This document shows positions 1 to 64,000 of a stretch of 64,000 nt of DNA, piece after piece (positions within the stretch are counted from its first letter, which is position 1; each line of letters begins with the position of its first letter). The notes below the pieces were generated by a model, which was not told where the DNA came from, ran no database searches, and worked only from the letters and a program-made list of their open reading frames with translations. Both the position numbers and the translations under genes were made by a program. The stretch lies in the IMG/VR virus record IMGVR_UViG_3300036715_001140, positions 82,794-146,793 of that record. One strand, 5' to 3'. Origin of the DNA: a virus.

Positions 1-332
1 ATAGTATCCTCCACTCTAGCAAGAATAAATTCTTTATCAGAAATAGGTGGAGTGGGCAGATTACTTTCAGTACATACTTTAATGTTACCTTTATATTCTC
101 CATCATAAAAAGCTTTTACTCTATTTTCACTATTTTTATTTTCTGATACTATTGCTAATAGATCTTCATACTCTTTATCTCTGTTAGCTTCATTATCATA
201 AATCCAAGTTAGCCTATAATTTTCAAATGCAAATAGTATTACTGGTTTTTCATTCTCTTTTATTTTACGGAAAAATTGACATTGTGCTAAGTTAATTGCA
301 CTATTTCCTGATCTGCTTGTAACATAATACAT
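1..332 (-). CDS. Hypothetical protein, C-terminus outside window
   Basis: The reading frame opens with ATG at 332, preceded by a good AGGAGA ribosome binding site, and stays open to the window edge, so the 3' end is missing. The visible 110 residues begin MYYVTSRSGN and show no motif I recognise. It follows the cysteine-cluster gene directly and is probably cotranscribed with it. Confidence 0.7.
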   Translation of the reverse strand, partial: MYYVTSRSGNSAINLAQCQFFRKIKENEKPVILFAFENYRLTWIYDNEANRDKEYEDLLAIVSENKNSENRVKAFYDGEYKGNIKVCTESNLPTPPISDKEFILARVEDT

Positions 333-342
333 AATTATTCTC

Positions 343-663
343 CTAGACTTTAAGTTTTCGTTCTTTGTCTATATGTAAAACTAAATTTGGGAAAGATTTA
401 TGTAGATAAGAATCTAACCACATTAGGTACATTTCATACATAGTATCTTGATCTTCTTCTAAGAAGGCTTTATAAAAGATCTGCCGTTCTTCGATAGAAG
501 CAAGCTCTCCACCACAGCAAGAAAAATCTGGACAACACTCGCCTCCTTCTAATTTAAAAGGACCTTCCTTATCTCCAAATCCATCAATAATAGAATAAAG
601 GTTATTATTATTATGAATTGATTTACCATTTAACCACTTTTCAAGTTGTTCTTTTGTAGTCAT
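343..663 (-). CDS. Small hypothetical protein with CCPDFSCC cluster
   Basis: About 106 residues starting MTTKEQLEKW. The start at 663 is chosen because a GGTGAT site lies just upstream and it falls directly after the stop of the preceding deaminase-like gene; a longer in-frame start exists at 690. A compact four-cysteine cluster (CCPDFSCC, preceded by GGE) near the middle suggests metal binding. The gene ends in TAG, one of several natural TAG stops in this window. Function unknown. Confidence 0.7.
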   Translation of the reverse strand: MTTKEQLEKWLNGKSIHNNNNLYSIIDGFGDKEGPFKLEGGECCPDFSCCGGELASIEERQIFYKAFLEEDQDTMYEMYLMWLDSYLHKSFPNLVLHIDKERKLKV

Positions 664-664
664 C

Positions 665-1072
665 TTAATCACCAGTCTTAATCCGTTCATAATAAGGATA
701 TTCAGGTACTGTATATATTACTTCTCTTATTCCTAATTCACGTATCATCCACATACACTGATCGCAAGGTTTAGCTAATGCTAAGTCATTATTCTTTTTA
801 ACTCGCAAAATAAATAAGGTTTTACCTTTAACTATTTCCTTATCCAGTTTTCTTAAACAGTCTCGTTCTGCATGTAAGGTTTCTTCAAACTTTGCATATT
901 TATTTCCACGGCCACAATAACGAATTTGATTATATCCTGTAGATAATACTTTTCGTTTGTTACAACAAACTGAACCTAACCTTTGTTGGTAATCACTTTT
1001 TTGTGCTTCATTGTAAGCAGTAAGAAATTGAGGATACTTAGCTACTAATATTGCAAGTTTATTTGTATTCAT
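665..1072 (-). CDS. Cytidine/deoxycytidylate deaminase-fold protein
   Basis: The protein has the zinc deaminase signature: HAE at residues 67-69 and PCDQC at 102-106, the histidine/glutamate and two-cysteine pair that hold the catalytic zinc in the CDA superfamily. At 135 aa it fits a dCMP or cytidine deaminase that feeds dUMP/dTMP synthesis. An RNA-acting deaminase cannot be excluded from motifs alone. Extra cysteines (VCC at about 35-37) are present. It overlaps the control region of the next small gene. Confidence 0.75.
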   Translation of the reverse strand: MNTNKLAILVAKYPQFLTAYNEAQKSDYQQRLGSVCCNKRKVLSTGYNQIRYCGRGNKYAKFEETLHAERDCLRKLDKEIVKGKTLFILRVKKNNDLALAKPCDQCMWMIRELGIREVIYTVPEYPYYERIKTGD

Positions 1073-1076
1073 AATA

Positions 1077-1829
1077 TTACTCGTCTAGTTTTAAAAGATC
1101 TATATGAAGAGGAACCGAAATTCTATTTCTAACTAGTTCATCCTCTAGTTCTTCTTTAGTATATTGTACACAAAATTCAAAAGATACTTCTGGATTAAGA
1201 ATATAATCAATTAGCTGCTGTTCATTAGTTATCAAGGTACTAATAATATTACAACATCTCCTAAGTTGTCTAACTCCATGAGCATCGGAATTACATACTC
1301 GTTTTAGTTTAAATCTTTCATAAGGATCTTTTGATCTAAATACCTGTCTACGATTATGTATAAATTCATATCCATCAATAACTAAATGACCTAGTTTAGA
1401 TATGAACCTCTTGGCATTCATTGGATGACATAGAATAATAGCACAATCATAATTATGCCTTGATCTGACATAAGCTAAATCATTTACACCAATAGAACCT
1501 TTTTCTTCTCTTATTCTAAATATATCTCTTATAGCTTCTGTTCCAAATACAAGTACTTCCTCGTAACCTTTTACTGAAAGTTCTATTCCATTTATAATTG
1601 GATAATTCAAGTCTATAGAAACATTATGAGATTCAAGAATTTGTCTATTAAAGGATTGAGGAGTCAAACTGTATTCTGGATAAGTTTTACCTTCACTCTT
1701 AGAGTATAAATGGTCAGTAATTACTAAACAAGAGTGATTGAGTTCTTTACATGCGATAGCAAGTTCTCTAATAGTATTAGAGCCATCACTAAAATCACTA
1801 TGAGTGTGAAGATTTATTTTATAATACAT
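1077..1829 (-). CDS. PHP-domain phosphoesterase
   Basis: This 250-residue protein has the ordered metal-binding motifs of the PHP family: HTHSDFSDGS at residues 8-17, ITDH at 37-40, an IEL motif near 82, CHP in the middle and SDAHG near 182. The family includes histidinol phosphatase and TrpH-type nucleotide 3',5'-bisphosphate phosphatases; its length and lack of fusion domains favour a free phosphatase or nuclease. It lies just upstream of the deaminase-like gene, suggesting a nucleotide-turnover role. The substrate cannot be assigned. Confidence 0.8.
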   Translation of the reverse strand: MYYKINLHTHSDFSDGSNTIRELAIACKELNHSCLVITDHLYSKSEGKTYPEYSLTPQSFNRQILESHNVSIDLNYPIINGIELSVKGYEEVLVFGTEAIRDIFRIREEKGSIGVNDLAYVRSRHNYDCAIILCHPMNAKRFISKLGHLVIDGYEFIHNRRQVFRSKDPYERFKLKRVCNSDAHGVRQLRRCCNIISTLITNEQQLIDYILNPEVSFEFCVQYTKEELEDELVRNRISVPLHIDLLKLDE

Positions 1830-1835
1830 CTCTTT

Positions 1836-1886
1836 TTATCTTATCTTCGCTTCATAGTCATATTTAAAATCTATTTTCTCTTTCAT
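1836..1886 (-). CDS. Possible 16-residue peptide gene
   Basis: A very short frame (begins MKEKIDFKYD) between two genes, preceded by an AAAGGA site at suitable spacing and ending seven bases before the PHP gene start. It may be a leader for translational coupling or may be chance. Confidence 0.3.
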   Translation of the reverse strand: MKEKIDFKYDYEAKIR

Positions 1887-2342
1887 TTAATTTTCCTTTA
1901 AATATTCATAAATAGCACTAGCAAATCTATCTGGATTTACATATTTTATATCTATAGCAATATGAGTATAATGGCTTGCTTGACAATGTTTTATCAAAAA
2001 CTGTTCCCACCAACTTTGTTCTTTTGCCCAATCCAAAAGTTTAAAGAAACCTTCAGGTGTAGAAAAATCAATAAAATAAAAAGTACCATTTTGCCTTCCT
2101 ATAGTATTGGCATGTTCAACAAACCCTTCAGCTACTCTAGCTGCTACTTTTTTTGAGAGTTCTTTATAACCTTGTCTGTATACTAAACCACATTTTGAAC
2201 AAAATACTTTCCAATCACAACCAATTAAGGAATTATTTTCACTTGAAGTATACTCTTTACCTACTTCAGAAATAAAATTATGCCAGCATTCATTAATTGC
2301 TTCTGTTAGAAACTTATTCTGTTCTAATCTTAACACTTTCAT
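1887..2342 (-). CDS. Hypothetical protein
   Basis: 151 residues, not recognised. It contains a CSKC pair near residue 50, not followed by a clear second pair, and several tryptophans. It sits between the HslV-like gene and the PHP gene in the same direction and starts after a GGAAC-type weak site. Confidence 0.65.
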   Translation of the reverse strand: MKVLRLEQNKFLTEAINECWHNFISEVGKEYTSSENNSLIGCDWKVFCSKCGLVYRQGYKELSKKVAARVAEGFVEHANTIGRQNGTFYFIDFSTPEGFFKLLDWAKEQSWWEQFLIKHCQASHYTHIAIDIKYVNPDRFASAIYEYLKEN

Positions 2343-2353
2343 ATCTTGTTCCT

Positions 2354-2419
2354 TTAAGTAATATAAAGAGTATCTACTGCTTTAGCTTCTTCAGGATGCT
2401 CAGAAATAATGTTAGATGT
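2354..2419 (-). pseudogene. Remnant resembling the HslV-like C-terminus
   Basis: A short open stretch here reads NIISEHPEEAKAVDTL. It aligns by eye with the last residues of the adjacent HslV-like protein (YLISENTDEVKLLDA). It has no start codon in frame and follows a stop. I read it as the decayed tail of a tandem duplicate; the short length keeps confidence low. Confidence 0.35.
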
Positions 2420-2480
2420 TTAACCATTACATAGATATGCCTATCTATTTTTGATCTAAATGAAATAAATTCAAATATAT

Positions 2481-3128
2481 CTATGCATCCAGTAGCTTAA
2501 CTTCATCAGTATTCTCAGAAATTAAATAAAATGGTCTACGTGTTCCTGTAGTTAAGTATTCCGCAGCTTTAAGAGCCATCAGTATCTTGTCTTCTGCATA
2601 AAGCTTTACTCTTCTAGGTTTCTCATCAAATTCGTAAGAGTATAAAACTCCTCTTGCTACGTCATCACCAGATCCAATAGCATGACCCCAATTTTCACAG
2701 TCAATAACAGAAAGATTACAGCATATCTCGTAAATCTGTCCATTATAGCCTATGATAATATCTGCATCCATTTCAGGTTCTTCATTCTCATGTTTTAATA
2801 AGTTATATCGAGATAAAGTCTTTTGTAGGAAAGGAACGAAGGTACAACGGAGATAACTAGAAAATTGTGTATTAATATCTAAAGCAACTGTAGCAGTAGT
2901 AGGCTTAAATGATAAGAAATTAGGTAAAGTATTCTCAATCTCCTGTGCATAAGATTCATAAAAAAGTGTATCAGCTACTCGTCCTGAACCTGTTACTCCA
3001 ATTACCATTTGGCTAAGTTTAGCAATCTTTGCGTTGTTTCCGGTAATTCGTGTACTTCTATTTTGATATAATGAATCTGCACCCATTGATACTATTCCAT
3101 TTTCTACAACAGCTACAATTGTTGACAT
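2481..3128 (-). CDS. HslV/proteasome-beta-like Ntn hydrolase
   Basis: The 215-residue protein starts MSTIVAV, which aligns with the HslV beginning (TTIV after Met removal). It continues with GIVSMGADS, a lysine motif NNAKIAKL and AIGSGDDVARG near residue 150, matching the order of an HslV/20S beta fold. HslV is the peptidase of the HslUV ATP-dependent protease. Here the catalytic N-terminal Thr appears to be Ser2, a residue that other Ntn hydrolases can use. No HslU-like ATPase is in the window, so it may act with a host unfoldase or alone. The gene ends in TAG and is followed by a remnant of a related C-terminus. Confidence 0.75.
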   Translation of the reverse strand: MSTIVAVVENGIVSMGADSLYQNRSTRITGNNAKIAKLSQMVIGVTGSGRVADTLFYESYAQEIENTLPNFLSFKPTTATVALDINTQFSSYLRCTFVPFLQKTLSRYNLLKHENEEPEMDADIIIGYNGQIYEICCNLSVIDCENWGHAIGSGDDVARGVLYSYEFDEKPRRVKLYAEDKILMALKAAEYLTTGTRRPFYLISENTDEVKLLDA

Positions 3129-3222
3129 ATATTACTCCTATATTTATAAATATAGTATCTCTTTTATTAACTATTAGTAATATGGATATAGGCAGTTTAT
3201 TAGATAGGTTAGAATGTATTGA

Positions 3223-3429
3223 TTAGGATAATACATTACTATTGGTTGTAGGTGGTAAGCTTATTCCTATGGTATTTATATCCATATTTATTGCAATCTG
3301 AGTTTTTGATATGTGAAACTTCTGATAAATATATTCAATAATACATTCTGGACTCATAGTATGTTCTTTATATAAAAGATATATGTGTTTTACAGATAAA
3401 GCATAATCTTTCTGTGTAAATAAGTCCAT
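3223..3429 (-). CDS. Hypothetical protein
   Basis: 68 residues beginning MDLFTQKDYA, not recognised. It is the first gene after the HslV promoter region in reverse order; ribosome binding signal is weak. Confidence 0.5.
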   Translation of the reverse strand: MDLFTQKDYALSVKHIYLLYKEHTMSPECIIEYIYQKFHISKTQIAINMDINTIGISLPPTTNSNVLS

Positions 3430-3461
3430 TTAAATCATATATAGTATTGTGTTCACATACT

Positions 3462-3584
3462 TTAGTTTTTTCTATATGCTTTATCTACATCTTCAACTTC
3501 TTGTTCTGTAGCAGGTCTTACTTTAGACGCTAGTACATAAGGACCCTAATATTCTTTATCATATTTTACGAATGGAGCAGGCAT
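3462..3584 (-). pseudogene. Short gene with in-frame TAG
   Basis: An AGAGGAAAC site precedes ATG at 3584. Twelve codons (MPAPFVKYDKEY) lead to TAG at 3546-3548, and the same frame then continues for 27 coding-like codons (GPYVLASKVR...) to TAA. A single G-to-A change from TGG (Trp) would explain the break. Readthrough, decay or sequence error are all possible. Function unknown. Confidence 0.5.
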
Positions 3585-3592
3585 GTTTCCTC

Positions 3593-3859
3593 TTATAACC
3601 AATGTTCTATATCTTTACGAAGAATAGTTGCACGTTCTACCTGCATTGCATTACCTGAAGTAAAATACTTTCTCACAATAGCTGCAAGTTGTCTATCACG
3701 TTCAATAGGATCAACTACTTCAAGATATGTTGTTCCATCATAGATATAAATAGTAGTTCCGTAACGATTAACTACTTTAGCGTAGTCACCTCTACTTGCA
3801 GGTATCTTACAAAGTTCTTCATAAGAACTAGCTACTTTATCAGTATGAGTGTTTAGCAT
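3593..3859 (-). CDS. Hypothetical protein
   Basis: 88 residues starting MLNTHTDKVA. Its ATG overlaps the end of the preceding TAG-containing frame, implying translational coupling. No known motif. Confidence 0.65.
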   Translation of the reverse strand: MLNTHTDKVASSYEELCKIPASRGDYAKVVNRYGTTIYIYDGTTYLEVVDPIERDRQLAAIVRKYFTSGNAMQVERATILRKDIEHWL

Positions 3860-4002
3860 TTTACTAGCTCCTTAAAAGCTACTACAAATTCATCCTCATG
3901 AAGATGAATAGGTTGATTTTTATTTGATAGATAGTTACCAGGAGCATCCATCTATGCTTGCCCATATCCTTCTGGACATTTATTATTCGGTTTCTGATTC
4001 AT
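3853..4002 (-). pseudogene. Short gene with in-frame TAG followed by ATG
   Basis: Starts at ATG 4002 after a GAGAGG site, inside the end of the upstream gene. It reads MNQKPNNKCPEGYGQA, then TAG (3952-3954), then at once ATG and 32 further codons (MDAPGNYLSN...) to TAA. The part after TAG overlaps the next gene start. Either one 49-residue protein broken at a former Trp codon, or two coupled peptides with stop-start reinitiation. Confidence 0.5.
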
Positions 4003-4318
4003 TAGATTTAAGCCTCTCTTTCCAAGTGTTAATATATTGTTGACAAATAAGACATGTTACTTTATCAATATCGTAAGTTATTCTATTTCTATCACCTACA
4101 GGTGTTTTACATATAGCTCTACCATTATCTGCTTCTAAATGTATTTTTAGCTCATTTAAAATAAGTATATTACAGCCATTTTTATCACATACTCTTTTCA
4201 TAGAGTCAATTGCACTATATACATGTCCTGCAACTAAACCATTTGCTAGAAGCCTTATAACACGCAAGCGATCTTTATGTGGAATAATTTTTACTAGTTC
4301 TTCATAATTATTAGACAT
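3983..4318 (-). CDS. Hypothetical protein
   Basis: 111 residues beginning MSNNYEELVK, with a CLICQQYI cysteine pair near the C-terminus and other isolated cysteines. Not recognised. A promoter-like TAATACTGTAAATA sequence and a terminator for the upstream gene lie just before it, so it probably starts a transcription unit. Confidence 0.65.
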   Translation of the reverse strand: MSNNYEELVKIIPHKDRLRVIRLLANGLVAGHVYSAIDSMKRVCDKNGCNILILNELKIHLEADNGRAICKTPVGDRNRITYDIDKVTCLICQQYINTWKERLKSNESETE

Positions 4319-4361
4319 AATGTTAAACCTCGTTACTACATATTTTTAAATATTTTTATAT

Positions 4362-4375
4362 TGTATATTTACAGT
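4362..4375 (-). promoter_or_regulatory. Variant of the ACTGTTAA promoter-like motif
   Basis: Directly after the terminator of the upstream gene, the minus strand reads TTAATACTGTAAAT followed by an AT-rich stretch ending ATACAATATAAAAA. It matches the motif seen at 6722, 16619, 38016 and 39541 with two changes. Exact boundaries approximate. Confidence 0.35.
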
Positions 4376-4379
4376 ATTA

Positions 4380-4413
4380 AAAATAAAAAAGTAGCATAGA
4401 TATCTATGCTACT
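4380..4413 (-). terminator. Intrinsic terminator
   Basis: Perfect inverted repeat (AGTAGCATAGAT and its complement, 4390-4413) followed on the minus strand by a T-rich run. It lies just after the stop of the 94-residue gene. Confidence 0.8.
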
Positions 4414-4419
4414 TCTAGT

Positions 4420-4704
4420 TTAAACTTTTACTATTGTTCTAGCCCTGTGTATTTCTTGTTTACGCCTAACTCGTATGTATTCCTCACTAGGAACTGTAGT
4501 TGCATTAGTTATGTCTATAAAACCATTATTATAAAAATATGTTAGTTTTGTATATTCTTTCTTATTATTATGATCATCAAAAAATTTAATTTCAGCTAAG
4601 TCTCCATACTTAAATTCTTTGATCTTTAAATTTTCCAACTCCCTTAGTTTAAGTAAGGCCAAGTCCTTTGTATCTTCTACTATTTTAAAGACCTTAACTT
4701 TCAT
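4420..4704 (-). CDS. Hypothetical protein
   Basis: 94 residues beginning MKVKVFKIVE, mixed charge, basic C-terminus. No motif recognised. It is the last gene of its unit, with an intrinsic terminator directly downstream. Confidence 0.65.
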   Translation of the reverse strand: MKVKVFKIVEDTKDLALLKLRELENLKIKEFKYGDLAEIKFFDDHNNKKEYTKLTYFYNNGFIDITNATTVPSEEYIRVRRKQEIHRARTIVKV

Positions 4705-4720
4705 ATATCACTCCTAATTC

Positions 4721-5419
4721 TTATATAGAAGAAGAATCATATTCAAAATATGGAGTACAATCTTTATAATACTTTTTACAACGAGCACTAAATCTTTTAA
4801 GATCATCTTTTAGATCCGGAGGAAGTTCATTGAAAAATTTTTCTTTGATAACTGACTTATCTTCACCTGAATTTAAAAGATCTAAAATATTTTTAATTCG
4901 TCCCATAGCAAGTTGCCTACCTTGTAACTTAGAAAAATGATCTTGAGTATCACACTTTGACCATCCGATTAGATAGCTGTTTGAAGGAACATGCAAAACA
5001 GATACAAACATAGCAACAGGATTGCCTTTAGTTTCTTTTAATGTAATAGTCTTTCTTTTTGTTTTTTCATCTACAACTACAGATGAAATAAATACTGGTT
5101 TACGTGCATAATCTACAAGATAATTTTTAACTAGTTCTTTCATTCTCTCATCTCCTTGTTGTTTTTTGTTTACTAGATCATCTACGAATGAAACTATGTC
5201 TTCTACCCTATTCCAGCTGTCTATTACTTCTTCTGAAATTCCTGAATCATCATACTCTCCTTCATGGTCATAATTATCTAAAATGTCTAGTATAATGTCT
5301 TGTATCTCTTCTTCATAGATGCCTATAAAATTAAGTTTATCTGATAACTTTATATCTTCTACATCTACATATGAGTATACAGAAATTAAATCTATTACAT
5401 CATCTTCTACATTCATCAT
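4721..5419 (-). CDS. Two-part hypothetical protein, ACP-like N-terminal part
   Basis: 232 residues. Residues 1-90 look by eye like an acyl-carrier-protein helix bundle (IxxDxLN, IGI, final DIVSFVDDL). The serine of the usual DSL attachment site is replaced by YEEE, so no carrier function is expected. From Met93 the protein continues as a separate-looking domain (MKELVKNYLV...). That internal ATG at 5143 has a strong AAGGAGATGAGAGA site, so a 140-residue product probably starts there too. The start overlaps the upstream gene stop. Confidence 0.6.
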   Translation of the reverse strand: MMNVEDDVIDLISVYSYVDVEDIKLSDKLNFIGIYEEEIQDIILDILDNYDHEGEYDDSGISEEVIDSWNRVEDIVSFVDDLVNKKQQGDERMKELVKNYLVDYARKPVFISSVVVDEKTKRKTITLKETKGNPVAMFVSVLHVPSNSYLIGWSKCDTQDHFSKLQGRQLAMGRIKNILDLLNSGEDKSVIKEKFFNELPPDLKDDLKRFSARCKKYYKDCTPYFEYDSSSI

Positions 5420-6114
5420 GATATTACCTCCTCCTTTTCCTCATCCTTTTTCTTTCTTAAAATTGCATATCTTTCTTTTTCTACTTCGTCTTCAATTAAG
5501 TTATAAAAATATACAGTTCTGTCTAACTCATAGTTACAGGCATCTTCACTTGAAATTTCTGACCAAATTTGTCTTTCTATATTTTTATCTACATTATTTT
5601 TAGAACATAAATCATAGTTTGTCTTTATTTCAAAAAGTTCTGAAACATCTATTGCGTAAATAACTTGTCTCATAGAGTGATTAGGAACTTTGATTGAGCC
5701 TTTTACTATTTGTATTTCAGAAGGTAGTATATTTACTAAAGGCTTTATAATAGTTTTAAGCCTGTTTAGTCTTGTAGTATATGCTCGTATCTTTCGATAA
5801 GGCATTTCTAAAAACATTTGGTCAGAACCTTTATCATTTTTTACTGATAAAACTTTTTCTGTTACATAATTGTTTACGGTTTTACCATATTGTCCATCAA
5901 AACCTCCAGCTTGAACATACTCTTTAAAGAAGCATGGGAATTTTCTTTGTCTAGGTTCAAAAACATATACACATAAACCATTTATAACATGGTCACAGCC
6001 TTCGCAATTTTCATGTAATTGTCTTTTAGGAGGACGCTTTAAATCTGCACAATAATAAGTAGAGCTGTTTACTTCATTTTTTGGTATTGTTGCAAAAATT
6101 GGATCTTTAGGCAT
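5416..6114 (-). CDS. Hypothetical protein with cysteine cluster
   Basis: 232 residues. A C-x2-C ... C pattern (CEGCDHVINGLC, then FPC) between residues 37 and 60 suggests a zinc or iron-sulfur site. The C-terminus is a charged Lys/Glu helix. Its stop overlaps the start of the next gene. Not recognised. Confidence 0.65.
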   Translation of the reverse strand: MPKDPIFATIPKNEVNSSTYYCADLKRPPKRQLHENCEGCDHVINGLCVYVFEPRQRKFPCFFKEYVQAGGFDGQYGKTVNNYVTEKVLSVKNDKGSDQMFLEMPYRKIRAYTTRLNRLKTIIKPLVNILPSEIQIVKGSIKVPNHSMRQVIYAIDVSELFEIKTNYDLCSKNNVDKNIERQIWSEISSEDACNYELDRTVYFYNLIEDEVEKERYAILRKKKDEEKEEVIS

Positions 6115-6129
6115 AAATTACTCCTTAAA

Positions 6130-6405
6130 TTAGTGCTTTAATTCTTTTCGTTTTATTGTCCACTTATAAATACCTAAGATATTTATCACCATAAAAATAA
6201 CGTTAGTTAAAACAAAACTAATATCCTTTGTTATAAATCCATATATAAAAAATATTATTGTGGCTATACCAGACAATGGATAGGCTATTTTTAATTGCCC
6301 TTTTAAGTTATAAATAGCTGCAGATAAGATACATCCATTTGCTAATAACGAAATAAAATTTTCTGGTTTACTAAATTCAAACCATTTTTCTAATAACATA
6401 TACAC
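6130..6405 (-). CDS. Small three-helix membrane protein
   Basis: 91 residues with three hydrophobic segments (about 15-35, 42-60 and 64-84) and a final GIYKW motif. The pattern resembles a half-transporter of the SemiSWEET/PnuC type, but the family is not certain. It follows a 93-residue hypothetical protein. Confidence 0.6.
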   Translation of the reverse strand: MYMLLEKWFEFSKPENFISLLANGCILSAAIYNLKGQLKIAYPLSGIATIIFFIYGFITKDISFVLTNVIFMVINILGIYKWTIKRKELKH

Positions 6406-6408
6406 CTC

Positions 6409-6690
6409 TTATTTAGAAGGTTTTAAAGCCTTCTTTATCTTAGCTTCCAGGTTATATATTTCTTTTCCTGAGAGTTTTATATGTATAGTATCTTTATAGT
6501 TAAGTCTTTCGTTATGTATAAATATTTTTAAACAATTATCATCATTACTAATTTCCATGTCTATAAAAGAATGATTCGGATGAGGTGAAGTCTCTTTACT
6601 ATATACTTCTTGTGAGGATGAAGGAAAATAACTTGGAGGTGAATAAAATAAATCCTGTTCAAATATTGTCAACAACGCTACGAAGGCCAT
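6409..6690 (-). CDS. Hypothetical protein
   Basis: 93 residues with a hydrophobic start (MAFVALLTIF), a Ser/Pro-rich stretch and a charged C-terminus ending IKKALKPSK. Not recognised. A promoter-like motif lies about 30 bases upstream. Confidence 0.6.
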   Translation of the reverse strand: MAFVALLTIFEQDLFYSPPSYFPSSSQEVYSKETSPHPNHSFIDMEISNDDNCLKIFIHNERLNYKDTIHIKLSGKEIYNLEAKIKKALKPSK

Positions 6691-6721
6691 ACTTTATACC
6701 CTCATTTTATTTTTTAATATA

Positions 6722-6734
6722 TTAACAGTTTTAG
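6722..6734 (-). promoter_or_regulatory. Promoter-like motif CTAAAACTGTTAA
   Basis: Thirteen bases identical to those at 38016 and 39541. The motif lies directly after the terminator of the upstream RNA and 32 bases before the start of the 93-residue gene. I infer a phage-specific promoter element. Confidence 0.5.
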
Positions 6735-6743
6735 ACAAAAAAG

Positions 6744-6771
6744 AAGGGTAGCGGTTTTATCCACTACCCTT
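6744..6771 (-). terminator. Intrinsic terminator
   Basis: Stem AAGGGTAG / CTACCCTT (6744-6751 and 6764-6771) flanked by T-runs on both strands. It ends the structured RNA region. Confidence 0.8.
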
Positions 6772-6776
6772 TTTTA

Positions 6777-6953
6777 GAACCTTGAATTAGTAATAACTAA
6801 CAGGTTCCAGCTCGTAGCCTTTCTCTGATGTCTTAAGGCGACTTTCCTAAGTTTTAAGACTTGTCAGATACTCACTCTAGCTCTAAGGAGGGCTCTGTTT
6901 GGAACGCATGAAAACAGAGAGATGCAGCACACACTGTACAAAAGAAAGTCGCC
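6777..6953 (-). ncRNA. Candidate structured RNA of unknown class
   Basis: No open frame explains this stretch. A perfect 10-bp outer stem pairs 6837-6846 with 6944-6953 (GGCGACTTTC). Inside is a perfect 8-bp hairpin (CTCTGTTT, arms 6893-6900 and 6912-6919, 11-nt loop). A third stem pairs 6777-6782 with 6802-6807, and a terminator follows. It may be a separate small RNA or a structured 3' region of the GatB/YqeY-like mRNA. Confidence 0.5.
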
Positions 6954-7417
6954 TATTTTAGTAAATTTGTTATAATTTCATTTGCAACTTTTCCTTCAAA
7001 CTGATTTTTATACTCAGAAGATAAATGTTTCATTATCTGACCTTTATTTACTAAAGGAGTTGTATTAATAAAGTTTTCAATAATTTTAGTCAATTCTTGA
7101 ACCGTAAGTTGTTTAGGTAGATAGGCTGTTAAGATATCTATCTCTACCTCAAACTGTAAAGGAGATACTAAAGTAATATGTGATGATTTTTTACAAATTT
7201 CTAAGTTCTCTTTTGCCTTTTTAATAAACTGTTGTATAACGTTAGTAACAACCAAGTCTTCAGGTTCTTTTTTATCTTTACAACAATCACCAATTAAGGT
7301 AGCTAATAAGTTCTTTTTTATATCAGCTAACTTTTTACCGTTTTCATCTTTACTTTTGTATGACTCAAGCATAGCTTCTTTTTTATCTAATTTGATCTTA
7401 TCAATAAGCAACATCAT
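6953..7417 (-). CDS. GatB/YqeY-like domain protein
   Basis: 154 residues with the helical pattern of the YqeY/GatB-tail family: an N-terminal helix, EDLVVTNVIQQFIKKAKEN, EIDILTAYLPKQLTVQEL near residue 100 and a C-terminal VNKGQIMKHL segment. In amidotransferases this domain contacts tRNA; stand-alone YqeY has no settled role. Two adjacent start codons follow an AAGGAGT site. The stop is TAG and touches the outer stem of the downstream structured RNA. Confidence 0.75.
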   Translation of the reverse strand: MMLLIDKIKLDKKEAMLESYKSKDENGKKLADIKKNLLATLIGDCCKDKKEPEDLVVTNVIQQFIKKAKENLEICKKSSHITLVSPLQFEVEIDILTAYLPKQLTVQELTKIIENFINTTPLVNKGQIMKHLSSEYKNQFEGKVANEIITNLLK

Positions 7418-7432
7418 ATACTCCTTATAATA

Positions 7433-8356
7433 TTATATCTTCTCAAATGGTATATCTGAAATAACGCACCCTGCAGCACCTTTGTGTCCGCCACCACCAT
7501 AAGTTTTTGCAATAACAGAGCAGTCTACATTGTCCTTCTGACTGTAAAAACTAATATCGAACTTTTCACCATTAAATACAAAGCGAATACACACATCATA
7601 CTCTTCTATTAAAGAACCAAATTGTCCACTACCTTTATTACCTGTATTTAATGCAAATGAACTCAATTCTTCAAAACCTATTATTGAAGCCTTGTATCCA
7701 TAGTCTTTAATATACTTTTTGTTATTAACAGATAAATATTTTGAAACTTCAATTCCAGCTTCACAATACTTTAAGATGTCTAGATCATCACAAAGAAATC
7801 CTTTTTTAAACCACCATTCAAGAGCTTCAGGTATACTTGGATCTAAGTCCATAGTTCTTAATCCAAGTTGTAATTTGCTCATGAAACTCCAATTTGATTG
7901 GGATTTATCCCAAACATCATAACGTCCTAACCAGTATACGATTGGACATTTAATTCTAATTTTGCTTAAAAGATCTTTAGCTTGTTCTTTAACATAACTA
8001 GAGTCTTTAAGATTCATTTTAAAGTACATATAGGTTAGTTCACAACCAGAAATACCATCAACTTGAAGACCTTCTAATACAAGATCTTTACATGCATCTA
8101 AGGATGTCTTATGATGGTCAATCCACACAAAAGATTTGGTAGAATCTTTTATTTTTAACATCTTATCTAATGGAAATGAAAAGTCTACCATTATAACTTC
8201 ATCTTCTTTTGTAAGAAAGGATAAATCATGTGAATCAACATCTACATAATCAATACCTATTAATTTTACCAATTTAGGGTTTTCAATAGTAGACATAACA
8301 ATAGCGGCAGAACAGAATCCGTCAAAATCTGAACTATGATAATAGATGTAACGCAT
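7433..8356 (-). CDS. DHH-family phosphoesterase
   Basis: 307 residues with the DHH family order: SDFDGFCSAAI at 9-19, a motif II aspartate in VDFSFP near 58, the WIDHHKT signature at 78-84, and a C-terminal DHHA1 glycine motif (GGGGHKGAAG near 285). DHH/DHHA1 proteins degrade short oligonucleotides (NrnA/NrnB type) or cyclic dinucleotides using two Mn ions. A nanoRNase or an anti-signalling role is possible. It lies four codons upstream of the YqeY-like gene. Confidence 0.85.
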   Translation of the reverse strand: MRYIYYHSSDFDGFCSAAIVMSTIENPKLVKLIGIDYVDVDSHDLSFLTKEDEVIMVDFSFPLDKMLKIKDSTKSFVWIDHHKTSLDACKDLVLEGLQVDGISGCELTYMYFKMNLKDSSYVKEQAKDLLSKIRIKCPIVYWLGRYDVWDKSQSNWSFMSKLQLGLRTMDLDPSIPEALEWWFKKGFLCDDLDILKYCEAGIEVSKYLSVNNKKYIKDYGYKASIIGFEELSSFALNTGNKGSGQFGSLIEEYDVCIRFVFNGEKFDISFYSQKDNVDCSVIAKTYGGGGHKGAAGCVISDIPFEKI

Positions 8357-8380
8357 TATTACATGTTTCCTTTCAGTTAA

Positions 8381-8455
8381 TGGAGTTGGCGATAGGACTC
8401 GAATCTGCAGTCTACTGATTACAAGTCAACTGCTCTACTAATTAAGCTATACTAG
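8381..8455 (-). tRNA. tRNA-Thr(UGU), degenerate
   Basis: Cloverleaf with anticodon loop CTTGTAA (anticodon TGT), D-arm AGCTTAATTAGTAGAGC and encoded CCA. Five positions are A opposite C: 2-71, 4-69 and 7-66 in the acceptor stem and 50-64 and 53-61 in the T-stem. Each would pair if the A were G. It may be a decaying tRNA gene or one needing correction. Confidence 0.65.
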
Positions 8456-8475
8456 CATTTTATCTAATAAACAAG

Positions 8476-8835
8476 TTATTCTCTAGATCTTAAAAAATTC
8501 AATCTTGATTTTAATTCGCTTAATTCTTCTGACCATTCTATAATTTGTTCTGAATTTATTATAATACTTTCAGAACTTTCTGAGTATCGAATAATTGCTT
8601 TTGCAAGTTCCTCAATTCTTGATTCTAACCACAATGTATGAGATATAATACCAATTGGAGGTTTATCTACATCTTCGGATGTTTTAAATTTTATATCAAG
8701 AATATATCTTGAAGGTTTGCCTGTAGAAGAATATGGTTCACAAGGTTCTACATGGATATTAGCTATATCTGTATAGACAGAAGTTACGGCATTCAAAAGT
8801 GATTCAATTAATTTTTCAACTGTGTCTCGTTTCAT
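8476..8835 (-). CDS. Hypothetical protein
   Basis: 119 residues beginning MKRDTVEKLI, mostly charged with a predicted helical C-terminus. Not recognised. It lies between the tRNA-Thr and the receiver-domain gene. Confidence 0.65.
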   Translation of the reverse strand: MKRDTVEKLIESLLNAVTSVYTDIANIHVEPCEPYSSTGKPSRYILDIKFKTSEDVDKPPIGIISHTLWLESRIEELAKAIIRYSESSESIIINSEQIIEWSEELSELKSRLNFLRSRE

Positions 8836-8850
8836 TCTAGCTCCTTATTA

Positions 8851-9204
8851 TTATGAAAGTTCTTTTTCTATATCACAAAAATGTAAAGGTTTCTTATAAC
8901 AAACGATATTCCGTTCTTTAGAACCTTTTAGTATCTCTGGACTGGCAGACATAAATATAATCTTAGTGTCTGGTGCATAATCTTGTACATAAAGTGCAAG
9001 TTGAGCTCCTGTAATACCAGGCATCATAATATCTGTCAAAAGTAAGGCTATGAACATAGCCTTTAGAATATGCATCGCTGAAGCATAAGAATCAGCTAAG
9101 TAAATATTTTTATAACCGTTTGACTCAAATAATGTCTTACACAATTCAAGACTAAAATAATCATCATCAACTATCAATATATTACTTGACTTATCTATAG
9201 CCAT
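8851..9204 (-). CDS. CheY-like response-regulator receiver
   Basis: 117 residues from ATG at 9204, chosen because AGGAGG lies seven bases before it; a longer frame would run into the tmRNA. All receiver landmarks are visible: the acidic pocket in ILIVDDDYF, the phosphoacceptor Asp in LLTDIMMPG, Ser in FMSAS and Lys before Pro in YKKPL. There is no output domain and no histidine kinase in the window, so it would depend on host kinases or act by binding. It starts only 19 bases after the tmRNA 3' end. Confidence 0.85.
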   Translation of the reverse strand: MAIDKSSNILIVDDDYFSLELCKTLFESNGYKNIYLADSYASAMHILKAMFIALLLTDIMMPGITGAQLALYVQDYAPDTKIIFMSASPEILKGSKERNIVCYKKPLHFCDIEKELS

Positions 9205-9222
9205 AATACCTCCTGCTAAAAT

Positions 9223-9663
9223 TGGTGGAGGTGGAGGGCTCCGACTCCCTCGTCTTGCATATGCATCCATAATCACATCTACGCTAATAGCTTCATTTAA
9301 TTTAAACACTGGAGTAATAGAAGCCTAAACTATCCAGAGTCGATTAAGTTTTATGCTGAAAACTTACAAACAGGTTCCTCTTGTTAGCTACACATAACTT
9401 ACCGAAATGTGATCTTCTGTTACTCAGCGAAGGTTTACTAAGAGTATCTTCCTTTACTGTACCTACGATTCTACTGTAGGAATTTGTTACTTCTAAGCTG
9501 CTGCCAATTGGTCGAAACCATAGTTGTCAGCAGTGAAGAAGCCTTTTACTTTTTCAATTACAGTGTTTGCATTTATTGTTTAGTGGATTATTAATGAGGC
9601 CAACCACAATCCTCATAGCGCAGTAATTACTTTACATACACAATCGAATCCAATTCACCCCCA
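9223..9663 (-). ncRNA. ssrA: tmRNA (transfer-messenger RNA)
   Basis: The 5' end GGGGGUG pairs with 3' CACCUCC before ACCA, giving the G3-U70 wobble used by alanyl-tRNA synthetase. GGATTCGA follows near the 5' end, and TTGGCCTCAT resembles the conserved region before the tag. The tag frame (9493-9570) resumes at GCA and reads ANTVIEKVKG, then FFTADNYGFD, then QLAAA and TAG: 25 residues. The likely T-stem (GAGGG/CCCTC) encloses an eight-base loop without the usual TTC. It rescues stalled ribosomes and tags products for proteolysis. Confidence 0.9.
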
Positions 9664-9854
9664 TAATTAATTTAAGGCATTACACCACGTTTTGGTTTCT
9701 AGTCACGGTATTACGACCTATGCTGATTGTTACTCCCGATTGAAGCTTTCACCTAAACAGTCTATTGATATATTATTTCTAAGTAGACATATAACTTAGG
9801 CTATTGCTAAATAGAGAGATTTTTCGCAGACAATTGGTATCCGTGTCTTAAGTA
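9664..9854. other. Region upstream of tmRNA, no gene seen
   Basis: About 190 bases between the zinc-ribbon gene and the tmRNA 5' end. No open frame with a ribosome binding site was found. It probably holds the tmRNA promoter and a precursor leader, but no convincing -35/-10 pair could be fixed. Confidence 0.4.
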
Positions 9855-10049
9855 TTAGTATAAAGCTAGCTTAGACTTATTCTTTTTATCTTTAAGTTTA
9901 AGCTTAAAACTTACTTCAAAAGTAGACTTACAACTAGGGCACTCTATTGGTACTATTTCTTTATTCTTTGTTACCAAGAGTTTAATATCATTTTTAGTAG
10001 CTACTTTAATTGTCTCTTTACACTCAGGACATTCTACAAATACTAACAT
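9855..10049 (-). CDS. Small zinc-ribbon protein
   Basis: 64 residues with two CPxC knuckles (CPEC at 8-11 and CPSC at 38-41), the classic four-cysteine zinc ribbon, followed by a lysine-rich tail. Such proteins often bind nucleic acid or partner proteins. Starts after an AGAGAG site. Confidence 0.75.
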   Translation of the reverse strand: MLVFVECPECKETIKVATKNDIKLLVTKNKEIVPIECPSCKSTFEVSFKLKLKDKKNKSKLALY

Positions 10050-10064
10050 ACTCTCTCCATAAAT

Positions 10065-10250
10065 TCAATGATGTATACTATATATATTAAACTCAAATCC
10101 TTTAAGTCCACGATAGAAATTTATAAATAATCCTTTATGGGGACCACTTGTTTTTACCATAAAAGTCCAGCTATACTTTTTATCACTACTTATAAGGACG
10201 TTACTTCCAATCTCATAAACTATATCTTTTGTAATCATTCCATGTTTCAT
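10065..10250 (-). CDS. Hypothetical protein
   Basis: 61 residues (MKHGMITKDI...), probably a small beta-rich protein, not recognised. AGAGG precedes the start at suitable spacing. It lies between the tRNA-Asn gene and the zinc-ribbon gene. Confidence 0.6.
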   Translation of the reverse strand: MKHGMITKDIVYEIGSNVLISSDKKYSWTFMVKTSGPHKGLFINFYRGLKGFEFNIYSIHH

Positions 10251-10268
10251 TTACTAACCTCTTAATTA

Positions 10269-10343
10269 TGGCTCCCGAAGTAGGACTCGAACCTACAACC
10301 TAATGATTAACAGTCATTTGCTCCACCATTGAGCTATTCGGGA
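10269..10343 (-). tRNA. tRNA-Asn(GUU)
   Basis: Complete cloverleaf: acceptor TCCCGAA/TTCGGGA, anticodon loop CTGTTAA, T-loop TTCGAGT and encoded CCA. All stems pair well. Confidence 0.95.
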
Positions 10344-10387
10344 GTGTAAAATAATGACAACCACTCTAAAATATAATTGTCATTATA

Positions 10388-10474
10388 TGGTGCGGGTAGG
10401 GAGACTTGAACTCCCACAACCTTACGGTCAACGGATTTTGAGTCCGGTGCGTCTTCCTATTCCGCCATACCCGC
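10388..10474 (-). tRNA. tRNA-Leu(CAA)
   Basis: Long-variable-arm tRNA with acceptor GCGGGTA/TACCCGC, anticodon loop CTCAAAA, T-loop TTCAAGT and encoded CCA. Confidence 0.95.
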
Positions 10475-10482
10475 ATATACTA

Positions 10483-10851
10483 CTAACCACAATAGATAAA
10501 TTCTATTTCACCACCCCATTGACGGCGTTTCTTTGTACTATGTTTCCATGAACCACGATAATGATTTATCGGAATATCATCGTATGTACTAATTAATGAT
10601 TTTGCATTACGTCTTCTATTTACAGTTTTTGATATTTGTTTGAACTGATCTACAAAGTCATACCATTTACGTTTTTCCTGAACGCTTTGTGAGCGCCACA
10701 TTCTACTTTTGTTCCATCTATGCTTATGAATACCTGGAACTGGACCTAACCTATACACAAAGTAATGATTTGCATATTTAGTAGAATACAGAAAATAACG
10801 TTCACCTCTTATTAGTTTTGAATACTTTTCTGGTTTAAAAGAATAGTACAT
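10483..10851 (-). CDS. Hypothetical basic protein
   Basis: 122 residues, rich in Arg, Lys, Tyr and Trp, beginning MYYSFKPEKY; basic charge suggests nucleic-acid binding, but no family was recognised. GGGAGG precedes the start. A hairpin and a ten-codon frame lie directly upstream, which may control its translation. Confidence 0.65.
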   Translation of the reverse strand: MYYSFKPEKYSKLIRGERYFLYSTKYANHYFVYRLGPVPGIHKHRWNKSRMWRSQSVQEKRKWYDFVDQFKQISKTVNRRRNAKSLISTYDDIPINHYRGSWKHSTKKRRQWGGEIEFIYCG

Positions 10852-10860
10852 TGTTTCCTC

Positions 10861-10884
10861 CCACTAGGTTTAGTTACCTAATGG
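10861..10884 (-). promoter_or_regulatory. Hairpin next to ribosome binding site
   Basis: Nine-base-pair stem (CCATTAGGT / ACCTAGTGG with one wobble) directly before the GGGAGG site of the 122-residue gene. The stop codon of the short upstream frame lies in the 5' arm. Confidence 0.4.
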
Positions 10885-10910
10885 AAGTATTCTTCTTGTC
10901 CTCTATACAT
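10878..10910 (-). CDS. Ten-residue upstream peptide
   Basis: ATG at 10910 has a strong AGGAGATACTT site; the frame reads MYRGQEEYFH and stops at TAG inside a hairpin. It may be a leader peptide coupled to the next gene. The TAG could also be a changed Trp codon, since the frame stays open after it. Confidence 0.4.
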   Translation of the reverse strand: MYRGQEEYFH

Positions 10911-11006
10911 AAGTATCTCCTTATCCTAGTCTCTCCTAAAAGTAACACCACTTTAACGTGATATTCTTATGAAGAAAAATAGTCTACAGGTGTAGCCTAA
11001 ATAAAA

Positions 11007-11075
11007 TTATTTTCCTTTAGTCTTATCTTTCTTTGGTTTCTTAGCTTCACGTCCACCTTTGTCCTTGTTTCCCAT
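11007..11075 (-). CDS. Small lysine-rich protein
   Basis: 22 residues reading MGNKDKGGRE then AKKPKKDKTKGK, with an AAGGAGAACAGT site upstream. Tiny basic proteins with an MGNK...KKPKK pattern occur widely in bacteria and phages; the function is unknown. Confidence 0.65.
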   Translation of the reverse strand: MGNKDKGGREAKKPKKDKTKGK

Positions 11076-11100
11076 TACTGTTCTCCTTATAAGTTTTTAT

Positions 11101-11175
11101 TGGAGCGACCAATCGGGTTCGAACCGATGACGTTCAGCTTGGAAGGCTGACATTCTACCACTGAATTATGGTCGC
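11101..11175 (-). tRNA. tRNA-Gly(UCC)
   Basis: Acceptor GCGACCA/TGGTCGC, anticodon loop CTTCCAA, T-loop TTCGAAC and encoded CCA. All stems pair. Confidence 0.95.
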
Positions 11176-11187
11176 TTATATTTAGAA

Positions 11188-11349
11188 TTATAATTCATCA
11201 CGTCTGCTTATTACATAAATAAAAAGAAGTAATAAAATAAAGTGTATTAAAAATACAGCATTTACAGTCAGATTTTTAGTATCTACTGCATCTGAAGTTG
11301 TAGATTTAAGTTTTGATACTGATCATAAGTTAAAAGGTAATTTTAACAT
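11188..11349 (-). pseudogene. Small membrane protein gene with in-frame TGA
   Basis: ATG at 11349 follows an AGAGG site. The frame reads MLKLPFNL, meets TGA at 11323-11325, then continues for 44 codons (SVSKLKSTTS...) with a strong hydrophobic segment (about 17 residues, VFLIHFILLLLFIYV) and a basic end. TGA is one base from TGG, so this looks like a broken or recoded 53-residue membrane protein. Confidence 0.5.
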
Positions 11350-11384
11350 GTAATGCCTCTAGTAGCTTAATTTATAAAATTAAG

Positions 11385-11411
11385 GGTTGCTAGGAGAGGC
11401 TAACAACCCCT
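11385..11411 (-). terminator. Intrinsic terminator of cold-shock gene
   Basis: Stem GGTTGTTAG / CTAGCAACC with one wobble, followed on the minus strand by a T-rich tract (CTTAATTTTA). It lies about 30 bases after the cold-shock gene stop. Confidence 0.7.
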
Positions 11412-11439
11412 GTTGTTTAATAATTATTAGTCTATATAG

Positions 11440-11646
11440 TTATGCTACTTTAACAACGTTAGCAGCTTGTTTACCTTTCTGCCCATCAATAATATCAAAG
11501 GTTACAGCTTCATTTTCCTTCAACGTCTTAAATCCTTCTGTCTGAATTGCTGAAAAATGCACAAAAATATCTTCCGTAGCTCCTTCCGGTGTTAAAAACC
11601 CAAAACCTTTTGCCTCATTAAACCATTTTACTTTTCCATTCACCAT
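11440..11646 (-). CDS. CspA-type cold-shock protein
   Basis: 68 residues with the full cold-shock domain: [15 protein letters not shown] (RNP1 in KGFGFL), DIFVHFSAI (RNP2) and a final AANV stretch. The family binds single-stranded RNA and DNA and melts structure in transcripts. The leader contains two hairpins (stems CGGTA/TACCG and CTGCTCAA/TTGAGCAG), a usual place for temperature-linked control. A TATAAT sequence lies about 90 bases upstream and a terminator follows. Confidence 0.95.
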
Positions 11647-11734
11647 TTCTTTGTACTTCCTTTCTTTTCTTGTTACGGTATTTCTCTACCGCTTTGTAAT
11701 CTGCTCAAAAAATTGAGCAGTAATTTTAGTTATC

Positions 11735-11762
11735 ATTATAAAATACATAAAAATTTTATGTC
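11735..11762 (-). promoter_or_regulatory. Probable promoter of cold-shock gene
   Basis: TATAAT (complement of 11735-11740) with an AT-rich upstream region including AAGACA as a weak -35. It would produce a leader of about 85 bases. Confidence 0.45.
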
Positions 11763-11773
11763 TTATATTTTAG

Positions 11774-12130
11774 TCATCTTACTATCTGTAGTTTAGAATT
11801 AGGCATAGAAGTTGCTGGCATTATACCAGTCTTTTTATGTATATAGCCATCTGAAATTTCTTTAGGAGCAATAATATATGATATTACTTGGTACTCTTCT
11901 ATTGATACTCCTTTTCCATCATTACTAAATGGTGCCATATAGTCATGGATAATAGGCGATACGTTACCCATATTATCTATTTGACGTAAAGATAAACCAT
12001 AGCAATGATCAAAATATTCTTTCTTTGTAATCTCGTCAAAACGTAATGTTCCTACAATAAACTCACCACTAACAAGTTTAGCAATAACAACTTCATCTAC
12101 AACTTCAGTAGTTTGCTTGTTAAATAACAT
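11774..12130 (-). CDS. Hypothetical protein
   Basis: 118 residues beginning MLFNKQTTEV; the central part (IAKLVSGEFIVGTL) resembles the small Sm-like beta-barrel seen in many phage hypothetical proteins, but no family is certain. The start follows an AAGGAG site close to the end of the frameshifted upstream frame. Confidence 0.65.
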   Translation of the reverse strand: MLFNKQTTEVVDEVVIAKLVSGEFIVGTLRFDEITKKEYFDHCYGLSLRQIDNMGNVSPIIHDYMAPFSNDGKGVSIEEYQVISYIIAPKEISDGYIHKKTGIMPATSMPNSKLQIVR

Positions 12131-12137
12131 TTAAGTA

Positions 12138-12283
12138 TCACTCCTTTTTATTCTTTATTAATAATTCTTTTATCTTCTTTTCTAGTAAATTAAAGTCTAC
12201 TGGTTTAGTAAAAACATGCTCAAGATTATTTTGTACTTTTTCATATTATAATAATTTCTATAAGATGTTATAGTAGTTGACAT
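12138..12283 (-). pseudogene. Short gene with -1 frameshift
   Basis: ATG at 12283 follows a GTGAGG site. The first 16 codons end in ATG AAA AAG. Continuing in frame stops soon, but the -1 frame yields VQNNLEHVFTKPVDFNLLEK and then IKELLIKNKKE to TGA, which looks like the C-terminus of a receiver domain. Slippage on AAAAAG, an indel or an undercalled A-run would all restore it. Confidence 0.4.
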
Positions 12284-12286
12284 ACC

Positions 12287-13375
12287 TCACAGCCATTTTT
12301 TCTTTTTAAACCACAAGTAAATACCAATTATTATAAAAATATTTACAACTATAAATATGATATAACCTCCAATCAAGTGATTCTTTTGCTCAGGCATTTC
12401 CCAATTCATTCCATACCAACCACAAAGAAAAGAGCCAGGTAAGAAGAATGCTGAGAGTATAGTCAAAAACTTCATTATCTCATTCATACGATTACTAGAT
12501 ATTGCAGAGCTCAAATCAACAATAGAAGATAAAGTAGCTTTGAATCTTTCAAGCATATCCAGTATCTGAGTTAAATGAATATCCACATCTTTTATATACG
12601 CAATACTATCTGCGGTTATTAAATTACTAAAGTCATCAACCAAGGAGTTGACAAGCTCTCTCATGGCTTTAGTATCTTGTAATATTGCTTGCACCTTATT
12701 TTTCATCTGATATATTTCTTTCAAATGACTGGCAGGGTCATCAGAATTTACAATATTATTTTCCAACTCGCTAATTTCTTCATCAAGTTTGTCTGTCATA
12801 ATGTAGTACATATCAACAACATAATCAAGAATTACACAAGCTAAACGATCTGGACCTTTTCTACGAGTTTCTGATTGTTCTGATGAAAGTCTGTTAAACA
12901 ATGGCTCAAACATTTCATCATGTGTTTCTTGAAATGTAATAACTTCTTTCGGAGTCAACCATATTGATAACTGCTTACGATTAAACTCTAAGTTATAGTA
13001 AGTAAGTATAAAACATATCTTATCATCTTTTGTTAAAATATGCGGCCGTTGATTTACGTTTAAGATGTCTTCAAGAATCATCGGAGGCAAATCAAATGCA
13101 GATACTGTATATTGAATGCTTGCTACATTTTTAAAACCTTTTATCAGTAACCACTTGTTTATATCAGATTCAGTCCAGATTTCTTCATTGCTAGGATTTG
13201 TATCGAGTTTAAATCCTTGCTCATTATAATGAGCTAACTCATATTTAGTTTCAAGGTCTGAACGCTCACCAGTATAGATAACAGTTCCTGGAGGCAATCC
13301 AAACTTTACAGAACTCTTCATAAATTTTGCTATAAAACTATGTGTCTCAATGAGACTACATACTGTTTTTGACAC
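12287..13375 (-). CDS. CorA-type magnesium transporter
   Basis: 362 residues with a GTG start (ATG alternatives are absent). The C-terminus has two membrane helices (about 300-320 and 335-355) separated by the YGMNWEMPEQ loop, which contains the GMN signature of CorA selectivity filters. The long cytoplasmic N-terminal part has the helical stalk expected of the family. It would form a pentamer in the host inner membrane for Mg or Co/Ni transport. A short frame overlaps its start. Confidence 0.9.
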   Translation of the reverse strand: MSKTVCSLIETHSFIAKFMKSSVKFGLPPGTVIYTGERSDLETKYELAHYNEQGFKLDTNPSNEEIWTESDINKWLLIKGFKNVASIQYTVSAFDLPPMILEDILNVNQRPHILTKDDKICFILTYYNLEFNRKQLSIWLTPKEVITFQETHDEMFEPLFNRLSSEQSETRRKGPDRLACVILDYVVDMYYIMTDKLDEEISELENNIVNSDDPASHLKEIYQMKNKVQAILQDTKAMRELVNSLVDDFSNLITADSIAYIKDVDIHLTQILDMLERFKATLSSIVDLSSAISSNRMNEIMKFLTILSAFFLPGSFLCGWYGMNWEMPEQKNHLIGGYIIFIVVNIFIIIGIYLWFKKKKWL

Positions 13376-13430
13376 CTTTAAAACAAGATATGCTAATAAA
13401 CATTAGTCTTACAATCTCTATGATGCCCAT
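13356..13430 (-). CDS. Possible CorA leader peptide
   Basis: 24 residues (MGIIEIVRLM, then FISISCFKGVKNSM) with a GGGAGACTTTAA site and a stop inside the corA reading frame, so its translation passes over the weak GTG start of corA. This suggests translational coupling. The peptide itself resembles nothing known to me. Confidence 0.45.
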   Translation of the reverse strand: MGIIEIVRLMFISISCFKGVKNSM

Positions 13431-13578
13431 TTAAAGTCTCCCATTAGCTATAGGTGACATGAACTTAAAAGCTGTTTTATAGACTCTCCTTATTAGATTT
13501 TTAGCTAATCAGAGCTTCTAAGTTCATTGATGCACGTTATGATTTTATATCATATATTCATTGTATTTCTATATAAAT

Positions 13579-13746
13579 TCATAGTTTTATTAATGCTTGA
13601 TAATAAATTTTTCCCATCTTAGGATGAGATTCTATAACTATACCACCTGTTACAGAGTATTGACCTTCTTTTAAGAGAGAGTTTACTTCTCGTTCTAAAT
13701 CTTTTATGTCATATTCTCTTATTATCTTATACAACGGAAACTGCAC
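13579..13746 (-). CDS. DUF1737-like small protein
   Basis: 55 residues from GTG at 13746, placed by an AAGGAG site six bases before it. The text YKIIREYDIKDLEREVNSLL then EGQYSVTGG and YYQALIKL at the end matches the small DUF1737 pattern. Overlaps the end of the zinc-ribbon gene upstream. Function unknown. Confidence 0.65.
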   Translation of the reverse strand: MQFPLYKIIREYDIKDLEREVNSLLKEGQYSVTGGIVIESHPKMGKIYYQALIKL

Positions 13747-13963
13747 TGCACACTCCTTCAGACTTATTAAAAACATTACCACAGAAAACACACTCTACTA
13801 AGTTATTTTTTAATTCAGGATCTCTAAGTTTATGTATTCCAGAAGTATTACATTTAGGACAAGTTGCACGTTTATTCTTGGTAATACTAGGTTTTCTCTT
13901 TATAGGTTTCTTCTCAATAGACGCATAGTATTCAGCATGACTGCTATTCATAAATAAAGACAT
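13727..13963 (-). CDS. Zinc-ribbon protein
   Basis: 78 residues with CPKC at about 35-38 and CVFC at about 58-61, a four-cysteine ribbon, and a basic N-terminal part. Preceded by AGGAAGAGG. Probably binds nucleic acid, but not identified further. Confidence 0.7.
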   Translation of the reverse strand: MSLFMNSSHAEYYASIEKKPIKRKPSITKNKRATCPKCNTSGIHKLRDPELKNNLVECVFCGNVFNKSEGVCSAVSVV

Positions 13964-13996
13964 GTTAAAGTCCTCTTCCTCTTTATATAAAAATTA

Positions 13997-15457
13997 TCAG
14001 TAAGAATATAAGTTTGTTGTAGGTCTAGTACAGGAAACATACAAACATTTCATGGCTTCTCTTTTATTAGAGTTGGCTAAAATATCTTGTTGGTCTACAT
14101 ATACTTCTTTGTAAGTACTTCCTTGTGCTCTGTGTGCTGTAAGAGCATATCCATATCTAACTTTATTAAATTTTGATTTAGTTCTCCAAAAATCACTCCA
14201 TGCATCTTTTCTCTCTGTGCCTTTTAACCATTTAGCTTTAAGAGCTTTTTTATTTAAAATACTATCTATGAGTGAAACATCTTTAGGAATATTTAGGAAT
14301 AAAGTCTTATCACCTTTAACGGTTAAACATGTAACTGGAACTGAAATATTATCAACTATAACCATAGAGTCTTCTACTCTTTCTACTCTATACTCATCAT
14401 CTACATAGGCTATTATTTGTTTATCCTGTTCTATGGGTTCGGCGATAAGAATTATCTCATTTATACAAAACCTATCTTTAAATCCAAGATGCTGCCGTAT
14501 GATATTATTATAATACTCTACTGTTTTGTTACGCCAAGCAATAACTTTGGAATGAACCAAATCATCTACCGTGTTTATACTATTAAGTAATTTTGCTTCA
14601 AAGTCTCTTTTAGAAGAGTACATCCAGACACCAGATGTAGTGTGATCATTCTTTAAAGGGCTTGACCAATCCTTATTTAAAAGTCTATTGCGTATAGCAG
14701 AAGCTAATGTGAGTAATTGATTATCATGTCTAACAATTTTCTTTAAAACCGCAATGTTATTTGGATCTTCCGTTACCTTCCATGCTCTTGTTTTATCTTC
14801 CCCTACAGGTGGTAATTGAGCAGGATCACCTACATAAAGTATCTTAATACCACTAGATAATCTTATGTCATCTATTACTGAGCATAAAACCTTTCCACAC
14901 ATAGAAGCTTCATCTATTACTAATACTGAGTTTTTAGGAAAATAGGGAGGTGTTTCACTTTGAGTTAAACGTAATTCATCCTCTACTTGTTCCATTCTTA
15001 AACCTAAAGTAGAATAAGTTGTTTTTATCTTAGCCGTAGGTCCTAACAACTCTATCAATACCTTTGTGGCTTTGTTAGTAGGAGCACTAAAATATATATT
15101 GTCTTTTATATCTTTTAACAACTGAAGTAAAAATGTCTTTCCAGTACCTGCATAACCTTTTAATACAAAATAAGGTTCATCTGGTTTTAACAACCATTTG
15201 AAGATCTTATCTATAGCTTCTTTCTGATCTATGCTAAGTTTTACTATTTTATTACCAACCTTAACTTCTACTATATTTTCAGTATCAGTGTAAATTAAAG
15301 GATTACCACCAAATAATTGGTAATTAGCACAATACATGTTCACTTTTTGTATTAAGCTATATTTAGTTTTATCAATATCTGAGAGTAAACCGGTAGCTAG
15401 TAAAGCCTCATTTAGCTTTTTAGCTTGATCTAACAATTCCTTATCCATACTATCCAT
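13997..15457 (-). CDS. dda: Dda-like SF1B DNA helicase
   Basis: 486 residues with Walker A GYAGTGKT at 101-108, Walker B in VLVIDEASM near 180, a GDPAQLPPVG motif III, and C-terminal motifs GYALTAHRAQGST and YVSCTRP. This order fits T4 Dda and RecD2-type 5'-3' helicases. T4 Dda acts in replication initiation, fork restart and recombination. The neighbours are small unknown genes with overlapping ends. The start may be Met1 or Met4. Confidence 0.9.
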   Translation of the reverse strand: MDSMDKELLDQAKKLNEALLATGLLSDIDKTKYSLIQKVNMYCANYQLFGGNPLIYTDTENIVEVKVGNKIVKLSIDQKEAIDKIFKWLLKPDEPYFVLKGYAGTGKTFLLQLLKDIKDNIYFSAPTNKATKVLIELLGPTAKIKTTYSTLGLRMEQVEDELRLTQSETPPYFPKNSVLVIDEASMCGKVLCSVIDDIRLSSGIKILYVGDPAQLPPVGEDKTRAWKVTEDPNNIAVLKKIVRHDNQLLTLASAIRNRLLNKDWSSPLKNDHTTSGVWMYSSKRDFEAKLLNSINTVDDLVHSKVIAWRNKTVEYYNNIIRQHLGFKDRFCINEIILIAEPIEQDKQIIAYVDDEYRVERVEDSMVIVDNISVPVTCLTVKGDKTLFLNIPKDVSLIDSILNKKALKAKWLKGTERKDAWSDFWRTKSKFNKVRYGYALTAHRAQGSTYKEVYVDQQDILANSNKREAMKCLYVSCTRPTTNLYSY

Positions 15458-15914
15458 AAACTTCAGCTTTCTTTTTCATTGCTTTCAATAATTGTGCTTG
15501 TATATCTAATACATCAATAGCCATTCTTATGCTTATAGGATCTGTGTCCTTTATTGAATCCCATAAGATCTTTATGGTATAAGTATTAGTATCAAGAATA
15601 AAATCTTCATTTTCTTTTAACTTCTCATCTCGAGCATACACAGTACAGTCTATGTACTTGAACTTAGGTATTTTCATTCCTGAATCTACAAATTGCTTAT
15701 ACGTTATAGGATGACAATTAGCTAGTTGAAAAGTTTCACCATACAGGATATTAGATTCTTTTGGAATACCTGTTAAAAATGTTACAAGTTTAATATCACC
15801 ATCTATGGGTTGTAATAAAACTTCTTCTTCCAAGAATCTTCTACATTTACTTACGATATTTTCATCGACTTGGTTGATTGGTAACTGGTATCCTATAAAA
15901 AAGTATGGGTACAT
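15450..15914 (-). CDS. Hypothetical protein
   Basis: 154 residues beginning MYPYFFIGYQ. No motif recognised. Its end overlaps the helicase start and its beginning overlaps the next upstream gene, so the three are probably translated as a coupled set. Confidence 0.65.
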   Translation of the reverse strand: MYPYFFIGYQLPINQVDENIVSKCRRFLEEEVLLQPIDGDIKLVTFLTGIPKESNILYGETFQLANCHPITYKQFVDSGMKIPKFKYIDCTVYARDEKLKENEDFILDTNTYTIKILWDSIKDTDPISIRMAIDVLDIQAQLLKAMKKKAEVYG

Positions 15915-16276
15915 ATCACTGATCCTTTTTCTATTCCTTCACGCTTACACAAATCTGCAATATTTGGACTGACAATTCTTCCTTTTACTTTATAGTGATA
16001 ATACTCTTTAGGAAAATCCGGTTCTATGTAGCATTCGTTATCTACGAAACCAATAGTATGTTCTATCATGTTGCAGATTTCTTCTGCAAACATTCTTCTA
16101 TTAAATTTACTATACGCAAAATATTCTCCTTCAAGTTCAGAGAGTATAAATGCTTCATAGCTTTCATGAGTAGAAAATTCTACTAACTTAGGTATATTAA
16201 ATCCACGTCCTGCTACAATAATTTCCTTCTTAACATGATTTACTATTAAGTAACTTGGATAATAGATATTAGCCAT
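15893..16276 (-). CDS. Hypothetical protein
   Basis: 127 residues beginning MANIYYPSYL. Not recognised. Overlaps both neighbouring genes by a few codons. Confidence 0.65.
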   Translation of the reverse strand: MANIYYPSYLIVNHVKKEIIVAGRGFNIPKLVEFSTHESYEAFILSELEGEYFAYSKFNRRMFAEEICNMIEHTIGFVDNECYIEPDFPKEYYHYKVKGRIVSPNIADLCKREGIEKGSVICTHTFL

Positions 16277-16574
16277 GATTAATAAGACCTCTAAGTTTAT
16301 TCGGTTCTAATAGACATAGTTTTCTTAGACCAACCTGAATCCAACTCTCTTCTCTAAAGTCAATACAATTTAAATTAGAACAACCTTTTCCTGTTAAGTA
16401 TGAACCACAAAGTAAGCAGGACTCAGCTTTGCCTCCAATAACTAAAGAATCAGATACTTGAATAGCTCCTTTAGCAATGTTCTTAATAACGTTATACTCC
16501 TTAGGCTGGTCTAATTCAATTTCAACTTTTTTAGTAGATCTTTTCTTTTGAGTTGTGTCAATAGTAGCTGGCAT
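16269..16574 (-). CDS. Zinc-knuckle hypothetical protein
   Basis: 101 residues with CLLCGSYLTGKGCSNLNC near residues 54-71, a four-cysteine metal site, and a charged N-terminus. A ribosome binding site AAAGGAAATG and a promoter-like motif (16619-16631) lie upstream. Confidence 0.65.
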   Translation of the reverse strand: MPATIDTTQKKRSTKKVEIELDQPKEYNVIKNIAKGAIQVSDSLVIGGKAESCLLCGSYLTGKGCSNLNCIDFREESWIQVGLRKLCLLEPNKLRGLINHG

Positions 16575-16618
16575 AATTCATTTCCTTTTAGTTCTTAATT
16601 TACTACATCTACTATTTA

Positions 16619-16631
16619 TTAACAGTATTAG
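16619..16631 (-). promoter_or_regulatory. Promoter-like motif CTAATACTGTTAA
   Basis: One base different from the motif at 6722, 38016 and 39541, and in the same setting: directly after a terminator and 45 bases before a start codon. Confidence 0.5.
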
Positions 16632-16662
16632 AAAGAGAGCAAAAGACAATTTTGCTCTCTTT
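16632..16662 (-). terminator. Intrinsic terminator
   Basis: Perfect 13-bp stem (AAAGAGAGCAAAA and complement) with a five-base loop and T-rich flanks on both sides. It follows the topoisomerase IB-like gene. Confidence 0.85.
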
Positions 16663-16670
16663 ATTTTAGT

Positions 16671-18740
16671 CTATTTCTTACTCCTTATTTTAAATACTAT
16701 ACTATTACTTACAGTCTTTAACCTAATATTTTTAGCAATTCCACTAGTTGGACTCACATCATACCTATCAAAGAACTCATTAGAGACGCTTTTCAAAACG
16801 TATGCTTTCATAGCCATATTTGGACTAGGTTTATCTTTACTATGATGACCTAGTTCCTTACCTACTTGAGTCATTACATCCATAAAGTATGCACTGACTT
16901 GAGCAGAGTCAGCTTCTCCTACTTTTAATTCACAGTTGTCTAACATTTCTTTTGCCATTCTTGTTGCTTTAGCATTTCTAAATTTATGTGGATTAAAAGT
17001 AGGCATTACAGTGTTTACATATTTTTTAACTAGTTCATAGGTTAATTTTTCATTGTCTTTATCTACCCAAATATAATCTTCTGGATTTGCTACTCTTTCA
17101 TATAACTTCTGTACTATGTTAAATAGTAATTTTGCTTCAACCGCAGTTTGATCATAGCCAGGTTTTAAAGTAAGTAACAAATTTTGTGCTCCGTTTTTAT
17201 CTGAATAACTAAAGGTTATAATATTATTATCTATAGATAGATCTTTCTTCTTTAGATATATAAAACCTTTACTGTCTTCAAATTTAGTATTTGTTCCTTT
17301 TTCCTTTGATCCAGGTCTAGGTGTTAGTTGATACATTAACTCAGTTATAACTGCTGAAATAAACTTTTTAGTAGGACTATTAGGATTTCCTGCTTTTATA
17401 TCTGAAAGCCAATGTGCTCTATACTTAGGTATATTCTCAATAAAATCGTCTACTATTTTCTTTTTCTTATCTTCTCTAAGACCAAGAGCATGATTCTCTG
17501 TGTATACTCTTCTACGTCTACCATTAGGTCCTCTAAATTCACAATACACTCCATAACCAGTTTCAGGATCATACTTTCCATATCCAACGCCGATGCGTGT
17601 ATTCATTTTTACAACACCAGAAGGTTGATCTGCTAATAAAAATCCTTCACGGGTATATAGTCTTCCTTTAGCATCTACTTTACCTTCATAGTTAACAGGT
17701 ATCTTAGTATAGTTTAAACCTGCTTCTTTTAGCTTCTTGTTTAGTTCATTAACATCTATTAAACTTTTTCCTGATTTATCAACAATGCTTCTTACCAAAG
17801 ATAGATAATACACATTAAGTTCTTTTTGAATCTCATTGTGCTTTATGTAGTCTTTTGAAGGATTTATGGATAATTCTTTTCTCTTAGCTGTAGGAATAAT
17901 AAATCCTTCATTACCACCAAGTTTACTGTTAAGTTGCTTATACTCTTTTACCAAAGAGGCTAATTTACTTGAGTCTACATTTACTTTCTTTTCTACCTCT
18001 GTGGTAAATAAGGAGCTTGCTTCAGGAACACCAATCTCTGCAGCTTTATTAACTATAGTCTTATATGAGTTATCGGAAGGAGCAGACGATCTTAAAAAGG
18101 TGTATATATTTTTAAGATAAGTTGTTTGCGCTGGAGGTATATTATATATTCTTTCCAGGAAGTTATCAAAAGATGCTTTTAAAGCATTAGCAAAATTAGA
18201 TACATTGCCTTTTCTCTTATCATTATACTTTATCTTACGTTCTATTAAATCAAGAATTACTAACAAGTCTGTAGTATCTACTCCAACTTGAGTTAAAAAC
18301 TTTATTACCATATCTTTATCTTTTATTACTTTAGAACGGATAGAAGATAAATTAATTTCTTTTGTCCAAGCAATAATAGTTAGACCTAATACAAGTAATG
18401 AAGTAAATGCAGATCTAGCATTTTCACCAAGTATCGTATATTTAGATTTATCTCTTGGAACAGAAGGTTTTGCAGATTTAGTTGTTGTAGGCTTTTCTTT
18501 TCGTGAAGAATTTGAAGCTGGTTTATCTTTTTTACTAGAAGGTTTTAATTTTTTAGCTAGATTTTTTATAACATCGGTTTTTTTACTTGGAGCTGTATTC
18601 CATGCTTCATAGAAAAGCTTTGTTTTTACAGGACTCCATTCAGCACCTGCAGCAGAAACCTTAGCTTTAGCCATAGAAAGAGCTTTTTCTTCGGACATAC
18701 CTTGATCTTTCCACATCTTAATAGCATCACTTAGCTTCAT
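16671..18740 (-). CDS. Topoisomerase IB-like protein
   Basis: 689 residues. The N-terminal 120 residues are basic and low-complexity. The C-terminal 300 have the type IB pattern: GVYCEFRGPNGRRRRVY, LREDKKKKIVDDFIENIPKY, a helical core with KFRNAKATRMAKEML, and a final GKELGHHSKDKPSPNMAMKAY, whose last Tyr is the likely nucleophile. Type IB enzymes relax supercoils through a 3'-phosphotyrosine without ATP. The protein is about twice the length of poxvirus or bacterial small forms. A tyrosine-recombinase relative is the alternative. Confidence 0.65.
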   Translation of the reverse strand: MKLSDAIKMWKDQGMSEEKALSMAKAKVSAAGAEWSPVKTKLFYEAWNTAPSKKTDVIKNLAKKLKPSSKKDKPASNSSRKEKPTTTKSAKPSVPRDKSKYTILGENARSAFTSLLVLGLTIIAWTKEINLSSIRSKVIKDKDMVIKFLTQVGVDTTDLLVILDLIERKIKYNDKRKGNVSNFANALKASFDNFLERIYNIPPAQTTYLKNIYTFLRSSAPSDNSYKTIVNKAAEIGVPEASSLFTTEVEKKVNVDSSKLASLVKEYKQLNSKLGGNEGFIIPTAKRKELSINPSKDYIKHNEIQKELNVYYLSLVRSIVDKSGKSLIDVNELNKKLKEAGLNYTKIPVNYEGKVDAKGRLYTREGFLLADQPSGVVKMNTRIGVGYGKYDPETGYGVYCEFRGPNGRRRRVYTENHALGLREDKKKKIVDDFIENIPKYRAHWLSDIKAGNPNSPTKKFISAVITELMYQLTPRPGSKEKGTNTKFEDSKGFIYLKKKDLSIDNNIITFSYSDKNGAQNLLLTLKPGYDQTAVEAKLLFNIVQKLYERVANPEDYIWVDKDNEKLTYELVKKYVNTVMPTFNPHKFRNAKATRMAKEMLDNCELKVGEADSAQVSAYFMDVMTQVGKELGHHSKDKPSPNMAMKAYVLKSVSNEFFDRYDVSPTSGIAKNIRLKTVSNSIVFKIRSKK

Positions 18741-18811
18741 GTAAAATCTCCTTTATAATTGTGATTGTATTTGTAATAATAAATTATTAAAAAACTCTTT
18801 AAGAGTTGCAC

Positions 18812-18848
18812 AAAAAAAAATGGTGTACCTGAAATTATCAGGTACACC
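18812..18848 (-). terminator. Intrinsic terminator
   Basis: Stem GGTGTACCTGA / TCAGGTACACC followed by nine T on the minus strand. It ends the lysis-like gene group. Confidence 0.9.
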
Positions 18849-18856
18849 ATTAGAGA

Positions 18857-19048
18857 TTAATTACATAGTCTATGTGCTATATATAGTCCAAAAGCAAGGC
18901 CACCTAAAGATCCCATAAAAAATGCTTTATAGACTAATATTACAATAAATGACTGCTCTTCTTGCGTAAAACTACTTAGTGCTGGTTGGTGCTGTTGATG
19001 CTCCCTCGGTGTGTATTGACGGTGGAAGATCTCTTTTCGTAATATCAT
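18857..19048 (-). CDS. Small membrane protein overlapping upstream gene
   Basis: 63 residues from ATG at 19048, placed by GGAG six bases upstream. The first third overlaps the end of the 103-residue gene in another frame. The C-terminal half is one hydrophobic helix (FIVILVYKAF, then FMGSLGGLAFGLYIA). Its place after a lytic transglycosylase suggests a lysis-related role, but there is no homology evidence. Confidence 0.5.
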   Translation of the reverse strand: MILRKEIFHRQYTPREHQQHQPALSSFTQEEQSFIVILVYKAFFMGSLGGLAFGLYIAHRLCN

Positions 19049-19283
19049 AGACGGCTCCATCATGGTAGAATCGTCCAACTTTTATAATTATGGTCATGTT
19101 CTTATGACTTGCGTAATTTGAATACATAAGTCCAAGACCTGCACCGGCACCTAGAAGAAGAATCGCCCAAAAACCAAGAGCATGTAGTTTATCTACAACA
19201 GTTCTAACTGAAGTTTTTGTAAAAGTCTTAACTTCATTTGCCATAGATACATCCACTACTGAATTTTCTTTTTGTTGTTCCAT
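18972..19283 (-). CDS. Single-helix membrane protein
   Basis: 103 residues with a charged N-terminal 38 residues, a transmembrane segment (GFWAILLLGAGAGLGLMYS) and a C-terminal tail of about 45. Directly follows the lytic transglycosylase. Possible holin-like or spanin-like partner; not established. Confidence 0.65.
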   Translation of the reverse strand: MEQQKENSVVDVSMANEVKTFTKTSVRTVVDKLHALGFWAILLLGAGAGLGLMYSNYASHKNMTIIIKVGRFYHDGAVYDITKRDLPPSIHTEGASTAPTSTK

Positions 19284-19289
19284 ATTTAA

Positions 19290-19922
19290 CTATGCTCCTC
19301 TAATTTCTTTCCGAAGTTTGTTATATAACGCTATAACCTCTCGTGCTTGTTTATTACCAAAAGAAGGTTTTCCATTAGCACTCGTAGCTCTAAGGCTTCC
19401 TTTGTAATAAGTTAAAGCTAGCTCTAGATTTCCATTAGCTATTTTTAACTTCTCTTCCAGAACCCTACAACCATATAATGTATCCACATCGGCGTATTCC
19501 ATAGAGGCTTTAGGAGTTTGCATCAAACTTTTGTATCCTTTTGGACTAACGGCATTAAGTTTAAACTGACTTTCAGTGTACATTAATGTGGCAATTAGTA
19601 AAGGATCTATTTTTATTTGTGACGCTCCTAAAAGTATAGCCTTAATTATGGAGTCTCTCTTTGATTCTGGGCAATTAAGTTTTTTTAGTACCGTTACTAA
19701 TTCTTTCTGTTGAACGGTAAGTTGCTTTTTAACATCAGTTACTTTCATAGGATACGGCAAGGTTTCGTGAAAGGACTTTACCTGAAAAATAATAAAATAT
19801 ACAGTAAGTATCAATAGTCCAATCTTTACAGCAGCCCAAGCTGTAGCAAAACCTTTTAGAATCAGGTCTGGGTAATTTACCTCTTCCTTTGAGTGTCTTA
19901 ATGCTGTCAATATATTTTCCAC
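19290..19922 (-). CDS. Membrane-anchored lytic transglycosylase
   Basis: Start GTG at 19922 is chosen because GGAGG lies eight bases upstream. After about 25 residues a transmembrane helix (AAVKIGLLILTVYFIIF) anchors the protein. The rest is an SLT-type domain: LLIATLMYTESQFKLNAVS with the catalytic Glu in TES, a SLMQTP segment and an ALTYYKGS segment. It cleaves peptidoglycan glycan strands and fits endolysin or entry functions in a Gram-negative host. Confidence 0.8.
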   Translation of the reverse strand: MENILTALRHSKEEVNYPDLILKGFATAWAAVKIGLLILTVYFIIFQVKSFHETLPYPMKVTDVKKQLTVQQKELVTVLKKLNCPESKRDSIIKAILLGASQIKIDPLLIATLMYTESQFKLNAVSPKGYKSLMQTPKASMEYADVDTLYGCRVLEEKLKIANGNLELALTYYKGSLRATSANGKPSFGNKQAREVIALYNKLRKEIRGA

Positions 19923-19969
19923 TAGTAATTCCTCCGTCAATGTAAAACCTCAAAGATAATTAGTTCTTT

Positions 19970-20007
19970 TTATGGTAGTTCTAAATTTAAAAAGAACTAT
20001 CCGGTAG
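19970..20007 (-). terminator. Probable terminator hairpin
   Basis: Stem AGTTCTTTTT / AAAAAGAACT after the stop of the 152-residue gene. The loop is long and the T-run is internal to the stem, so efficiency is uncertain. Confidence 0.4.
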
Positions 20008-20031
20008 AAGTTTTATATTGATTACTGATTG

Positions 20032-20490
20032 TTAATCCGCAGATTCTCTCCTTTCCGATACCTCAGTAAGTATCTGAGATTTAGCTTTCTTTGAATATAC
20101 TGGGGCTTTATACTGAACAAGATCTGAAAATAGTTCAGTAAGCTCAAGTTTTATTTTCTTAGATTCTTCCTTTACTGATACTAAATGAATTACATCATTT
20201 TGCTTATACTGCTTCAATAGGTTACAATCAGGATGTGTTATTAATACGTTTAATGTACCTCTAGTTATATCCTCAGGAACGTTTAAAGTATTCCGCAATA
20301 AACTACAAACTTGATTTACTGTGATATTAGTGTTTGTTTCAACAATGTCTAAAATAAAATACAACAACTTTTTATTATAATCTTTGTAATATTGTTCTTG
20401 TTGAACATATAAAACAGAATCAAATTTAAATGCTATCACAGAATTTAAATTTTCAAGTTTAAGCTGTGCGGTAGTAGAGGTAGTACTCAT
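20032..20490 (-). CDS. Hypothetical protein
   Basis: 152 residues; the part from about 45 to 100 (LLYFILDIVETNTNITVNQV...) looks like a winged-helix fold, but this is only an impression. AAAGGAGGAT precedes the start, inside the end of the upstream gene. Confidence 0.65.
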   Translation of the reverse strand: MSTTSTTAQLKLENLNSVIAFKFDSVLYVQQEQYYKDYNKKLLYFILDIVETNTNITVNQVCSLLRNTLNVPEDITRGTLNVLITHPDCNLLKQYKQNDVIHLVSVKEESKKIKLELTELFSDLVQYKAPVYSKKAKSQILTEVSERRESAD

Positions 20491-21586
20491 TTATATCCTC
20501 CTTTACCGGATTTTCTAATTCAAATTTAAGTTTTTGAATTAGTCTCTTAAAATATGCCCATTTCATCTTAACAAACTTTGATACCAATTTTAAAAATAAT
20601 GAATAGGATGTTTGCTCCTGAAAGTCAGTATTATCCATGTTACTATTAGGAGCTATATATCCTTTATTCTTTAACCAGCTAGTAAAAGCTTCATCATATA
20701 CACCACTCATTACTTTAAATGCTTTAATACGTCTTTCTGTAATACCATAACGTTTCAATAGCTGTTTCACTGTTAGCTTGTTTTCTATCTGTTCGTGTGT
20801 TTCTCCATGGTCTGTAAAATATTTAGATTTATCTTCATTCTCCATACCATCAATAGATTTTTCTACTACGGTGTAAATCCCATTCTCTTCTACCATTCTT
20901 ACTCGTTTTTTAGTAGTATGAAAATTGATCATATTTATGGTATGATTTTTTATAGGTTTTATTAAGGACATAACCCAATGTTGTATATTAGATTTCTTAA
21001 AAGGTGATAGCCAATAAAACGTTTGAACCATCTTTGCTTTTATTTCACTTTTAACAGTTTCTATATCTAAAGATCCACTCTGAATTAAAAACTTTAATTT
21101 GGTCCACACTAGGTTATTAATTAAGGGTTTCAACTTAGTATCTGCACTTAAAATAATCTTAGTACATAATTCTTTTAAGTACATCAAACAAGGAAGTTTA
21201 TTTTTACCGCCAAGTTGAAAAGTGATAGCCTTAGTATGCTGATTAAGCTCTTTATCATAGAAAAATTTCTTAAGATAAACTTTATCTTTACCTAGTATTT
21301 CAAACTCTTCATACTTATCTTCTACATTCCAAGTTTTAAATCTTTTAAAAGAACAAGCATGAAGGATAAACATTTTTACATTAAGCAGAAAGTATCCATT
21401 CTCTATCAGCTTAAGTCTAAATACTTTTACAGATTTACTAGTAATTACTTTTTTGATTCGTTTGTGGAACACACTAGCGCTTATAGTTTTAGTTAAATAC
21501 TTTAGGCTACACTCATATAGGTATAAAAATATTGGATTATCATATTCTACATCATAATAATCATGAATGTATTTCGCTAGTGACAT
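20459..21586 (-). CDS. Hypothetical protein, possibly sigma-like
   Basis: 375 residues, helical and basic. A central region (LDIETVKSEIKAKMVQTFYW ... NHTINMINFHTTKKRVRMV) recalls divergent phage sigma-70 region 2, and LLKRYGITERRIKAFKVM near residue 280 resembles a helix-turn-helix. Both resemblances are weak. If correct it would direct host RNA polymerase to phage promoters. It overlaps the genes on both sides. Confidence 0.5.
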   Translation of the reverse strand: MSLAKYIHDYYDVEYDNPIFLYLYECSLKYLTKTISASVFHKRIKKVITSKSVKVFRLKLIENGYFLLNVKMFILHACSFKRFKTWNVEDKYEEFEILGKDKVYLKKFFYDKELNQHTKAITFQLGGKNKLPCLMYLKELCTKIILSADTKLKPLINNLVWTKLKFLIQSGSLDIETVKSEIKAKMVQTFYWLSPFKKSNIQHWVMSLIKPIKNHTINMINFHTTKKRVRMVEENGIYTVVEKSIDGMENEDKSKYFTDHGETHEQIENKLTVKQLLKRYGITERRIKAFKVMSGVYDEAFTSWLKNKGYIAPNSNMDNTDFQEQTSYSLFLKLVSKFVKMKWAYFKRLIQKLKFELENPVKEDINEYYLYYRTA

Positions 21587-22299
21587 TATCTATCCCCTTT
21601 CTTTTTCTTCTTAGAAAGGGTTGATAAAGTTAATTCAGTACGTTTCTCTACTTCACGTTGTAAAGATGAATTTAAACGTTTAGGACTCAATTTTGATTTT
21701 ATTTCAAAATCAAGATCATCTACTACTCCACGTCCGATAATATCATCTATGGTTTCTACTACAGCGAGCTTTTGCTTTGCAGATGTTCTTCCCTCAAACA
21801 TAGGATCTACAATTAAATTTTTCTCTTTTAAAACACGTCTGAGCTGTATAAAATCACTAAGTTTAAGTACAGACTCTTTTAATGCAAACATTCTAACGCC
21901 TGTTTTACCTATAATAAAAACGCCTGTATCTGTTGCACTAAAAACATGACCAATAATATAGTTTGAAACATACTGGTCTGACGCTGTTCCAAAATACTTT
22001 ACTGCAACTTTTTCCATGAAATGAAAACCACGTTTTCTCAAGTTTCTTTCTTGTGATATTATTTCATAGAATAATGGTAATACTGTTAATGGCATAGCCC
22101 TTAATGTATCAGCCAGAGGTTGTAATACTTTTTCAAAATCTTGAAGGATAAAAGGATTTACTGAGTACTGCGTACATGCTGGAGTTGTATCTATACTGCC
22201 TAAGTTATTACATGTTGTCTTTTTACCTTTGGGTATAATCCAAGAGTAGTGTTGACAAGTTCCACAGTACTTCTTACATTTTAAGTGTTTAGACCCCAT
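21586..22299 (-). CDS. Hypothetical protein with cysteine cluster
   Basis: About 237 residues from Met at 22299 (MGSKHLKCKK); a longer frame to 22419 would overlap the HNH gene. A cluster C-x3-C-x2-C (CKKYCGTC), a later CNN and a PAC motif suggest a metal site near the N-terminus. The C-terminus is lysine-rich. Not recognised. Confidence 0.6.
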   Translation of the reverse strand: MGSKHLKCKKYCGTCQHYSWIIPKGKKTTCNNLGSIDTTPACTQYSVNPFILQDFEKVLQPLADTLRAMPLTVLPLFYEIISQERNLRKRGFHFMEKVAVKYFGTASDQYVSNYIIGHVFSATDTGVFIIGKTGVRMFALKESVLKLSDFIQLRRVLKEKNLIVDPMFEGRTSAKQKLAVVETIDDIIGRGVVDDLDFEIKSKLSPKRLNSSLQREVEKRTELTLSTLSKKKKKGDR

Positions 22300-22379
22300 T
22301 AATTTTTTACCCCCAATAAAGTTATAGTACCCGAAGGCAATGTTTAAACCGGTATTTCTTTTACAACTTATAGGTAAGC

Positions 22380-22802
22380 TTAGACCATATTGGTATGATA
22401 TATAGTGTATTTTATACACTGAATAACAACTTCTGGTAAATTTCTTGCATTAAGTTTATTCTTCATTAGTTTTAATGCTTGATGCAACTCTGGAGTAACT
22501 GATATTGTTATTCTTCCAGTCTTATCTCCTGAAAAATTAATAATCTCATTTAAACCATGTAGAATAATCATTGTAGCATTCATAACTTCTTGTGAGTGTC
22601 TTGATGTTTTCCACGTAGCTGATGATGAACCTCCCTTTCCTTTTCTGTAAAGAGATAATAACCTATTTATCTCTTTGTGAATAGCGTTGTGACAATTGGA
22701 ACACAAAATTACAGTTTGTCCATGTTTACCTCCTGCGGCTTGTGGTGTAACGTGATGCTCATGTTCTACGTCTGGCTGTTCATGGCAAACAAAACAGATC
22801 AT
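22380..22802 (-). CDS. HNH endonuclease-like protein
   Basis: 140 residues. CFVC at 3-6 and CSNCHNAIH near 33-41 flank an EHHVTPQAAGG stretch, the order of an HNH nuclease with zinc knuckles. The C-terminal 45 residues (RITISVTPELHQALKLMKNK) look like a ribbon-helix-helix DNA-binding unit. It may be a homing nuclease or a DNA-processing enzyme; no intron or intein surrounds it. Confidence 0.75.
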   Translation of the reverse strand: MICFVCHEQPDVEHEHHVTPQAAGGKHGQTVILCSNCHNAIHKEINRLLSLYRKGKGGSSSATWKTSRHSQEVMNATMIILHGLNEIINFSGDKTGRITISVTPELHQALKLMKNKLNARNLPEVVIQCIKYTIYHTNMV

Positions 22803-22814
22803 TTCTGTTTTTCC

Positions 22815-24470
22815 TCATTTACTTGTAGATTTTAATTTTGAAAGTAGTGTAATATTTGGTTTATGTATTTTACTCCTTTCCTTTTCTTCTTTAATAACAT
22901 TAGCCTCATTCCAAACTTTCAAAATTATATCTTCATAATCTGAAAGTTTCTTCCTTCTTGCTTTCAAGAATTTTTTGCACTTATGCATTAATACTGGTTG
23001 TGTATACTCTTTTTCTTTTAGTCTATGAACATAATTAACTAATTCTTCATGAAGTCTAAGGTTAGATTCAAAATTGAACATAGACCTTGAAATTCTTCTA
23101 GTAGGAAATGACCAATCAAAGATATTGAATTTTATCTTACTAAAAGCAATCTCAGCATTCCATGCTCCTAACAGTTTGTCTTGCATTACCCAATAATAGG
23201 TTAAATGACCATGTACAATACCTTTATCAGAAACAAGAACCAACTTATCATACTTATTTTCAATAGTAAGATTTATTTTATCCAAACATTTATTAGCCAG
23301 TTCTAATACCTTAGGCGTATAATCTGTGAGCTTACAATTCAACTCTTTTTTACCTTTAGCTTTATGTTCTGACACTTTTTCTTCCATATCAGCAAGATCT
23401 GAGTATACTTGAGCTAAATCAATTTTCTTTTTTTCAATTTTCAATTTTAATATCTTTATTTGTTTGGTAAGATACGTAGTCCTTAGCTCTCTTGCACTTA
23501 AAGCTTTTTCTAAGTCTGGACCGTAAGCATTAGGTGGGATGTCTTCGTAGTCTTTTATCTCTGCTTCATAATCAGCTATAAGTTCTTCCATGTCCTTTAT
23601 TGGCTGCAATTTATTTCGTAACCAATATAACTTTTCATTGTAGTCTCTGGCTACAGATTTATAATTATCAACTTTTATCATCTCATCTTGAATCTTATCT
23701 GTATTTATGGCTAACAGAATTTGATCTTCAAAAATAGAACAGCCACCAACATAATTAACCGTTATTCCTAAAACTTTTAGTCTATTCACTCTAAGTAGTG
23801 TATCAACTTTGGTTGTTGGTATAACTGGACCTTTAACCAACATCGCTAATTTATTAGATATCCTAGGCAACTTATCTATCTGCTTCTTGTACTGATCTAG
23901 TGCTATCTCTAATTCACCGAAAAATTCTTGTTCCCAATTTTTTATTGATTTCTCTTTCTTTATTCGGTGGGCCTCAGTTTCTTCCCAATCTCTTTCCACT
24001 GGTGATAATGATCTTATTTCATCTTCAATTTGGAAACCTACTCTTACTTTTCCTGTTTCATCTAAGATAGAGTCTTGAAGACGATCTTGAGCTTCTTTAG
24101 AAACATTATCATAACCAGGTCTAATAGTTATTACTGGTTTAGTATAATTTTCTTCTACACTCGGTAGATCTAATTCCACTATTTTAGTACACAAAGTTTG
24201 TGATTTATCTACGATCTTAGCTATACATGCTCTTGCTTGTTTCTTAGTTAGAATCTTTTCTTTTCTTCCTTCTATTATACCTGATAAAGTTAATACTAAA
24301 TGTTGCATCATTTCTTTAAGAGGTTTTTGTTTTTTAAGAGTCATCAAAGGTATAACTGAATTAAGCTCCTTTACAGTATTCTTTGCTACCACTGGTATCC
24401 ATTCTACCTCAAGTTTCTCCATTGCCTTCAGTTGTCCACAAAGACTAAGCAAAATTCTCTTGTTTACCAT
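22815..24470 (-). CDS. Large coiled-coil protein, paralogue A
   Basis: 551 residues, unknown function. Long coiled coils lie at about 285-390. Two blocks are shared by eye with the next upstream gene: GPVIP...VGGCSIFEDQILLAIN around 215-260, and HGHLTYYWVMQDKLLGAWN around 425. The C-terminal helix ends KVWNEANV, as in the paralogue. A perfect consensus promoter precedes it. Confidence 0.75.
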   Translation of the reverse strand: MVNKRILLSLCGQLKAMEKLEVEWIPVVAKNTVKELNSVIPLMTLKKQKPLKEMMQHLVLTLSGIIEGRKEKILTKKQARACIAKIVDKSQTLCTKIVELDLPSVEENYTKPVITIRPGYDNVSKEAQDRLQDSILDETGKVRVGFQIEDEIRSLSPVERDWEETEAHRIKKEKSIKNWEQEFFGELEIALDQYKKQIDKLPRISNKLAMLVKGPVIPTTKVDTLLRVNRLKVLGITVNYVGGCSIFEDQILLAINTDKIQDEMIKVDNYKSVARDYNEKLYWLRNKLQPIKDMEELIADYEAEIKDYEDIPPNAYGPDLEKALSARELRTTYLTKQIKILKLKIEKKKIDLAQVYSDLADMEEKVSEHKAKGKKELNCKLTDYTPKVLELANKCLDKINLTIENKYDKLVLVSDKGIVHGHLTYYWVMQDKLLGAWNAEIAFSKIKFNIFDWSFPTRRISRSMFNFESNLRLHEELVNYVHRLKEKEYTQPVLMHKCKKFLKARRKKLSDYEDIILKVWNEANVIKEEKERSKIHKPNITLLSKLKSTSK

Positions 24471-24508
24471 GAATAACTCCTTTCAATTTCGATACAACTC
24501 TTTGCTTA

Positions 24509-24537
24509 ATTATACAATATATCTAATATTATGTCAA
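24509..24537 (-). promoter_or_regulatory. Consensus sigma-70-type promoter
   Basis: Minus strand TTGACA (24532-24537), exactly 17 bases, then TATAAT (24509-24514). It is about 40 bases upstream of the 551-residue gene and is followed by an AAGAGTTG leader motif. Confidence 0.85.
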
Positions 24538-24616
24538 ATATATTATTTTTATATGTTATTTCAAATAGTTAGCCTATCAATTTATCTTTAAGACTGTTTG
24601 TTTTACTTGAAGGGAC

Positions 24617-25852
24617 TTAAGATTTTCTGCGTTCTTTAAGAACTTCATCTGCTTCTGCCCAAACTTTTTCAAAAACTTCTTCATAATACTTATCCATTTC
24701 TTTATGCTGTTTAACCAGAAACACTTTCATTTTCTTGTATGCTGTATCCTTATTAGAACCAAGTCTAAATAACTTTAAAATTTCTTCTACATATTCATCT
24801 GAAGATTTAACTTCTCTTTCAATTTTATCTTTTACTTTTGTCCAACGATGTTGTGGAAAATCCCATCCTAAGAATTTCATATCCACTCCACCTGTCAACT
24901 TATTCCAAGCATAGAATACTCTACGTTTCATTACCCAATAATATACAATGTCGCCATGATATACACCTGTTGGACGCAATTCTTTATTTGTAATTCCTTT
25001 TATCTTAACTTGAATCAAATTAAACTTATGAGCCTCAGGAAATATTATCTGATCAGGTTCTTCTAAATTCTTATTTATTTCTTGAATACTATCTAATAAC
25101 CGTTCAAATAATAAGTCATCAAAATCTTTATTCTTTCCTTTTACAATATCTTTATTAATAGCTTTATACTCTTTATATTCATCTTGAAGAGCATCCTTTT
25201 TATCAAGGATGTTTTTATATTTAACTTTGTATTCATCTATTTGCTTCTTTAATTCTAGTTCTTTATTTTTCAAACTTTTTAATCTCAATTCTCTTGCTTC
25301 CTTTGCATCAGGACTATCTGCGGGATTATCTATTTCGTTAGAAAGATACGCTACTTCCTCTTCAAGTTCATTTAGCTGAGTTAAAGCATAAGATAATGGT
25401 TCAATCTTATCTTCATACTCTGCCAATTGTTCTAGATACTTTTTGCAAGTTAGTCTATACTTTTCTACTTCAGAAGTTTCTTTTGCAAAGGCTTTGAAAT
25501 TGATTCCAAGTAATAATTGATCTTCAAAAACATGAAATCCTCCTGCAACTAACATCTTTATACCAGATGCTCGTATTTTGTCAGGATCTAGATTTAAAGT
25601 ATTACCCATTAATGGTAATATAGGCGCTTTCTGAATAATAAAAGAACCTAAAATACTTGTTTTTAAGGATGACACTTGTTTAGTATACTTATGCAAAAAT
25701 GAGTCTAAACCATCGTAAAATTCATTTTCCCATTTTTGTAATGCATCTGTTCGCTTCAAGTAATTTATCATGTCCGAATCATAATCAGATGGAATCTCAT
25801 AATTACCATGTCTACTGCTTAGCTTTTGATCTATCTTAACTTGAATTCCCAT
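24617..25852 (-). CDS. Large coiled-coil protein, paralogue B
   Basis: About 411 residues from ATG at 25852, placed by an AAAGGAGAAC site. It shares the same block order with paralogue A: KWENEFYDGLDSFL, AGGFHVFEDQLLLGIN, coiled coils, HGDIVYYWVMKRRVFYAWN, WDFPQHRW and KVWAEADE. The two probably arose by tandem duplication and may form one structure. Function unknown. Confidence 0.75.
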   Translation of the reverse strand: MGIQVKIDQKLSSRHGNYEIPSDYDSDMINYLKRTDALQKWENEFYDGLDSFLHKYTKQVSSLKTSILGSFIIQKAPILPLMGNTLNLDPDKIRASGIKMLVAGGFHVFEDQLLLGINFKAFAKETSEVEKYRLTCKKYLEQLAEYEDKIEPLSYALTQLNELEEEVAYLSNEIDNPADSPDAKEARELRLKSLKNKELELKKQIDEYKVKYKNILDKKDALQDEYKEYKAINKDIVKGKNKDFDDLLFERLLDSIQEINKNLEEPDQIIFPEAHKFNLIQVKIKGITNKELRPTGVYHGDIVYYWVMKRRVFYAWNKLTGGVDMKFLGWDFPQHRWTKVKDKIEREVKSSDEYVEEILKLFRLGSNKDTAYKKMKVFLVKQHKEMDKYYEEVFEKVWAEADEVLKERRKS

Positions 25853-26039
25853 TTTGTTCTCCTTTGGAAGAAGTTTCTGAATTTTTAACCATTTCAACTA
25901 ATCTATTCCAGAGTTCTTTATGCTTTTCTTTCTTGCTAATATTTCTACTATTATTACCTGAGGTAAATGTTTTTACAACAGGTTTTCTATTATTACCTGA
26001 GGTAAATGTTTTTACAACAGGTTTTCTAATATTATGCAT
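25836..26039 (-). CDS. Small basic protein with internal repeat
   Basis: 67 residues. The first 30 contain a 13-residue unit (RKPVVKTFTSGNN) twice in tandem, from an exact 39-bp DNA duplication. The rest is charged. Its end overlaps the start of paralogue B. The ribosome binding site is weak. Confidence 0.5.
   Translation of the reverse strand: MHNIRKPVVKTFTSGNNRKPVVKTFTSGNNSRNISKKEKHKELWNRLVEMVKNSETSSKGEQNGNSS
25951..26028. repeat. Exact 39-bp tandem duplication
   Basis: Copies at 25951-25989 and 25990-26028 are identical. Each contains the palindrome TTACCTGAGGTAA. In-frame within the small basic gene. Confidence 0.9.
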
Positions 26040-26040
26040 A

Positions 26041-27480
26041 TTATTTTAAACCTCGCAAAATTCGGACCTCTGGTTGAGTTAGATCCTTTTCGAGAAAAGA
26101 AATGTCCTCTTTAACTTTCTCTATTTCTTTTAAAAGTTTTTCACGACTAAGTTTTGTTAATTGCTTAAATTTAAGGTCTAATAGGTAGTTAGCTTGATCT
26201 TCTGTAAGTGGTTGTTTATTCAGCTTTAACTTACGCAACAAAGTTATTGGATCTTTAACATCCATAGTTTGCTTCATAGTATCAAGGTTTTTAGCTGCTA
26301 ATTGAAGTAAATTTAACTTCTCAAGCTCTTTAGTCCTTACCTTAATTAAATTATTAATAACCTTAAGTTCAAATTCAATTCTCCATGCTACCCATCGGTT
26401 AATAATTTCTGGTATATTACTATAGCTAAAAACAACTGTTTCATCAGAGTTGCGTTCAGTTATGGCTGTCTGCAAAGATAACTTAGTTGTTGATTTTGTT
26501 TTTACCAATGATAATAATTCTTTAACTTGTTTATCATCTAATCTTTTCTTATAATAGATACAAATCTTCCAACCTTCTTTATCTGATTCATCTTGTACTT
26601 TTTCTACATTAGGAATTTTTGAATAAACTTCCATTCTACTTTCTAAAGAGTTTGCAACGATAAAGCGTGGTGCCAAAGAAGTTATTACAATTCTATTTGG
26701 TTCTAGTTTAAAAGTAGGTTGAAATAGTATTGTTCCTTTTCCAGTGTCATAATATTCTTTAAGATCATCTTTAGAGCTTACACATATACCACCATTACTA
26801 AAATTAAACTCTAAATATTTTAAACACATTGAAGTAGTACAAGGTTTACCGTTAAGAGCTTTCTTAACCAATATAATGATACTATCTTTTGTATAAGATG
26901 GTATAAGACCTGAAGCACCAGTACCGATACCTTCACTACCATTTATCAGTAGATTTGGTAGTTTAGCCGGTAGAATTACAGGTACTTTTTTATCACCAGA
27001 AAAGTTATCAATGTAGTCACATACTGCCAAGTAGTCTTTATCTAACAAGTAATTTTCAGCGTATTTAGAAAGACGACACTCAGTATAACGATATGCTCCT
27101 GCGGAGTCGGTAGGCGAACCCCAATTACCACGCCCATCAATAAGTTTTTCAGGTAGATTAGCCATTGTAACCATTGAAGAATATACACCGGCGTCACTGT
27201 GTGGATGATAATTACCTATGCAAGTTCCAACTACTTTAGCAGCTTTCTGATGCCTTCCATCTGATCTGAAATTCTCTACATTGAAAGTCCACAAAACCAT
27301 CCTATGGACTGGTTTTAATCCATCTCTAAAATCTGGTATTGCTCGTTGTTCCAAAGTATATGAACCATATACCTTTAAGTTATGCGTAGCTGTTTCTACT
27401 AAGGATACTTCACGAATATTTTCTTTAACAATAGGCTTGAACTTTTCAGCTCTTGATAATTTCTTTGTAGTTTTTTTCAT
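26041..27480 (-). CDS. Type II topoisomerase subunit A (T4 gp52-like)
   Basis: 479 residues. RAIPDFRDGLKPVHRMVLW near 46-64, GNYHPHSDAGVY and the AGAYRYTECRL motif with active-site Tyr132 identify the GyrA/ParC cleavage domain. A coiled-coil tower follows, and the protein stops without the beta-pinwheel C-terminal domain of gyrase, as in T4 gp52. With the ATPase subunit just upstream it should make an enzyme that passes one duplex through another for replication and segregation. Confidence 0.92.
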   Translation of the reverse strand: MKKTTKKLSRAEKFKPIVKENIREVSLVETATHNLKVYGSYTLEQRAIPDFRDGLKPVHRMVLWTFNVENFRSDGRHQKAAKVVGTCIGNYHPHSDAGVYSSMVTMANLPEKLIDGRGNWGSPTDSAGAYRYTECRLSKYAENYLLDKDYLAVCDYIDNFSGDKKVPVILPAKLPNLLINGSEGIGTGASGLIPSYTKDSIIILVKKALNGKPCTTSMCLKYLEFNFSNGGICVSSKDDLKEYYDTGKGTILFQPTFKLEPNRIVITSLAPRFIVANSLESRMEVYSKIPNVEKVQDESDKEGWKICIYYKKRLDDKQVKELLSLVKTKSTTKLSLQTAITERNSDETVVFSYSNIPEIINRWVAWRIEFELKVINNLIKVRTKELEKLNLLQLAAKNLDTMKQTMDVKDPITLLRKLKLNKQPLTEDQANYLLDLKFKQLTKLSREKLLKEIEKVKEDISFLEKDLTQPEVRILRGLK

Positions 27481-27500
27481 TATTATATATCCTTTTTTCT

Positions 27501-27548
27501 TTAGCCTGTAACTTCACTAATATCAATACGTTCTTTAGTCATTGTCAT
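27501..27548 (-). CDS. Possible 15-residue peptide
   Basis: Frame MTMTKERIDISEVTG with an AAGGA site between the two topoisomerase subunit genes. May only serve translational coupling. Confidence 0.3.
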   Translation of the reverse strand: MTMTKERIDISEVTG

Positions 27549-27563
27549 ATTTTCCTTAAATTT

Positions 27564-29456
27564 TTATTCAGCTACTCCAAGTATTTGTTTTCTTGTAGTA
27601 ACATCGTTACCAACTATATCTAAGAATTTTACTCCATCTTTAGTAGATACTGGTCTAACCTTTAAGAGTTTTCGTGTTTCTTTATTAAAAGCTATCTCTT
27701 CGAGTTCATCAGGTTCAGCTTCTGCCCAACCTTTCAATCGTGTTATTACTGCACCTTTAGGAGCTTTCTTCTGAATCTCTTTTAAGGTATAACCAAATAT
27801 TTTTTTATTTTTAGATGAAGCAACAAATAGTGGTGAGTCTACTATATATACCATATCAAGTTCAAAGACTTGTGGAACTAACATATACAAAGATGTAAGC
27901 CAAAGATTAAGAATGTGATAACCATCAGGATCAGGGTCAACTAATGCAATTACTCTACCTACGCTAAAATTTGGAGTTACACCTGTTTTAAATGATTTTG
28001 GATCAACTCCTATTCCTGACAAAACCGTTTGTATTACTTTACTAGATAATGCTGATGCTTTACTCTTTTTAGCAATATTAGGAATTGCCTTACCTTTCAT
28101 CTTAAAAATCATTTGATAGTATTTATCTCTTGCTGCTTTTGAAGTTCCAGCCGCAGAGTCTCCTTCTACAAAGAATATCTCACGATCTGAAGCTGGACAC
28201 TTACTATCACAAGTTGTTAAGATACCAGGTAGTACTGCTCCTCTAGCATTATCTTTTATAGCAGAAGCAGCTTTCATTATCTTTTTAGATTGCTCTTTTG
28301 CTTGACGTATTGCTAAGGCTCTTACAATAAGTTCTTTAATCATAGACTTATTCTTTGACAGCCATGTTTTAAGTGCAGCCTCTAATTCTACTTCAAACTC
28401 TTTAGGAATAGGAGACTTCAATTCATCTTTAGTTTGACCTTTGTACTGAGCCTCCGCAATCTTAACATTTACAAAACCTATTAAACCTGCTTTAAGGTCA
28501 CTCTCTTTCATTTGTTTTTTCTTATTACTAACTAATGAATTGAAAGCTTTTACTAAAGTTTTATAGAAACTTGAAATGTGTGTACCACCTTCAGGGTTAT
28601 GTACACCATTAGTAAATCCTTCAAAAAGGGCTTCATCAGTAGATGACCACTGAGCAATTACTGAACCGTACTTTGATTTTATCTGAAAAGGCTTTTTACC
28701 CAATACTTCTAATTTATTTTCTTCTATCTTTGTTTTTAAGTAATCAAGAGCTCCATCTGGTTTAAAATACTCTACAGTTTTTAGTCCTTTCTTAGTCTCA
28801 TACTCAAAGTGAATTTTTACTGGACTATCAATCATTGAAGTAATATTTAACCAATTCTTAATATCATCAAGATTGATTGAATCCAATTTAACTTGTTCAA
28901 TAGTGTTATCAAAAGTAAATCGAATAATGGTACCACAATTATTCTTTGCAAACTCTGCATCTGGCTTCTTTTTTATAACTTCAGTAACAGGTTTACCTTT
29001 TTGAAATTTTTGATAATACCATTGTTCTCTATAGGTCCAAACTTCAAAAACAGATGAAATAGCATTAGTTGCAGCAATACCCGTACCATGTGTACCTCTC
29101 CCAGCTGTATACGAATTATCATCAAATTTTCCACCAGCTTGAATCATAGTTAATACAGCTGTTAAGGTTGATATCTTAGCTTTCTTATGAATACCTACTG
29201 GTATACCACGTCCTCTATCTGCTACGGTAAAAGTATGTTCTTTCTTTGTTTTATCTTTAGTATACTTTATATAAATATTCCATTTTTTACTACCCTGCTT
29301 TGTCTCTCCAAATTCATCAATGGCGTTATCAACACCTTCTTTTAAACCATGCTGCATAGGATTAGATCCTAAATACATGGTTGGTCTTGCCCTTACTTTA
29401 TCCACATCAGCTAAATGTACCTTAATACTATCTTCTGTATACTTTTTTGATGACAT
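27564..29456 (-). CDS. Type II topoisomerase ATPase subunit (T4 gp39-like)
   Basis: 630 residues. The GHKL ATPase motifs are clear: VRARPTMYLGS, EGVDNAIDEF, DRGRGIPVGIH and GRGTHGTGIAATNA. The Toprim part has EGDSAAGTSKAARD near 430 and DPDPDGYHI near 513. It is the GyrB/ParE partner of the downstream subunit. It starts after AAGGAGAA. No intein or insertion is seen. Confidence 0.93.
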   Translation of the reverse strand: MSSKKYTEDSIKVHLADVDKVRARPTMYLGSNPMQHGLKEGVDNAIDEFGETKQGSKKWNIYIKYTKDKTKKEHTFTVADRGRGIPVGIHKKAKISTLTAVLTMIQAGGKFDDNSYTAGRGTHGTGIAATNAISSVFEVWTYREQWYYQKFQKGKPVTEVIKKKPDAEFAKNNCGTIIRFTFDNTIEQVKLDSINLDDIKNWLNITSMIDSPVKIHFEYETKKGLKTVEYFKPDGALDYLKTKIEENKLEVLGKKPFQIKSKYGSVIAQWSSTDEALFEGFTNGVHNPEGGTHISSFYKTLVKAFNSLVSNKKKQMKESDLKAGLIGFVNVKIAEAQYKGQTKDELKSPIPKEFEVELEAALKTWLSKNKSMIKELIVRALAIRQAKEQSKKIMKAASAIKDNARGAVLPGILTTCDSKCPASDREIFFVEGDSAAGTSKAARDKYYQMIFKMKGKAIPNIAKKSKASALSSKVIQTVLSGIGVDPKSFKTGVTPNFSVGRVIALVDPDPDGYHILNLWLTSLYMLVPQVFELDMVYIVDSPLFVASSKNKKIFGYTLKEIQKKAPKGAVITRLKGWAEAEPDELEEIAFNKETRKLLKVRPVSTKDGVKFLDIVGNDVTTRKQILGVAE

Positions 29457-29467
29457 CTAATTCTCCT

Positions 29468-29974
29468 TTAATCTAAGTTTTTAACCGTTATCTTTGTATT
29501 CAGTTTCAAATCTTTTGAACGTTTATTTATTCTGGCTTTATATATTAATGTATCTCTTACTTGCATTAAGATTCTTCCTAGCCAATTCTCACCTTTACCT
29601 CCACATGTTCCCCATATTACATCTCCCCAAGTATTGCCTTCAATTAAGATAGCATTATCCGTCTTTATTAACTTTGATCTCAGTTGTTTGTGCTTTGAAA
29701 ACTTTTGATACACTAGATCATACATAATTTGATATTTAACTTCATCCCAATCAGATCTTAATTCAATTCTTCTTCCCAACTTTTTGGCATCATTTGGATC
29801 AGATAGTTTAGAAAAATGTCTTAAATTTTCTTCAGTCCTGTTTTTAAGTTTCAATGCTTGAAATGCATGTTCTACTGTTGGAAAGGAAATGTCATCTACA
29901 ACTACTACTGAAGGATAAAAGTTTGAAAGGAAGTTATACTCATCATGAAAATCATTTATAATTTGTCTAGACAC
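29468..29974 (-). CDS. NADAR-domain N-glycosidase-like protein
   Basis: About 168 residues from GTG at 29974, chosen for an AAAGGA site six bases upstream. FHDEYNFLSNFYP at the N-terminus, FPTVEHAFQALK, then LRSDWDEVKYQIMYDLVYQK and a final WGTCGGKGENWLGRILM match the YbiA/NADAR family. These cleave N-glycosidic bonds in riboflavin intermediates or ADP-ribosyl-guanine. In phages a role against DarT-type DNA ADP-ribosylation is plausible. Confidence 0.85.
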   Translation of the reverse strand: MSRQIINDFHDEYNFLSNFYPSVVVVDDISFPTVEHAFQALKLKNRTEENLRHFSKLSDPNDAKKLGRRIELRSDWDEVKYQIMYDLVYQKFSKHKQLRSKLIKTDNAILIEGNTWGDVIWGTCGGKGENWLGRILMQVRDTLIYKARINKRSKDLKLNTKITVKNLD

Positions 29975-30005
29975 TTTAAATCCTTTCTTAATATTATTAA
30001 CATTA

Positions 30006-30293
30006 TTAGATATCATCTCGTGGATCAAAACAATTTCTACATTCTACTGGTAGATTAGCTTTAAAGTTTTTAACAATTTTCTTTATCTGATAATTGTAAT
30101 CGTCTAAGTCTCTTTTAGACATATACTTTCCATCTCTTTTTATACGAAAAGAGAATCCATCTTCAGTTTTAGAGATAATTAGTTTTCTATTATCAGACAT
30201 CACAAAAACTAACTTACCGTTATTTGTGACTTTAACTGTTTTAAACTTTCGGTTAGATAAATACTCTTGTACTATTTTTAAATCTAACATCAA
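30006..30293 (-). CDS. Hypothetical protein
   Basis: 95 residues, basic (MMLDLKIVQEYLSNRKFKTV), with a C-terminal CRNC pair. Not recognised. Its start overlaps the end of the upstream gene. Confidence 0.6.
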   Translation of the reverse strand: MMLDLKIVQEYLSNRKFKTVKVTNNGKLVFVMSDNRKLIISKTEDGFSFRIKRDGKYMSKRDLDDYNYQIKKIVKNFKANLPVECRNCFDPRDDI

Positions 30294-30754
30294 AACTCCA
30301 ATTGGTCTAAAAGATTAAGACCATCTCTTTTCTGAAAATCCCAACACCTTTGAAGTTCATCCTTTAAAGGAAATCCAGTAGGAAATAAAAAAGCCAAGTC
30401 TTTAAGTGTAAAAAGATCTTCATTAGTAATAGTCCCTTTTATGTAATATAAGTACATGATCAATGTACCTATATTATTAGATAAGATAATAAGGAACAAT
30501 ATAACGTATGGTGAAAGATTCAGTTTTATATTTTTACTTATAGTGTAGATAGATAAAAACTCTTTTATCTCTATTTTCATCTTTTCTACTACGTCTTCAA
30601 GAAAGTCATGATCTTTTTCTTCTAGTATAGAGCATTGGATAAATGTAATAGAAAGATCATCTGATAGTTTTCCAACTTTTAAATCCTTAAATTCTTGGAG
30701 CCATATTCTAAAATGAGTCTGTTTATCCAATACTTGTGATAACTCATGGTTCAT
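30290..30754 (-). CDS. Hypothetical protein with hydrophobic segment
   Basis: About 154 residues from ATG at 30754, placed by GGAGATACAG. A hydrophobic stretch (YVILFLIILSNNIGTLIMYL) lies near residue 85, so a membrane link is possible. Not recognised. Confidence 0.55.
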   Translation of the reverse strand: MNHELSQVLDKQTHFRIWLQEFKDLKVGKLSDDLSITFIQCSILEEKDHDFLEDVVEKMKIEIKEFLSIYTISKNIKLNLSPYVILFLIILSNNIGTLIMYLYYIKGTITNEDLFTLKDLAFLFPTGFPLKDELQRCWDFQKRDGLNLLDQLEF

Positions 30755-31130
30755 CTGTATCTCCAATAATTAAAGATTTAATATCTGACGGTAATTTTTT
30801 TACTGAGTGTTTTTCACCATATCTAGACACCTGTGATGTAATCCAATTCTTTATTTGTTCTGTAGAAGTTAATTGAGATTGCTCTGTTAATTCTATCTCT
30901 GACAACCAAGGAAATTGTGCTAGAATAAAAGGTCTACATAAAACACTAGCTCTAGGAACCATAGATATTGGCACATCTGTAGAAAATAAATAATCCATAA
31001 ACTCTTTAGTACCTAAAATAAGTTTAGGACTATACAACCTACCTGTAGATACGGTAAGTAAATCTCCCAAATGAAATTCTTTTTGTTGTTCCTCATTTGT
31101 TGAACTTTTAGTATTATTGTTGTAGGACAT
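30744..31130 (-). CDS. Hypothetical protein
   Basis: 128 residues beginning MSYNNNTKSS. Not recognised. Overlaps the next gene by a few bases, so coupled translation is likely. Confidence 0.6.
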   Translation of the reverse strand: MSYNNNTKSSTNEEQQKEFHLGDLLTVSTGRLYSPKLILGTKEFMDYLFSTDVPISMVPRASVLCRPFILAQFPWLSEIELTEQSQLTSTEQIKNWITSQVSRYGEKHSVKKLPSDIKSLIIGDTDEP

Positions 31131-31361
31131 TTACTTTTCTCCAGTCTTTAAGAGAAGATATGATCTTTCTGCAAGTTTACATTTACGACTACGATAAAAA
31201 CATGTAACAAATTTTTGTTTTGACATTAAGGTTAATTGATCATCAAAAAGAGTACAAAAACCTGTAGGCAGATCATAAGCATTTTCAGCTATTGTAACTT
31301 TAAGTTTAGAACATGAACCACAAGTTTCTTTAGAACATGGAATACTATATACTATCTTCAT
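31131..31361 (-). CDS. Small cysteine-rich protein
   Basis: 76 residues with seven cysteines, including CSKETCGSC at 9-17, GFC, TCF and RKC. The spacing suggests a metal or iron-sulfur site rather than a simple ribbon. It abuts the next gene. Function unknown. Confidence 0.65.
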   Translation of the reverse strand: MKIVYSIPCSKETCGSCSKLKVTIAENAYDLPTGFCTLFDDQLTLMSKQKFVTCFYRSRKCKLAERSYLLLKTGEK

Positions 31362-31371
31362 TAGTCATCTC

Positions 31372-31617
31372 CTAGCTATTACAATTTATACATCCACGTA
31401 TTCCATTATGACTGAATATTACTTTTATACCAGTAAATTCTTCTTCAATCTTCTCAAGAAGAGCAGGATTGGTTAAAATTACTGCTATAGCTTCAACTAG
31501 ATTTAATGACTTAGTTATTCTTGAAATCCATTGGTTAAATATCTTTACATCCTTATTTTTTCCAGCCACTGTAAATATTAAGTTAGAACTTGAAGATCCT
31601 GAGTGTTTAGTAGTCAT
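31372..31617 (-). CDS. Hypothetical protein
   Basis: 81 residues with a C-terminal CINC pair after a mixed alpha/beta stretch. Not recognised. Overlaps the end of the upstream zinc-site gene. Confidence 0.6.
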   Translation of the reverse strand: MTTKHSGSSSSNLIFTVAGKNKDVKIFNQWISRITKSLNLVEAIAVILTNPALLEKIEEEFTGIKVIFSHNGIRGCINCNS

Positions 31618-31912
31618 TTTTAATCTCCTTTAGTATAACTGTAGGTTTATTGGTTTTTATCTTAATAACGGATTTATTTACCTTTGGTAAAACAAAAGCT
31701 TTAAACTCTACACCAGAACCTTTATACGGTTGATTATTAATGGCCTTATAAAAAGAACTTTCTTCGATACCCAATACTTTTAATGGTCCATTAACTTGTA
31801 CTGTAATCTTATCCTGTTTTAATACTCCAGAAGATTCTCCACAACGACAAGACCTCACATCTGTAATTAGTTTAAATACATCATAACACTTTAAGCAATA
31901 TGCAAGTTTCAT
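31607..31912 (-). CDS. Hypothetical protein with N-terminal zinc site
   Basis: 101 residues. CLKC at 6-9 and CRC at 23-25 form a probable N-terminal zinc knuckle; the rest is beta-rich and basic. Not recognised. Confidence 0.6.
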   Translation of the reverse strand: MKLAYCLKCYDVFKLITDVRSCRCGESSGVLKQDKITVQVNGPLKVLGIEESSFYKAINNQPYKGSGVEFKAFVLPKVNKSVIKIKTNKPTVILKEIKNDY

Positions 31913-31916
31913 TTTT

Positions 31917-32723
31917 TTAGCCTCTTTCTTTCATTTTAGCGTTAAGTTCTTGTTTGAATTTATTTGTAACAGGTTTAGGTTCTACATCAGATTTAAGTTT
32001 GAAAGTTAATTTATATTCCATAGCTGTTGGTCGAATTTGAGTATGTGTCTCTACTATACATAATCCAAATCTGTTGGCAATATCCTCAGAGATATTTTTT
32101 ATATCTTCATTTAATATTGACAACTCCGATGTTCCAAATTGCTTAAATTCATGATGTCCGACAACAGGTCTTTTAGTACTAACTGTTTCGTCTTGAACTT
32201 TAAGATTCAATAGTGATCGTGCTACATTGTAACACTTTGTACATAATCCTCCTGTTTTATAACCATCCTTTAAAGATACACCGTATAGTGTAATATCTTT
32301 GTGTGGAAATGATTTACCACAACAGTCACAAATTAGTTTTGTTGCATCAGACTTACAGATATTAACTACTCCATTGGTATTGTCTATTTCTTTAAAACAT
32401 CTAAATGGTGCTAAACCTCCGCATTTTGTGGCGTAAGTAAAATGATACTTATCACCATGTTTGAAATTAACTTTTACTACAGTTCCATCAATATTAGAGT
32501 TGCAATACTGTAGTTGCATAATTTTGTTAGAGATGTCTGGTTCAATTTGAAACAAAAGATTTGATTTAGTCCATTTTATCTGAGACAATGGAAGAACTAT
32601 TACTTCTTTGGTAACTTTATTCCTGAGTGAATAACCGGAACTTGATACTTTTACTACTTTCATACGACTGTCATCTAACATTATAACTTTCATTCCCAAA
32701 TGCTCTTCATGATGCTTCTTCAT
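31917..32723 (-). CDS. Zinc-finger hypothetical protein
   Basis: About 268 residues from ATG at 32723 (GGAGG five bases upstream). The N-terminal part is beta-rich. CDCCGKSF near 135 and CTKC near 160 make a zinc site. The C-terminal third is charged. No family recognised. Confidence 0.6.
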   Translation of the reverse strand: MKKHHEEHLGMKVIMLDDSRMKVVKVSSSGYSLRNKVTKEVIVLPLSQIKWTKSNLLFQIEPDISNKIMQLQYCNSNIDGTVVKVNFKHGDKYHFTYATKCGGLAPFRCFKEIDNTNGVVNICKSDATKLICDCCGKSFPHKDITLYGVSLKDGYKTGGLCTKCYNVARSLLNLKVQDETVSTKRPVVGHHEFKQFGTSELSILNEDIKNISEDIANRFGLCIVETHTQIRPTAMEYKLTFKLKSDVEPKPVTNKFKQELNAKMKERG

Positions 32724-32754
32724 CCTAGCCTCCAAAGATTTTTAGCGTATGTTA

Positions 32755-32993
32755 CTACAACTCCGACATTGTCTTTTTAATATGTACTATTCTAGTATTA
32801 TGATAATCTATCTTCTTCTTCTTACTTAGACTAAACTTAATTTGTGTTTTAATCTTTTGTTCCAAAATATCTACTGTTTCTTCTTATAAAGATAATCCAA
32901 TGTTACTCTGTAAACAAGCAAACTTAATCCAAGCTGTAGCATGAGTATTTTCGGATTGATAGCAAATACATTCATAATACCTTACTTTAGCTG
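32755..32993 (-). pseudogene. Decayed gene remnant
   Basis: One frame reads like protein (KVRYYECICYQ, then SENTHATAWIKFACLQ), meets TAA, then continues with EETVDILEQK and a lysine-rich end to TAG. No start codon or ribosome binding site is evident. Likely a degraded gene in a 270-base gap; nothing else is seen there. Confidence 0.4.
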
Positions 32994-33005
32994 GTTACTA
33001 AAGAC

Positions 33006-33662
33006 CTATTCAAATATTTGATTCACCTTATCTACATAATCTTGAAGATACATATTATATCTTGTATTATTATACTTTTTCATGATAGCCTTTATAGCTT
33101 CTTTCTTAGTATAAGAGCTACATCCTATTTGAACTTTAGTAAGGTCATCCTTATAAATAATAATAGCTCTATTATTAGTACCGCAATAGTACACTATTTT
33201 ATGAATCAACCTGGTATCTTTATTTACTTTATCTTTGAACTCCCTTATAAATTCTTCTGATAACTTTTGATATTTAGATATGTAATACCAATCTACTTTA
33301 TCTTTAAACTCCCTTATAAATTCTTCTGATAGCTTTTGATAATTAGATATACAGTTCCAATCTACTTTATCTTTAAACTCCCTTATAAATTCTTCTGATA
33401 GCTTTTGATAATTAGATATATAATACCAATTTACTATATCTTTAAACTCCCTTATAAATTCTTCTGATAACTTTTGGTATATAGATATACAATACCAATT
33501 TACTTTAGTCCTAAACTCCCTTATAAATTCTTCTGATAGAATTTGACATTTAGATATATAATACCAATCTATGCTATTCTTATCTTTAATCCTTTTTATA
33601 TATTCTATCTTGTTATTACTTTTACTAAATCCTTGTTCAGTAAACTTAGGTATTGCCCTCAT
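33006..33662 (-). CDS. Tandem-repeat protein (LSEEFIREF repeats)
   Basis: 218 residues. Five copies of a 22-residue unit (consensus WYYISKYQKLSEEFIREFKD) fill residues about 30-145. A separate C-terminal domain (NNRAIIIYKDDLTKVQIGC, then KKEAIKAI) follows. Similar repeats occur in many phage and bacterial proteins of unknown role. Copy number probably varies by recombination. Confidence 0.75.
   Translation of the reverse strand: MRAIPKFTEQGFSKSNNKIEYIKRIKDKNSIDWYYISKCQILSEEFIREFRTKVNWYCISIYQKLSEEFIREFKDIVNWYYISNYQKLSEEFIREFKDKVDWNCISNYQKLSEEFIREFKDKVDWYYISKYQKLSEEFIREFKDKVNKDTRLIHKIVYYCGTNNRAIIIYKDDLTKVQIGCSSYTKKEAIKAIMKKYNNTRYNMYLQDYVDKVNQIFE
33227..33560. repeat. Five 66-bp tandem repeats
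   Basis: The DNA units are highly similar (for example TAAACTCCCTTATAAATTCT recurs every 66 bases) and encode the protein repeats above. Confidence 0.85.
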
Positions 33663-34288
33663 AAATTGTTCTCCTTATTATTGTCAGTAGGCAAAAAAGA
33701 CTCAAACTTTTTTGAGGAAATCCTAATACAGCTGCTTAATTCAAAGGCAATAGTATAGTCTTTAGTCTGTAAGCGTGAATTATCTTTAATGTGTACCCAC
33801 TGTCCTCGCCGAAATGCTGCGGAAGTATTACGTACTCCGTATACTTCTAGTTTACCAGATTCAAGTAGTTGTAAAACTCTATGTGCAGTAGTAGTAAAGG
33901 CAACTTCTGTTTTAAGCAGATAATAAAGATTATTGCCAAGATAGTGTATTGGAACAAGAATGGGCTTGTTTGTTACAACCTTGTTAGGCTCTTTACTATA
34001 AGTAGCGGGAGTTAAAGTCAACTTATGAGGAACCGAAAGCTTTTCAAAAGTAGTATTAGTATTTATTGCCCCAATAGAAGTGAGATTGTCAGCTACCTTT
34101 GGGTAGGCTTCAACAGCAAGTGCTGTCTTGACTGCTAACTCCAGTCTTTTACCTGTTTCTTTATACAAACCTGTTAAAATAGAGCCAGTAGTAGAATCAA
34201 CTTTTTGATCAAGTACTGCCTGCATTACTGTTCGTATTTCAGTAAACTCTTTCATTATGGGACTGCTAGTAACAATATTCGTAAACAT
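33659..34288 (-). CDS. Hypothetical protein
   Basis: About 209 residues from ATG at 34288, placed by an AAAGGAGAAG site; a longer frame to 34360 exists. Thr/Ser-rich middle, no motif recognised. The end overlaps the start of the repeat protein. Confidence 0.65.
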   Translation of the reverse strand: MFTNIVTSSPIMKEFTEIRTVMQAVLDQKVDSTTGSILTGLYKETGKRLELAVKTALAVEAYPKVADNLTSIGAINTNTTFEKLSVPHKLTLTPATYSKEPNKVVTNKPILVPIHYLGNNLYYLLKTEVAFTTTAHRVLQLLESGKLEVYGVRNTSAAFRRGQWVHIKDNSRLQTKDYTIAFELSSCIRISSKKFESFLPTDNNKENNL

Positions 34289-34396
34289 TATACTTCTCCT
34301 TTCTGGTTGTAGGCTCAACTGCTTAAGATCTCGTTTTATTAACAGACTAATCCTTTTCATTTGTATTACCTCTTTAGAGGGTTCAACACAAGATGT

Positions 34397-34474
34397 CTAT
34401 TTAAGTATCCTACGGATATAAGCATCTGAAAGTTCTCGTATGCTATTTAAGGTCAGTTTCTTTTTAACCTCCAT
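34397..34474 (-). CDS. 25-residue basic peptide
   Basis: MEVKKKLTLN, then SIRELSDAYIRRILK, with a strong AGGAGTAGGCT site in the end of the upstream gene. It ends in TAG and the frame stays open beyond into the long form of the next gene, so a readthrough product is conceivable. Confidence 0.5.
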   Translation of the reverse strand: MEVKKKLTLNSIRELSDAYIRRILK

Positions 34475-34477
34475 AGC

Positions 34478-34738
34478 CTACTCCTCATCCTCACTGAGTT
34501 CAGCAACCAACTTTTTAATAGCTTTTTGTACCTTAGCAGCTTGCTCAAGAGTAAAACTTTTACATGGAGCTATAATGCTAGTTCCATCTTTCTTTGTTAT
34601 TTTTGTTTTTATACTGATCTTAACTTCTCCGCCATCATAAGAATATGCTTCTACCAGAATCTTGGATGAATCACTAATTTTAATAGGTTTGCTAGTAGCT
34701 AGTACTTTATGCTTTTTACTGTCCCAGTTTGAAGCCAT
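34478..34738 (-). CDS. Hypothetical protein, possibly PC4-like
   Basis: 86 residues. ILVEAYSYDGGEVKISIKTK followed by FTLEQAAKVQKAIKKLV gives four strands and a helix, as in PC4/single-strand DNA-binding coactivators, but the match is only structural impression. Acidic C-terminus. Confidence 0.55.
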   Translation of the reverse strand: MASNWDSKKHKVLATSKPIKISDSSKILVEAYSYDGGEVKISIKTKITKKDGTSIIAPCKSFTLEQAAKVQKAIKKLVAELSEDEE

Positions 34739-34749
34739 TTTAGTCTCCT

Positions 34750-34917
34750 TTAGACCCTAAGAATTGAAGGTAATGATAATTGCTTTTCTATCATTTTTCT
34801 TACCTGTCGATAATTATGCCATGTAATTAAAGAGTATGTTGGGTCTTTAGCATGAATACAACCAGTATTCTCTTTTGCACCACATTGAGCGCATACCCAT
34901 GTCAAGTCTTTTGGCAT
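34750..34917 (-). CDS. Small zinc-site protein
   Basis: 55 residues reading MPKDLTWVCAQCGAKENTGC and so on, ending SILRV. CAQC plus C-x2-H (CIHA) suggests zinc binding. Its ATG overlaps the stop of the frameshift gene upstream (TAATG). Too short for routine gene calling but clearly coding. Confidence 0.65.
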   Translation of the reverse strand: MPKDLTWVCAQCGAKENTGCIHAKDPTYSLITWHNYRQVRKMIEKQLSLPSILRV

Positions 34918-35242
34918 TATTTTTTAACCTCCTTTCTTTTAGATTTGTTGGCATTAAGTTTCTTATGCAACTCTTTACCATAAAAGCAATTAATGTCAGA
35001 GTGGTCATAAGCATAGCCAGAAATATACCATTGACCGGAGCTGTTAATTCCAAGCCTAGCTCCGCTTGATAGTAATATCTCATTGTTATTAAGATACACT
35101 TCAGCATACAGAAGTATTTTGTTTTTAAACAAACGATAGGATCAATTTTTCTTGCTTCATTTAAGATATATGAGAGGGGTGTTTCAAGATGAGACTTTAG
35201 GAGGGCAATTGCTTTTTGCTTGGAGATCATCTTCACATTCAT
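34917..35242 (-). CDS. Hypothetical protein, probable -1 frameshift
   Basis: Frame 0 from ATG 35242 encodes 40 residues (MNVKMISKQK ... IDPIVCLK). At 35123-35129 lies T-TTA-AAA, a canonical -1 slippery heptamer in the right phase. The -1 frame then gives NKILLYAEVYLNNNEILLSS and a coherent protein to TAA at 34917. Frame 0 stays open but is less protein-like. An undercalled A-run in the sequence is the alternative. AAAGGAT precedes the start. Function unknown. Confidence 0.6.
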
Positions 35243-35327
35243 TTTCCTATCCTTTCTACAACTAAAAGAAAGTTTTGGAAAAATATCATCAACTCTTATT
35301 CAATTTTATATGATATTTCCCTGTTTC

Positions 35328-35356
35328 AGTTTATCATAAATATAAATAAATGTCAA
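35328..35356 (-). promoter_or_regulatory. Sigma-70-type promoter
   Basis: TTGACA (35351-35356), 17 bases, TAAACT (35328-35333) on the minus strand. It drives the frameshift gene group. A leader motif AAGAGTTG lies downstream. Confidence 0.65.
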
Positions 35357-35366
35357 ATATCAATTT

Positions 35367-35389
35367 TTGCACAACTCTTTGTTGTGCAA
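35367..35389 (-). terminator. Hairpin upstream of promoter
   Basis: Perfect stem TTGCACAAC / GTTGTGCAA between the tRNA-Arg gene and the promoter. It may terminate the tRNA transcript; the T-run is poor. Confidence 0.4.
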
Positions 35390-35433
35390 TCTACATCTTT
35401 TAAAAAGTATGTATTTAAATTTATTAGGTTTTA

Positions 35434-35510
<77 letters not shown>

Positions 35511-35526
35511 ATTTTCTGATTATAAG

Positions 35527-35673
35527 TTACCTAACATGTTTGTGTGTGTCCGTGATCTTATGCATAAATTGATTCCAAAGAATCAGAGGTTTTGATAAAC
35601 CTTTAAAGCCATTCATTTTCGTAAAATTACCTTTTACTTTACGAGCTTCTTTTGTTTCTTTAGCTTTCGCCAT
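35527..35673 (-). CDS. Small basic protein
   Basis: 48 residues (MAKAKETKEA, then RKVKGNFTKM) with a GGAG site. Basic, likely nucleic-acid binding. It lies between tRNA-Arg and the 128-residue gene. Confidence 0.6.
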   Translation of the reverse strand: MAKAKETKEARKVKGNFTKMNGFKGLSKPLILWNQFMHKITDTHKHVR

Positions 35674-35787
35674 TTTTAATCTCCATTTCTTATGATTTAA
35701 TTACTGAATTAAGATACTCTTGAAATCCGAATACTGCTTTGCCCAATCTACTAATTCAGGATTCCTCATGTAAATAATTTTTAGTTT

Positions 35788-36174
35788 TCATAACCATATC
35801 CCCATTTCTTTGTCAGTCCATAAAGAAGCATGAATTACAGATTTAGTATCTCTAAATCTAAGAGCCAGAAATTGCATTGGACCACTTGACCAAGGTTCAG
35901 CTTGAAGAAACTCTTCAACAGTAGACCCATTGTGCATGAAATATTGTTTTAGAATATGAGAATCTTCATCAAACATACCTTTAAGTACATTTGGAGTATC
36001 TTCTGAGTCTAATATACTCCTTTTAACTTTAGGTAAGATCTCATGCTTAATTACGTTACCATCTTTATCTAGATAGTCTCTTGTAGTTGTTTCAACATAC
36101 TCAATCTTACGACAATGCTTTTGTAACCAGCGCTTAGCTTTTTCTGTTAATCCGATGAATTGTGTGCAACGCAT
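35788..36174 (-). CDS. Hypothetical protein
   Basis: 128 residues beginning MRCTQFIGLT. Not recognised. AAGGAGGCG precedes the start. It is the first protein gene after the tRNA-Met. Confidence 0.65.
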   Translation of the reverse strand: MRCTQFIGLTEKAKRWLQKHCRKIEYVETTTRDYLDKDGNVIKHEILPKVKRSILDSEDTPNVLKGMFDEDSHILKQYFMHNGSTVEEFLQAEPWSSGPMQFLALRFRDTKSVIHASLWTDKEMGIWL

Positions 36175-36250
36175 GAGTTGGTCGCCTCCTTTTAGGAATT
36201 AGTAGATCGAATGAACGCTCGATCTGATGCGTTTTACTCTTGAAAAAATA

Positions 36251-36327
36251 TGGTGGGCCTTCAGTGATTTGAACACTGTACCGTCCGGTTATGAGCCGGA
36301 TGCTCTAGCCAATTGAGCTAAAGGCCC
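36251..36327 (-). tRNA. tRNA-Met(CAU) or Ile2
   Basis: Acceptor GGGCCTT/AAGGCCC, anticodon loop CTCATAA, T-loop TTCAAAT and encoded CCA. The body resembles elongator Met; CAU could also be a lysidine-modified Ile tRNA. Confidence 0.9.
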
Positions 36328-36374
36328 TGATAAGTTGCTCTGGTTACAAAGGATGAGAATGTAAACTTATAACT

Positions 36375-36713
36375 TGGTGCGGGTGGCGAGACTCGAACTC
36401 GCACAGCCTTTCAGCCGAGGGATTTTAAGCATGTATGTCTGAAAGTTTCCAATCAGCATGGACTATATCTTTACCGCTTAAATTTGATTTAAGTACGGTA
36501 GTGGGCGCTCTAGCCTGTTATTAAGAACACTATAGTTCTCAGGTAGTCTCTGCACCTTCTGTAGTTGTAACTACAGCTTGGCTCAGGGTTAGCATATCTA
36601 CATAATATAGACTTAGCCTTCTCTGAGTTCACCCACAGTTTACTCAACTATTACTAATTGAGGGGGACTAACTTTCTGGTCTTCCCTTGTGTCTGCCATT
36701 CCACCACACCCGC
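36375..36713 (-). tRNA. tRNA-Leu(UAA) interrupted by group I intron
   Basis: Exon 1 is 36683-36713 (GCGGGTGTGG ... CAAGGGA) and exon 2 is 36375-36429 (CTTAAAATCCCT ... CACCCGCACCA). Joined, they give a full leucine tRNA with anticodon TAA and encoded CCA. The anticodon stem AGGGA/TCCCT is split by 253 bases. The apparent junction is between positions 31 and 32, not within the anticodon as in the cyanobacterial tRNA-Leu intron; the exact 5' site is uncertain. Confidence 0.85.
36430..36682 (-). ncRNA. Group I intron in tRNA-Leu
   Basis: On the minus strand the conserved core elements occur in order: CCCTGAGCCAAGC (Q), GGTGCAGAGACTACC (R) and AAAGATATAGTCC (S). The last intron base is G. These closely resemble the cyanobacterial/plastid tRNA-Leu intron core. 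There is no open frame for an endonuclease inside. The preceding exon base appears to be A rather than the usual U. Confidence 0.8.
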
Positions 36714-36729
36714 ATGAAAATTACGATTT

Positions 36730-36965
36730 AATCAGATAATTTGAAGTTATCTCTAAATCTGATACCTTGAATAGCGGAGCTAATCCTATAAAACAAATAC
36801 AAGCGAGCCTATTTCACTCTAATCCACAAGGCGTGACAGCTAGTACTAGCTGGTGGAATTGCATTGTACTATTCCAACGAAACACTACATCGAGAGGTCA
36901 TGCTCGGAAAGATTAAGAAATGCCGTTTCATACCTCAAGTGCGGATTTCTACCGCCGGCATATTC
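36730..36965 (-). ncRNA. Possible structured RNA or 3' leader
   Basis: No gene is visible between the acidic protein stop and the tRNA-Leu. The stretch contains a 16-base palindrome (CAGCTAGTACTAGCTG, 36837-36852), a GGAAT/ATTCC stem, a TGCCG/CGGCA stem enclosing GCGG/CCGC, and an ATCAGAT/ATCTGAT stem. It may be a pre-tRNA leader or separate RNA. Confidence 0.3.
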
Positions 36966-36981
36966 TTTATATCAACAGTGA

Positions 36982-37902
36982 TTAGTCTTCGTCATCATCA
37001 TCATCATCTTCTTCTTCGTCATCATCTTCTTCTTCGTCATCATCATCATCTTCGTCATCATCATCATCATCTTCATTCTCGTCATCGTCATCATCATCGT
37101 CTTCATCATCGTCTTCATCATCATCATCTTCTTCTTCTTCGTCATCATCATCTTCTACTACTTTTTTACCTTTACCTTTTTTAGCCGGCTTTTCATCTTC
37201 TTCTTCTTCATCCTCGTCATCATCTTCGTCTTCTTCTTCCTCTTCTTCCTCTTCTTTGTGCTTAGAGGATTTCTTTTCTGGACGAGCCTTCTTAGCCTTC
37301 TTTTCTACTTTTTCATCTACTTCAGCAGAAATATCAATATTAATACCTTCTGGTGATTCAGTGTTGACCAGAATAATCTCACCTTTCTTATTAACTACTT
37401 TGATAAAACCAGTAGTCTTATCTACAGTTGACTCTCCAGAAACTTCATAGACACAGTCAAAGCCTTTGAACAAGACTTCACCGTGACCACCTTCCTCACC
37501 CTCAATAACCAAGATATTCTTCATAGCGATATCACGCTTGATAGCTTTTGAACTCCGTGGCTTCTTATGGAGAAGAGTGAGTTTTTCAGAATCCATAGAA
37601 ACAATAGTACCAGAAAGTGAACAGATAGTAAATCCTGATACGGTAACATCAACTTCAGATCCTGAACCATTTTTAATCTTTTTAGCTTTTGATCCTTTGT
37701 TTTCTTTTGTTGCTGCTGACACTGAAGGTTTACGACCACGAGTTTTCTCTTCTTTTACTGGCTTGGACTTAGAAGCCTTTGCTGCCCTCTCTGCTGCTTT
37801 TTTAGCTTCTCTTTCTTTAGCAGCTTTCTTTGCTGCCCTCTCTGCTGCTTTAGCTTCCTTCTTCAGACGAGCTTCTTTTTCAGCTTTAGTTTCTCTTGCC
37901 AT
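36982..37902 (-). CDS. Bipolar protein with long acidic tail
   Basis: 306 residues in three parts. Residues 1-80 are Ala/Lys-rich helix. About 80-195 form a beta-rich domain (VSGFTICSLSGTIVSMDSEK). The last 95 are almost only Asp and Glu broken by one KPAKKGKGKK patch. Such tails occur in histone chaperones and DNA mimics. No homology assigned. It shares style with the genes at 39550 and 45164. Confidence 0.75.
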   Translation of the reverse strand: MARETKAEKEARLKKEAKAAERAAKKAAKEREAKKAAERAAKASKSKPVKEEKTRGRKPSVSAATKENKGSKAKKIKNGSGSEVDVTVSGFTICSLSGTIVSMDSEKLTLLHKKPRSSKAIKRDIAMKNILVIEGEEGGHGEVLFKGFDCVYEVSGESTVDKTTGFIKVVNKKGEIILVNTESPEGINIDISAEVDEKVEKKAKKARPEKKSSKHKEEEEEEEEDEDDDEDEEEEDEKPAKKGKGKKVVEDDDDEEEEDDDDEDDDEDDDDDDDENEDDDDDDEDDDDDEEEDDDEEEDDDDDDED

Positions 37903-38015
37903 TTTTACATCCTCCTGTGATTTTTCTCAGTTCTTACTGAGAATTGTTTAGTGTGAACAACTCTAGTTTTCTTTACCAGCAGAATAAAACAATAATAATC
38001 TCGCTACATTTAATA

Positions 38016-38028
38016 TTAACAGTTTTAG
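38016..38028 (-). promoter_or_regulatory. Promoter-like motif CTAAAACTGTTAA
   Basis: Identical 13-mer to 6722 and 39541, lying between the stop of the 280-residue gene and the acidic-tail gene. A stem TTCTCAG/CTGAGAA lies in the leader. Confidence 0.5.
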
Positions 38029-38039
38029 TTATTGTTAAT

Positions 38040-38882
38040 TTATTCTACAGTCTCCTCTCTTACTTTTTTATTTGAAACCTCAGTTTTAGCTTTAACTTCT
38101 AAACAAAAATATGATCCATCTCTATTTTGATAAGTATGAGCACCTTCAATTACTTTCTTTGGTATGTAAGAATTGTCCAGTCTCTCCGATATGTCTTCGC
38201 ATTCTACCTTAGTTTGATCAATAACTACAATCCTAAGTAATTGAACTTTAATCTCTGAGTTATTTAAATCCAGTGGCTTTGTACCTTGTATATTTACAAT
38301 TATGTCATTTTCAACAACTGGTACTAATGCCTGGTTTTTACTATTATTTAGATCTCCTTGTTGTTTTATGAAAATCGCTCTTTTCAGTTGTCTTTTAGAG
38401 TTTAATACATAACGACAACTAAATAGATTTGACATTGAACCACCACCTACACCAATTACAGGAATCTTTGTAGCCGTTCTTTGAATATCAAAGAACACCG
38501 GTGGTTTTTTAATCTTTAAGAACTCTTCTTTTACTAACATATCCACATACTTTGTATTACCTATTTCTACGCCGTATGAGATTGCTTTAAACTCTACTAT
38601 CGACTTATTCTCTGCATCTTCCGAATTTGAATTATAACTAATTAGTGCATTACACATTTTTCGCAATGCTTCTAAAGAGCTAAACTCAAGTATAACAACT
38701 GAACAACTCGGGTCTAGTTCATTAAATTGAATTTCAAGGATACTCTCAAGATCAAAAGTAGGACTAATGGACTTAAGGTATTCAGGATTAGTTATAACTA
38801 AAATATTCTTATTACTAAAAAATTCCTGTTTAACATAGTTGTCAATTATGTTTTGCTTTGTTAAAATACTTATGTTAGGCAT
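38040..38882 (-). CDS. Hypothetical protein
   Basis: 280 residues, beta-rich. VIGVGGGSMSN near residue 142 recalls a nucleotide or phosphate loop but is not diagnostic. GGAGG precedes the start. Not recognised. Confidence 0.65.
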   Translation of the reverse strand: MPNISILTKQNIIDNYVKQEFFSNKNILVITNPEYLKSISPTFDLESILEIQFNELDPSCSVVILEFSSLEALRKMCNALISYNSNSEDAENKSIVEFKAISYGVEIGNTKYVDMLVKEEFLKIKKPPVFFDIQRTATKIPVIGVGGGSMSNLFSCRYVLNSKRQLKRAIFIKQQGDLNNSKNQALVPVVENDIIVNIQGTKPLDLNNSEIKVQLLRIVVIDQTKVECEDISERLDNSYIPKKVIEGAHTYQNRDGSYFCLEVKAKTEVSNKKVREETVE

Positions 38883-38912
38883 ATTACCTCCAAAAAGATT
38901 AAAACTAAATTT

Positions 38913-38941
38913 AATAGAGGGGACACTTTATCCCCTCTATT
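38913..38941 (-). terminator. Intrinsic terminator
   Basis: Perfect stem AATAGAGGGG / CCCCTCTATT after the lysine-rich gene, followed by a T-rich stretch on the minus strand. Confidence 0.75.
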
Positions 38942-38968
38942 GTAAGATCAAACAATATCTAATTCTTA

Positions 38969-39481
38969 TTACTTCTTAGACTTCTTAGACTTCTTATCTT
39001 TCTTTACAGATTCAGTCTTTTCAGTCTTACGAACTTTTGCTGAAGCCTTGTCAGTTTTATCAGTGGCTTTAGCCTGTGCTGCAACCATAGAATCTACTAC
39101 AGCTTTAACGTAAGGCAGCTTTGCTGCTTTTACTAGCTTCATAAAGGCCTTTCCAACAAGCTCAGAAACCTCGGCATTGAAGATAGTTTCAACTCCGCTT
39201 TGGATAGCTTTCTTGTCAGCTTTCTTTCCAGGAGTAAACAACTTACCAGCTTTCTTAGCAGCCTTTTCAATATCAGAAACTTGAACAGTAAGAACCAAAG
39301 CAGCTTCTTTATTAACTTCTTTACCTACATGGGCATTCTCTTTCTTTTCTTTCTTTTCTTTCTTGTCTTTCTTCATTGACCTTTCACCTTCTTTCTTTTT
39401 AGTTTTAACTTCTACTGCTTGTGCTTTTGCCTCTGGTGCTGCTGATGCCGCACCAACAACTTTCTTCTTGTCTTTCTCCAT
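38969..39481 (-). CDS. Lysine-rich histone-like protein
   Basis: 170 residues. Lys/Ala/Glu-rich tails flank a folded part at about 70-135 (VQVSDIEKAAKKAGKLFTPG, then VSELVGKAFMKLVKAAK). The C-terminus is nearly all Lys/Ser. Its charge pattern suggests DNA compaction, but it belongs to no family I recognise. A palindrome lies in its leader. Confidence 0.7.
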   Translation of the reverse strand: MEKDKKKVVGAASAAPEAKAQAVEVKTKKKEGERSMKKDKKEKKEKKENAHVGKEVNKEAALVLTVQVSDIEKAAKKAGKLFTPGKKADKKAIQSGVETIFNAEVSELVGKAFMKLVKAAKLPYVKAVVDSMVAAQAKATDKTDKASAKVRKTEKTESVKKDKKSKKSKK

Positions 39482-39506
39482 CTTGATGTTTCTCCTTTCT
39501 GATAGT

Positions 39507-39524
39507 AGTACACTATAGTGTACT
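39507..39524. promoter_or_regulatory. 18-bp perfect palindrome
   Basis: AGTACACTATAGTGTACT in the leader of the lysine-rich gene, between the promoter-like motif and the ribosome binding site. Suits a dimeric repressor site or a leader hairpin. Confidence 0.5.
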
Positions 39525-39540
39525 CTTAATTTTATAATAA

Positions 39541-39553
39541 TTAACAGTTTTAG
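39541..39553 (-). promoter_or_regulatory. Promoter-like motif CTAAAACTGTTAA
   Basis: The same 13-mer as at 6722 and 38016; here it overlaps the stop codon of the 420-residue gene and lies 60 bases before the lysine-rich gene. A TATAAAAT sequence follows 5 bases later. Confidence 0.5.
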
Positions 39554-40812
39554 AAACTTTTTACTGAAGGTTTAAGTTTATTTTCTGATACTTTATACGT
39601 TTTACCTGTCTTATCTTCAACACGATAAGTTATGTCTGACTTAAGACCAACATCTGAGTCTTTATCCTCAGGTATAATAACTTCAATTATCTTTACTAAT
39701 TTTTTATTGTTGTTTTCATTTTTACAGTTTTGCAATCTATGGAAACTTCCAAGAGGCAAATGATTAAACATGATTTCGTCATCTTCTTCATCTTCTTCAT
39801 CTTCAGAAGAATCTTCATCTTCATCCGAGATAATAAACCTCTCAAGGAATGAATCGAGAGATACAAATTCATCCTCTATTACTTCTTTATCTTCAACTAT
39901 ATTTACGATGTATCCACCACACAACTCTGTAAGATTGAAATTGTATTCACCAAGCTTTATTACTACTGCTTGATTATCTTCAAGTGTTTCTACACCAAAA
40001 ACTTCTCCACCTAAAGCATGAATAGATTCAACTAACATTCGTGCAATATTATTTCTGAAAGAAAGATACAACTCTACCGGGTTAACATAATCCATCCGTA
40101 GATTATCAGATGAATCAGTATGTTCAACCTCGGAACAACAACATCCTGTTTCCTTGTTATTAACAGTTTCCTCTTCAGTCTCAGTGCAAGCACACTCACA
40201 ATTAACATCATGTGAGGAGGAAGCCTTAGAGATAAAAATTGGAACATTCTCAACCAGTGAATAAAAACGACTCAGAAAATCTGTAATAAGTTGTGTAGTA
40301 ATATCTTCACCTTTAATACCAGAAGCTAACAACCTTTTTTCTGCAAGATCCATACACTGAATACATGCATCAGAAGGATCATCAGGTTTTAACATACCAT
40401 AGTCATTAGACATAAATGGGTGCCCACAAAATTGACAGGTTATACTAATAGGATCATTATCTCCATCTTCAGTAATAGTCTCTGCATCTTTTACAGAATC
40501 AGTTTTATCTTCAGTTATGGTTGTCTTAACTGAATTGGTTACTACTACCTCTGGTTGAAGATCTGCTTCAGTTTTAACTGCTTCCTCAAACTCTGTAGTA
40601 TCTTTTTCTACATAATACTTGCTACCTTTAGTAACTATATCAGATAGTAGAACCACAATATACTTATCTGATACTTTAACATTAACTGCAACACTATTTT
40701 CAGATTTTCCTACTACTGTACCGATACCATCTTTGAAATTAAGTTCTTTTCCTATCATTCTATTAATCCTTTCTCTGAGAGCTCTTTTAGCATTCCTATC
40801 TAACGTTGACAT
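39550..40812 (-). CDS. Acidic protein with zinc site
   Basis: About 420 residues from ATG at 40812, placed by an AAAGGAAAT site. An N-terminal beta-barrel-like part (GIGTVVGKSENSVAVNVKV) is followed by CQFCGHPF ... CIQC near 135-160, a Cys-rich stretch (CECAC, CCC), and an acidic run of about 20 residues near 340. Not recognised. Composition matches the other acidic proteins of this region. Confidence 0.7.
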   Translation of the reverse strand: MSTLDRNAKRALRERINRMIGKELNFKDGIGTVVGKSENSVAVNVKVSDKYIVVLLSDIVTKGSKYYVEKDTTEFEEAVKTEADLQPEVVVTNSVKTTITEDKTDSVKDAETITEDGDNDPISITCQFCGHPFMSNDYGMLKPDDPSDACIQCMDLAEKRLLASGIKGEDITTQLITDFLSRFYSLVENVPIFISKASSSHDVNCECACTETEEETVNNKETGCCCSEVEHTDSSDNLRMDYVNPVELYLSFRNNIARMLVESIHALGGEVFGVETLEDNQAVVIKLGEYNFNLTELCGGYIVNIVEDKEVIEDEFVSLDSFLERFIISDEDEDSSEDEEDEEDDEIMFNHLPLGSFHRLQNCKNENNNKKLVKIIEVIIPEDKDSDVGLKSDITYRVEDKTGKTYKVSENKLKPSVKSF

Positions 40813-40827
40813 TTTATTTCCTTTCAT

Positions 40828-41082
40828 CTAACAAAGTCTAACTAAAGTGTAATTATAATCCATTGAGTGTTCACAACTATTATAAGGTTTACCACATACA
40901 GAACAAACGTATCCTCTGAACTTAAAACTCTCAAAATAGCAAATTGCTGCAACTTGAATGTTTTTGTATCTACTATTAAGTATTAACAGTATTGTACTTA
41001 TTGAAATAAGATACACTGTGTACTTAACAATATCTACCTGTACCAATGATAAGATCAGGACTATAAAAGAAAACTTTATCAT
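40828..41082 (-). CDS. Small membrane protein with zinc-like cysteines
   Basis: 84 residues. Two hydrophobic stretches fill the first 40, then CSVCGKPYNSC and a late Cys suggest a cytosolic metal site. The start overlaps the upstream zinc protein stop (ATGA). Confidence 0.6.
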   Translation of the reverse strand: MIKFSFIVLILSLVQVDIVKYTVYLISISTILLILNSRYKNIQVAAICYFESFKFRGYVCSVCGKPYNSCEHSMDYNYTLVRLC

Positions 41083-41234
41083 TCGAGATTCTCCTTTCTA
41101 TATTTATATTGTGTAACACACTTCTCACAACATAAATATGCTTTTATTTTATTGCCTTGTTTATAGCATACAACTTGTGTTCCATCCAACAATTTTTTCT
41201 TACATTCAGTACACCGTGTCTTTTTATCTAACAT
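41079..41234 (-). CDS. Small zinc-ribbon protein
   Basis: 51 residues reading MLDKKTRCTECKKKLLDGTQ and on, with CTEC and CEKC pairs. Its stop overlaps the next start. It is clearly coding though short. Confidence 0.65.
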   Translation of the reverse strand: MLDKKTRCTECKKKLLDGTQVVCYKQGNKIKAYLCCEKCVTQYKYRKENLE

Positions 41235-41241
41235 AATAAAC

Positions 41242-41544
41242 TTATAATTTTGCAATTAAATTCTCCTTTCCTATAATCAAAGTATTTAAGTGATAAATTT
41301 TTACGGTATAATAACTTCTAGGTCTTAAATGCTGCTTGTCTAGCTCATTCTTCTTTTTAGGTTTAACTAATTCTATCCAAGTTTCAAACTCTACCGTGAC
41401 GTCACCAGAAAAGACAATCTCAAATTTAGACGATTTTAATTTATCTTCATAATCGTCTTGATCCTCGGGCTTTATGCTTTTGATTTTAAGCAGCATCCGA
41501 CCTTTCAAAAATTTTCTTACATCTTTATCTAATAAAAAATACAT
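41242..41544 (-). CDS. Hypothetical protein
   Basis: 100 residues beginning MYFLLDKDVR, highly charged. Not recognised. It starts one base after the stop of the exported protein gene, in the same unit. Confidence 0.65.
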   Translation of the reverse strand: MYFLLDKDVRKFLKGRMLLKIKSIKPEDQDDYEDKLKSSKFEIVFSGDVTVEFETWIELVKPKKKNELDKQHLRPRSYYTVKIYHLNTLIIGKENLIAKL

Positions 41545-41545
41545 T

Positions 41546-42577
41546 TCATATAGCCTCCTTTCTTTCTTTAAACACTGGAGAATAAAATACTTTAACAGAA
41601 TCTATACTTTGTATCACATTATCTGGTAGATGTATTTTAATCTCAGAAATAAAAGACTCATCGGTACTAAATATAATACTATTGTTATCTCTTTCTATCA
41701 AAGGCCACTCTGTGGTTGATCTATAATCAGAAGGTACTTTTATGTCTGTAGAAAAAACAACTTCTTTTTCAGCATTGTAAAATAACAGTCTATAACTAGG
41801 TAATACATTTGGTTCTTTATTGGTTAAAGTCCTAAACACTAGGTTATTTGTTTTTCCCACTATATAGTTAAAAGTTAATCCATGTGACTTAAATAAAAAA
41901 GAATACTCATTTGACTTTGTTTCTTCAGGTTTAACTACTGCAAACTTACTTAAAATTTCTCTACTATATAGAATCCAGTCTCTATTTAAAGATGTTTTAA
42001 GTACTAACTTAACAGTAGTATTTAAACCATCAAAGTCTTCTACTACTTTATCCTGTATTATGACATCAAAACTCTTTGAAGGGAAATCTTCAAATATTTT
42101 AGAAATAAAGGTTTCTATGGAATCAGCCATAACTTTTCTATTTTTGATAGATGTGTCTAACAATCTTCCATCAAATTGTTGACTTGAAACGTCAAAATTT
42201 AAAAACTCTAAAAGGATTGGAGCTTTTTTAACTGTAGCTTCAACTGTTACAGTCCATTCATCTACATCTTGTTTCTGTATAGTATTTACAGTTTGAGATA
42301 AAACAGTATAGGTTTTTATATACCCAAATGAGTAGTCTTTTATATATTCAGACAGTTTAAAATCTTCATAAATAGTTGAAGCTTCAAGATTAAATCCTAC
42401 TACCTTTTTTATTGCATTATTTAAAGCAGCCTTCTCTGCGGCATAAAATGTATCACCTGTTCCAGTTACAACTACAGTCTCTTCAGCTTTATTATTATCT
42501 AAACATAAGCCACTGCTAGGTTCAATAAGAAATGTTAGATAAACAATTAGCCATATTAAGAGTATAAACTTTCTCAT
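41546..42577 (-). CDS. Exported protein, FlgT/LPP20-like N-terminal part
   Basis: 343 residues. A signal peptide (MRKFILLIWLIVYLTFLIE) is followed by VVVTGTGDTFYAAEKAALNN, the Ala-rich helix pattern of FlgT and LPP20-type periplasmic or surface proteins. The rest is beta-rich. It should act outside the cytoplasm of a Gram-negative host. The next upstream gene has a similar layout. Confidence 0.65.
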   Translation of the reverse strand: MRKFILLIWLIVYLTFLIEPSSGLCLDNNKAEETVVVTGTGDTFYAAEKAALNNAIKKVVGFNLEASTIYEDFKLSEYIKDYSFGYIKTYTVLSQTVNTIQKQDVDEWTVTVEATVKKAPILLEFLNFDVSSQQFDGRLLDTSIKNRKVMADSIETFISKIFEDFPSKSFDVIIQDKVVEDFDGLNTTVKLVLKTSLNRDWILYSREILSKFAVVKPEETKSNEYSFLFKSHGLTFNYIVGKTNNLVFRTLTNKEPNVLPSYRLLFYNAEKEVVFSTDIKVPSDYRSTTEWPLIERDNNSIIFSTDESFISEIKIHLPDNVIQSIDSVKVFYSPVFKERKEAI

Positions 42578-42587
42578 TAGATGCTCC

Positions 42588-43475
42588 TTAGTTGTTTAAA
42601 ACAAATGCAACCTTTGCATTTTTGAGATAATTGGTTAGTTTATTAGACTCTTCTAGTTTTAGAATATCTTCTTTTGATAAGACTATTGAAGTATCTTCAT
42701 CTGAAACTTTAACAGCTTTAATAACCAATGGATTCGATACTCCTCTATGCTTTAAGATACTTATAGCTTTATCAACTTTTGTTGTATACTCTGCAATGCT
42801 GTGCATAACTAAAACATCAAAATTAACCATGTTAGGATCATATACTATTTTCCCATCTAAAGATATTAATCTGTTATTTAAAGAAGGTCTAAATTTTAAA
42901 CCACTTACATCAACAACTATACCATCATACTCTTTTGATACTGTGCCTATTACTGAATCTTTGACTTCAGTTACATCTTTTGACGATACTCTTTTAGTAT
43001 TAAAAGGTGTGTCTAACAAACGGTACAACTCTTTCATATAGTCTTTTATATTTATCTTAACTATTACTTCTCCTGCATCAGTAAGCTCATTATAATTAGA
43101 ATACACCGTTTGTACTTTTTTCAAAAACCTTTTAGATGTTATCTTTACAGTAAAAGAGTTTTTAAGCAAAACAGACAATTCATCTTCTGAATTTAAACTG
43201 AACCCTTCTAAGTATTTAGCTACCTCTGAGTAAGCTGCTAATAACGCAGCTCTTTTTGCCATTATTGCTTTTTGAGAGTCTGAAGCTAATGTTGTATCTG
43301 CAGGTATTTCAGCATAAAAATACATTTCATTATTATCTATATAAAACATTCCTTGATTTATTTTGGATCTGTCTATTCCATTATCTTCAGCCCACTTTGT
43401 AATACCTTGAAAAGATGCATGAGATACAGAATGAGTCAATACAACTATAATGACCACTATTATTAATCTTAACAT
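42588..43475 (-). CDS. Exported protein, related layout
   Basis: About 295 residues from ATG at 43475 (AAAGGAG upstream). The signal peptide is MLRLIIVVIIVVLTHSVSHA. AIMAKRAALLAAYSEVAKYL near residue 85 again gives the Ala-rich helix of LPP20/FlgT-type proteins. Paired with the downstream exported protein. The role in infection is unknown. Confidence 0.65.
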   Translation of the reverse strand: MLRLIIVVIIVVLTHSVSHASFQGITKWAEDNGIDRSKINQGMFYIDNNEMYFYAEIPADTTLASDSQKAIMAKRAALLAAYSEVAKYLEGFSLNSEDELSVLLKNSFTVKITSKRFLKKVQTVYSNYNELTDAGEVIVKINIKDYMKELYRLLDTPFNTKRVSSKDVTEVKDSVIGTVSKEYDGIVVDVSGLKFRPSLNNRLISLDGKIVYDPNMVNFDVLVMHSIAEYTTKVDKAISILKHRGVSNPLVIKAVKVSDEDTSIVLSKEDILKLEESNKLTNYLKNAKVAFVLNN

Positions 43476-43537
43476 GTCATTCTCCTTTAAATTGTGTATG
43501 AAAGCATCTGTATACTCTATCATATCCATTAGTTAAT

Positions 43538-43640
43538 TCAAAGTAGAGTATCGTGTACAACTCCCATACTAGAAAGATTAATCTCTAGCTCCTTATTAAA
43601 CTCAGATACTGTAAATGACTTATTTTTAATGGACTTTCAT
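43538..43640 (-). pseudogene. Small frameshifted gene
   Basis: A strong GGAGGTATT site precedes ATG at 43640, which overlaps the metallophosphoesterase stop (ATGA). Frame 0 ends after four codons. A +1 shift near ATGAAAG gives KSIKNKSFTVSEFNKELEIN, then LSSMGVVHDTLL and TGA. A one-base indel or frameshifting is likely. Confidence 0.45.
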
Positions 43641-44254
43641 AATACCTCCAAATCAATATCTTTATACTCAAGTTTATTCAATCCAACGAAACGAGTATTA
43701 CCTATAACTTGGTCTATACTCTGATGCCAATGTCCAAATACCCACAACTTAGGTTTATGTATTTCATACATAGCTTGAAGTGCTTGCCGTGTACGGCTTT
43801 CATTTTGACTCTTATGAATGCCAAGTAAAGGCAGTACACTTTCAGGACAATCATGACTTACTACAACTTTTGGAGTTGAATATTGATAATTACATATAGC
43901 ATGTCCCAATTGTTTAATTGACAATTCTTCTTCTCTCCACCAATCAACTCCTTCTACTCTTTTATATTGATCTATGCTATATGCACCGCCAAGATAAAAA
44001 ATACCGTTCATATAAAAACCATCAGATATTACATTCAAACATTTATAAGCTATCTCAGGGTTATCGTGGTTGCCTCTTATTATCTTATGCCTTGTACTTA
44101 AGGAGTTTAGAAAAGAGGTATCCTTAATAAATCCGAAACCAAAATCACCAACTTGAATTGATTGAGTGCATCCTTGAATTGTTTTTAAATACCATTCAAC
44201 GGACTCATCTAATCCACCATGTATATCGCCTATAAATCGTGTTTTCACACTCAT
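43637..44254 (-). CDS. Calcineurin-type metallophosphoesterase
   Basis: About 205 residues from ATG at 44254 (GGAGG seven bases upstream). Motifs in order: FIGDIHGG, QVGDFGFG, IRGNHDNPE, VVSHDC and VFGHWHQ, the dinuclear metal site of PPP-like phosphoesterases. Phage members include lambda phosphatase-type enzymes. Protein phosphatase or nucleotide phosphatase activity is possible. Confidence 0.85.
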   Translation of the reverse strand: MSVKTRFIGDIHGGLDESVEWYLKTIQGCTQSIQVGDFGFGFIKDTSFLNSLSTRHKIIRGNHDNPEIAYKCLNVISDGFYMNGIFYLGGAYSIDQYKRVEGVDWWREEELSIKQLGHAICNYQYSTPKVVVSHDCPESVLPLLGIHKSQNESRTRQALQAMYEIHKPKLWVFGHWHQSIDQVIGNTRFVGLNKLEYKDIDLEVL

Positions 44255-44370
44255 GATCAATCCTCCACCTCCTCATAAATCACATCTAAAACTTAAATGT
44301 ACGCCAATTACTTGGTCCTTCTACTTCGAAATAAATCCGGTTTTAAAGGATGACCGGAAACCATTTTATG

Positions 44371-44958
44371 CTAAATCTGTGCCATTGCGTCTATAATAAT
44401 GTCGGAAGTAACTGGATAAGGTTTAGGTAAGGCACACATATCCATTACATAGAATCTTGAATCTTCATCAATCAGAAGCAAGCCTTTTGTTTCTTCCAGG
44501 ACTAACTGAATCTCTGCAATTCTTGATTCCTTCAACTTTTTCCGGCCTACTATCAAAAGCATATCTTCACGCTTGATAGTACACACACCGCAACCACCTT
44601 CAGAATAATCAGCTACTTTAAGAAAAATCGTTTCCAACAAGTTCACTGTTTGTTCAATGTTTCGTTTTTTCAACTTTTTCTTTTCAACTTTTTCTTCATC
44701 TGTCTTATTAGAACTGTCAGAGATGTAAGAGCTGTTAGGTGAACCACATCTACCGTTTTCTACTAGAATATGGATACAATCATAATCTGTATCCGTTTTC
44801 ATACAAAGACCAGAATCATTTAAATATTCACAAACTTTCTTAAAAGCACCATTGTTGGCAAGGTCTGCACAGTACTCATGGCAATAACTTTTTGCCTTCT
44901 TTGAAAAGTTTTCACAATTAGGATTAGCACACTTTACAACATTCTTTTTCTTTCCCAT
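44371..44958 (-). CDS. Cysteine-rich hypothetical protein
   Basis: 195 residues. CANPNCENF and CHEYCADL near the N-terminus, then CEYL, CMK, CIH and CGS, give a probable two-zinc region. A charged middle linker precedes an alpha/beta C-terminal part (VNLLETIFLKVADYSEGG). Not recognised. Confidence 0.65.
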   Translation of the reverse strand: MGKKKNVVKCANPNCENFSKKAKSYCHEYCADLANNGAFKKVCEYLNDSGLCMKTDTDYDCIHILVENGRCGSPNSSYISDSSNKTDEEKVEKKKLKKRNIEQTVNLLETIFLKVADYSEGGCGVCTIKREDMLLIVGRKKLKESRIAEIQLVLEETKGLLLIDEDSRFYVMDMCALPKPYPVTSDIIIDAMAQI

Positions 44959-45070
44959 TTTACTTTCTCCTTTTTTGTTAGTGGTTGATAAATAGTTTGC
45001 ATACTCGCCAATTGCTTTCTACACTCTAAATAAAATCAGCCTCACCTCCTTCAACTCTTGTTTATACTAA

Positions 45071-45104
45071 AAAGGTGTATACCGATAATTCAGTATACAC
45101 CTTT
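45071..45104 (-). terminator. Intrinsic terminator
   Basis: Stem AAAGGTGTATAC / GTATACACCTTT followed by T on the minus strand, downstream of the acidic zinc protein. Confidence 0.85.
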
Positions 45105-45163
45105 AATGATAGATTTCGTACTTATTATATGAGCAATTGCCTATCTACTTATTAATTCTTGTT

Positions 45164-46219
45164 TTATTTTGTAGCTTTTGCAATTGCTTCTTTAAGAGAG
45201 AATTTTATAGTTCTGAGACCTTTCTTAACTTCTTTTTCGATGATCTTCATAAGATTATCATCGAATGTTTCAGCGATCAACTCTGCGAGACGAGCTTCTT
45301 TACTAACACCTCTCTTCAGTTTCTCTGAGTTAACCTTAACTTTAGCTTCTTTAACTGAGGAGTTGCGAATCCTATCCAGAGTAGAAGCAGAAATTTCAAC
45401 TACCAAATTTGAAGAAATCTTATCTTCAACTTTCTTTTCCTTTCCTGCCGGTACTTTAGCAACCGTTTTACCAGAAGCTAACTCAGCTTTCAACTCTTCT
45501 TTTCTGGCAACCAGTTTGTCCATCTTTTTGTTGAGCTGCTTGCTACTTGGGTTTTCTTTAATCTCAGCTTTCAACTCTTTAATCTCAGCTCGTACTTCAG
45601 CCAGCTCTTTTCTCATTTCTTTAGTGTTGTCAGTTTTAGGCTTCTTAGAAGATACAACTTCTGCTTTGGATCTTGAAGTCTTTTTGGATTCAACTGGCTT
45701 TATCTTTCCTCTAGAAGACTTTTTCACAGGCTTAGGTTCATCTTCTTCATCATCTTCTTCATCTTCATCAACTTCTTCAGCTTCTTCAGCTTCATCTTCT
45801 TCGTCATCTTCTTCATCTTCATCTTCATCATCTTCATCTTCATCATCTTCATCTTCATCATCTTCAACTTCATCTTCATCATCTACATCTACATCCATAT
45901 CATCTTCATCAAGTTCATCTTCATCATCTTCATCGTCTTCGTCTGCTTCAATAAGCTCAACTAGGAGTTTTATAATCTTTTTGTCCAGCTTTTTGTCTTC
46001 TGCTTTTTTCATTACAACTGCTTTAGCTTCCTTCTTAACAGAACCAGCGGCAACCATTTTGTCAATTTCTGCTTTAACAACGCTGTCTTGAACTTCAGAA
46101 GCACATACATCACAAACATTGATGCCGTGTTCAGCTTCATTGAACCGAAGATCCGATGCTACAAACTCTTCATTACAAATCATGCACTCTACAGTTTTGG
46201 TTTTTGCTTTTGCGCTCAT
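45164..46219 (-). CDS. Acidic protein with zinc knuckle
   Basis: 351 residues. CMICNEEF near 17 and CDVC near 37 form a ribbon. An Asp/Glu run of about 65 residues lies at 95-165, followed by a basic Ser/Lys stretch and a helical Lys/Glu domain (EVRAEIKELKAEIKENPSSK). The alternating charge blocks suggest a scaffold or nucleic-acid chaperone. Confidence 0.7.
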   Translation of the reverse strand: MSAKAKTKTVECMICNEEFVASDLRFNEAEHGINVCDVCASEVQDSVVKAEIDKMVAAGSVKKEAKAVVMKKAEDKKLDKKIIKLLVELIEADEDDEDDEDELDEDDMDVDVDDEDEVEDDEDEDDEDEDDEDEDEEDDEEDEAEEAEEVDEDEEDDEEDEPKPVKKSSRGKIKPVESKKTSRSKAEVVSSKKPKTDNTKEMRKELAEVRAEIKELKAEIKENPSSKQLNKKMDKLVARKEELKAELASGKTVAKVPAGKEKKVEDKISSNLVVEISASTLDRIRNSSVKEAKVKVNSEKLKRGVSKEARLAELIAETFDDNLMKIIEKEVKKGLRTIKFSLKEAIAKATK

Positions 46220-46321
46220 CTTTTTTCTCCTTTAGTGTTGTGTTTTACTCTGTGAAAGAAGACTAGGTGCACATATTATTAATGTACACCCAGTCTATAC
46301 GATCTACTCCTTGAATACGAT

Positions 46322-46936
46322 CTACTTCTTGAATGCTGCAAATGCATTAGTTATTACTTCATTGTTAAGATGACGTACTACGTAACGAATATTGCTTGCA
46401 CCAATTTTCTCACCAACTTTTGCGAAATACTCTTTTGCTATTTTAGCTGCTGACTTCTCATTTTTTACTTTCTTTATGCTGTTTACAAGTTCTTCAAGAG
46501 TTTTCATTGAACGGCGCTCTTTCTTTGCTTCATCAGCAACAGCAGCTACATCAACCTTTTCAGCTTTAACTTTGCGATCTTTCTTTTCAACTCCACGAAC
46601 CGAATTTTTCAAATTAGATGCTGCCTTGAAACCAAAATCTTTGTCAGATTCAAAAGAAACATCAACCTTTGCCTTACGCTCTTTCTTTGCTTCAACAACA
46701 GGAGCCACAACCGACACTTTTTCTTTTTTCATTTTAGTCTTCTCCTTTTTAGTAGCAGAACCAAATACTGAATCATTCAACTCTTTAGCAGCTTTAAAAG
46801 TAACATCACCAATTTTCTTGCCAGCTTCAAAGATGATTTCGAGTTCGTTTTTCATGACATTCTCCTTTTTAATTTTAGCGTTGTTAGCAACATTTTTAAC
46901 TTCTGCCTTAGCCGAAACATTCATTTTTGTTTTCAT
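46322..46936 (-). CDS. Lysine-rich repeat protein
   Basis: 204 residues with three related motifs: KIGDVTFKAAKELNDSVFGS, DFGFKAASNLKNSVRG and a C-terminal helical domain. In-frame ATGs after KKEN and KKEK codons have AAGGAGAA sites, so shorter forms may be made. Basic; likely DNA binding. It follows the 27-residue gene closely. Confidence 0.65.
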   Translation of the reverse strand: MKTKMNVSAKAEVKNVANNAKIKKENVMKNELEIIFEAGKKIGDVTFKAAKELNDSVFGSATKKEKTKMKKEKVSVVAPVVEAKKERKAKVDVSFESDKDFGFKAASNLKNSVRGVEKKDRKVKAEKVDVAAVADEAKKERRSMKTLEELVNSIKKVKNEKSAAKIAKEYFAKVGEKIGASNIRYVVRHLNNEVITNAFAAFKK

Positions 46937-46937
46937 C

Positions 46938-47021
46938 TTAATTTCCTTTCAACTCTTGAATTTGACTCCTATCGAAATATGTTGACAACTCTTGTTTTCC
47001 ATCTGAGGGATCATTTTTCAT
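46938..47021 (-). CDS. 27-residue peptide
   Basis: MKNDPSDGKQELSTYFDRSQ, then IQELKGN, preceded by a strong GGGAGGGAAAC site and a promoter about 40 bases further up. It ends two bases before the lysine-rich gene. Coding is likely given the ribosome binding site. Confidence 0.5.
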   Translation of the reverse strand: MKNDPSDGKQELSTYFDRSQIQELKGN

Positions 47022-47036
47022 GTTTCCCTCCCCCTA

Positions 47037-47111
47037 CCTTATTTTAACATAAAAAATATCTATTTGTCAAATATTTTTTACTAAAATAAAGAAAAATTAC
47101 TACAAACTCTT
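47037..47111 (-). promoter_or_regulatory. Promoter module, copy 1
   Basis: 75 bases nearly identical to 50129-50203. Minus strand TTGACA (47065-47070) and TAAAAT (47041-47046), spacing 18. The rest (TAGTAATTTTTCTTTATTTT) is also conserved. It starts the unit of the lysine-rich gene. Confidence 0.65.
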
Positions 47112-47272
47112 AAAATAAAAATAATGCTTGTTGTTTTAATTCGGTCTAACGGACTTAAATCAACAAAAGCCATAAAAAAGCCCTACTTTATGCTAAAAAT
47201 ATAATGAAAAATGATACAAAATATGCCATTTTAGTCTATTTTACATCAAAATATAGAGCTTTAAACAAAGCA
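47112..47272. other. AT-rich intergenic stretch
   Basis: No convincing gene. Two short ATG frames (13 and 30 codons) lack ribosome binding sites. Together with the promoter module and terminator it makes the longest intergenic gap outside the tmRNA region, about 310 bases. Confidence 0.5.
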
Positions 47273-47319
47273 AAAATGGGTCAGACTACGTTATAAAAAC
47301 ATAAAATCTGACCCATTTT
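47273..47319 (-). terminator. Intrinsic terminator
   Basis: Perfect 13-bp stem AAAATGGGTCAGA / TCTGACCCATTTT with a T-run on both sides, just after the 306-residue gene. Confidence 0.85.
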
Positions 47320-47330
47320 GACATGTTTTG

Positions 47331-48251
47331 TTATATTTTTGTCAATTTATTGTAAATATACCATCCAAAAGAGATATCTCTTGAACCTTTTAAAGTCTTA
47401 TTTTGAAGTTCAGCCTCTATATCGGTCAAAATATTATTCAGTTTTGATCGACATAAATAATTATTCTGTTCCATTATATCTTTATCAATAACTGGTTTAT
47501 TATTTTGCAACTCTTTTATCAATAATTCTAATTCTGCTATTTTTGATTTTAACTTCTTGACCTTACTAATTGGTTTATCTAAAATGTTCTCAGGAACTAT
47601 TTTTTCTTCAGTCATCTTAAATTCTGACCCATTACTATGTGTTCTGTTCAACTCTTCAATTGTGGCTTTAAGATCGTCTTTGGATTTAATTATGCCTTCC
47701 ATAAAAGAACCAAATTCATCCTGATCCTTTTTTGATGCAATATTAAACTTTACCAAGTTTGAGAATCCTTTGGAGTTTTTCACTGGGATTCCTGAGATAT
47801 CTCTATAGGTAGTATCTCCAACAGATTTATAAGCAATCAAAGTTCCAGCTAACAACAAGTCTTCTACAGAAGATGAATACTTAGCAGGTGTAATAAAAAT
47901 ATACTGATTGTTCTTAATATCTACAACCTTCCTCTTTAATTTCTTATTTTCTATATGAATAAGCTCTGAAGCGTAAGGTGCTCTTTTAAGAGCCTTCATA
48001 CCAACTGGAGCAATAGTCTGTTGATTAGCTTTACAAGAAGTACATCTAGCAGATCCCGTTTTTATAAAATACTGTTTATTTGTATAAAAAGTATGACCAC
48101 AGGTAGAACATGTAATATTTAACATCATTCCAGAGTATCCTACTTCAATAGACTCTTTGGTAGTTAAAACTTTATTAATGATAAATCCGCCTATAGTCTT
48201 TCCTATCAAAGAATAAATATCAGTAATTGCATTTACGGATTTAGATTCCAC
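47331..48251 (-). CDS. Hypothetical protein with zinc ribbon
   Basis: 306 residues. CSTCGHTF near 49 and CTSC near 71 form a zinc ribbon after a beta-rich N-terminal part. A coiled coil (KLKSKIAELELLIKELQNNK) precedes the C-terminus. Possibly DNA binding, like homing-nuclease associated modules; not recognised. Confidence 0.65.
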   Translation of the reverse strand: MESKSVNAITDIYSLIGKTIGGFIINKVLTTKESIEVGYSGMMLNITCSTCGHTFYTNKQYFIKTGSARCTSCKANQQTIAPVGMKALKRAPYASELIHIENKKLKRKVVDIKNNQYIFITPAKYSSSVEDLLLAGTLIAYKSVGDTTYRDISGIPVKNSKGFSNLVKFNIASKKDQDEFGSFMEGIIKSKDDLKATIEELNRTHSNGSEFKMTEEKIVPENILDKPISKVKKLKSKIAELELLIKELQNNKPVIDKDIMEQNNYLCRSKLNNILTDIEAELQNKTLKGSRDISFGWYIYNKLTKI

Positions 48252-48286
48252 TTTAATACCTCCATTTTTAGAATTTATTATTAAAC

Positions 48287-48589
48287 TTAAGGCTCAAGTG
48301 TTTCCAAAACTGATTCAAGATCAGAAAGTGATACAGAGTTGTTTATCAATTTACTATGTTCTAAAACCACATAGTTAATTGACACTCCGTATTGAACACT
48401 TTTAAACAGTTTTAGCTGAAATTCTGTATCCAAAAATGCAGTCATAAGAATGAGATAGTCTGAATCAACTGGCCCACCAATTATTGTCTGTAACATTTTT
48501 TGACTAATACTAATAGGATATGAAGTATCTTTACGCTCAAGAAAGAGTTGTGATAAAACTACTGCGGTTTGTTCTGGTTTACGTGTCAT
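48287..48589 (-). CDS. Hypothetical protein
   Basis: 100 residues beginning MTRKPEQTAV. Not recognised. Its start overlaps the stop of the upstream gene. Confidence 0.6.
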   Translation of the reverse strand: MTRKPEQTAVVLSQLFLERKDTSYPISISQKMLQTIIGGPVDSDYLILMTAFLDTEFQLKLFKSVQYGVSINYVVLEHSKLINNSVSLSDLESVLETLEP

Positions 48590-48933
48590 TGGTTCCTCAC
48601 ATTAATCCATTTGTAGTGTTTAGTATTATTTTTGTAATACTCCATAGCTTCTTTGTCTCTTTCATGACTAGTGTAATCTTTATTCTTATACTTTTTACGA
48701 AACTTACGGATATGGTTAAGAAGATGACTAATATTTCCTTTCGGATCTGGAAGATAAGACTTAAGATAAAAATAGTTTTCGTCCTTAACATAAGAAAGTT
48801 TTACATCAAAAAATGACCAGCAATGAAACTCATACAACTCCATCAGAGGTCTAGTTCTAAGCTCCTCAAAAGAGATCTGAAGATAGTCTATAAGCATCAT
48901 TGCAGTATTTGTTTTAAGCCTAATAGAAAACAT
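48586..48933 (-). CDS. Hypothetical protein
   Basis: 115 residues, basic, Tyr-rich (MFSIRLKTNT). Not recognised. AGGAGC precedes the start. Confidence 0.6.
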   Translation of the reverse strand: MFSIRLKTNTAMMLIDYLQISFEELRTRPLMELYEFHCWSFFDVKLSYVKDENYFYLKSYLPDPKGNISHLLNHIRKFRKKYKNKDYTSHERDKEAMEYYKNNTKHYKWINVRNQ

Positions 48934-48946
48934 TAAAAGCTCCTAT

Positions 48947-49246
48947 TTAATAAAGAGTTTGATGAAAATTATAGCCGCAACGAGTACAAGTCAGGTCAAT
49001 ACAGCCACTATCAGGACCACCATAACTATCATCCATTAAAGCATGACCTTTAAAATGACAAATGGTAAGATTAAAAATCATTTGGATAGTAGTAAGAGTT
49101 ATTGTGAATAAACGGCTGCGATACTGAACTTCAGACCACTCAATTGGATAACCATATTCATCACACACATAACCATGCTCTTGGTCGTTAAAGGTTGAAA
49201 ACACATAAGCCAAATACTCATAAATATGTTTGATATAAGTTTTCAT
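48947..49246 (-). CDS. Hypothetical protein with C-terminal zinc site
   Basis: About 99 residues from ATG at 49246 (AGGAGAGAACA upstream). CHFKGHAL, CIDLTCTRCGY at the end suggest a metal site. Similar short proteins occur in phages; function unknown. Confidence 0.6.
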   Translation of the reverse strand: MKTYIKHIYEYLAYVFSTFNDQEHGYVCDEYGYPIEWSEVQYRSRLFTITLTTIQMIFNLTICHFKGHALMDDSYGGPDSGCIDLTCTRCGYNFHQTLY

Positions 49247-49260
49247 CTTGTTCTCTCCTA

Positions 49261-49527
49261 TCATAGGATGTCTGAAATAGTCTTATCACTCAAAGAGACA
49301 ATCTGTGTTTGCTCAAATTGTATCTCAGTTAATGATCTTGTAATACCTCTAAGTGAAAATTCTCCTTTATACAATGGAGATCTTTTTTCAATATAAGTTA
49401 TAACAACTTTTTCATTATCAGCATCCTCAAATTGAACCTCTACTACTGAGCCAAGTCTTATCTGACTCAGTTTAATGTCAAGAGGCAGCCCATTATTTAT
49501 TACTGGATCATTCCATCTCTTTTCCAT
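49261..49527 (-). CDS. Hypothetical protein
   Basis: 88 residues, beta-rich (RLGSVVEVQFEDADNEKVVI). Resembles a small SH3-like or Sm-like barrel but no family is certain. Overlaps the long form of the next gene. Confidence 0.6.
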   Translation of the reverse strand: MEKRWNDPVINNGLPLDIKLSQIRLGSVVEVQFEDADNEKVVITYIEKRSPLYKGEFSLRGITRSLTEIQFEQTQIVSLSDKTISDIL

Positions 49528-49579
49528 ATCGTTTATCCTTTCTGATTAGAAGAAGCATTGATTACTGTCAACTCTAAAA

Positions 49580-49810
49580 CTATTCCAGGTCTCGTTTACA
49601 CATAAGATCAGCTTCATATGCATCTAAAAGCATTAAAGCAGAAGTTGCATTATTTAATAGTTGATGAAGAAATTGAACATCACTTATATACCCTTCACAG
49701 TACTGATAATATCTATCTTCATTGTTATTTCTAGTAGTCTCAATAATGTTGTTACGAACTTTGTTCGGTGTCTGTGGGACTAATAACTCTTTAAATTGTT
49801 TTTTTGGCAT
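49580..49810 (-). CDS. Hypothetical protein
   Basis: About 76 residues from ATG at 49810, preceded by AAGGAGA at eight bases. Acidic C-terminal helix. Not recognised. Confidence 0.6.
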   Translation of the reverse strand: MPKKQFKELLVPQTPNKVRNNIIETTRNNNEDRYYQYCEGYISDVQFLHQLLNNATSALMLLDAYEADLMCKRDLE

Positions 49811-49856
49811 AATCATTCTCCTTTTGGTTAATCTACGTAATCACACTTCACCCAAG

Positions 49857-50066
49857 CTATAGAACCTTTCTGAGATTGCTGCTGTATATCTCTTTATTAT
49901 AAGGACATGTCGGATTATAATCGACTAATTTACATACTATATCTTTGTCGTCTTCTGAACACTGACTAAATGGATACCATCCGTCTTCTGTAAGAATGAC
50001 TAATCCAAAGATTAAATCGCTACCTACACTTATTCTGCCGTTAGTGAAAATGTTTTGTGGTTGCAT
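49857..50066 (-). CDS. Hypothetical protein
   Basis: 69 residues (MQPQNIFTNG...). GGGAG precedes the start. It is the first gene after promoter module copy 2. Not recognised. Confidence 0.6.
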   Translation of the reverse strand: MQPQNIFTNGRISVGSDLIFGLVILTEDGWYPFSQCSEDDKDIVCKLVDYNPTCPYNKEIYSSNLRKVL

Positions 50067-50128
50067 AATTTTCTCCCTTCAATATTTTTACAACTCTTAT
50101 TCGACATTTTTTTGATATTTGTGCTTCA

Positions 50129-50203
50129 CCTTATATTAACATAAAAAATGTCTATTTGCAAATATTTTTTGCTAAAAATAAAGAAAAATTACTACAAACT
50201 CTT
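50129..50203 (-). promoter_or_regulatory. Promoter module, copy 2
   Basis: 75 bases nearly identical to 47037-47111. Here the -35 is TTGCAA and the -10 TAATAT. It precedes the 69-residue gene by about 60 bases. Confidence 0.6.
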
Positions 50204-50219
50204 GTGTTTTAGATACAAA

Positions 50220-50245
50220 AAAAGCACCGAAATTTCGGTGCTTTT
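50220..50245 (-). terminator. Intrinsic terminator
   Basis: Perfect stem AAAAGCACCGAAA / TTTCGGTGCTTTT with T-runs on both strands, directly after the radical SAM gene. Confidence 0.9.
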
Positions 50246-50257
50246 TCAAGTACTTAC

Positions 50258-50941
50258 CTATTTCCAATCAAATATATCTAAATCACATGATTTACATAGG
50301 TCAATTGGTTTGAATTTATACACAACTCCATTCAATAAATCATCTACTGTTAAACCTAAATTCTGGTCTTCAACTGAAATACAACAAGTATTTATGTTTC
50401 CATTTGGTAATATTACATAAGCATCTTCATCTCTATAAATGCAATGGTTGGTTACCTTTTTGAAGCTATTAATACTATCTACTTGACCTGCAAAATTATG
50501 ATTTATCTCTCTACCCCATATTTCTAAAGTATCTAAAAAATCAAGAAGCCCACGTTTCTTATAAAGGTCTAGTTTTTCTTTAATTTTTGATTCTACACAA
50601 GTATGAACTGATACAATTAGATGTTTTAAACCTGCAACCTTTAATTTAGTAAGCATAAATTCTGTCATTAAAACAAAATTGGTTGAAAAACGAACCTTAA
50701 TTTGTTCTTCATTTATAGCATAATCTATAAAGGATACTAGTTCTGGATGTAGTAAAGGCTCACCAAAATTGTGTAGATTTAGAATATTAGTTCTACTAGG
50801 ATCTTGTTTAAACAATTGAACACACTTCTTAAAAGTCTCAAAGGACATAACCTGAGTTTTATCCCTTTTCATATTTGGTTGTGGACAATATTCACAAGTA
50901 AGATTGCAAGAACTTATAAGTTCTATCTGAGATAGTGGCAT
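50258..50941 (-). CDS. Radical SAM protein
   Basis: 227 residues. SCNLTCEYC gives the CxxxCxxC cluster site (Cys12, 16, 19). NFGEPLLHP follows as the GGE-like motif. The C-terminus has Cys at HCIY, INTCC and LCKSC, a short SPASM/twitch-type second cluster. Such enzymes modify peptides, RNA or nucleotides. It lies last in the QueC-like / phosphoribosyltransferase / HAD operon. It is shorter than most SPASM enzymes. The substrate is unknown. Confidence 0.85.
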   Translation of the reverse strand: MPLSQIELISSCNLTCEYCPQPNMKRDKTQVMSFETFKKCVQLFKQDPSRTNILNLHNFGEPLLHPELVSFIDYAINEEQIKVRFSTNFVLMTEFMLTKLKVAGLKHLIVSVHTCVESKIKEKLDLYKKRGLLDFLDTLEIWGREINHNFAGQVDSINSFKKVTNHCIYRDEDAYVILPNGNINTCCISVEDQNLGLTVDDLLNGVVYKFKPIDLCKSCDLDIFDWK

Positions 50942-50974
50942 TATTTATCCTTATCCTTATCCTTATTATACTAG

Positions 50975-51754
50975 TTAATGATATAGACTTCCGCCAAAAA
51001 GCCCTGTTTTTAATAAAGCTCTATTTGTCTCTTCAAATCTTTTTTCTGAGAATCTTCCAGAGTATATATTTGTTTCTAGTTCTTTCCTCATTGCTTTTAT
51101 GATATTTATACCATACTCATTTTTCTCTATTGGAGAATAGTATTTCTCATCTATATCATTATTTACCATTGATATCCAACGTTTAAAACAAGTAGAACAT
51201 ATCCCACAATTTAAATGTGTCTCATGATAACATGAGGTAGTATCAAGAATAAGTTCCTTTGAAATATTTAAAGTACCCAAAGCTAAAGAGACTATATCTG
51301 ATTTAGTATAATTACTAAATGGTGTATCTACTACCACGTTAAATCTCAAGGACTTCATGACATACGTTAAAACTGCACTGCTTAAATGAAAAAATTCAGG
51401 ATGTTTATCTCTTACTGCGGTTGGATTCATTTCTGTTTCTAATGCAGCTAACCAAATAATATCTCCTAATAAAGCCCCATAAAATGCAATAAGTAAATTA
51501 CGACCATAAACCTCTTGCTTAGTTAAAGTAGGTACGTTATTAAGATGTTCATGAGCTAAATCTGCTGTTACTTTTATTACATCATTACCATATAGTTTAT
51601 CTACAGCATTTAGTTCCTTACTCAGATAAGGCTGTCCATAGTTAAGAAACATAGGTACAACCTTAGAAAATCCTAACGTCAATGCATATCTATAGGCTAT
51701 ATAGCTATCAAGTCCTCCACTTACTGGTATACATACTGTTTTATCTATAAACAT
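50975..51754 (-). CDS. QueC-like PP-loop enzyme
   Basis: About 259 residues from ATG at 51754 (AAGGGT upstream, after the end of the preceding gene). SGGLDSYIAY at 12-21 is the PP-loop. NLLIAFYGALLG, then a C-terminal SCYHETHLNCGICSTCFKR zinc motif match QueC, which makes 7-cyano-7-deazaguanine. No QueD, QueE or FolE is in the window, so either they lie elsewhere or the enzyme acts on another amide substrate. Confidence 0.8.
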   Translation of the reverse strand: MFIDKTVCIPVSGGLDSYIAYRYALTLGFSKVVPMFLNYGQPYLSKELNAVDKLYGNDVIKVTADLAHEHLNNVPTLTKQEVYGRNLLIAFYGALLGDIIWLAALETEMNPTAVRDKHPEFFHLSSAVLTYVMKSLRFNVVVDTPFSNYTKSDIVSLALGTLNISKELILDTTSCYHETHLNCGICSTCFKRWISMVNNDIDEKYYSPIEKNEYGINIIKAMRKELETNIYSGRFSEKRFEETNRALLKTGLFGGSLYH

Positions 51755-51770
51755 AATATTACCCTTTTCA

Positions 51771-52262
51771 TTATAATATTTTAGCATCTAATTCTCCAGT
51801 CCTATTTCTAAATAATCCTCTATCACCTACTATTACTTTTTCAGATTGTTCATAAGGAAATACAATCCAACTACCAGTTTTTAAACCATAAAAATTAAAA
51901 GGATAGTCAAAATCTTTATCTACTAAGATAGGTACAAAATCGTAGATTGACTTTGAATATTTCTCACTAGAAGTAATAAACTTCTTTAGGGCTAAAAAGG
52001 TTCTACCTTCGGCAACCAAATCTTCAATAAAAATCAAAGGGTCTGAGTCCACATATCCAGGATATGGTATTAAAAGTTCATCCTTTGGAAAATAATAACC
52101 AATTTGAAGTCTTAACTTCTTTGCCATTATATGCGCTGCTGAAATACCTCCTCGGGAGATAGCTATTAAACCATTAGGCTGATATCTCTCGTTTATTTTC
52201 AACGCTAAATCAATGCAAAGTGCTTTAAACAACTCATGAGGTAATTCAATTTTTTCTGACAT
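51771..52262 (-). CDS. Phosphoribosyltransferase-like protein
   Basis: 163 residues with the type I PRTase fold: GLIAISRGGISAAHIMAKKL near 32-51 and the PRPP loop IFIEDLVAEGRTFLAL near 93-108. Purine-type (xanthine or hypoxanthine) enzymes are closest by pattern. It overlaps the HAD-like gene and the QueC-like gene, implying one operon and perhaps base-exchange chemistry. Confidence 0.8.
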   Translation of the reverse strand: MSEKIELPHELFKALCIDLALKINERYQPNGLIAISRGGISAAHIMAKKLRLQIGYYFPKDELLIPYPGYVDSDPLIFIEDLVAEGRTFLALKKFITSSEKYSKSIYDFVPILVDKDFDYPFNFYGLKTGSWIVFPYEQSEKVIVGDRGLFRNRTGELDAKIL

Positions 52263-52701
52263 TAGTATAATCTCCTAAAACTAAATTCTTCAAGCTATCA
52301 ACTAGGAAAGTTTCAAAATGTACTATTATGCATTTATTAATTTTTTCTCTAATTTGAATAACCTGATGCATATCAGATTCAATAAATAGAGTAATTTGTG
52401 GATTATCATTCAATACTTTTATTTTATACTCAGAAGAATATTTAATATTAGGGCAATCATGAAATACTTTTTTAGGCTTAAGTTTTGATTCAAATAACCA
52501 GGTTAAAGTTTCTATTTTAGCTTCTATCGGACGTCCAGTTATTATAAAATAATCAAAGTCAATAAGAGAAAATAAAGGTTTCAAGAAATTCGTTCTAGCA
52601 TAAATCATCTTATCTAAATCTTCTTGTTTAAAATGCATATCCGGAATAAAAACACCATCCAGATCAAATGCTACATTCGTTGTATCTAATGACGTACTCA
52701 T
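52246..52701 (-). CDS. HAD-like phosphatase
   Basis: 151 residues. VAFDLDGVFI near 11-20 holds the nucleophile Asp pair, FIITGRP near 53-59 is motif II, and FIESDMHQV near 103 is the acidic motif. Small HAD enzymes remove phosphate from nucleotides or sugars. It overlaps the PRTase gene. Confidence 0.8.
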   Translation of the reverse strand: MSTSLDTTNVAFDLDGVFIPDMHFKQEDLDKMIYARTNFLKPLFSLIDFDYFIITGRPIEAKIETLTWLFESKLKPKKVFHDCPNIKYSSEYKIKVLNDNPQITLFIESDMHQVIQIREKINKCIIVHFETFLVDSLKNLVLGDYTNVRKN

Positions 52702-53549
52702 TTTTTAGCTACTCTATTTTCTTTGTTATAAATTTCAGTAAAGCATTTTCCAGTAAGACTTTTTTTCTTCTGTTTCATTAAGACATTCATAATATACTTA
52801 ATTTCATAAGCATCTATCTCATTCTTTTTTGCTAAAGACTGAATAGAAATAACTTCTGATGATTTTCTACTATCGTATACTTTTTGTAAAACAGACTTAT
52901 ATTTCTGTCCTAGTTCAGATGTCAAAAGAGCTATTAGCTTTGTTCTAAATTGAGTACTAATCGTACCCCATTCGTAAGATTTCTTTAGCATGGATTCAAG
53001 ATCCGAAACTTTCATCTTAGATGAAGTTAAAAATTCAAATATTAATTGTTTAATCCTTATATGACCATCAGCTTTTACACTGTATAATAAGGTCATCATA
53101 GGATTTAACAATGATCCAGATTTAATACTATCAATTAATCTATATTTAAATTCTTTATCTATCTCTCTTACTTTACGTTTAGATGAAAAGGATTTATGTA
53201 GAAAACCGGATAAAACTTCCGGAGAAAGATCTTTATAAAAAGACTTTATAAGACAAGAAGTTTTACTATTTTTCATTAAGTCTAATAGATAAACATGACT
53301 CAAGGTTTTAGCTTGAACAGCAGAGCAAAACAAAAAAATGGTAGTTTCATTATAATTATCCGAATTGACTTTTTTAAGACTATTTAAAAAATCTGGAAAA
53401 GATAAAGCAAATAAAAATTTGCTTTTTGGTATTTTTGGATACTTTTTATTAATCTCTAATAATGAATACTTCACGTCCTTAACAATATCCGATAACAGAG
53501 ATATTATTGTATCTGGAACATTATTACATACGCAAATTACTTTAGCCAT
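52698..53549 (-). CDS. Hypothetical protein near clamp loader
   Basis: 283 residues, helical and basic, with MAKVICVCNNVPDTIISLLS at the start. The architecture (alpha/beta first part, helical second part) could fit a clamp-loader delta subunit, but no motif proves it. It lies directly downstream of SbcC. Overlaps the HAD gene start. Confidence 0.5.
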   Translation of the reverse strand: MAKVICVCNNVPDTIISLLSDIVKDVKYSLLEINKKYPKIPKSKFLFALSFPDFLNSLKKVNSDNYNETTIFLFCSAVQAKTLSHVYLLDLMKNSKTSCLIKSFYKDLSPEVLSGFLHKSFSSKRKVREIDKEFKYRLIDSIKSGSLLNPMMTLLYSVKADGHIRIKQLIFEFLTSSKMKVSDLESMLKKSYEWGTISTQFRTKLIALLTSELGQKYKSVLQKVYDSRKSSEVISIQSLAKKNEIDAYEIKYIMNVLMKQKKKSLTGKCFTEIYNKENRVAKK

Positions 53550-53574
53550 TTCTTATATTCCTCCTATTATATAT

Positions 53575-55905
53575 TTACAGTATACTATTTAAGCTCTCTT
53601 CTAATTTTGATTCTTCACCATCTTTAACTACTGTTATATATCTTGCTCCTTCTATGTCTACATTTTTAGCAGTAGTTATGACACAGATTTTAGGAACTAC
53701 AGTTTGTAACATTGGTAGAAATTTTGTAAAGTACAACTTCTTTAAAGGCGGACCCATAAATGCATCAACTTCATCTAACACAATAGTATCAGTTCTTTTT
53801 CTTCTTGGAATTAAAGGAAGAATAGATAACAAAAGTAATAAGATAAAACAACTACTTTCTGCTCCACTAAGTTTGCTAATATCAGAAATAATACCTTTTC
53901 TATTAACATTTACAGCGAAGGAATTTTCTTCAATCTGAATTGAGAATTTGAAATTCTCTGCAAAAATTAATTGACTATATAGATTAAGGTTTGCTTCAAC
54001 CAAAGATGCAATCCTTTTCATAACTTCTACTTTTAGTCCTTTAGATGAATATGCTTTTATTAATGCTTCTAAAATAGGTAAGTCCTTTAATTCAGATCGC
54101 ATTTTGTCTAATTTTAACGTAATAGCGTCTAAAGACTCATGCACATCTGAGACTTGTTTTTGATCTGAAAGTAAAAGTGGTAAAGTCTCATTTAATCTAT
54201 TAATCTTTTTACTTAGAGTATTCTGTGATTTTTCTAATTCATTACATTCTTTATTCAGTATTTTTTCTTTAGATGTTATTTTATATATCTTAAGTTCTTC
54301 TTTTTTAAGTTCATCCAGCTCTTCTAATAAGGCTAGGAATTTATCACAGTCAGATATTCTTTTCTCTAACTCTTTTTCGGTAAAGTTTGATTCAGGTTTA
54401 TCTACAAGCTTAGGTTGATGTACTTTTTGTAAAAGTCTCTCTAATTTAAGAACTGAGTTTTCAAGCTCCTGATACTCAACTAATTCATCGTGTTCTTTTT
54501 CAAGCTTGTTCAAATTTAGGACTACTGATTCTAATTCTTCTTCACAACCTTTATACTTTTTAGCTTTAAGTTTAAGCTGCTTCAACTCAGATAAAATTTT
54601 CACTATTTTTAATTCTTTTTTACGTTTAGGTAATTCCGAATTAGCTTCTTCATAAATTTTACCTAAATCTTTTATATTAACCTTAGACTGACATAAAGGA
54701 CATTTATTTGTAACCAATTCGTTAGATAATGAGTTGTACAAAGATATTATTTGATTAAGCTCATTTATTCTAACAACTAATTCATCTTCTGTATGTTTAG
54801 GTTTATTGCCAGAAAGAGACGAGTCTAGTTCTTCATATGATCTTCTCAATTTTTCAAGTTCAATTTTATCTAATTTCAACTTTACTTTCTTGGTTTTAAG
54901 TTTCTCTATTTTTTCTTCTAGTTGTTCAAGGCTTGTTTTTGGTTTATTTAAATGTTGCAATTTTTTCTTTGTTTGCTTTAATTGTTTAGATAATTCTTCT
55001 GTATCTTTTATGTAACGATCAATAGCTCTTGAATACTCAGAATACTCTTGTAAACAGGACAATTGCTTTTTATACTCTAACTTTTTAACTTTTACTTTTT
55101 TGTAATCTTGCTCTCCATCTAATTTATTAAGCAAACTGTTTATACGTTTAACTAAAGTTAGATGAGCCTGTTTATGTGTTAAAGTTGTAGCCTGTGCTGT
55201 GTATTTTGTATTCAAGTCTTTTAACTCTTCTTCCAAAGAAGATAGTTCATTTTCTTTTTCAGAGGTCCAATTTAAAGACTTAAGCTTTTCAACTAATTCA
55301 GCATGATGTTCTTCCAAAGCTTCAAGTTTAGATTTCTTGTGTTTAAGTTCTCTTACTTGAGCTTGTAATAAAGTTTTTACATTGTCATAATGATTTAAGT
55401 TAAAAACTTCAGAAAAAAAGTCTTGTCTTTGTATGTTAGTACCACGCAAGAATAAATGTGGTCTTTGGATTGAAACGTAATCCTTTGTATAAAAGAGATC
55501 TTCAGAAATATCTAACAGTTCGCTTATTTTATCTTCTGCAATACTTGGAGTTCTAGGTTTTATTGAGTCTCCATCTTTAAGTATATCATAAACAATCGAC
55601 TTTCCTTTAGACTTCTGTTCTATAGTCCAAAGTACACTTCCTTTTTTAAAAGTAAAGCGTATTGTAGATGTGTTGGTGTTAAAGATAGATTTTTTGTCAT
55701 TCTTTTTAGCCAGGGGTGTAGTAAAATACAATACATTAGGAATGCATGAAAAAAGAAGTGACTTGCCTACACCATTAGTATTGGTTGGCAAGGATGTGTT
55801 GTTTTTATTCAAACCTCTAACTACAGTTATACCATTTTTAAAAAGAAATTTAACCTTCTTAAAATATAAGATATTTTGTAGTTCTAAAGATTTATATACT
55901 AGCAT
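53575..55905 (-). CDS. SbcC/Rad50-like ATPase (T4 gp46-like)
   Basis: 776 residues. Walker A TNTNGVGKS at 41-49, two long coiled-coil arms with a zinc hook CPLC near 402, and a C-terminal signature SKLSGAESSCF and Walker B TIVLDEVDAF. The fold tethers and processes DNA ends with the SbcD partner. In T4 the pair is essential for recombination and host-DNA degradation. Its start codon overlaps the DnaX stop. Confidence 0.92.
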   Translation of the reverse strand: MLVYKSLELQNILYFKKVKFLFKNGITVVRGLNKNNTSLPTNTNGVGKSLLFSCIPNVLYFTTPLAKKNDKKSIFNTNTSTIRFTFKKGSVLWTIEQKSKGKSIVYDILKDGDSIKPRTPSIAEDKISELLDISEDLFYTKDYVSIQRPHLFLRGTNIQRQDFFSEVFNLNHYDNVKTLLQAQVRELKHKKSKLEALEEHHAELVEKLKSLNWTSEKENELSSLEEELKDLNTKYTAQATTLTHKQAHLTLVKRINSLLNKLDGEQDYKKVKVKKLEYKKQLSCLQEYSEYSRAIDRYIKDTEELSKQLKQTKKKLQHLNKPKTSLEQLEEKIEKLKTKKVKLKLDKIELEKLRRSYEELDSSLSGNKPKHTEDELVVRINELNQIISLYNSLSNELVTNKCPLCQSKVNIKDLGKIYEEANSELPKRKKELKIVKILSELKQLKLKAKKYKGCEEELESVVLNLNKLEKEHDELVEYQELENSVLKLERLLQKVHQPKLVDKPESNFTEKELEKRISDCDKFLALLEELDELKKEELKIYKITSKEKILNKECNELEKSQNTLSKKINRLNETLPLLLSDQKQVSDVHESLDAITLKLDKMRSELKDLPILEALIKAYSSKGLKVEVMKRIASLVEANLNLYSQLIFAENFKFSIQIEENSFAVNVNRKGIISDISKLSGAESSCFILLLLLSILPLIPRRKRTDTIVLDEVDAFMGPPLKKLYFTKFLPMLQTVVPKICVITTAKNVDIEGARYITVVKDGEESKLEESLNSIL

Positions 55906-57093
55906 TTAGTCTTCCTGACGCTTCTTATGGGATAAAACATGAGAACATAATTCTCCAATGAATAAAGCTCTCTCATCTATATTGGACTGATTCATCTTTA
56001 TTTCAAGTTCATTTAATTTGAATAGAAGATCTAACATAATAGGAACTAATACTTTAAAGTCATAAGGAACTTTTGCCTCTTTTAAAAGATTCTGAAAGTC
56101 TCTAAAAGCATAAGACTTAAATCTCAAATTACCAGAGTAATCGTCAATTACAGACATTGAGATCCATCTCATCTTCATCATCAATTGTCTACAACTATCT
56201 ACCTTTGAAGCCTGTGAGGCTAAAGCTTTTATACCATTTCTTATATAAGCCACGGTAGCTCTAGCTGCGGATTTATCAATGGATGTTTCTAATGATGTAA
56301 CAAAAGTATCTACAATAGAAGATAGATCTGCTTTTTTAGTACCAGCTTTAGCAAATAAAACACCTTCTAAAATTGAAATTGCATCTCTTACCAGTCCATT
56401 AGAATAATTTGCAATAGTAGTAAGTAATTTTCTGCCTTCTTTGTTATCAAAGTCTTCGCCTTCTTTTTTAGCGATTACTATTAATCTATCTACAAGTTCT
56501 TCTGGATCCACTGGATGTAACTGTAGTTTAGTACATCTACTAAGAACCGCTGGTTTCATTTTCTCAGGGTTAGTAGTGCATAAAATAAATAATGTACCAG
56601 CAGGTGGTTCTTCTAAGGTTTTTAATAGAGCTTGTTCACTTGGTCCAGTTAAGTTATGACACTCGTCACCTACAATAACTCGCATATTAAATCTAGCTGC
56701 ATACCTAGCTTTTTGAACTAATGCTCTAGAATCATCTATTCCTCTATCAACACCCATATTTATTTCTGTAATATCTGGATGATTATCAATATCTATTTTG
56801 CAACTTGCACAAGTACCACAAGCATCATAAGTTTCACAATTTAAGTATCGTGCAAATACTCTAGCTAGTGTAGTTTTACCAAGACCTGGATCTCCTGTAA
56901 TTAAAATTGCACCAGGTAGCTTCTTTTTGGCTAACATACCTTTTAGTTTTAAAACAGCTTCTTGTTGTCCTACTATATCCTTAAAGGATTTTGGTCTCAC
57001 TCTAGAAGCTAAACTAGCACTAACCATAAGTTTAGCTTTAACTTCATCATTATGTTTATCGAGATCTACTTTTTCTGTTTTAACTTTAGCCAT
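55906..57093 (-). CDS. dnaX: Clamp-loader ATPase, DnaX-like
   Basis: 395 residues. RPKSFKDIVGQQEAV near 33-47, Walker A GDPGLGKT at 67-74, a four-cysteine zinc module (CETYDACGTCASC), a DECH Walker B and the SRC sensor in LSRCTKL identify bacterial gamma/tau rather than T4 gp44. The C-terminal domain is short, so tau extensions are absent. It should load a sliding clamp. Confidence 0.92.
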   Translation of the reverse strand: MAKVKTEKVDLDKHNDEVKAKLMVSASLASRVRPKSFKDIVGQQEAVLKLKGMLAKKKLPGAILITGDPGLGKTTLARVFARYLNCETYDACGTCASCKIDIDNHPDITEINMGVDRGIDDSRALVQKARYAARFNMRVIVGDECHNLTGPSEQALLKTLEEPPAGTLFILCTTNPEKMKPAVLSRCTKLQLHPVDPEELVDRLIVIAKKEGEDFDNKEGRKLLTTIANYSNGLVRDAISILEGVLFAKAGTKKADLSSIVDTFVTSLETSIDKSAARATVAYIRNGIKALASQASKVDSCRQLMMKMRWISMSVIDDYSGNLRFKSYAFRDFQNLLKEAKVPYDFKVLVPIMLDLLFKLNELEIKMNQSNIDERALFIGELCSHVLSHKKRQED

Positions 57094-57123
57094 TGTTTAT
57101 TTACTCCTTATTCTATATTTACA

Positions 57124-58167
57124 TTATTTTGTTTTAACTAATAATTCCTTAACTATTTCTACTCCTCTACGTCTTTCTTTTTTTGATAATCCTTCTTGTT
57201 TTAAGAACTCAAAAAGTCCCCATAAGGGATCATTTATTAATGAGTCTAAAACATTTGATCCTTCATACATTTCCTGAGGTAATTCTTTCGTATAGACAGA
57301 AAGTTCTTCTCCATTTTTACTACCTACTATAGTTATCACATTTGGATACTTTGTAGTTAAACTTGGTGGAACAACTATACCTTCAGAAATATGGAGTTTG
57401 TATAAAGTAGATTCATCTTTTGTTATTTTATCAAAATCATCTTTTACTTCTATATTTAGATTAACTAGTTCAAAGGAACAGTTATTTTTTATAAATTTTA
57501 TTTTCTTTCTTACCCATTTACCATTTTTAAACTTTACATTAGCGTGATACCATCCTTTAGGATTACGTTCTCCGAAAGTTGTCTGATATAAGCCTCCACA
57601 AAACCATGTATTTTCACCTACCTTCTGTTGTTTATGGATGTGACCGATAAAGTTTAAATTATTGGTTGTAGTTGTTTCTATTCCTGTTTTTACTTTTGTA
57701 TTGTTATCCCTAATTACACCAGCTGTCTCTAAATGAGCTATGTTTACCATTGGCTTCTTAGAAAATTTTGAACAAGGAAAAGGCATGAAGTTAAATGGAA
57801 TACCTTCAATAACGTCCTTATTAGGTTCAAACATAACTTTTACATTTGGCAAAATCTTTAAATCATGGCATAACTTTATTAAGTTTAGGCTGTTATTATC
57901 TGAATCTTCCACATCATGATTTCCTAGAATTATATAGATATTAAGTTCTTTAAAATCCAACAGCAAAGATATTAAAGACTTTATGTAGGAGTGTTCTGCA
58001 TTAGGAGAATCAAATAGATCTCCACCATGGATTACGGTTTTTATTCCATTTTTTACTGCATATTCTAATGGTTTTCTAAATTCATTAATGCAAATTTTAA
58101 GATGTGTATCAGGGAACAGTTTTTTAAGTTTTTGAAAATGAGTATCAGAAAAAAATATAAATTCCAT
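57124..58167 (-). CDS. SbcD/Mre11-like nuclease (T4 gp47-like)
   Basis: 347 residues. FFSDTHF at 5-11, HGGDLFDSP near 48, ILGNHDVED near 78, NIAHLE and FIGHIHKQ near 150-170 give the Mre11 di-manganese site. It partners SbcC two genes downstream. The clamp-loader gene lies between them, an unusual order. Confidence 0.92.
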   Translation of the reverse strand: MEFIFFSDTHFQKLKKLFPDTHLKICINEFRKPLEYAVKNGIKTVIHGGDLFDSPNAEHSYIKSLISLLLDFKELNIYIILGNHDVEDSDNNSLNLIKLCHDLKILPNVKVMFEPNKDVIEGIPFNFMPFPCSKFSKKPMVNIAHLETAGVIRDNNTKVKTGIETTTTNNLNFIGHIHKQQKVGENTWFCGGLYQTTFGERNPKGWYHANVKFKNGKWVRKKIKFIKNNCSFELVNLNIEVKDDFDKITKDESTLYKLHISEGIVVPPSLTTKYPNVITIVGSKNGEELSVYTKELPQEMYEGSNVLDSLINDPLWGLFEFLKQEGLSKKERRRGVEIVKELLVKTK

Positions 58168-58199
58168 AGTATCCTCATATTAAGCTATTATATTAAAAA

Positions 58200-58228
58200 C
58201 CCTGATGGGTAATATAACACCATCAGGG
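58200..58228 (-). terminator. Intrinsic terminator
   Basis: Perfect stem CCCTGATGG / CCATCAGGG followed by TTTTT on the minus strand, after the 133-residue gene and before SbcD. Confidence 0.9.
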
Positions 58229-58264
58229 CTTGAATTTACTACTAAATGCTAAGTTATTCTTCTG

Positions 58265-58666
58265 TTAAGCATCGTCATCTTCGTCTTCATCACTAGATGA
58301 GTTTGTCTCAGTTCCATCTTCTGCTGTTTCTGTTTCTTCTTCATCTTTTGCTACTTCTTCAGAGGGTACAAATTCAAAGAGACGCTCAGATAAGTCAGTG
58401 AAAATTGCATCTACAACTTTAGGATTAGATCTTGCTTCATCTAAAAGATTTTGAAGTGTGTCTATGTCTTTAGTTTGAATTGCAGTGTACATATTATCTA
58501 ATACAGTGTCAGTATCTACTCCAACACCAATACTAAAAAATTGTGCAGGACACTTAGTGTTTCCTTTTTTAGCTGTGCAGGATTTTGTCTTACGGCCTAA
58601 TTCCCCGACTAAATGCGTACAAATCAAACATACCTTCTTGTCCAGATTAATTACAGTCTTTTCCAT
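58265..58666 (-). CDS. Hypothetical protein with acidic tail
   Basis: 133 residues. Four or five cysteines (CLICTHL, SCTAKKGNTKC) in the first 40 suggest a metal site; the last 35 residues are acidic. It follows the RecA C-half and may be a recombination accessory, which is a guess from position only. Confidence 0.65.
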   Translation of the reverse strand: MEKTVINLDKKVCLICTHLVGELGRKTKSCTAKKGNTKCPAQFFSIGVGVDTDTVLDNMYTAIQTKDIDTLQNLLDEARSNPKVVDAIFTDLSERLFEFVPSEEVAKDEEETETAEDGTETNSSSDEDEDDDA

Positions 58667-58721
58667 TTCTTTACTTCCTTTCTTTCTTTTGGTTTTTGTT
58701 TGGCTATATAGCCAACATTAG

Positions 58722-61412
58722 TTACTCTTCTTCATCGCCTTTAGCTTCTACATTTTTAACTTTTTTGTCAAAAAATAGTTGCATTGCAAGTCCTTTATCA
58801 AACTGTTTAAAGCACTCTCGTCTAATATTAAAAGGTTTATCTTTATATCCTATTTGATTATATACTTTTGCAATCTGTTCTTTTGTACCTAAAACTAATG
58901 TTTTTAATTGCATCCAATTCAATTTTGGTTTTAATCCTTTGAATGAAGGGAAATTAAGTAAAAGCTTATTGCGACCACCACTAACTTGACCTGTCATTCT
59001 AAGATATTCATAGCAGTCCCACACCGGATCAAATCCTCTTCCTTTACCTTCATTGTCAGAAACCCATATACGTCCCCAACCTTCAAGATTTGGTGCTCCA
59101 AGTTTATTCTTAATAGCTCTCCAGTTTACGTACCTGTATGTATCAATTCCCTCTCCAGTTACAGAAGGTTCTTCTTCAAACTGACCTTTACCAGGAGGAG
59201 GACAAGCACGACTAGCACAACGGATGCGTGCATCACTATTATGACTAATTATACCATTTGTAATTATTGTATGTGTTTCAGGCATAGTACAGTCATAGGT
59301 AGTTTCTGGGCACAAATTCCGGTGTACTTTTTCTACTTTAGACCAGATTATATTATGATCCAATGTATAGTTTACTAAACTCTCGATCTCTGAGATAACC
59401 TTAGTAGAGTAAGCTCGTTCTTGCTCAGTACGATATGAATTTGCTTCTTTCCAAAGTTCATCAAGAACAAGTTTAATTTGTTCAGCAGTAAAATGCCGTC
59501 TATCATTTGTTATTCCATAGTTTTTATCATACTTTAATTTTGTTAAAAATGCCTGTTGGATTTTCTTATTCTTTTCACGCCAATAAAAAACTTCTGGCAT
59601 ACATTTAGATTTATCTACCAAATTAGCCTTATCTATTGTAAATCTATTGTATAAAATTTCTTCTTTTTGTTCTGAACGAACAGGTATTTCATTTAAAAAT
59701 AAAGAAATGTTTTTACCATATATTTTTAGAAAGGAGTACTCATTCTTAAAATGAAATTCTTTATCTAGCCAGCTAGGTTTATTGTTGTCTACTTTGGTTA
59801 CAATTCCAAAGTTTAATAAAACTACTTGAAGTTGATCTATAAGTTTGGAACTACTAGAACTATATACTATTTCCTTACTTCCAATTCCATCATCACCAGA
59901 AAATAAAGCTCCAATAAAATAAGCAATTGTTTCTTTATCTGATTGTAAAATACTCCATGGTATACACTTTTCTCTTGAAGACTTGTTATTTATTCCTATA
60001 AAATTAAAAAATTGTTCAAGATAGGTAGAATAAATGTCAAGTACATATTGTTTCTTATACTTACCACCTTTTGCAGTTTCCTCTCCATCATGAGTAATAA
60101 GTTTCTTTTTACTGTCTATATACTCATCATCAAAGCCAAATACAGATTTTAGACACTCAATATAATCAAACATTATTGACTTGTCGGTATTACTAAAAAT
60201 AACTCTACCTTCTCTTACATGACCTTCACTAATAAGATACCCAAGTAGTCTTGCCAACTCAGGTGTCATTCTTTTTGGAAACTTTGGTACAACTTTAACC
60301 TGATTAGTACCTTGACCCAAATTAGGCTTAAATTTAAAACCAAGCTTAAGTGGATTTGACGCCCAAACATTTGAACCTGATTTTATTGCAACATAATATT
60401 CAGGTGTTAAGTCTTCGAGATTAACCCAATCTGGAATCCTTGAACCTTGTCTAATAGCATATACTTTATGCTCGTGCCTACCACTAATATTATACCCTAA
60501 TTCAGTCTGTACCTTACAAATTGGATGAATACCCATATTAGAATAATTTTCTTGTTTCTCTTTACTAGACTTTGATGCAATAAAACGAGGTTTAACAGAG
60601 TAGGCTAACTCACCTGTTAATATACCCTTACTTGTAAATAGCATAGTGTCCTTATGGAAGCAAAAAAGCTTTAAAGCCTCTCCACAAGGTTCATACTCTG
60701 GATTACCAAACATAACCATTGGTCTTAAACGTAATTGATTTATACCAATAATAGTAATCTTCTTAGGTTTTAACTTTGATTTTATTCGTTTGATCTGCTC
60801 ACTAAACATGCGAGCTTGTACCGCCATAGCTGAACCTGGGTCATCTTCATCTTGCTTTTCAGGTAACATCGCCGGATAACTATCTACAATAAACAAAGCT
60901 TGATGCTTTACATAAGATTCTGTGGGAACGTATAGCATACCAGTTTTCTTTGTTAGTTTTTCATCTAACTTGTCTTTTACTTTTGCTCTAAAAATCTTTT
61001 CATCCGGATATACATAATACTGCTTTTCACCAACCATTTTAATGTCTGGTAAAGTACGCAATAGTTTTGCAACTGAATCAAAGAATGCCTCTGCTGTTCC
61101 AGGTTGATAATAGCGTACTCTTGGTTTTACTATCCAATTACCAGAGTCATCTCTTAAACCGAAAATATTTTGAATGTCACCTTTTACATTCATTGACTTC
61201 ATCATATTTTCAATATAATCTGGTGAGCTTGAGTTGTGCGTAATAATGCCATTGGTTATTATCGAGTGTGGGACATCTTTTTCTTCTAGTAGACTTAAAT
61301 CCCAAACAGGCTTTTCACCCGTTTTTTCTATGCTAGTTATCTTTACTGGTTGCAAACCAAAACTAGCAATTATCGCATCTGCTTGTTCCTTACTGGTTGT
61401 TATTAGCTCCAT
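58722..61412 (-). CDS. recA: RecA C-terminal half with intein C-fragment and internal intein
   Basis: 896 residues with its own GGAGG site. Residues 1-60 are a split-intein C-fragment ending ITNGIITHN before Ser61. Residues 61-250 are RecA (QALFIVDSYPAMLP, IIGINQLRLRPMVMFGNPEY). Residues 251-725 are a complete intein. RecA resumes at Ser726 (DARIRC). After joining to the N-half at Gly170, the extein reads YDYEG-SSSPDYI, which fits RecA spacing after Walker A. This is the phage recombinase for strand exchange. Confidence 0.92.
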   Translation of the reverse strand: MELITTSKEQADAIIASFGLQPVKITSIEKTGEKPVWDLSLLEEKDVPHSIITNGIITHNSSSPDYIENMMKSMNVKGDIQNIFGLRDDSGNWIVKPRVRYYQPGTAEAFFDSVAKLLRTLPDIKMVGEKQYYVYPDEKIFRAKVKDKLDEKLTKKTGMLYVPTESYVKHQALFIVDSYPAMLPEKQDEDDPGSAMAVQARMFSEQIKRIKSKLKPKKITIIGINQLRLRPMVMFGNPEYEPCGEALKLFCFHKDTMLFTSKGILTGELAYSVKPRFIASKSSKEKQENYSNMGIHPICKVQTELGYNISGRHEHKVYAIRQGSRIPDWVNLEDLTPEYYVAIKSGSNVWASNPLKLGFKFKPNLGQGTNQVKVVPKFPKRMTPELARLLGYLISEGHVREGRVIFSNTDKSIMFDYIECLKSVFGFDDEYIDSKKKLITHDGEETAKGGKYKKQYVLDIYSTYLEQFFNFIGINNKSSREKCIPWSILQSDKETIAYFIGALFSGDDGIGSKEIVYSSSSSKLIDQLQVVLLNFGIVTKVDNNKPSWLDKEFHFKNEYSFLKIYGKNISLFLNEIPVRSEQKEEILYNRFTIDKANLVDKSKCMPEVFYWREKNKKIQQAFLTKLKYDKNYGITNDRRHFTAEQIKLVLDELWKEANSYRTEQERAYSTKVISEIESLVNYTLDHNIIWSKVEKVHRNLCPETTYDCTMPETHTIITNGIISHNSDARIRCASRACPPPGKGQFEEEPSVTGEGIDTYRYVNWRAIKNKLGAPNLEGWGRIWVSDNEGKGRGFDPVWDCYEYLRMTGQVSGGRNKLLLNFPSFKGLKPKLNWMQLKTLVLGTKEQIAKVYNQIGYKDKPFNIRRECFKQFDKGLAMQLFFDKKVKNVEAKGDEEE
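59238..60662 (-). mobile_element. Complete intein with LAGLIDADG endonuclease
   Basis: 475 residues. It starts Cys251 (CFHKDTMLFTSKGI, block A), has a block B NISGRHEHKVYAI, and ends ITNGIISHN before Ser726. The two LAGLIDADG helices are LARLLGYLISEGHV near 387-400 and TIAYFIGALFSGDDGI near 495-510. It is inserted after GEALKLF, the conserved RecA stretch (E. coli GGNALKFYAS). Cis-splicing and homing both look possible. Confidence 0.92.
61233..61412 (-). mobile_element. Split intein C-fragment
   Basis: 60 codons. KPVWDLSLLEEKDVPHSIIT is block F and NGIITHN block G, with Ser as the +1 residue. Starts at its own ATG. Confidence 0.9.
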
Positions 61413-61498
61413 AAAACCTCCACGTTTTCTACTTTTGAGATACGTAATTTATTGTATACTATGATTATGAACCATTACATACAACGAAAGGATAAATT
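61413..61498. promoter_or_regulatory. Divergent intergenic region
   Basis: 86 bases between the endonuclease start (plus) and RecA C-half start (minus). It must hold both ribosome binding sites (GAAAGGAT and GGAGG) and perhaps divergent promoters; TATACTATGAT could serve as a -10. No firm promoter assigned. Confidence 0.4.
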
Positions 61499-62665
61499 AT
61501 GCGAAGACCAACAAAAAAGAAGTTGCTAAACGCACAATTAGAAACATTCGTTCTGAAAAAGAAACATACTAGATTGCTTCGAGAGATATATGAAGATAAA
61601 AACATCCCAAAAGCAAAGAAGATTATTGAACTACGTAGACGAGATGAGATGCTACATTTTTATGTACGCAATTTATTTACAGTAATACATAAAAAACAGA
61701 AAACAGTTAGAGAAATTGTCTTTAATCTTTGTTACCGTAAAATAAAAGGCGTGTGTAAAACTTGTGGGTCACAAACTAAATTTGAAGTTAACTGTAGTTG
61801 GTCGTATGCTCCTTATTGTTCTCGTACTTGTTGTAATAGTAATGAAGAAACAAAAGCTAAAAAAGTACAGTCCAGTTTAGAACGATACGGCTGTGAGAAT
61901 ATTTCTCAAGCAAAGTCTATTAAGAAAAAGAAGGTTAAAACGTGGTTAAAAACTTTAGGGGTAGAATACCCACAACAAAGCAAAAAAGTACAGTCTAAAA
62001 CAAAGAAAAACTTTCTTAAAAAATGGGGCGTAGAAAATCCTTCACAAGTTAAAGAAATCCAGCAAAGAAAAATTGATACTTCTTGGGAGAAGTACGGAAC
62101 TAAAGAGCCTAATCAATCAAAGATAATAAAGCAACAAATAGTAAACAGCAATTTACTTAAATACGGAGTAAGACACCCAATGCACGTTCCCGAAATCTTT
62201 GAACGTACAATGCGCGCTGCCCATCGAGTAAAAAAATTTAAGACTCAAGGAAAGTCTTTCAATTACATGGGATACGAAAAGTACTATATTAAACAGCTTA
62301 TTAGAAAAGGAATACTCGCAGTTAATATAAGCACTAAGGCTTGTGACATGCCTGAAATATACTATAAAATGGATGGAAAAATTAAAAAGTACACACCCGA
62401 TATTATATATACCAATAAAAAAGGAAAACAGATTGTGGTTGAAGTTAAAAGTACTTGGACTGGAGGTTTAATAAAGCAAAATCGTAGAACATTTTATGAG
62501 TTAAAAAAGAAATCACAAGCTGCTTCAAAAGTATGCAACTACAAAGTTGTGTTTATAAATAAACAAGGTACAAAAAGAGTAGTCCTCAAGAACCTACACG
62601 AAATGAACTTGAGGACTGTAAAGGCGTTGGTACTACCTTTGTTGAAGAACAACGTCACCAACTGA
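61499..62665 (+). CDS. PD-(D/E)XK homing endonuclease
   Basis: 388 residues, the only plus-strand gene. Cysteines at 86, 89, 107 and 111 form a zinc knuckle. Five repeats of a YGxxNPxQ type (RYGCENISQ, WGVENPSQ, KYGVRHPMH and others) resemble NUMOD DNA-binding modules. The catalytic set is Glu260, PD at 300-301 and EVK at 315-317. It sits between the RecA halves, as in the fractured split-intein loci known from environmental phages. Its end overlaps the RecA N-half by 33 bases. Confidence 0.85.
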   Translation: MRRPTKKKLLNAQLETFVLKKKHTRLLREIYEDKNIPKAKKIIELRRRDEMLHFYVRNLFTVIHKKQKTVREIVFNLCYRKIKGVCKTCGSQTKFEVNCSWSYAPYCSRTCCNSNEETKAKKVQSSLERYGCENISQAKSIKKKKVKTWLKTLGVEYPQQSKKVQSKTKKNFLKKWGVENPSQVKEIQQRKIDTSWEKYGTKEPNQSKIIKQQIVNSNLLKYGVRHPMHVPEIFERTMRAAHRVKKFKTQGKSFNYMGYEKYYIKQLIRKGILAVNISTKACDMPEIYYKMDGKIKKYTPDIIYTNKKGKQIVVEVKSTWTGGLIKQNRRTFYELKKKSQAASKVCNYKVVFINKQGTKRVVLKNLHEMNLRTVKALVLPLLKNNVTN

Positions 62666-63466
62666 GAGTTCTTCAATCATTTTCCAAGCTAGATTACCGT
62701 CTGCAAGTTGTACCATAAAAGGGTGCTTTGATCCTTCAAGCGTATTACCTGTTTCAGTAGTTATTTTCAAGCACTCTTTTATTCCACCGTAAAATACTCT
62801 AGCTCTAACTGTACCACCCAAAGTATCAACCGCAGGAATTTCTACGTCCAAAAACCCAGGTTGTTCTGGTAAGGTTTCTTGGAAGTTTTTTGGAAGAATG
62901 TCCATAAAGGGAACCGCGTTTCCTTCTATGGAGTAAGTTGTGTCTGTTGTGTGACAGCCTTCATAGTCATAATAGCCAATTAAAGGTGTATCTGTATTTA
63001 TCGCAGCTATAATGCATTGCATAGCAAGTGTAGATTTTGCAGATTGTTCTTGTCCAAAGAAAGTATACCAACCGCCACCAAGAATACCACCACTAAGAAC
63101 TAAATCCTGCACAAGTAAACCTGTACTTAACTTTGCTCTAGCATCTACAGAGAGTTGACTACTTCCAGTATCATACTTCTTTTCAATGACATCCATTACA
63201 TCATCATAATCAATAAAAGAATTTAACATGCAAGTTGCTTCTTCCTTTGAAGATTTTTTAGACTTTCTTACTTTATATTTTGTTTCATCTTCATCATTGA
63301 AAGAACTAACTTTAGGTTTTACAACTTTCTTCATCTTCTTACTTTTCTTTTCTACTACAGTGTCTTCATTCTTACTACCTTTAAGCTTCTTTTTCTTTTT
63401 CTCAATAGATGAAATTTTATCCTTAACTTTTGATGATGAGGATGAAGATGTTTTTTTAGCTTTCAT
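62633..63466 (-). CDS. recA: RecA N-terminal half fused to intein N-fragment
   Basis: 277 residues. Residues 1-80 are a Ser/Lys-rich extension. Residues 81-170 are RecA, with Walker A GQEQSAKST at 138-146 and ending LIGYYDYEG. Cys171 begins the split-intein N-fragment: CHTTDTTYSIEG (block A), and GNTLEGSKHP plus IEELSVGDVV (block B). The protein stops there. It needs the C-fragment for splicing. Confidence 0.92.
   Translation of the reverse strand: MKAKKTSSSSSSKVKDKISSIEKKKKKLKGSKNEDTVVEKKSKKMKKVVKPKVSSFNDEDETKYKVRKSKKSSKEEATCMLNSFIDYDDVMDVIEKKYDTGSSQLSVDARAKLSTGLLVQDLVLSGGILGGGWYTFFGQEQSAKSTLAMQCIIAAINTDTPLIGYYDYEGCHTTDTTYSIEGNAVPFMDILPKNFQETLPEQPGFLDVEIPAVDTLGGTVRARVFYGGIKECLKITTETGNTLEGSKHPFMVQLADGNLAWKMIEELSVGDVVLQQR
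62636..62956 (-). mobile_element. Split intein N-fragment
   Basis: 107 codons from Cys171 to the stop. Cys1 codon is 62954-62956. The fragment contains the splicing-domain blocks A and B without endonuclease sequence, as expected for a natural split intein. Confidence 0.9.
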
Positions 63467-63472
63467 AAAAAG

Positions 63473-63904
63473 TTACCTATTCCTTTTTCTAGATTTAGCT
63501 GCTAATTTATTTTTATTACGTTGTTTTTCAACTTTATTACGAAAGCTTTTGTCAGTATTCTTAAACTTGCCAAAATTCCGTGTTGTGTTAGTAGATGCTT
63601 CAAATTCAACATCAAGAAATTCAGAAGTTCTACCTTTCCAATATTCCATTGCCATAGTTAGATCTTTACTAAAAATGTAACGTTCTTCTAACTTCAGTCT
63701 TTTTTCTTCTTTTGTTACTGCATCTGATTCAACTTTATATAAAACAAATTCTATGTAAGTTTCAAGACTATCTAAAACTGGACTGGGTGCATTATAGTTT
63801 ATTTCTATATCATACCCTTTCTTAATTGCAGCATAACAAGTACCGCCTTTTAGTACTATCTGCTCAACTTTATAATAGTATTCTGTTCGATCACCTATCT
63901 TCAT
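63473..63904 (-). CDS. Hypothetical protein
   Basis: 143 residues beginning MKIGDRTEYY, with a basic C-terminal tail (RNKNKLAAKSRKRNR). Not recognised. Start overlaps the stop of the upstream partial gene. Located before recA. Confidence 0.65.
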   Translation of the reverse strand: MKIGDRTEYYYKVEQIVLKGGTCYAAIKKGYDIEINYNAPSPVLDSLETYIEFVLYKVESDAVTKEEKRLKLEERYIFSKDLTMAMEYWKGRTSEFLDVEFEASTNTTRNFGKFKNTDKSFRNKVEKQRNKNKLAAKSRKRNR

Positions 63905-64000
63905 ATAGTTTCTCCAATTGAAGGATTTAATATTCCAAAAGTTTTAGGTCTAACTTCTGGTTCATATTTATAATCAGCTAATAATTTTAACATATACTCA
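63901..64000 (-). CDS. C-terminus of unknown gene, start outside window
   Basis: The last 33 codons of a frame (EYMLKLLADYKY ... NPSIGETI) entering from the right edge and ending in TGA, which overlaps the next start (ATGA). Not recognised. Confidence 0.6.
   Translation of the reverse strand, partial: EYMLKLLADYKYEPEVRPKTFGILNPSIGETI

What the first reader, a model, noticed from the sequence alone, without database searches (positions are those of the whole stretch)
61233..63466. RecA encoded in two pieces joined by a split intein, with a homing endonuclease in the break
The sequence shows a RecA N-half ending in intein blocks A and B, and a RecA C-half beginning with blocks F and G and Ser+1. 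The extein ends meet inside the conserved RecA core just after the Walker A region. A free-standing nuclease gene on the opposite strand fills the gap. This is the 'fractured gene' arrangement known from environmental phage split inteins (gp41, NrdJ and others); a fractured recA also carrying a second intein looks novel to me.
Basis: partly seen in the sequence, partly recalled or inferred. Interest (0 to 1): 0.93.

Follow-up and report, generated by a model that had tools for sequence, protein, structure and literature searches.

The report
Phage recombinase gene split by intein
A large phage encodes its RecA-type recombinase in two separate genes, with a selfish DNA-cutting gene lodged between them on the opposite strand, and the two protein halves carry a split intein that should stitch them together; this is a new case of the known 'fractured gene' arrangement, and relatives with unsplit versions of the same intein may show how such splits arise.

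Summary
recA-N (62633-63466, -) is a 170-aa extein ending YYDYEG plus a 107-aa N-intein. recA-C (58722-61412, -) starts with a 60-aa C-intein ending THN, then Ser+1, and carries a contiguous 475-aa LAGLIDADG intein further on. A 388-aa PD-(D/E)xK homing-endonuclease-like ORF (61499-62665, +) lies antisense in the break. The spliced 531-aa product aligns without a gap across both junctions to uninterrupted phage RecAs, including a 77%-identical relative empty at both sites. The break falls one residue after the position of E. coli RecA's Glu96. Two divergent phage contigs (L017, L072) have the same split at the same site with an antisense endonuclease, so an assembly error is unlikely. Two others hold the same intein unsplit: a mini-intein (L085) and one with an HNH endonuclease (L084) at the split point. 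Fractured RecA-family genes already exist in public records (T4-like uvsX), and fractured recA with a second intein recurs here, so this is a new member of a known kind. Trans-splicing and homing are inferred, not shown.

The parts
62633..63466 (-). recA N-half CDS, 277 aa (N-extein + N-intein)
   Evidence: RecA match
62957..63466 (-). RecA N-extein, residues 1-170, ending YYDYEG just after the Glu96-equivalent; contains Walker A GQEQSAKST
62636..62956 (-). N-intein (IN), 107 aa, CHTTDT...VLQQR, Cys1
62633..62665 (.). 33-bp convergent overlap of the 3' ends of the N-half and the endonuclease gene (38 bp in L017, 47 bp in L072)
61499..62665 (+). free-standing homing-endonuclease-like gene, 388 aa, DUF7487, antisense in the break
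62276..62449 (+). PD-(D/E)xK active-site residues E260, D301, E315, K317 of the endonuclease
   Evidence: invariant in 18 relatives
61413..61498 (.). 86-bp divergent gap between endonuclease and C-half starts; Shine-Dalgarno GGAGG for the C-half at 61417-61421
58722..61412 (-). recA C-half CDS, 896 aa (C-intein + C-extein interrupted by a second intein)
61233..61412 (-). C-intein (IC), 60 aa, ending SIITNGIITHN, followed by Ser+1
60663..61232 (-). RecA C-extein part 1 (C-half residues 61-250)
59238..60662 (-). second, contiguous intein (C-half residues 251-725, 475 aa) with LAGLIDADG endonuclease, at EALKLF|SDAR
58725..59237 (-). RecA C-extein part 2 (C-half residues 726-896)

Best explanation
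This is a fractured recA of a jumbo-type phage. Two polypeptides are translated from separate ribosome-binding sites: recA-N with a 107-aa N-intein, and recA-C with a 60-aa C-intein plus an internal cis-splicing intein. The two intein fragments associate into one class-1 HINT domain; Cys1 and Ser+1 act, Asn cyclises at the C-terminal HN, and the exteins ligate at DYEG|SSSP. Independently the second intein excises at KLF|SDAR. The product is a normal 531-aa RecA. The antisense ORF in the break is a PD-(D/E)xK homing endonuclease at the intein's usual endonuclease insertion point; it most likely cuts recA alleles lacking the insert and is copied in with the intein. Shown by sequence: the parts, the exact junctions, empty, mini and HNH-bearing alleles, recurrence, and constraint on both extein halves. 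Inferred: trans-splicing, DNA cleavage, homing, and the direction of change from contiguous to split.
For: Exact junctions and gap-free spliced alignment to intact RecAs. Intein profile colinear across the break. Same split, same site, antisense DUF7487 ORF in L017 and L072. Same intein contiguous in L084 (HNH inside) and L085 (mini), with the split point at the HNH insertion point; the five are mutual best matches. HINT-fold model of the L085 allele retrieves solved inteins. Closest relative L007 is empty at both sites. Low pN against pS on both sides of the break, 0.15-0.19 against 0.80-0.84. Own ribosome-binding site upstream of the C-half. Endonuclease with invariant E...PD...ExK. Split-allele RecAs are not one clade (AU p 0.0009), as expected of a mobile or repeatedly lost element.
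Against: No splicing or cleavage data. The joined intein scores below Pfam's curated cut-off, and block B lacks the usual Thr three residues before the His (LEGSKHP). The three site-a endonucleases are not mutual nearest relatives, so intein and endonuclease may not have travelled together. Endonuclease fold matches are weak (best E 0.0076). No promoter-like site above chance serves the C-half. The record may be a fragment, so a second recA elsewhere cannot be excluded.
Confidence: 0.9

Rival explanations
1. A decaying gene: an endonuclease insertion broke an intein-containing recA, the halves no longer splice, and the phage lives without its RecA or on the host's.
For: No splicing data exist; the record is possibly incomplete, so another recombinase could exist.
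Against: Extein halves are constrained relative to L007 (pN 0.15-0.19, pS 0.80-0.84); catalytic Cys1, His, HN and Ser+1 are kept in three divergent split alleles; C-halves keep ribosome-binding sites.
Confidence: 0.06
2. The RecA split is real and spliced, but the antisense ORF is a passenger endonuclease that does not target recA; it merely landed in a tolerant spot.
For: The endonucleases of the window, L017 and L072 are not mutual nearest relatives; the window's nearest nuclease domain sits in a fractured helicase of the sister phage, and DUF7487 relatives lie in many other contexts.
Against: A DUF7487-family ORF lies antisense at the same position in all three recA loci and in the fractured helicase, at the point where canonical inteins carry their endonuclease. 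Four chance landings are unlikely.
Confidence: 0.2
3. Assembly or binning artefact: fragments of different phages joined in one contig.
For: The window is the end of a metagenomic contig, and no reads are available.
Against: The same arrangement occurs in two other divergent contigs; the two halves sit in the same gene neighbourhood as the intact recA of L007, with the same two downstream genes, and show the same divergence from it.
Confidence: 0.02

Closest known systems
Fractured genes with split inteins and free-standing endonucleases (Dassa et al. 2009; cited in PMC7891396, PMC10448857, PMC3653736; original not held)
   Same: Enzyme gene broken in two by a split intein with an endonuclease gene in the gap; break at the usual endonuclease position; phage.
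   Different: Gene and site (recA, next to the catalytic Glu), DUF7487 PD-(D/E)xK endonuclease, antisense orientation with overlapping tails. Whether that paper lists recA or antisense cases could not be checked.
AceL NrdHF split intein (PMC7891396)
   Same: Fractured-gene layout in a phage-like contig; 98+48-aa split intein, here 107+60; split where endonuclease domains sit.
   Different: Class 3 intein in nrdHF with a GIY-YIG endonuclease; here class-1 residues (Cys1) in recA.
Fractured uvsX of T4-like phages (Proteus phage Pm5461, Salmonella phage SEA1, Shigella phage SP21535)
   Same: RecA-family recombinase in two pieces, split intein, endonuclease ORF between; best non-site-a match to the window intein.
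   Different: Break at GG|TGxMYSAD in another part of the protein, GIY-YIG-like ORF (by eye) in sense orientation, no second intein seen.
Contiguous inteins in jumbo-phage RecA (Alexandravirus and Salmonella phage Sen-NF records)
   Same: Same insertion site as the window's second intein (ALKxY/F|SD).
   Different: Contiguous, and no intein at the site-a break.
Mtu RecA intein (PDB 3ifj, 2imz)
   Same: HINT fold; intein in a RecA.
   Different: Bacterial, contiguous, at a different site (position from memory).

Membership tests
Fractured gene (Dassa type) | Enzyme coding region in two ORFs, each ending or starting with an intein fragment | tested here: met
Fractured gene (Dassa type) | Free-standing endonuclease gene between the two ORFs | tested here: met
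   DUF7487 / PHROG homing endonuclease, PD-(D/E)xK residues invariant; activity not tested
Fractured gene (Dassa type) | Vsr-like endonuclease (half of the original loci, from memory) | tested here: inconclusive
   pattern is E...PD...ExK with a weak TnsA-like match; fold matches are general PD-(D/E)xK nucleases, weak
Split intein (class 1) | Nucleophile at position 1, block B His, C-terminal HN, nucleophile at +1 | tested here: met
   Cys1, GSKHP, HN, Ser+1; conserved in five alleles; block B Thr absent
Split intein (class 1) | Fragments together form one HINT domain | tested here: met
   profile colinear across the break; fold shown only for the homologous contiguous L085 allele, pLDDT 62
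Split intein (class 1) | Trans-splicing activity | not testable with these tools
   needs co-expression
RecA/UvsX recombinase | Conserved RecA core with Walker A and catalytic Glu | tested here: met
   PF00154 E 3.4e-13 on the C-half, N-half weak (E 0.012); E. coli RecA alignment places E169 at Glu96
Homing endonuclease | Site-specific cleavage of the allele lacking the insert | not testable with these tools
   empty allele found in L007; cleavage needs an assay

The most novel reading that the evidence does not exclude
The locus is one state in a recorded conversion of a single recA intein from contiguous to split: a DUF7487 endonuclease gene inserted antisense at the endonuclease loop, its tail supplying the end of the N-intein, and broke the gene. 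The same antisense layout in a helicase gene of the sister phage suggests a mobile gene-breaking unit rather than a passenger.
Probability: 0.35. Interest if true: 0.68.

Novelty: new member of a known kind. Interest (0 to 1): 0.52.

Why it matters
Naturally split inteins are valued ligation tools, and how they arise from contiguous inteins is an open question. Here one homologous site in phage recA holds four states: empty, mini-intein, intein with HNH endonuclease, and split intein with an antisense endonuclease. That makes the conversion directly testable. The break lies next to the catalytic Glu, so neither half should be an active ATPase and this phage's RecA should depend wholly on trans-splicing. 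Three naturally split alleles and two contiguous ones are also practical reagents to test.

Tried and rejected
Single-sequence pattern scans of viral contigs with the N-half, the endonuclease and the C-half found nothing; alignment-based scans succeeded. A genome-contig scan for the C-intein/extein junction found none, and no annotated phage record matched the L085 site-a intein. The idea that the three antisense endonucleases are one orthologous gene was not supported by nuclease-domain comparison. A dedicated promoter for recA-C was looked for: promoter-like sites do not clearly exceed shuffles (27 against 22.6, sd 3.8) and none lies on the right strand in the gap; in L017 the gap is only 11 bp, so read-through across the antisense gene or an internal promoter remains possible. 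A multiple alignment mixing whole halves with contiguous proteins was useless for the intein part and was replaced. Dassa 2009 could not be read; no open paper joining UvsX and split intein was found.

Full report
1. What is there. On the minus strand, recA is encoded by two ORFs. The first (62633-63466) is a 170-aa N-extein ending YYDYEG followed by 107 aa beginning CHTTDT and ending VLQQR-stop. The second (58722-61412) begins with 60 aa ending SIITNGIITHN, followed by SSSPDY. It also carries a 475-aa insert between EALKLF and SDARIR, running from CFHKDT to NGIISHN, with LAGLIDADG matches. Between the two ORFs, on the plus strand, is a 388-aa ORF (61499-62665) whose 3' end overlaps the N-half by 33 bp. 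The window is the right end of a 146,793-bp virus record. Its neighbours include phage replication genes: SbcC/SbcD-like, clamp loader, topoisomerase II and a Dda-like helicase.

2. The two halves are one RecA. Removing both inteins gives a 531-aa protein that aligns without a gap at either junction to uninterrupted RecAs of Pseudomonas phage PaBG and Phage NCTB. It is 77% identical over the tree columns to L007, which is empty at both sites. Against E. coli RecA, YYDYEG|SSSPDY lines up with FIDAEH|ALDPIY, so the break is one residue after the position of the catalytic Glu96, about 24 residues beyond Walker A. Compared with L007, pN is 0.15-0.19 and pS 0.80-0.84 in all three extein segments: both sides of the break are constrained. 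No other recA was found in the record.

3. The insert is a split intein. The joined IN+IC matches Pfam Intein_splicing across the break in order (E 2.7e-5, below the curated cut-off), as does the homologous pair of L017 (E 7.9e-7). The C-half shows two intein C-terminal motifs. A profile of three joined split inteins matches the Ssp DnaB intein structure over most of its length (E 4.9e-7). An AlphaFold model of the homologous mini-intein in L085, of modest confidence (pLDDT 62), retrieves solved inteins first (probability 1.00, E 6.8e-7).

4. It recurs, split and unsplit. An alignment-based scan gave 69 recA loci in viral contigs. Two of them, L017 and L072, have the same split at the same residue, with a DUF7487 ORF antisense in the gap and tail overlaps of 38 and 47 bp. 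A scan with the C-intein/extein junction added L084 and L085. L084 has a contiguous site-a intein with a NUMOD4-HNH endonuclease inside; L085 has a contiguous mini-intein. All five site-a inteins match each other better than any intein at another site, so they look like alleles of one intein. Aligned, the split point of the three coincides with the HNH insertion in L084 and a loop in L085. On the RecA tree the three split alleles do not form a clade (AU p 0.0009); the window's sister L007 and L017's sister L008 are empty. This fits mobility or repeated loss. The direction contiguous-to-split is not rooted.

5. The endonuclease. The ORF matches DUF7487 (E 5.6e-35) and PHROG homing endonucleases (E 2e-18). 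Across 18 relatives the invariant residues are E260, P300, D301, E315 and K317, a PD-(D/E)xK pattern. The model (pLDDT 77) shows tandem helical repeats before a mixed alpha/beta domain, and its best structural matches are PD-(D/E)xK nucleases, but weak (best E 0.0076). The window's closest nuclease domain is L169, in the genome of the sister phage of L007. That gene also lies antisense, with a 24-bp tail overlap, between two ORFs of a helicase that carry intein fragments. So the antisense, tail-overlapping layout was seen at four loci in two genes. Because the three recA endonucleases are not mutual nearest relatives, independent or replaced insertions are possible.

6. Expression. In the window and L072 the C-half has a clear ribosome-binding site, and L017 has a likely one. 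No promoter-like site above chance lies on the right strand in the 86-bp gap. The C-half is thus read either through the antisense endonuclease gene or from a promoter not recognised here.

7. What is known. The arrangement belongs to the fractured genes of Dassa et al. 2009, which could not be read but is cited in PMC7891396, where AceL NrdHF has a 98+48-aa split intein and an endonuclease gene in between. Annotated T4-like phages already hold fractured uvsX with an endonuclease ORF in sense orientation, at another site. The window's second intein sits at a site used by Alexandravirus recA inteins. Fractured recA with a second intein also occurs in L072 (split a plus contiguous c) and L085 (contiguous a plus an atypical split at b with a 31-aa N part). 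The finding is therefore a new member of a known kind. Its added value is the allelic series at one site and the repeated antisense layout.

8. Shown and inferred. Shown by sequence: parts, junctions, recurrence, empty and unsplit alleles, constraint. Inferred: trans-splicing, nuclease activity, homing, order of events.

Noticed in passing
L085:4170-8843: recA with a contiguous mini-intein at site a and an atypical split intein at site b (31-aa N part, 703-aa ORF without Pfam match in the gap): the mirror image of the window.
   Followed up: partly
L169:274-3315 (same place in L180): In the sister phage of L007, a helicase gene appears fractured by a split intein, with a PD-(D/E)xK endonuclease gene antisense in the gap and a 24-bp tail overlap.
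   Followed up: partly
L106:1888-7446: Family-A DNA polymerase fractured by a split intein, with a DUF7487-like ORF in sense orientation between the halves.
   Followed up: partly
L179:104-4058 (Klebsiella phage KP13-7): nrdA looks encoded in three pieces with two split inteins and two ORFs in the gaps.
   Followed up: no
L148 (and L149-L152), L135-L137, L156: C-intein-like starts in what look by eye like fractured family-B polymerase and terminase genes near DUF7487-type ORFs.
   Followed up: no
L046:3342-6260: Contiguous LAGLIDADG intein inside the Walker A motif of recA (EQSCK|C...HN|ST).
   Followed up: partly
G000:C1:71752-72576 (L175), outside the window: A further contiguous intein with LAGLIDADG in a ribonucleotide reductase gene of the same phage record.
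   Followed up: partly
G003:C1:157068-163094: The phage of L084 has a cluster of several DUF7487 matches within 6 kb, one stretch with stop codons.
   Followed up: no
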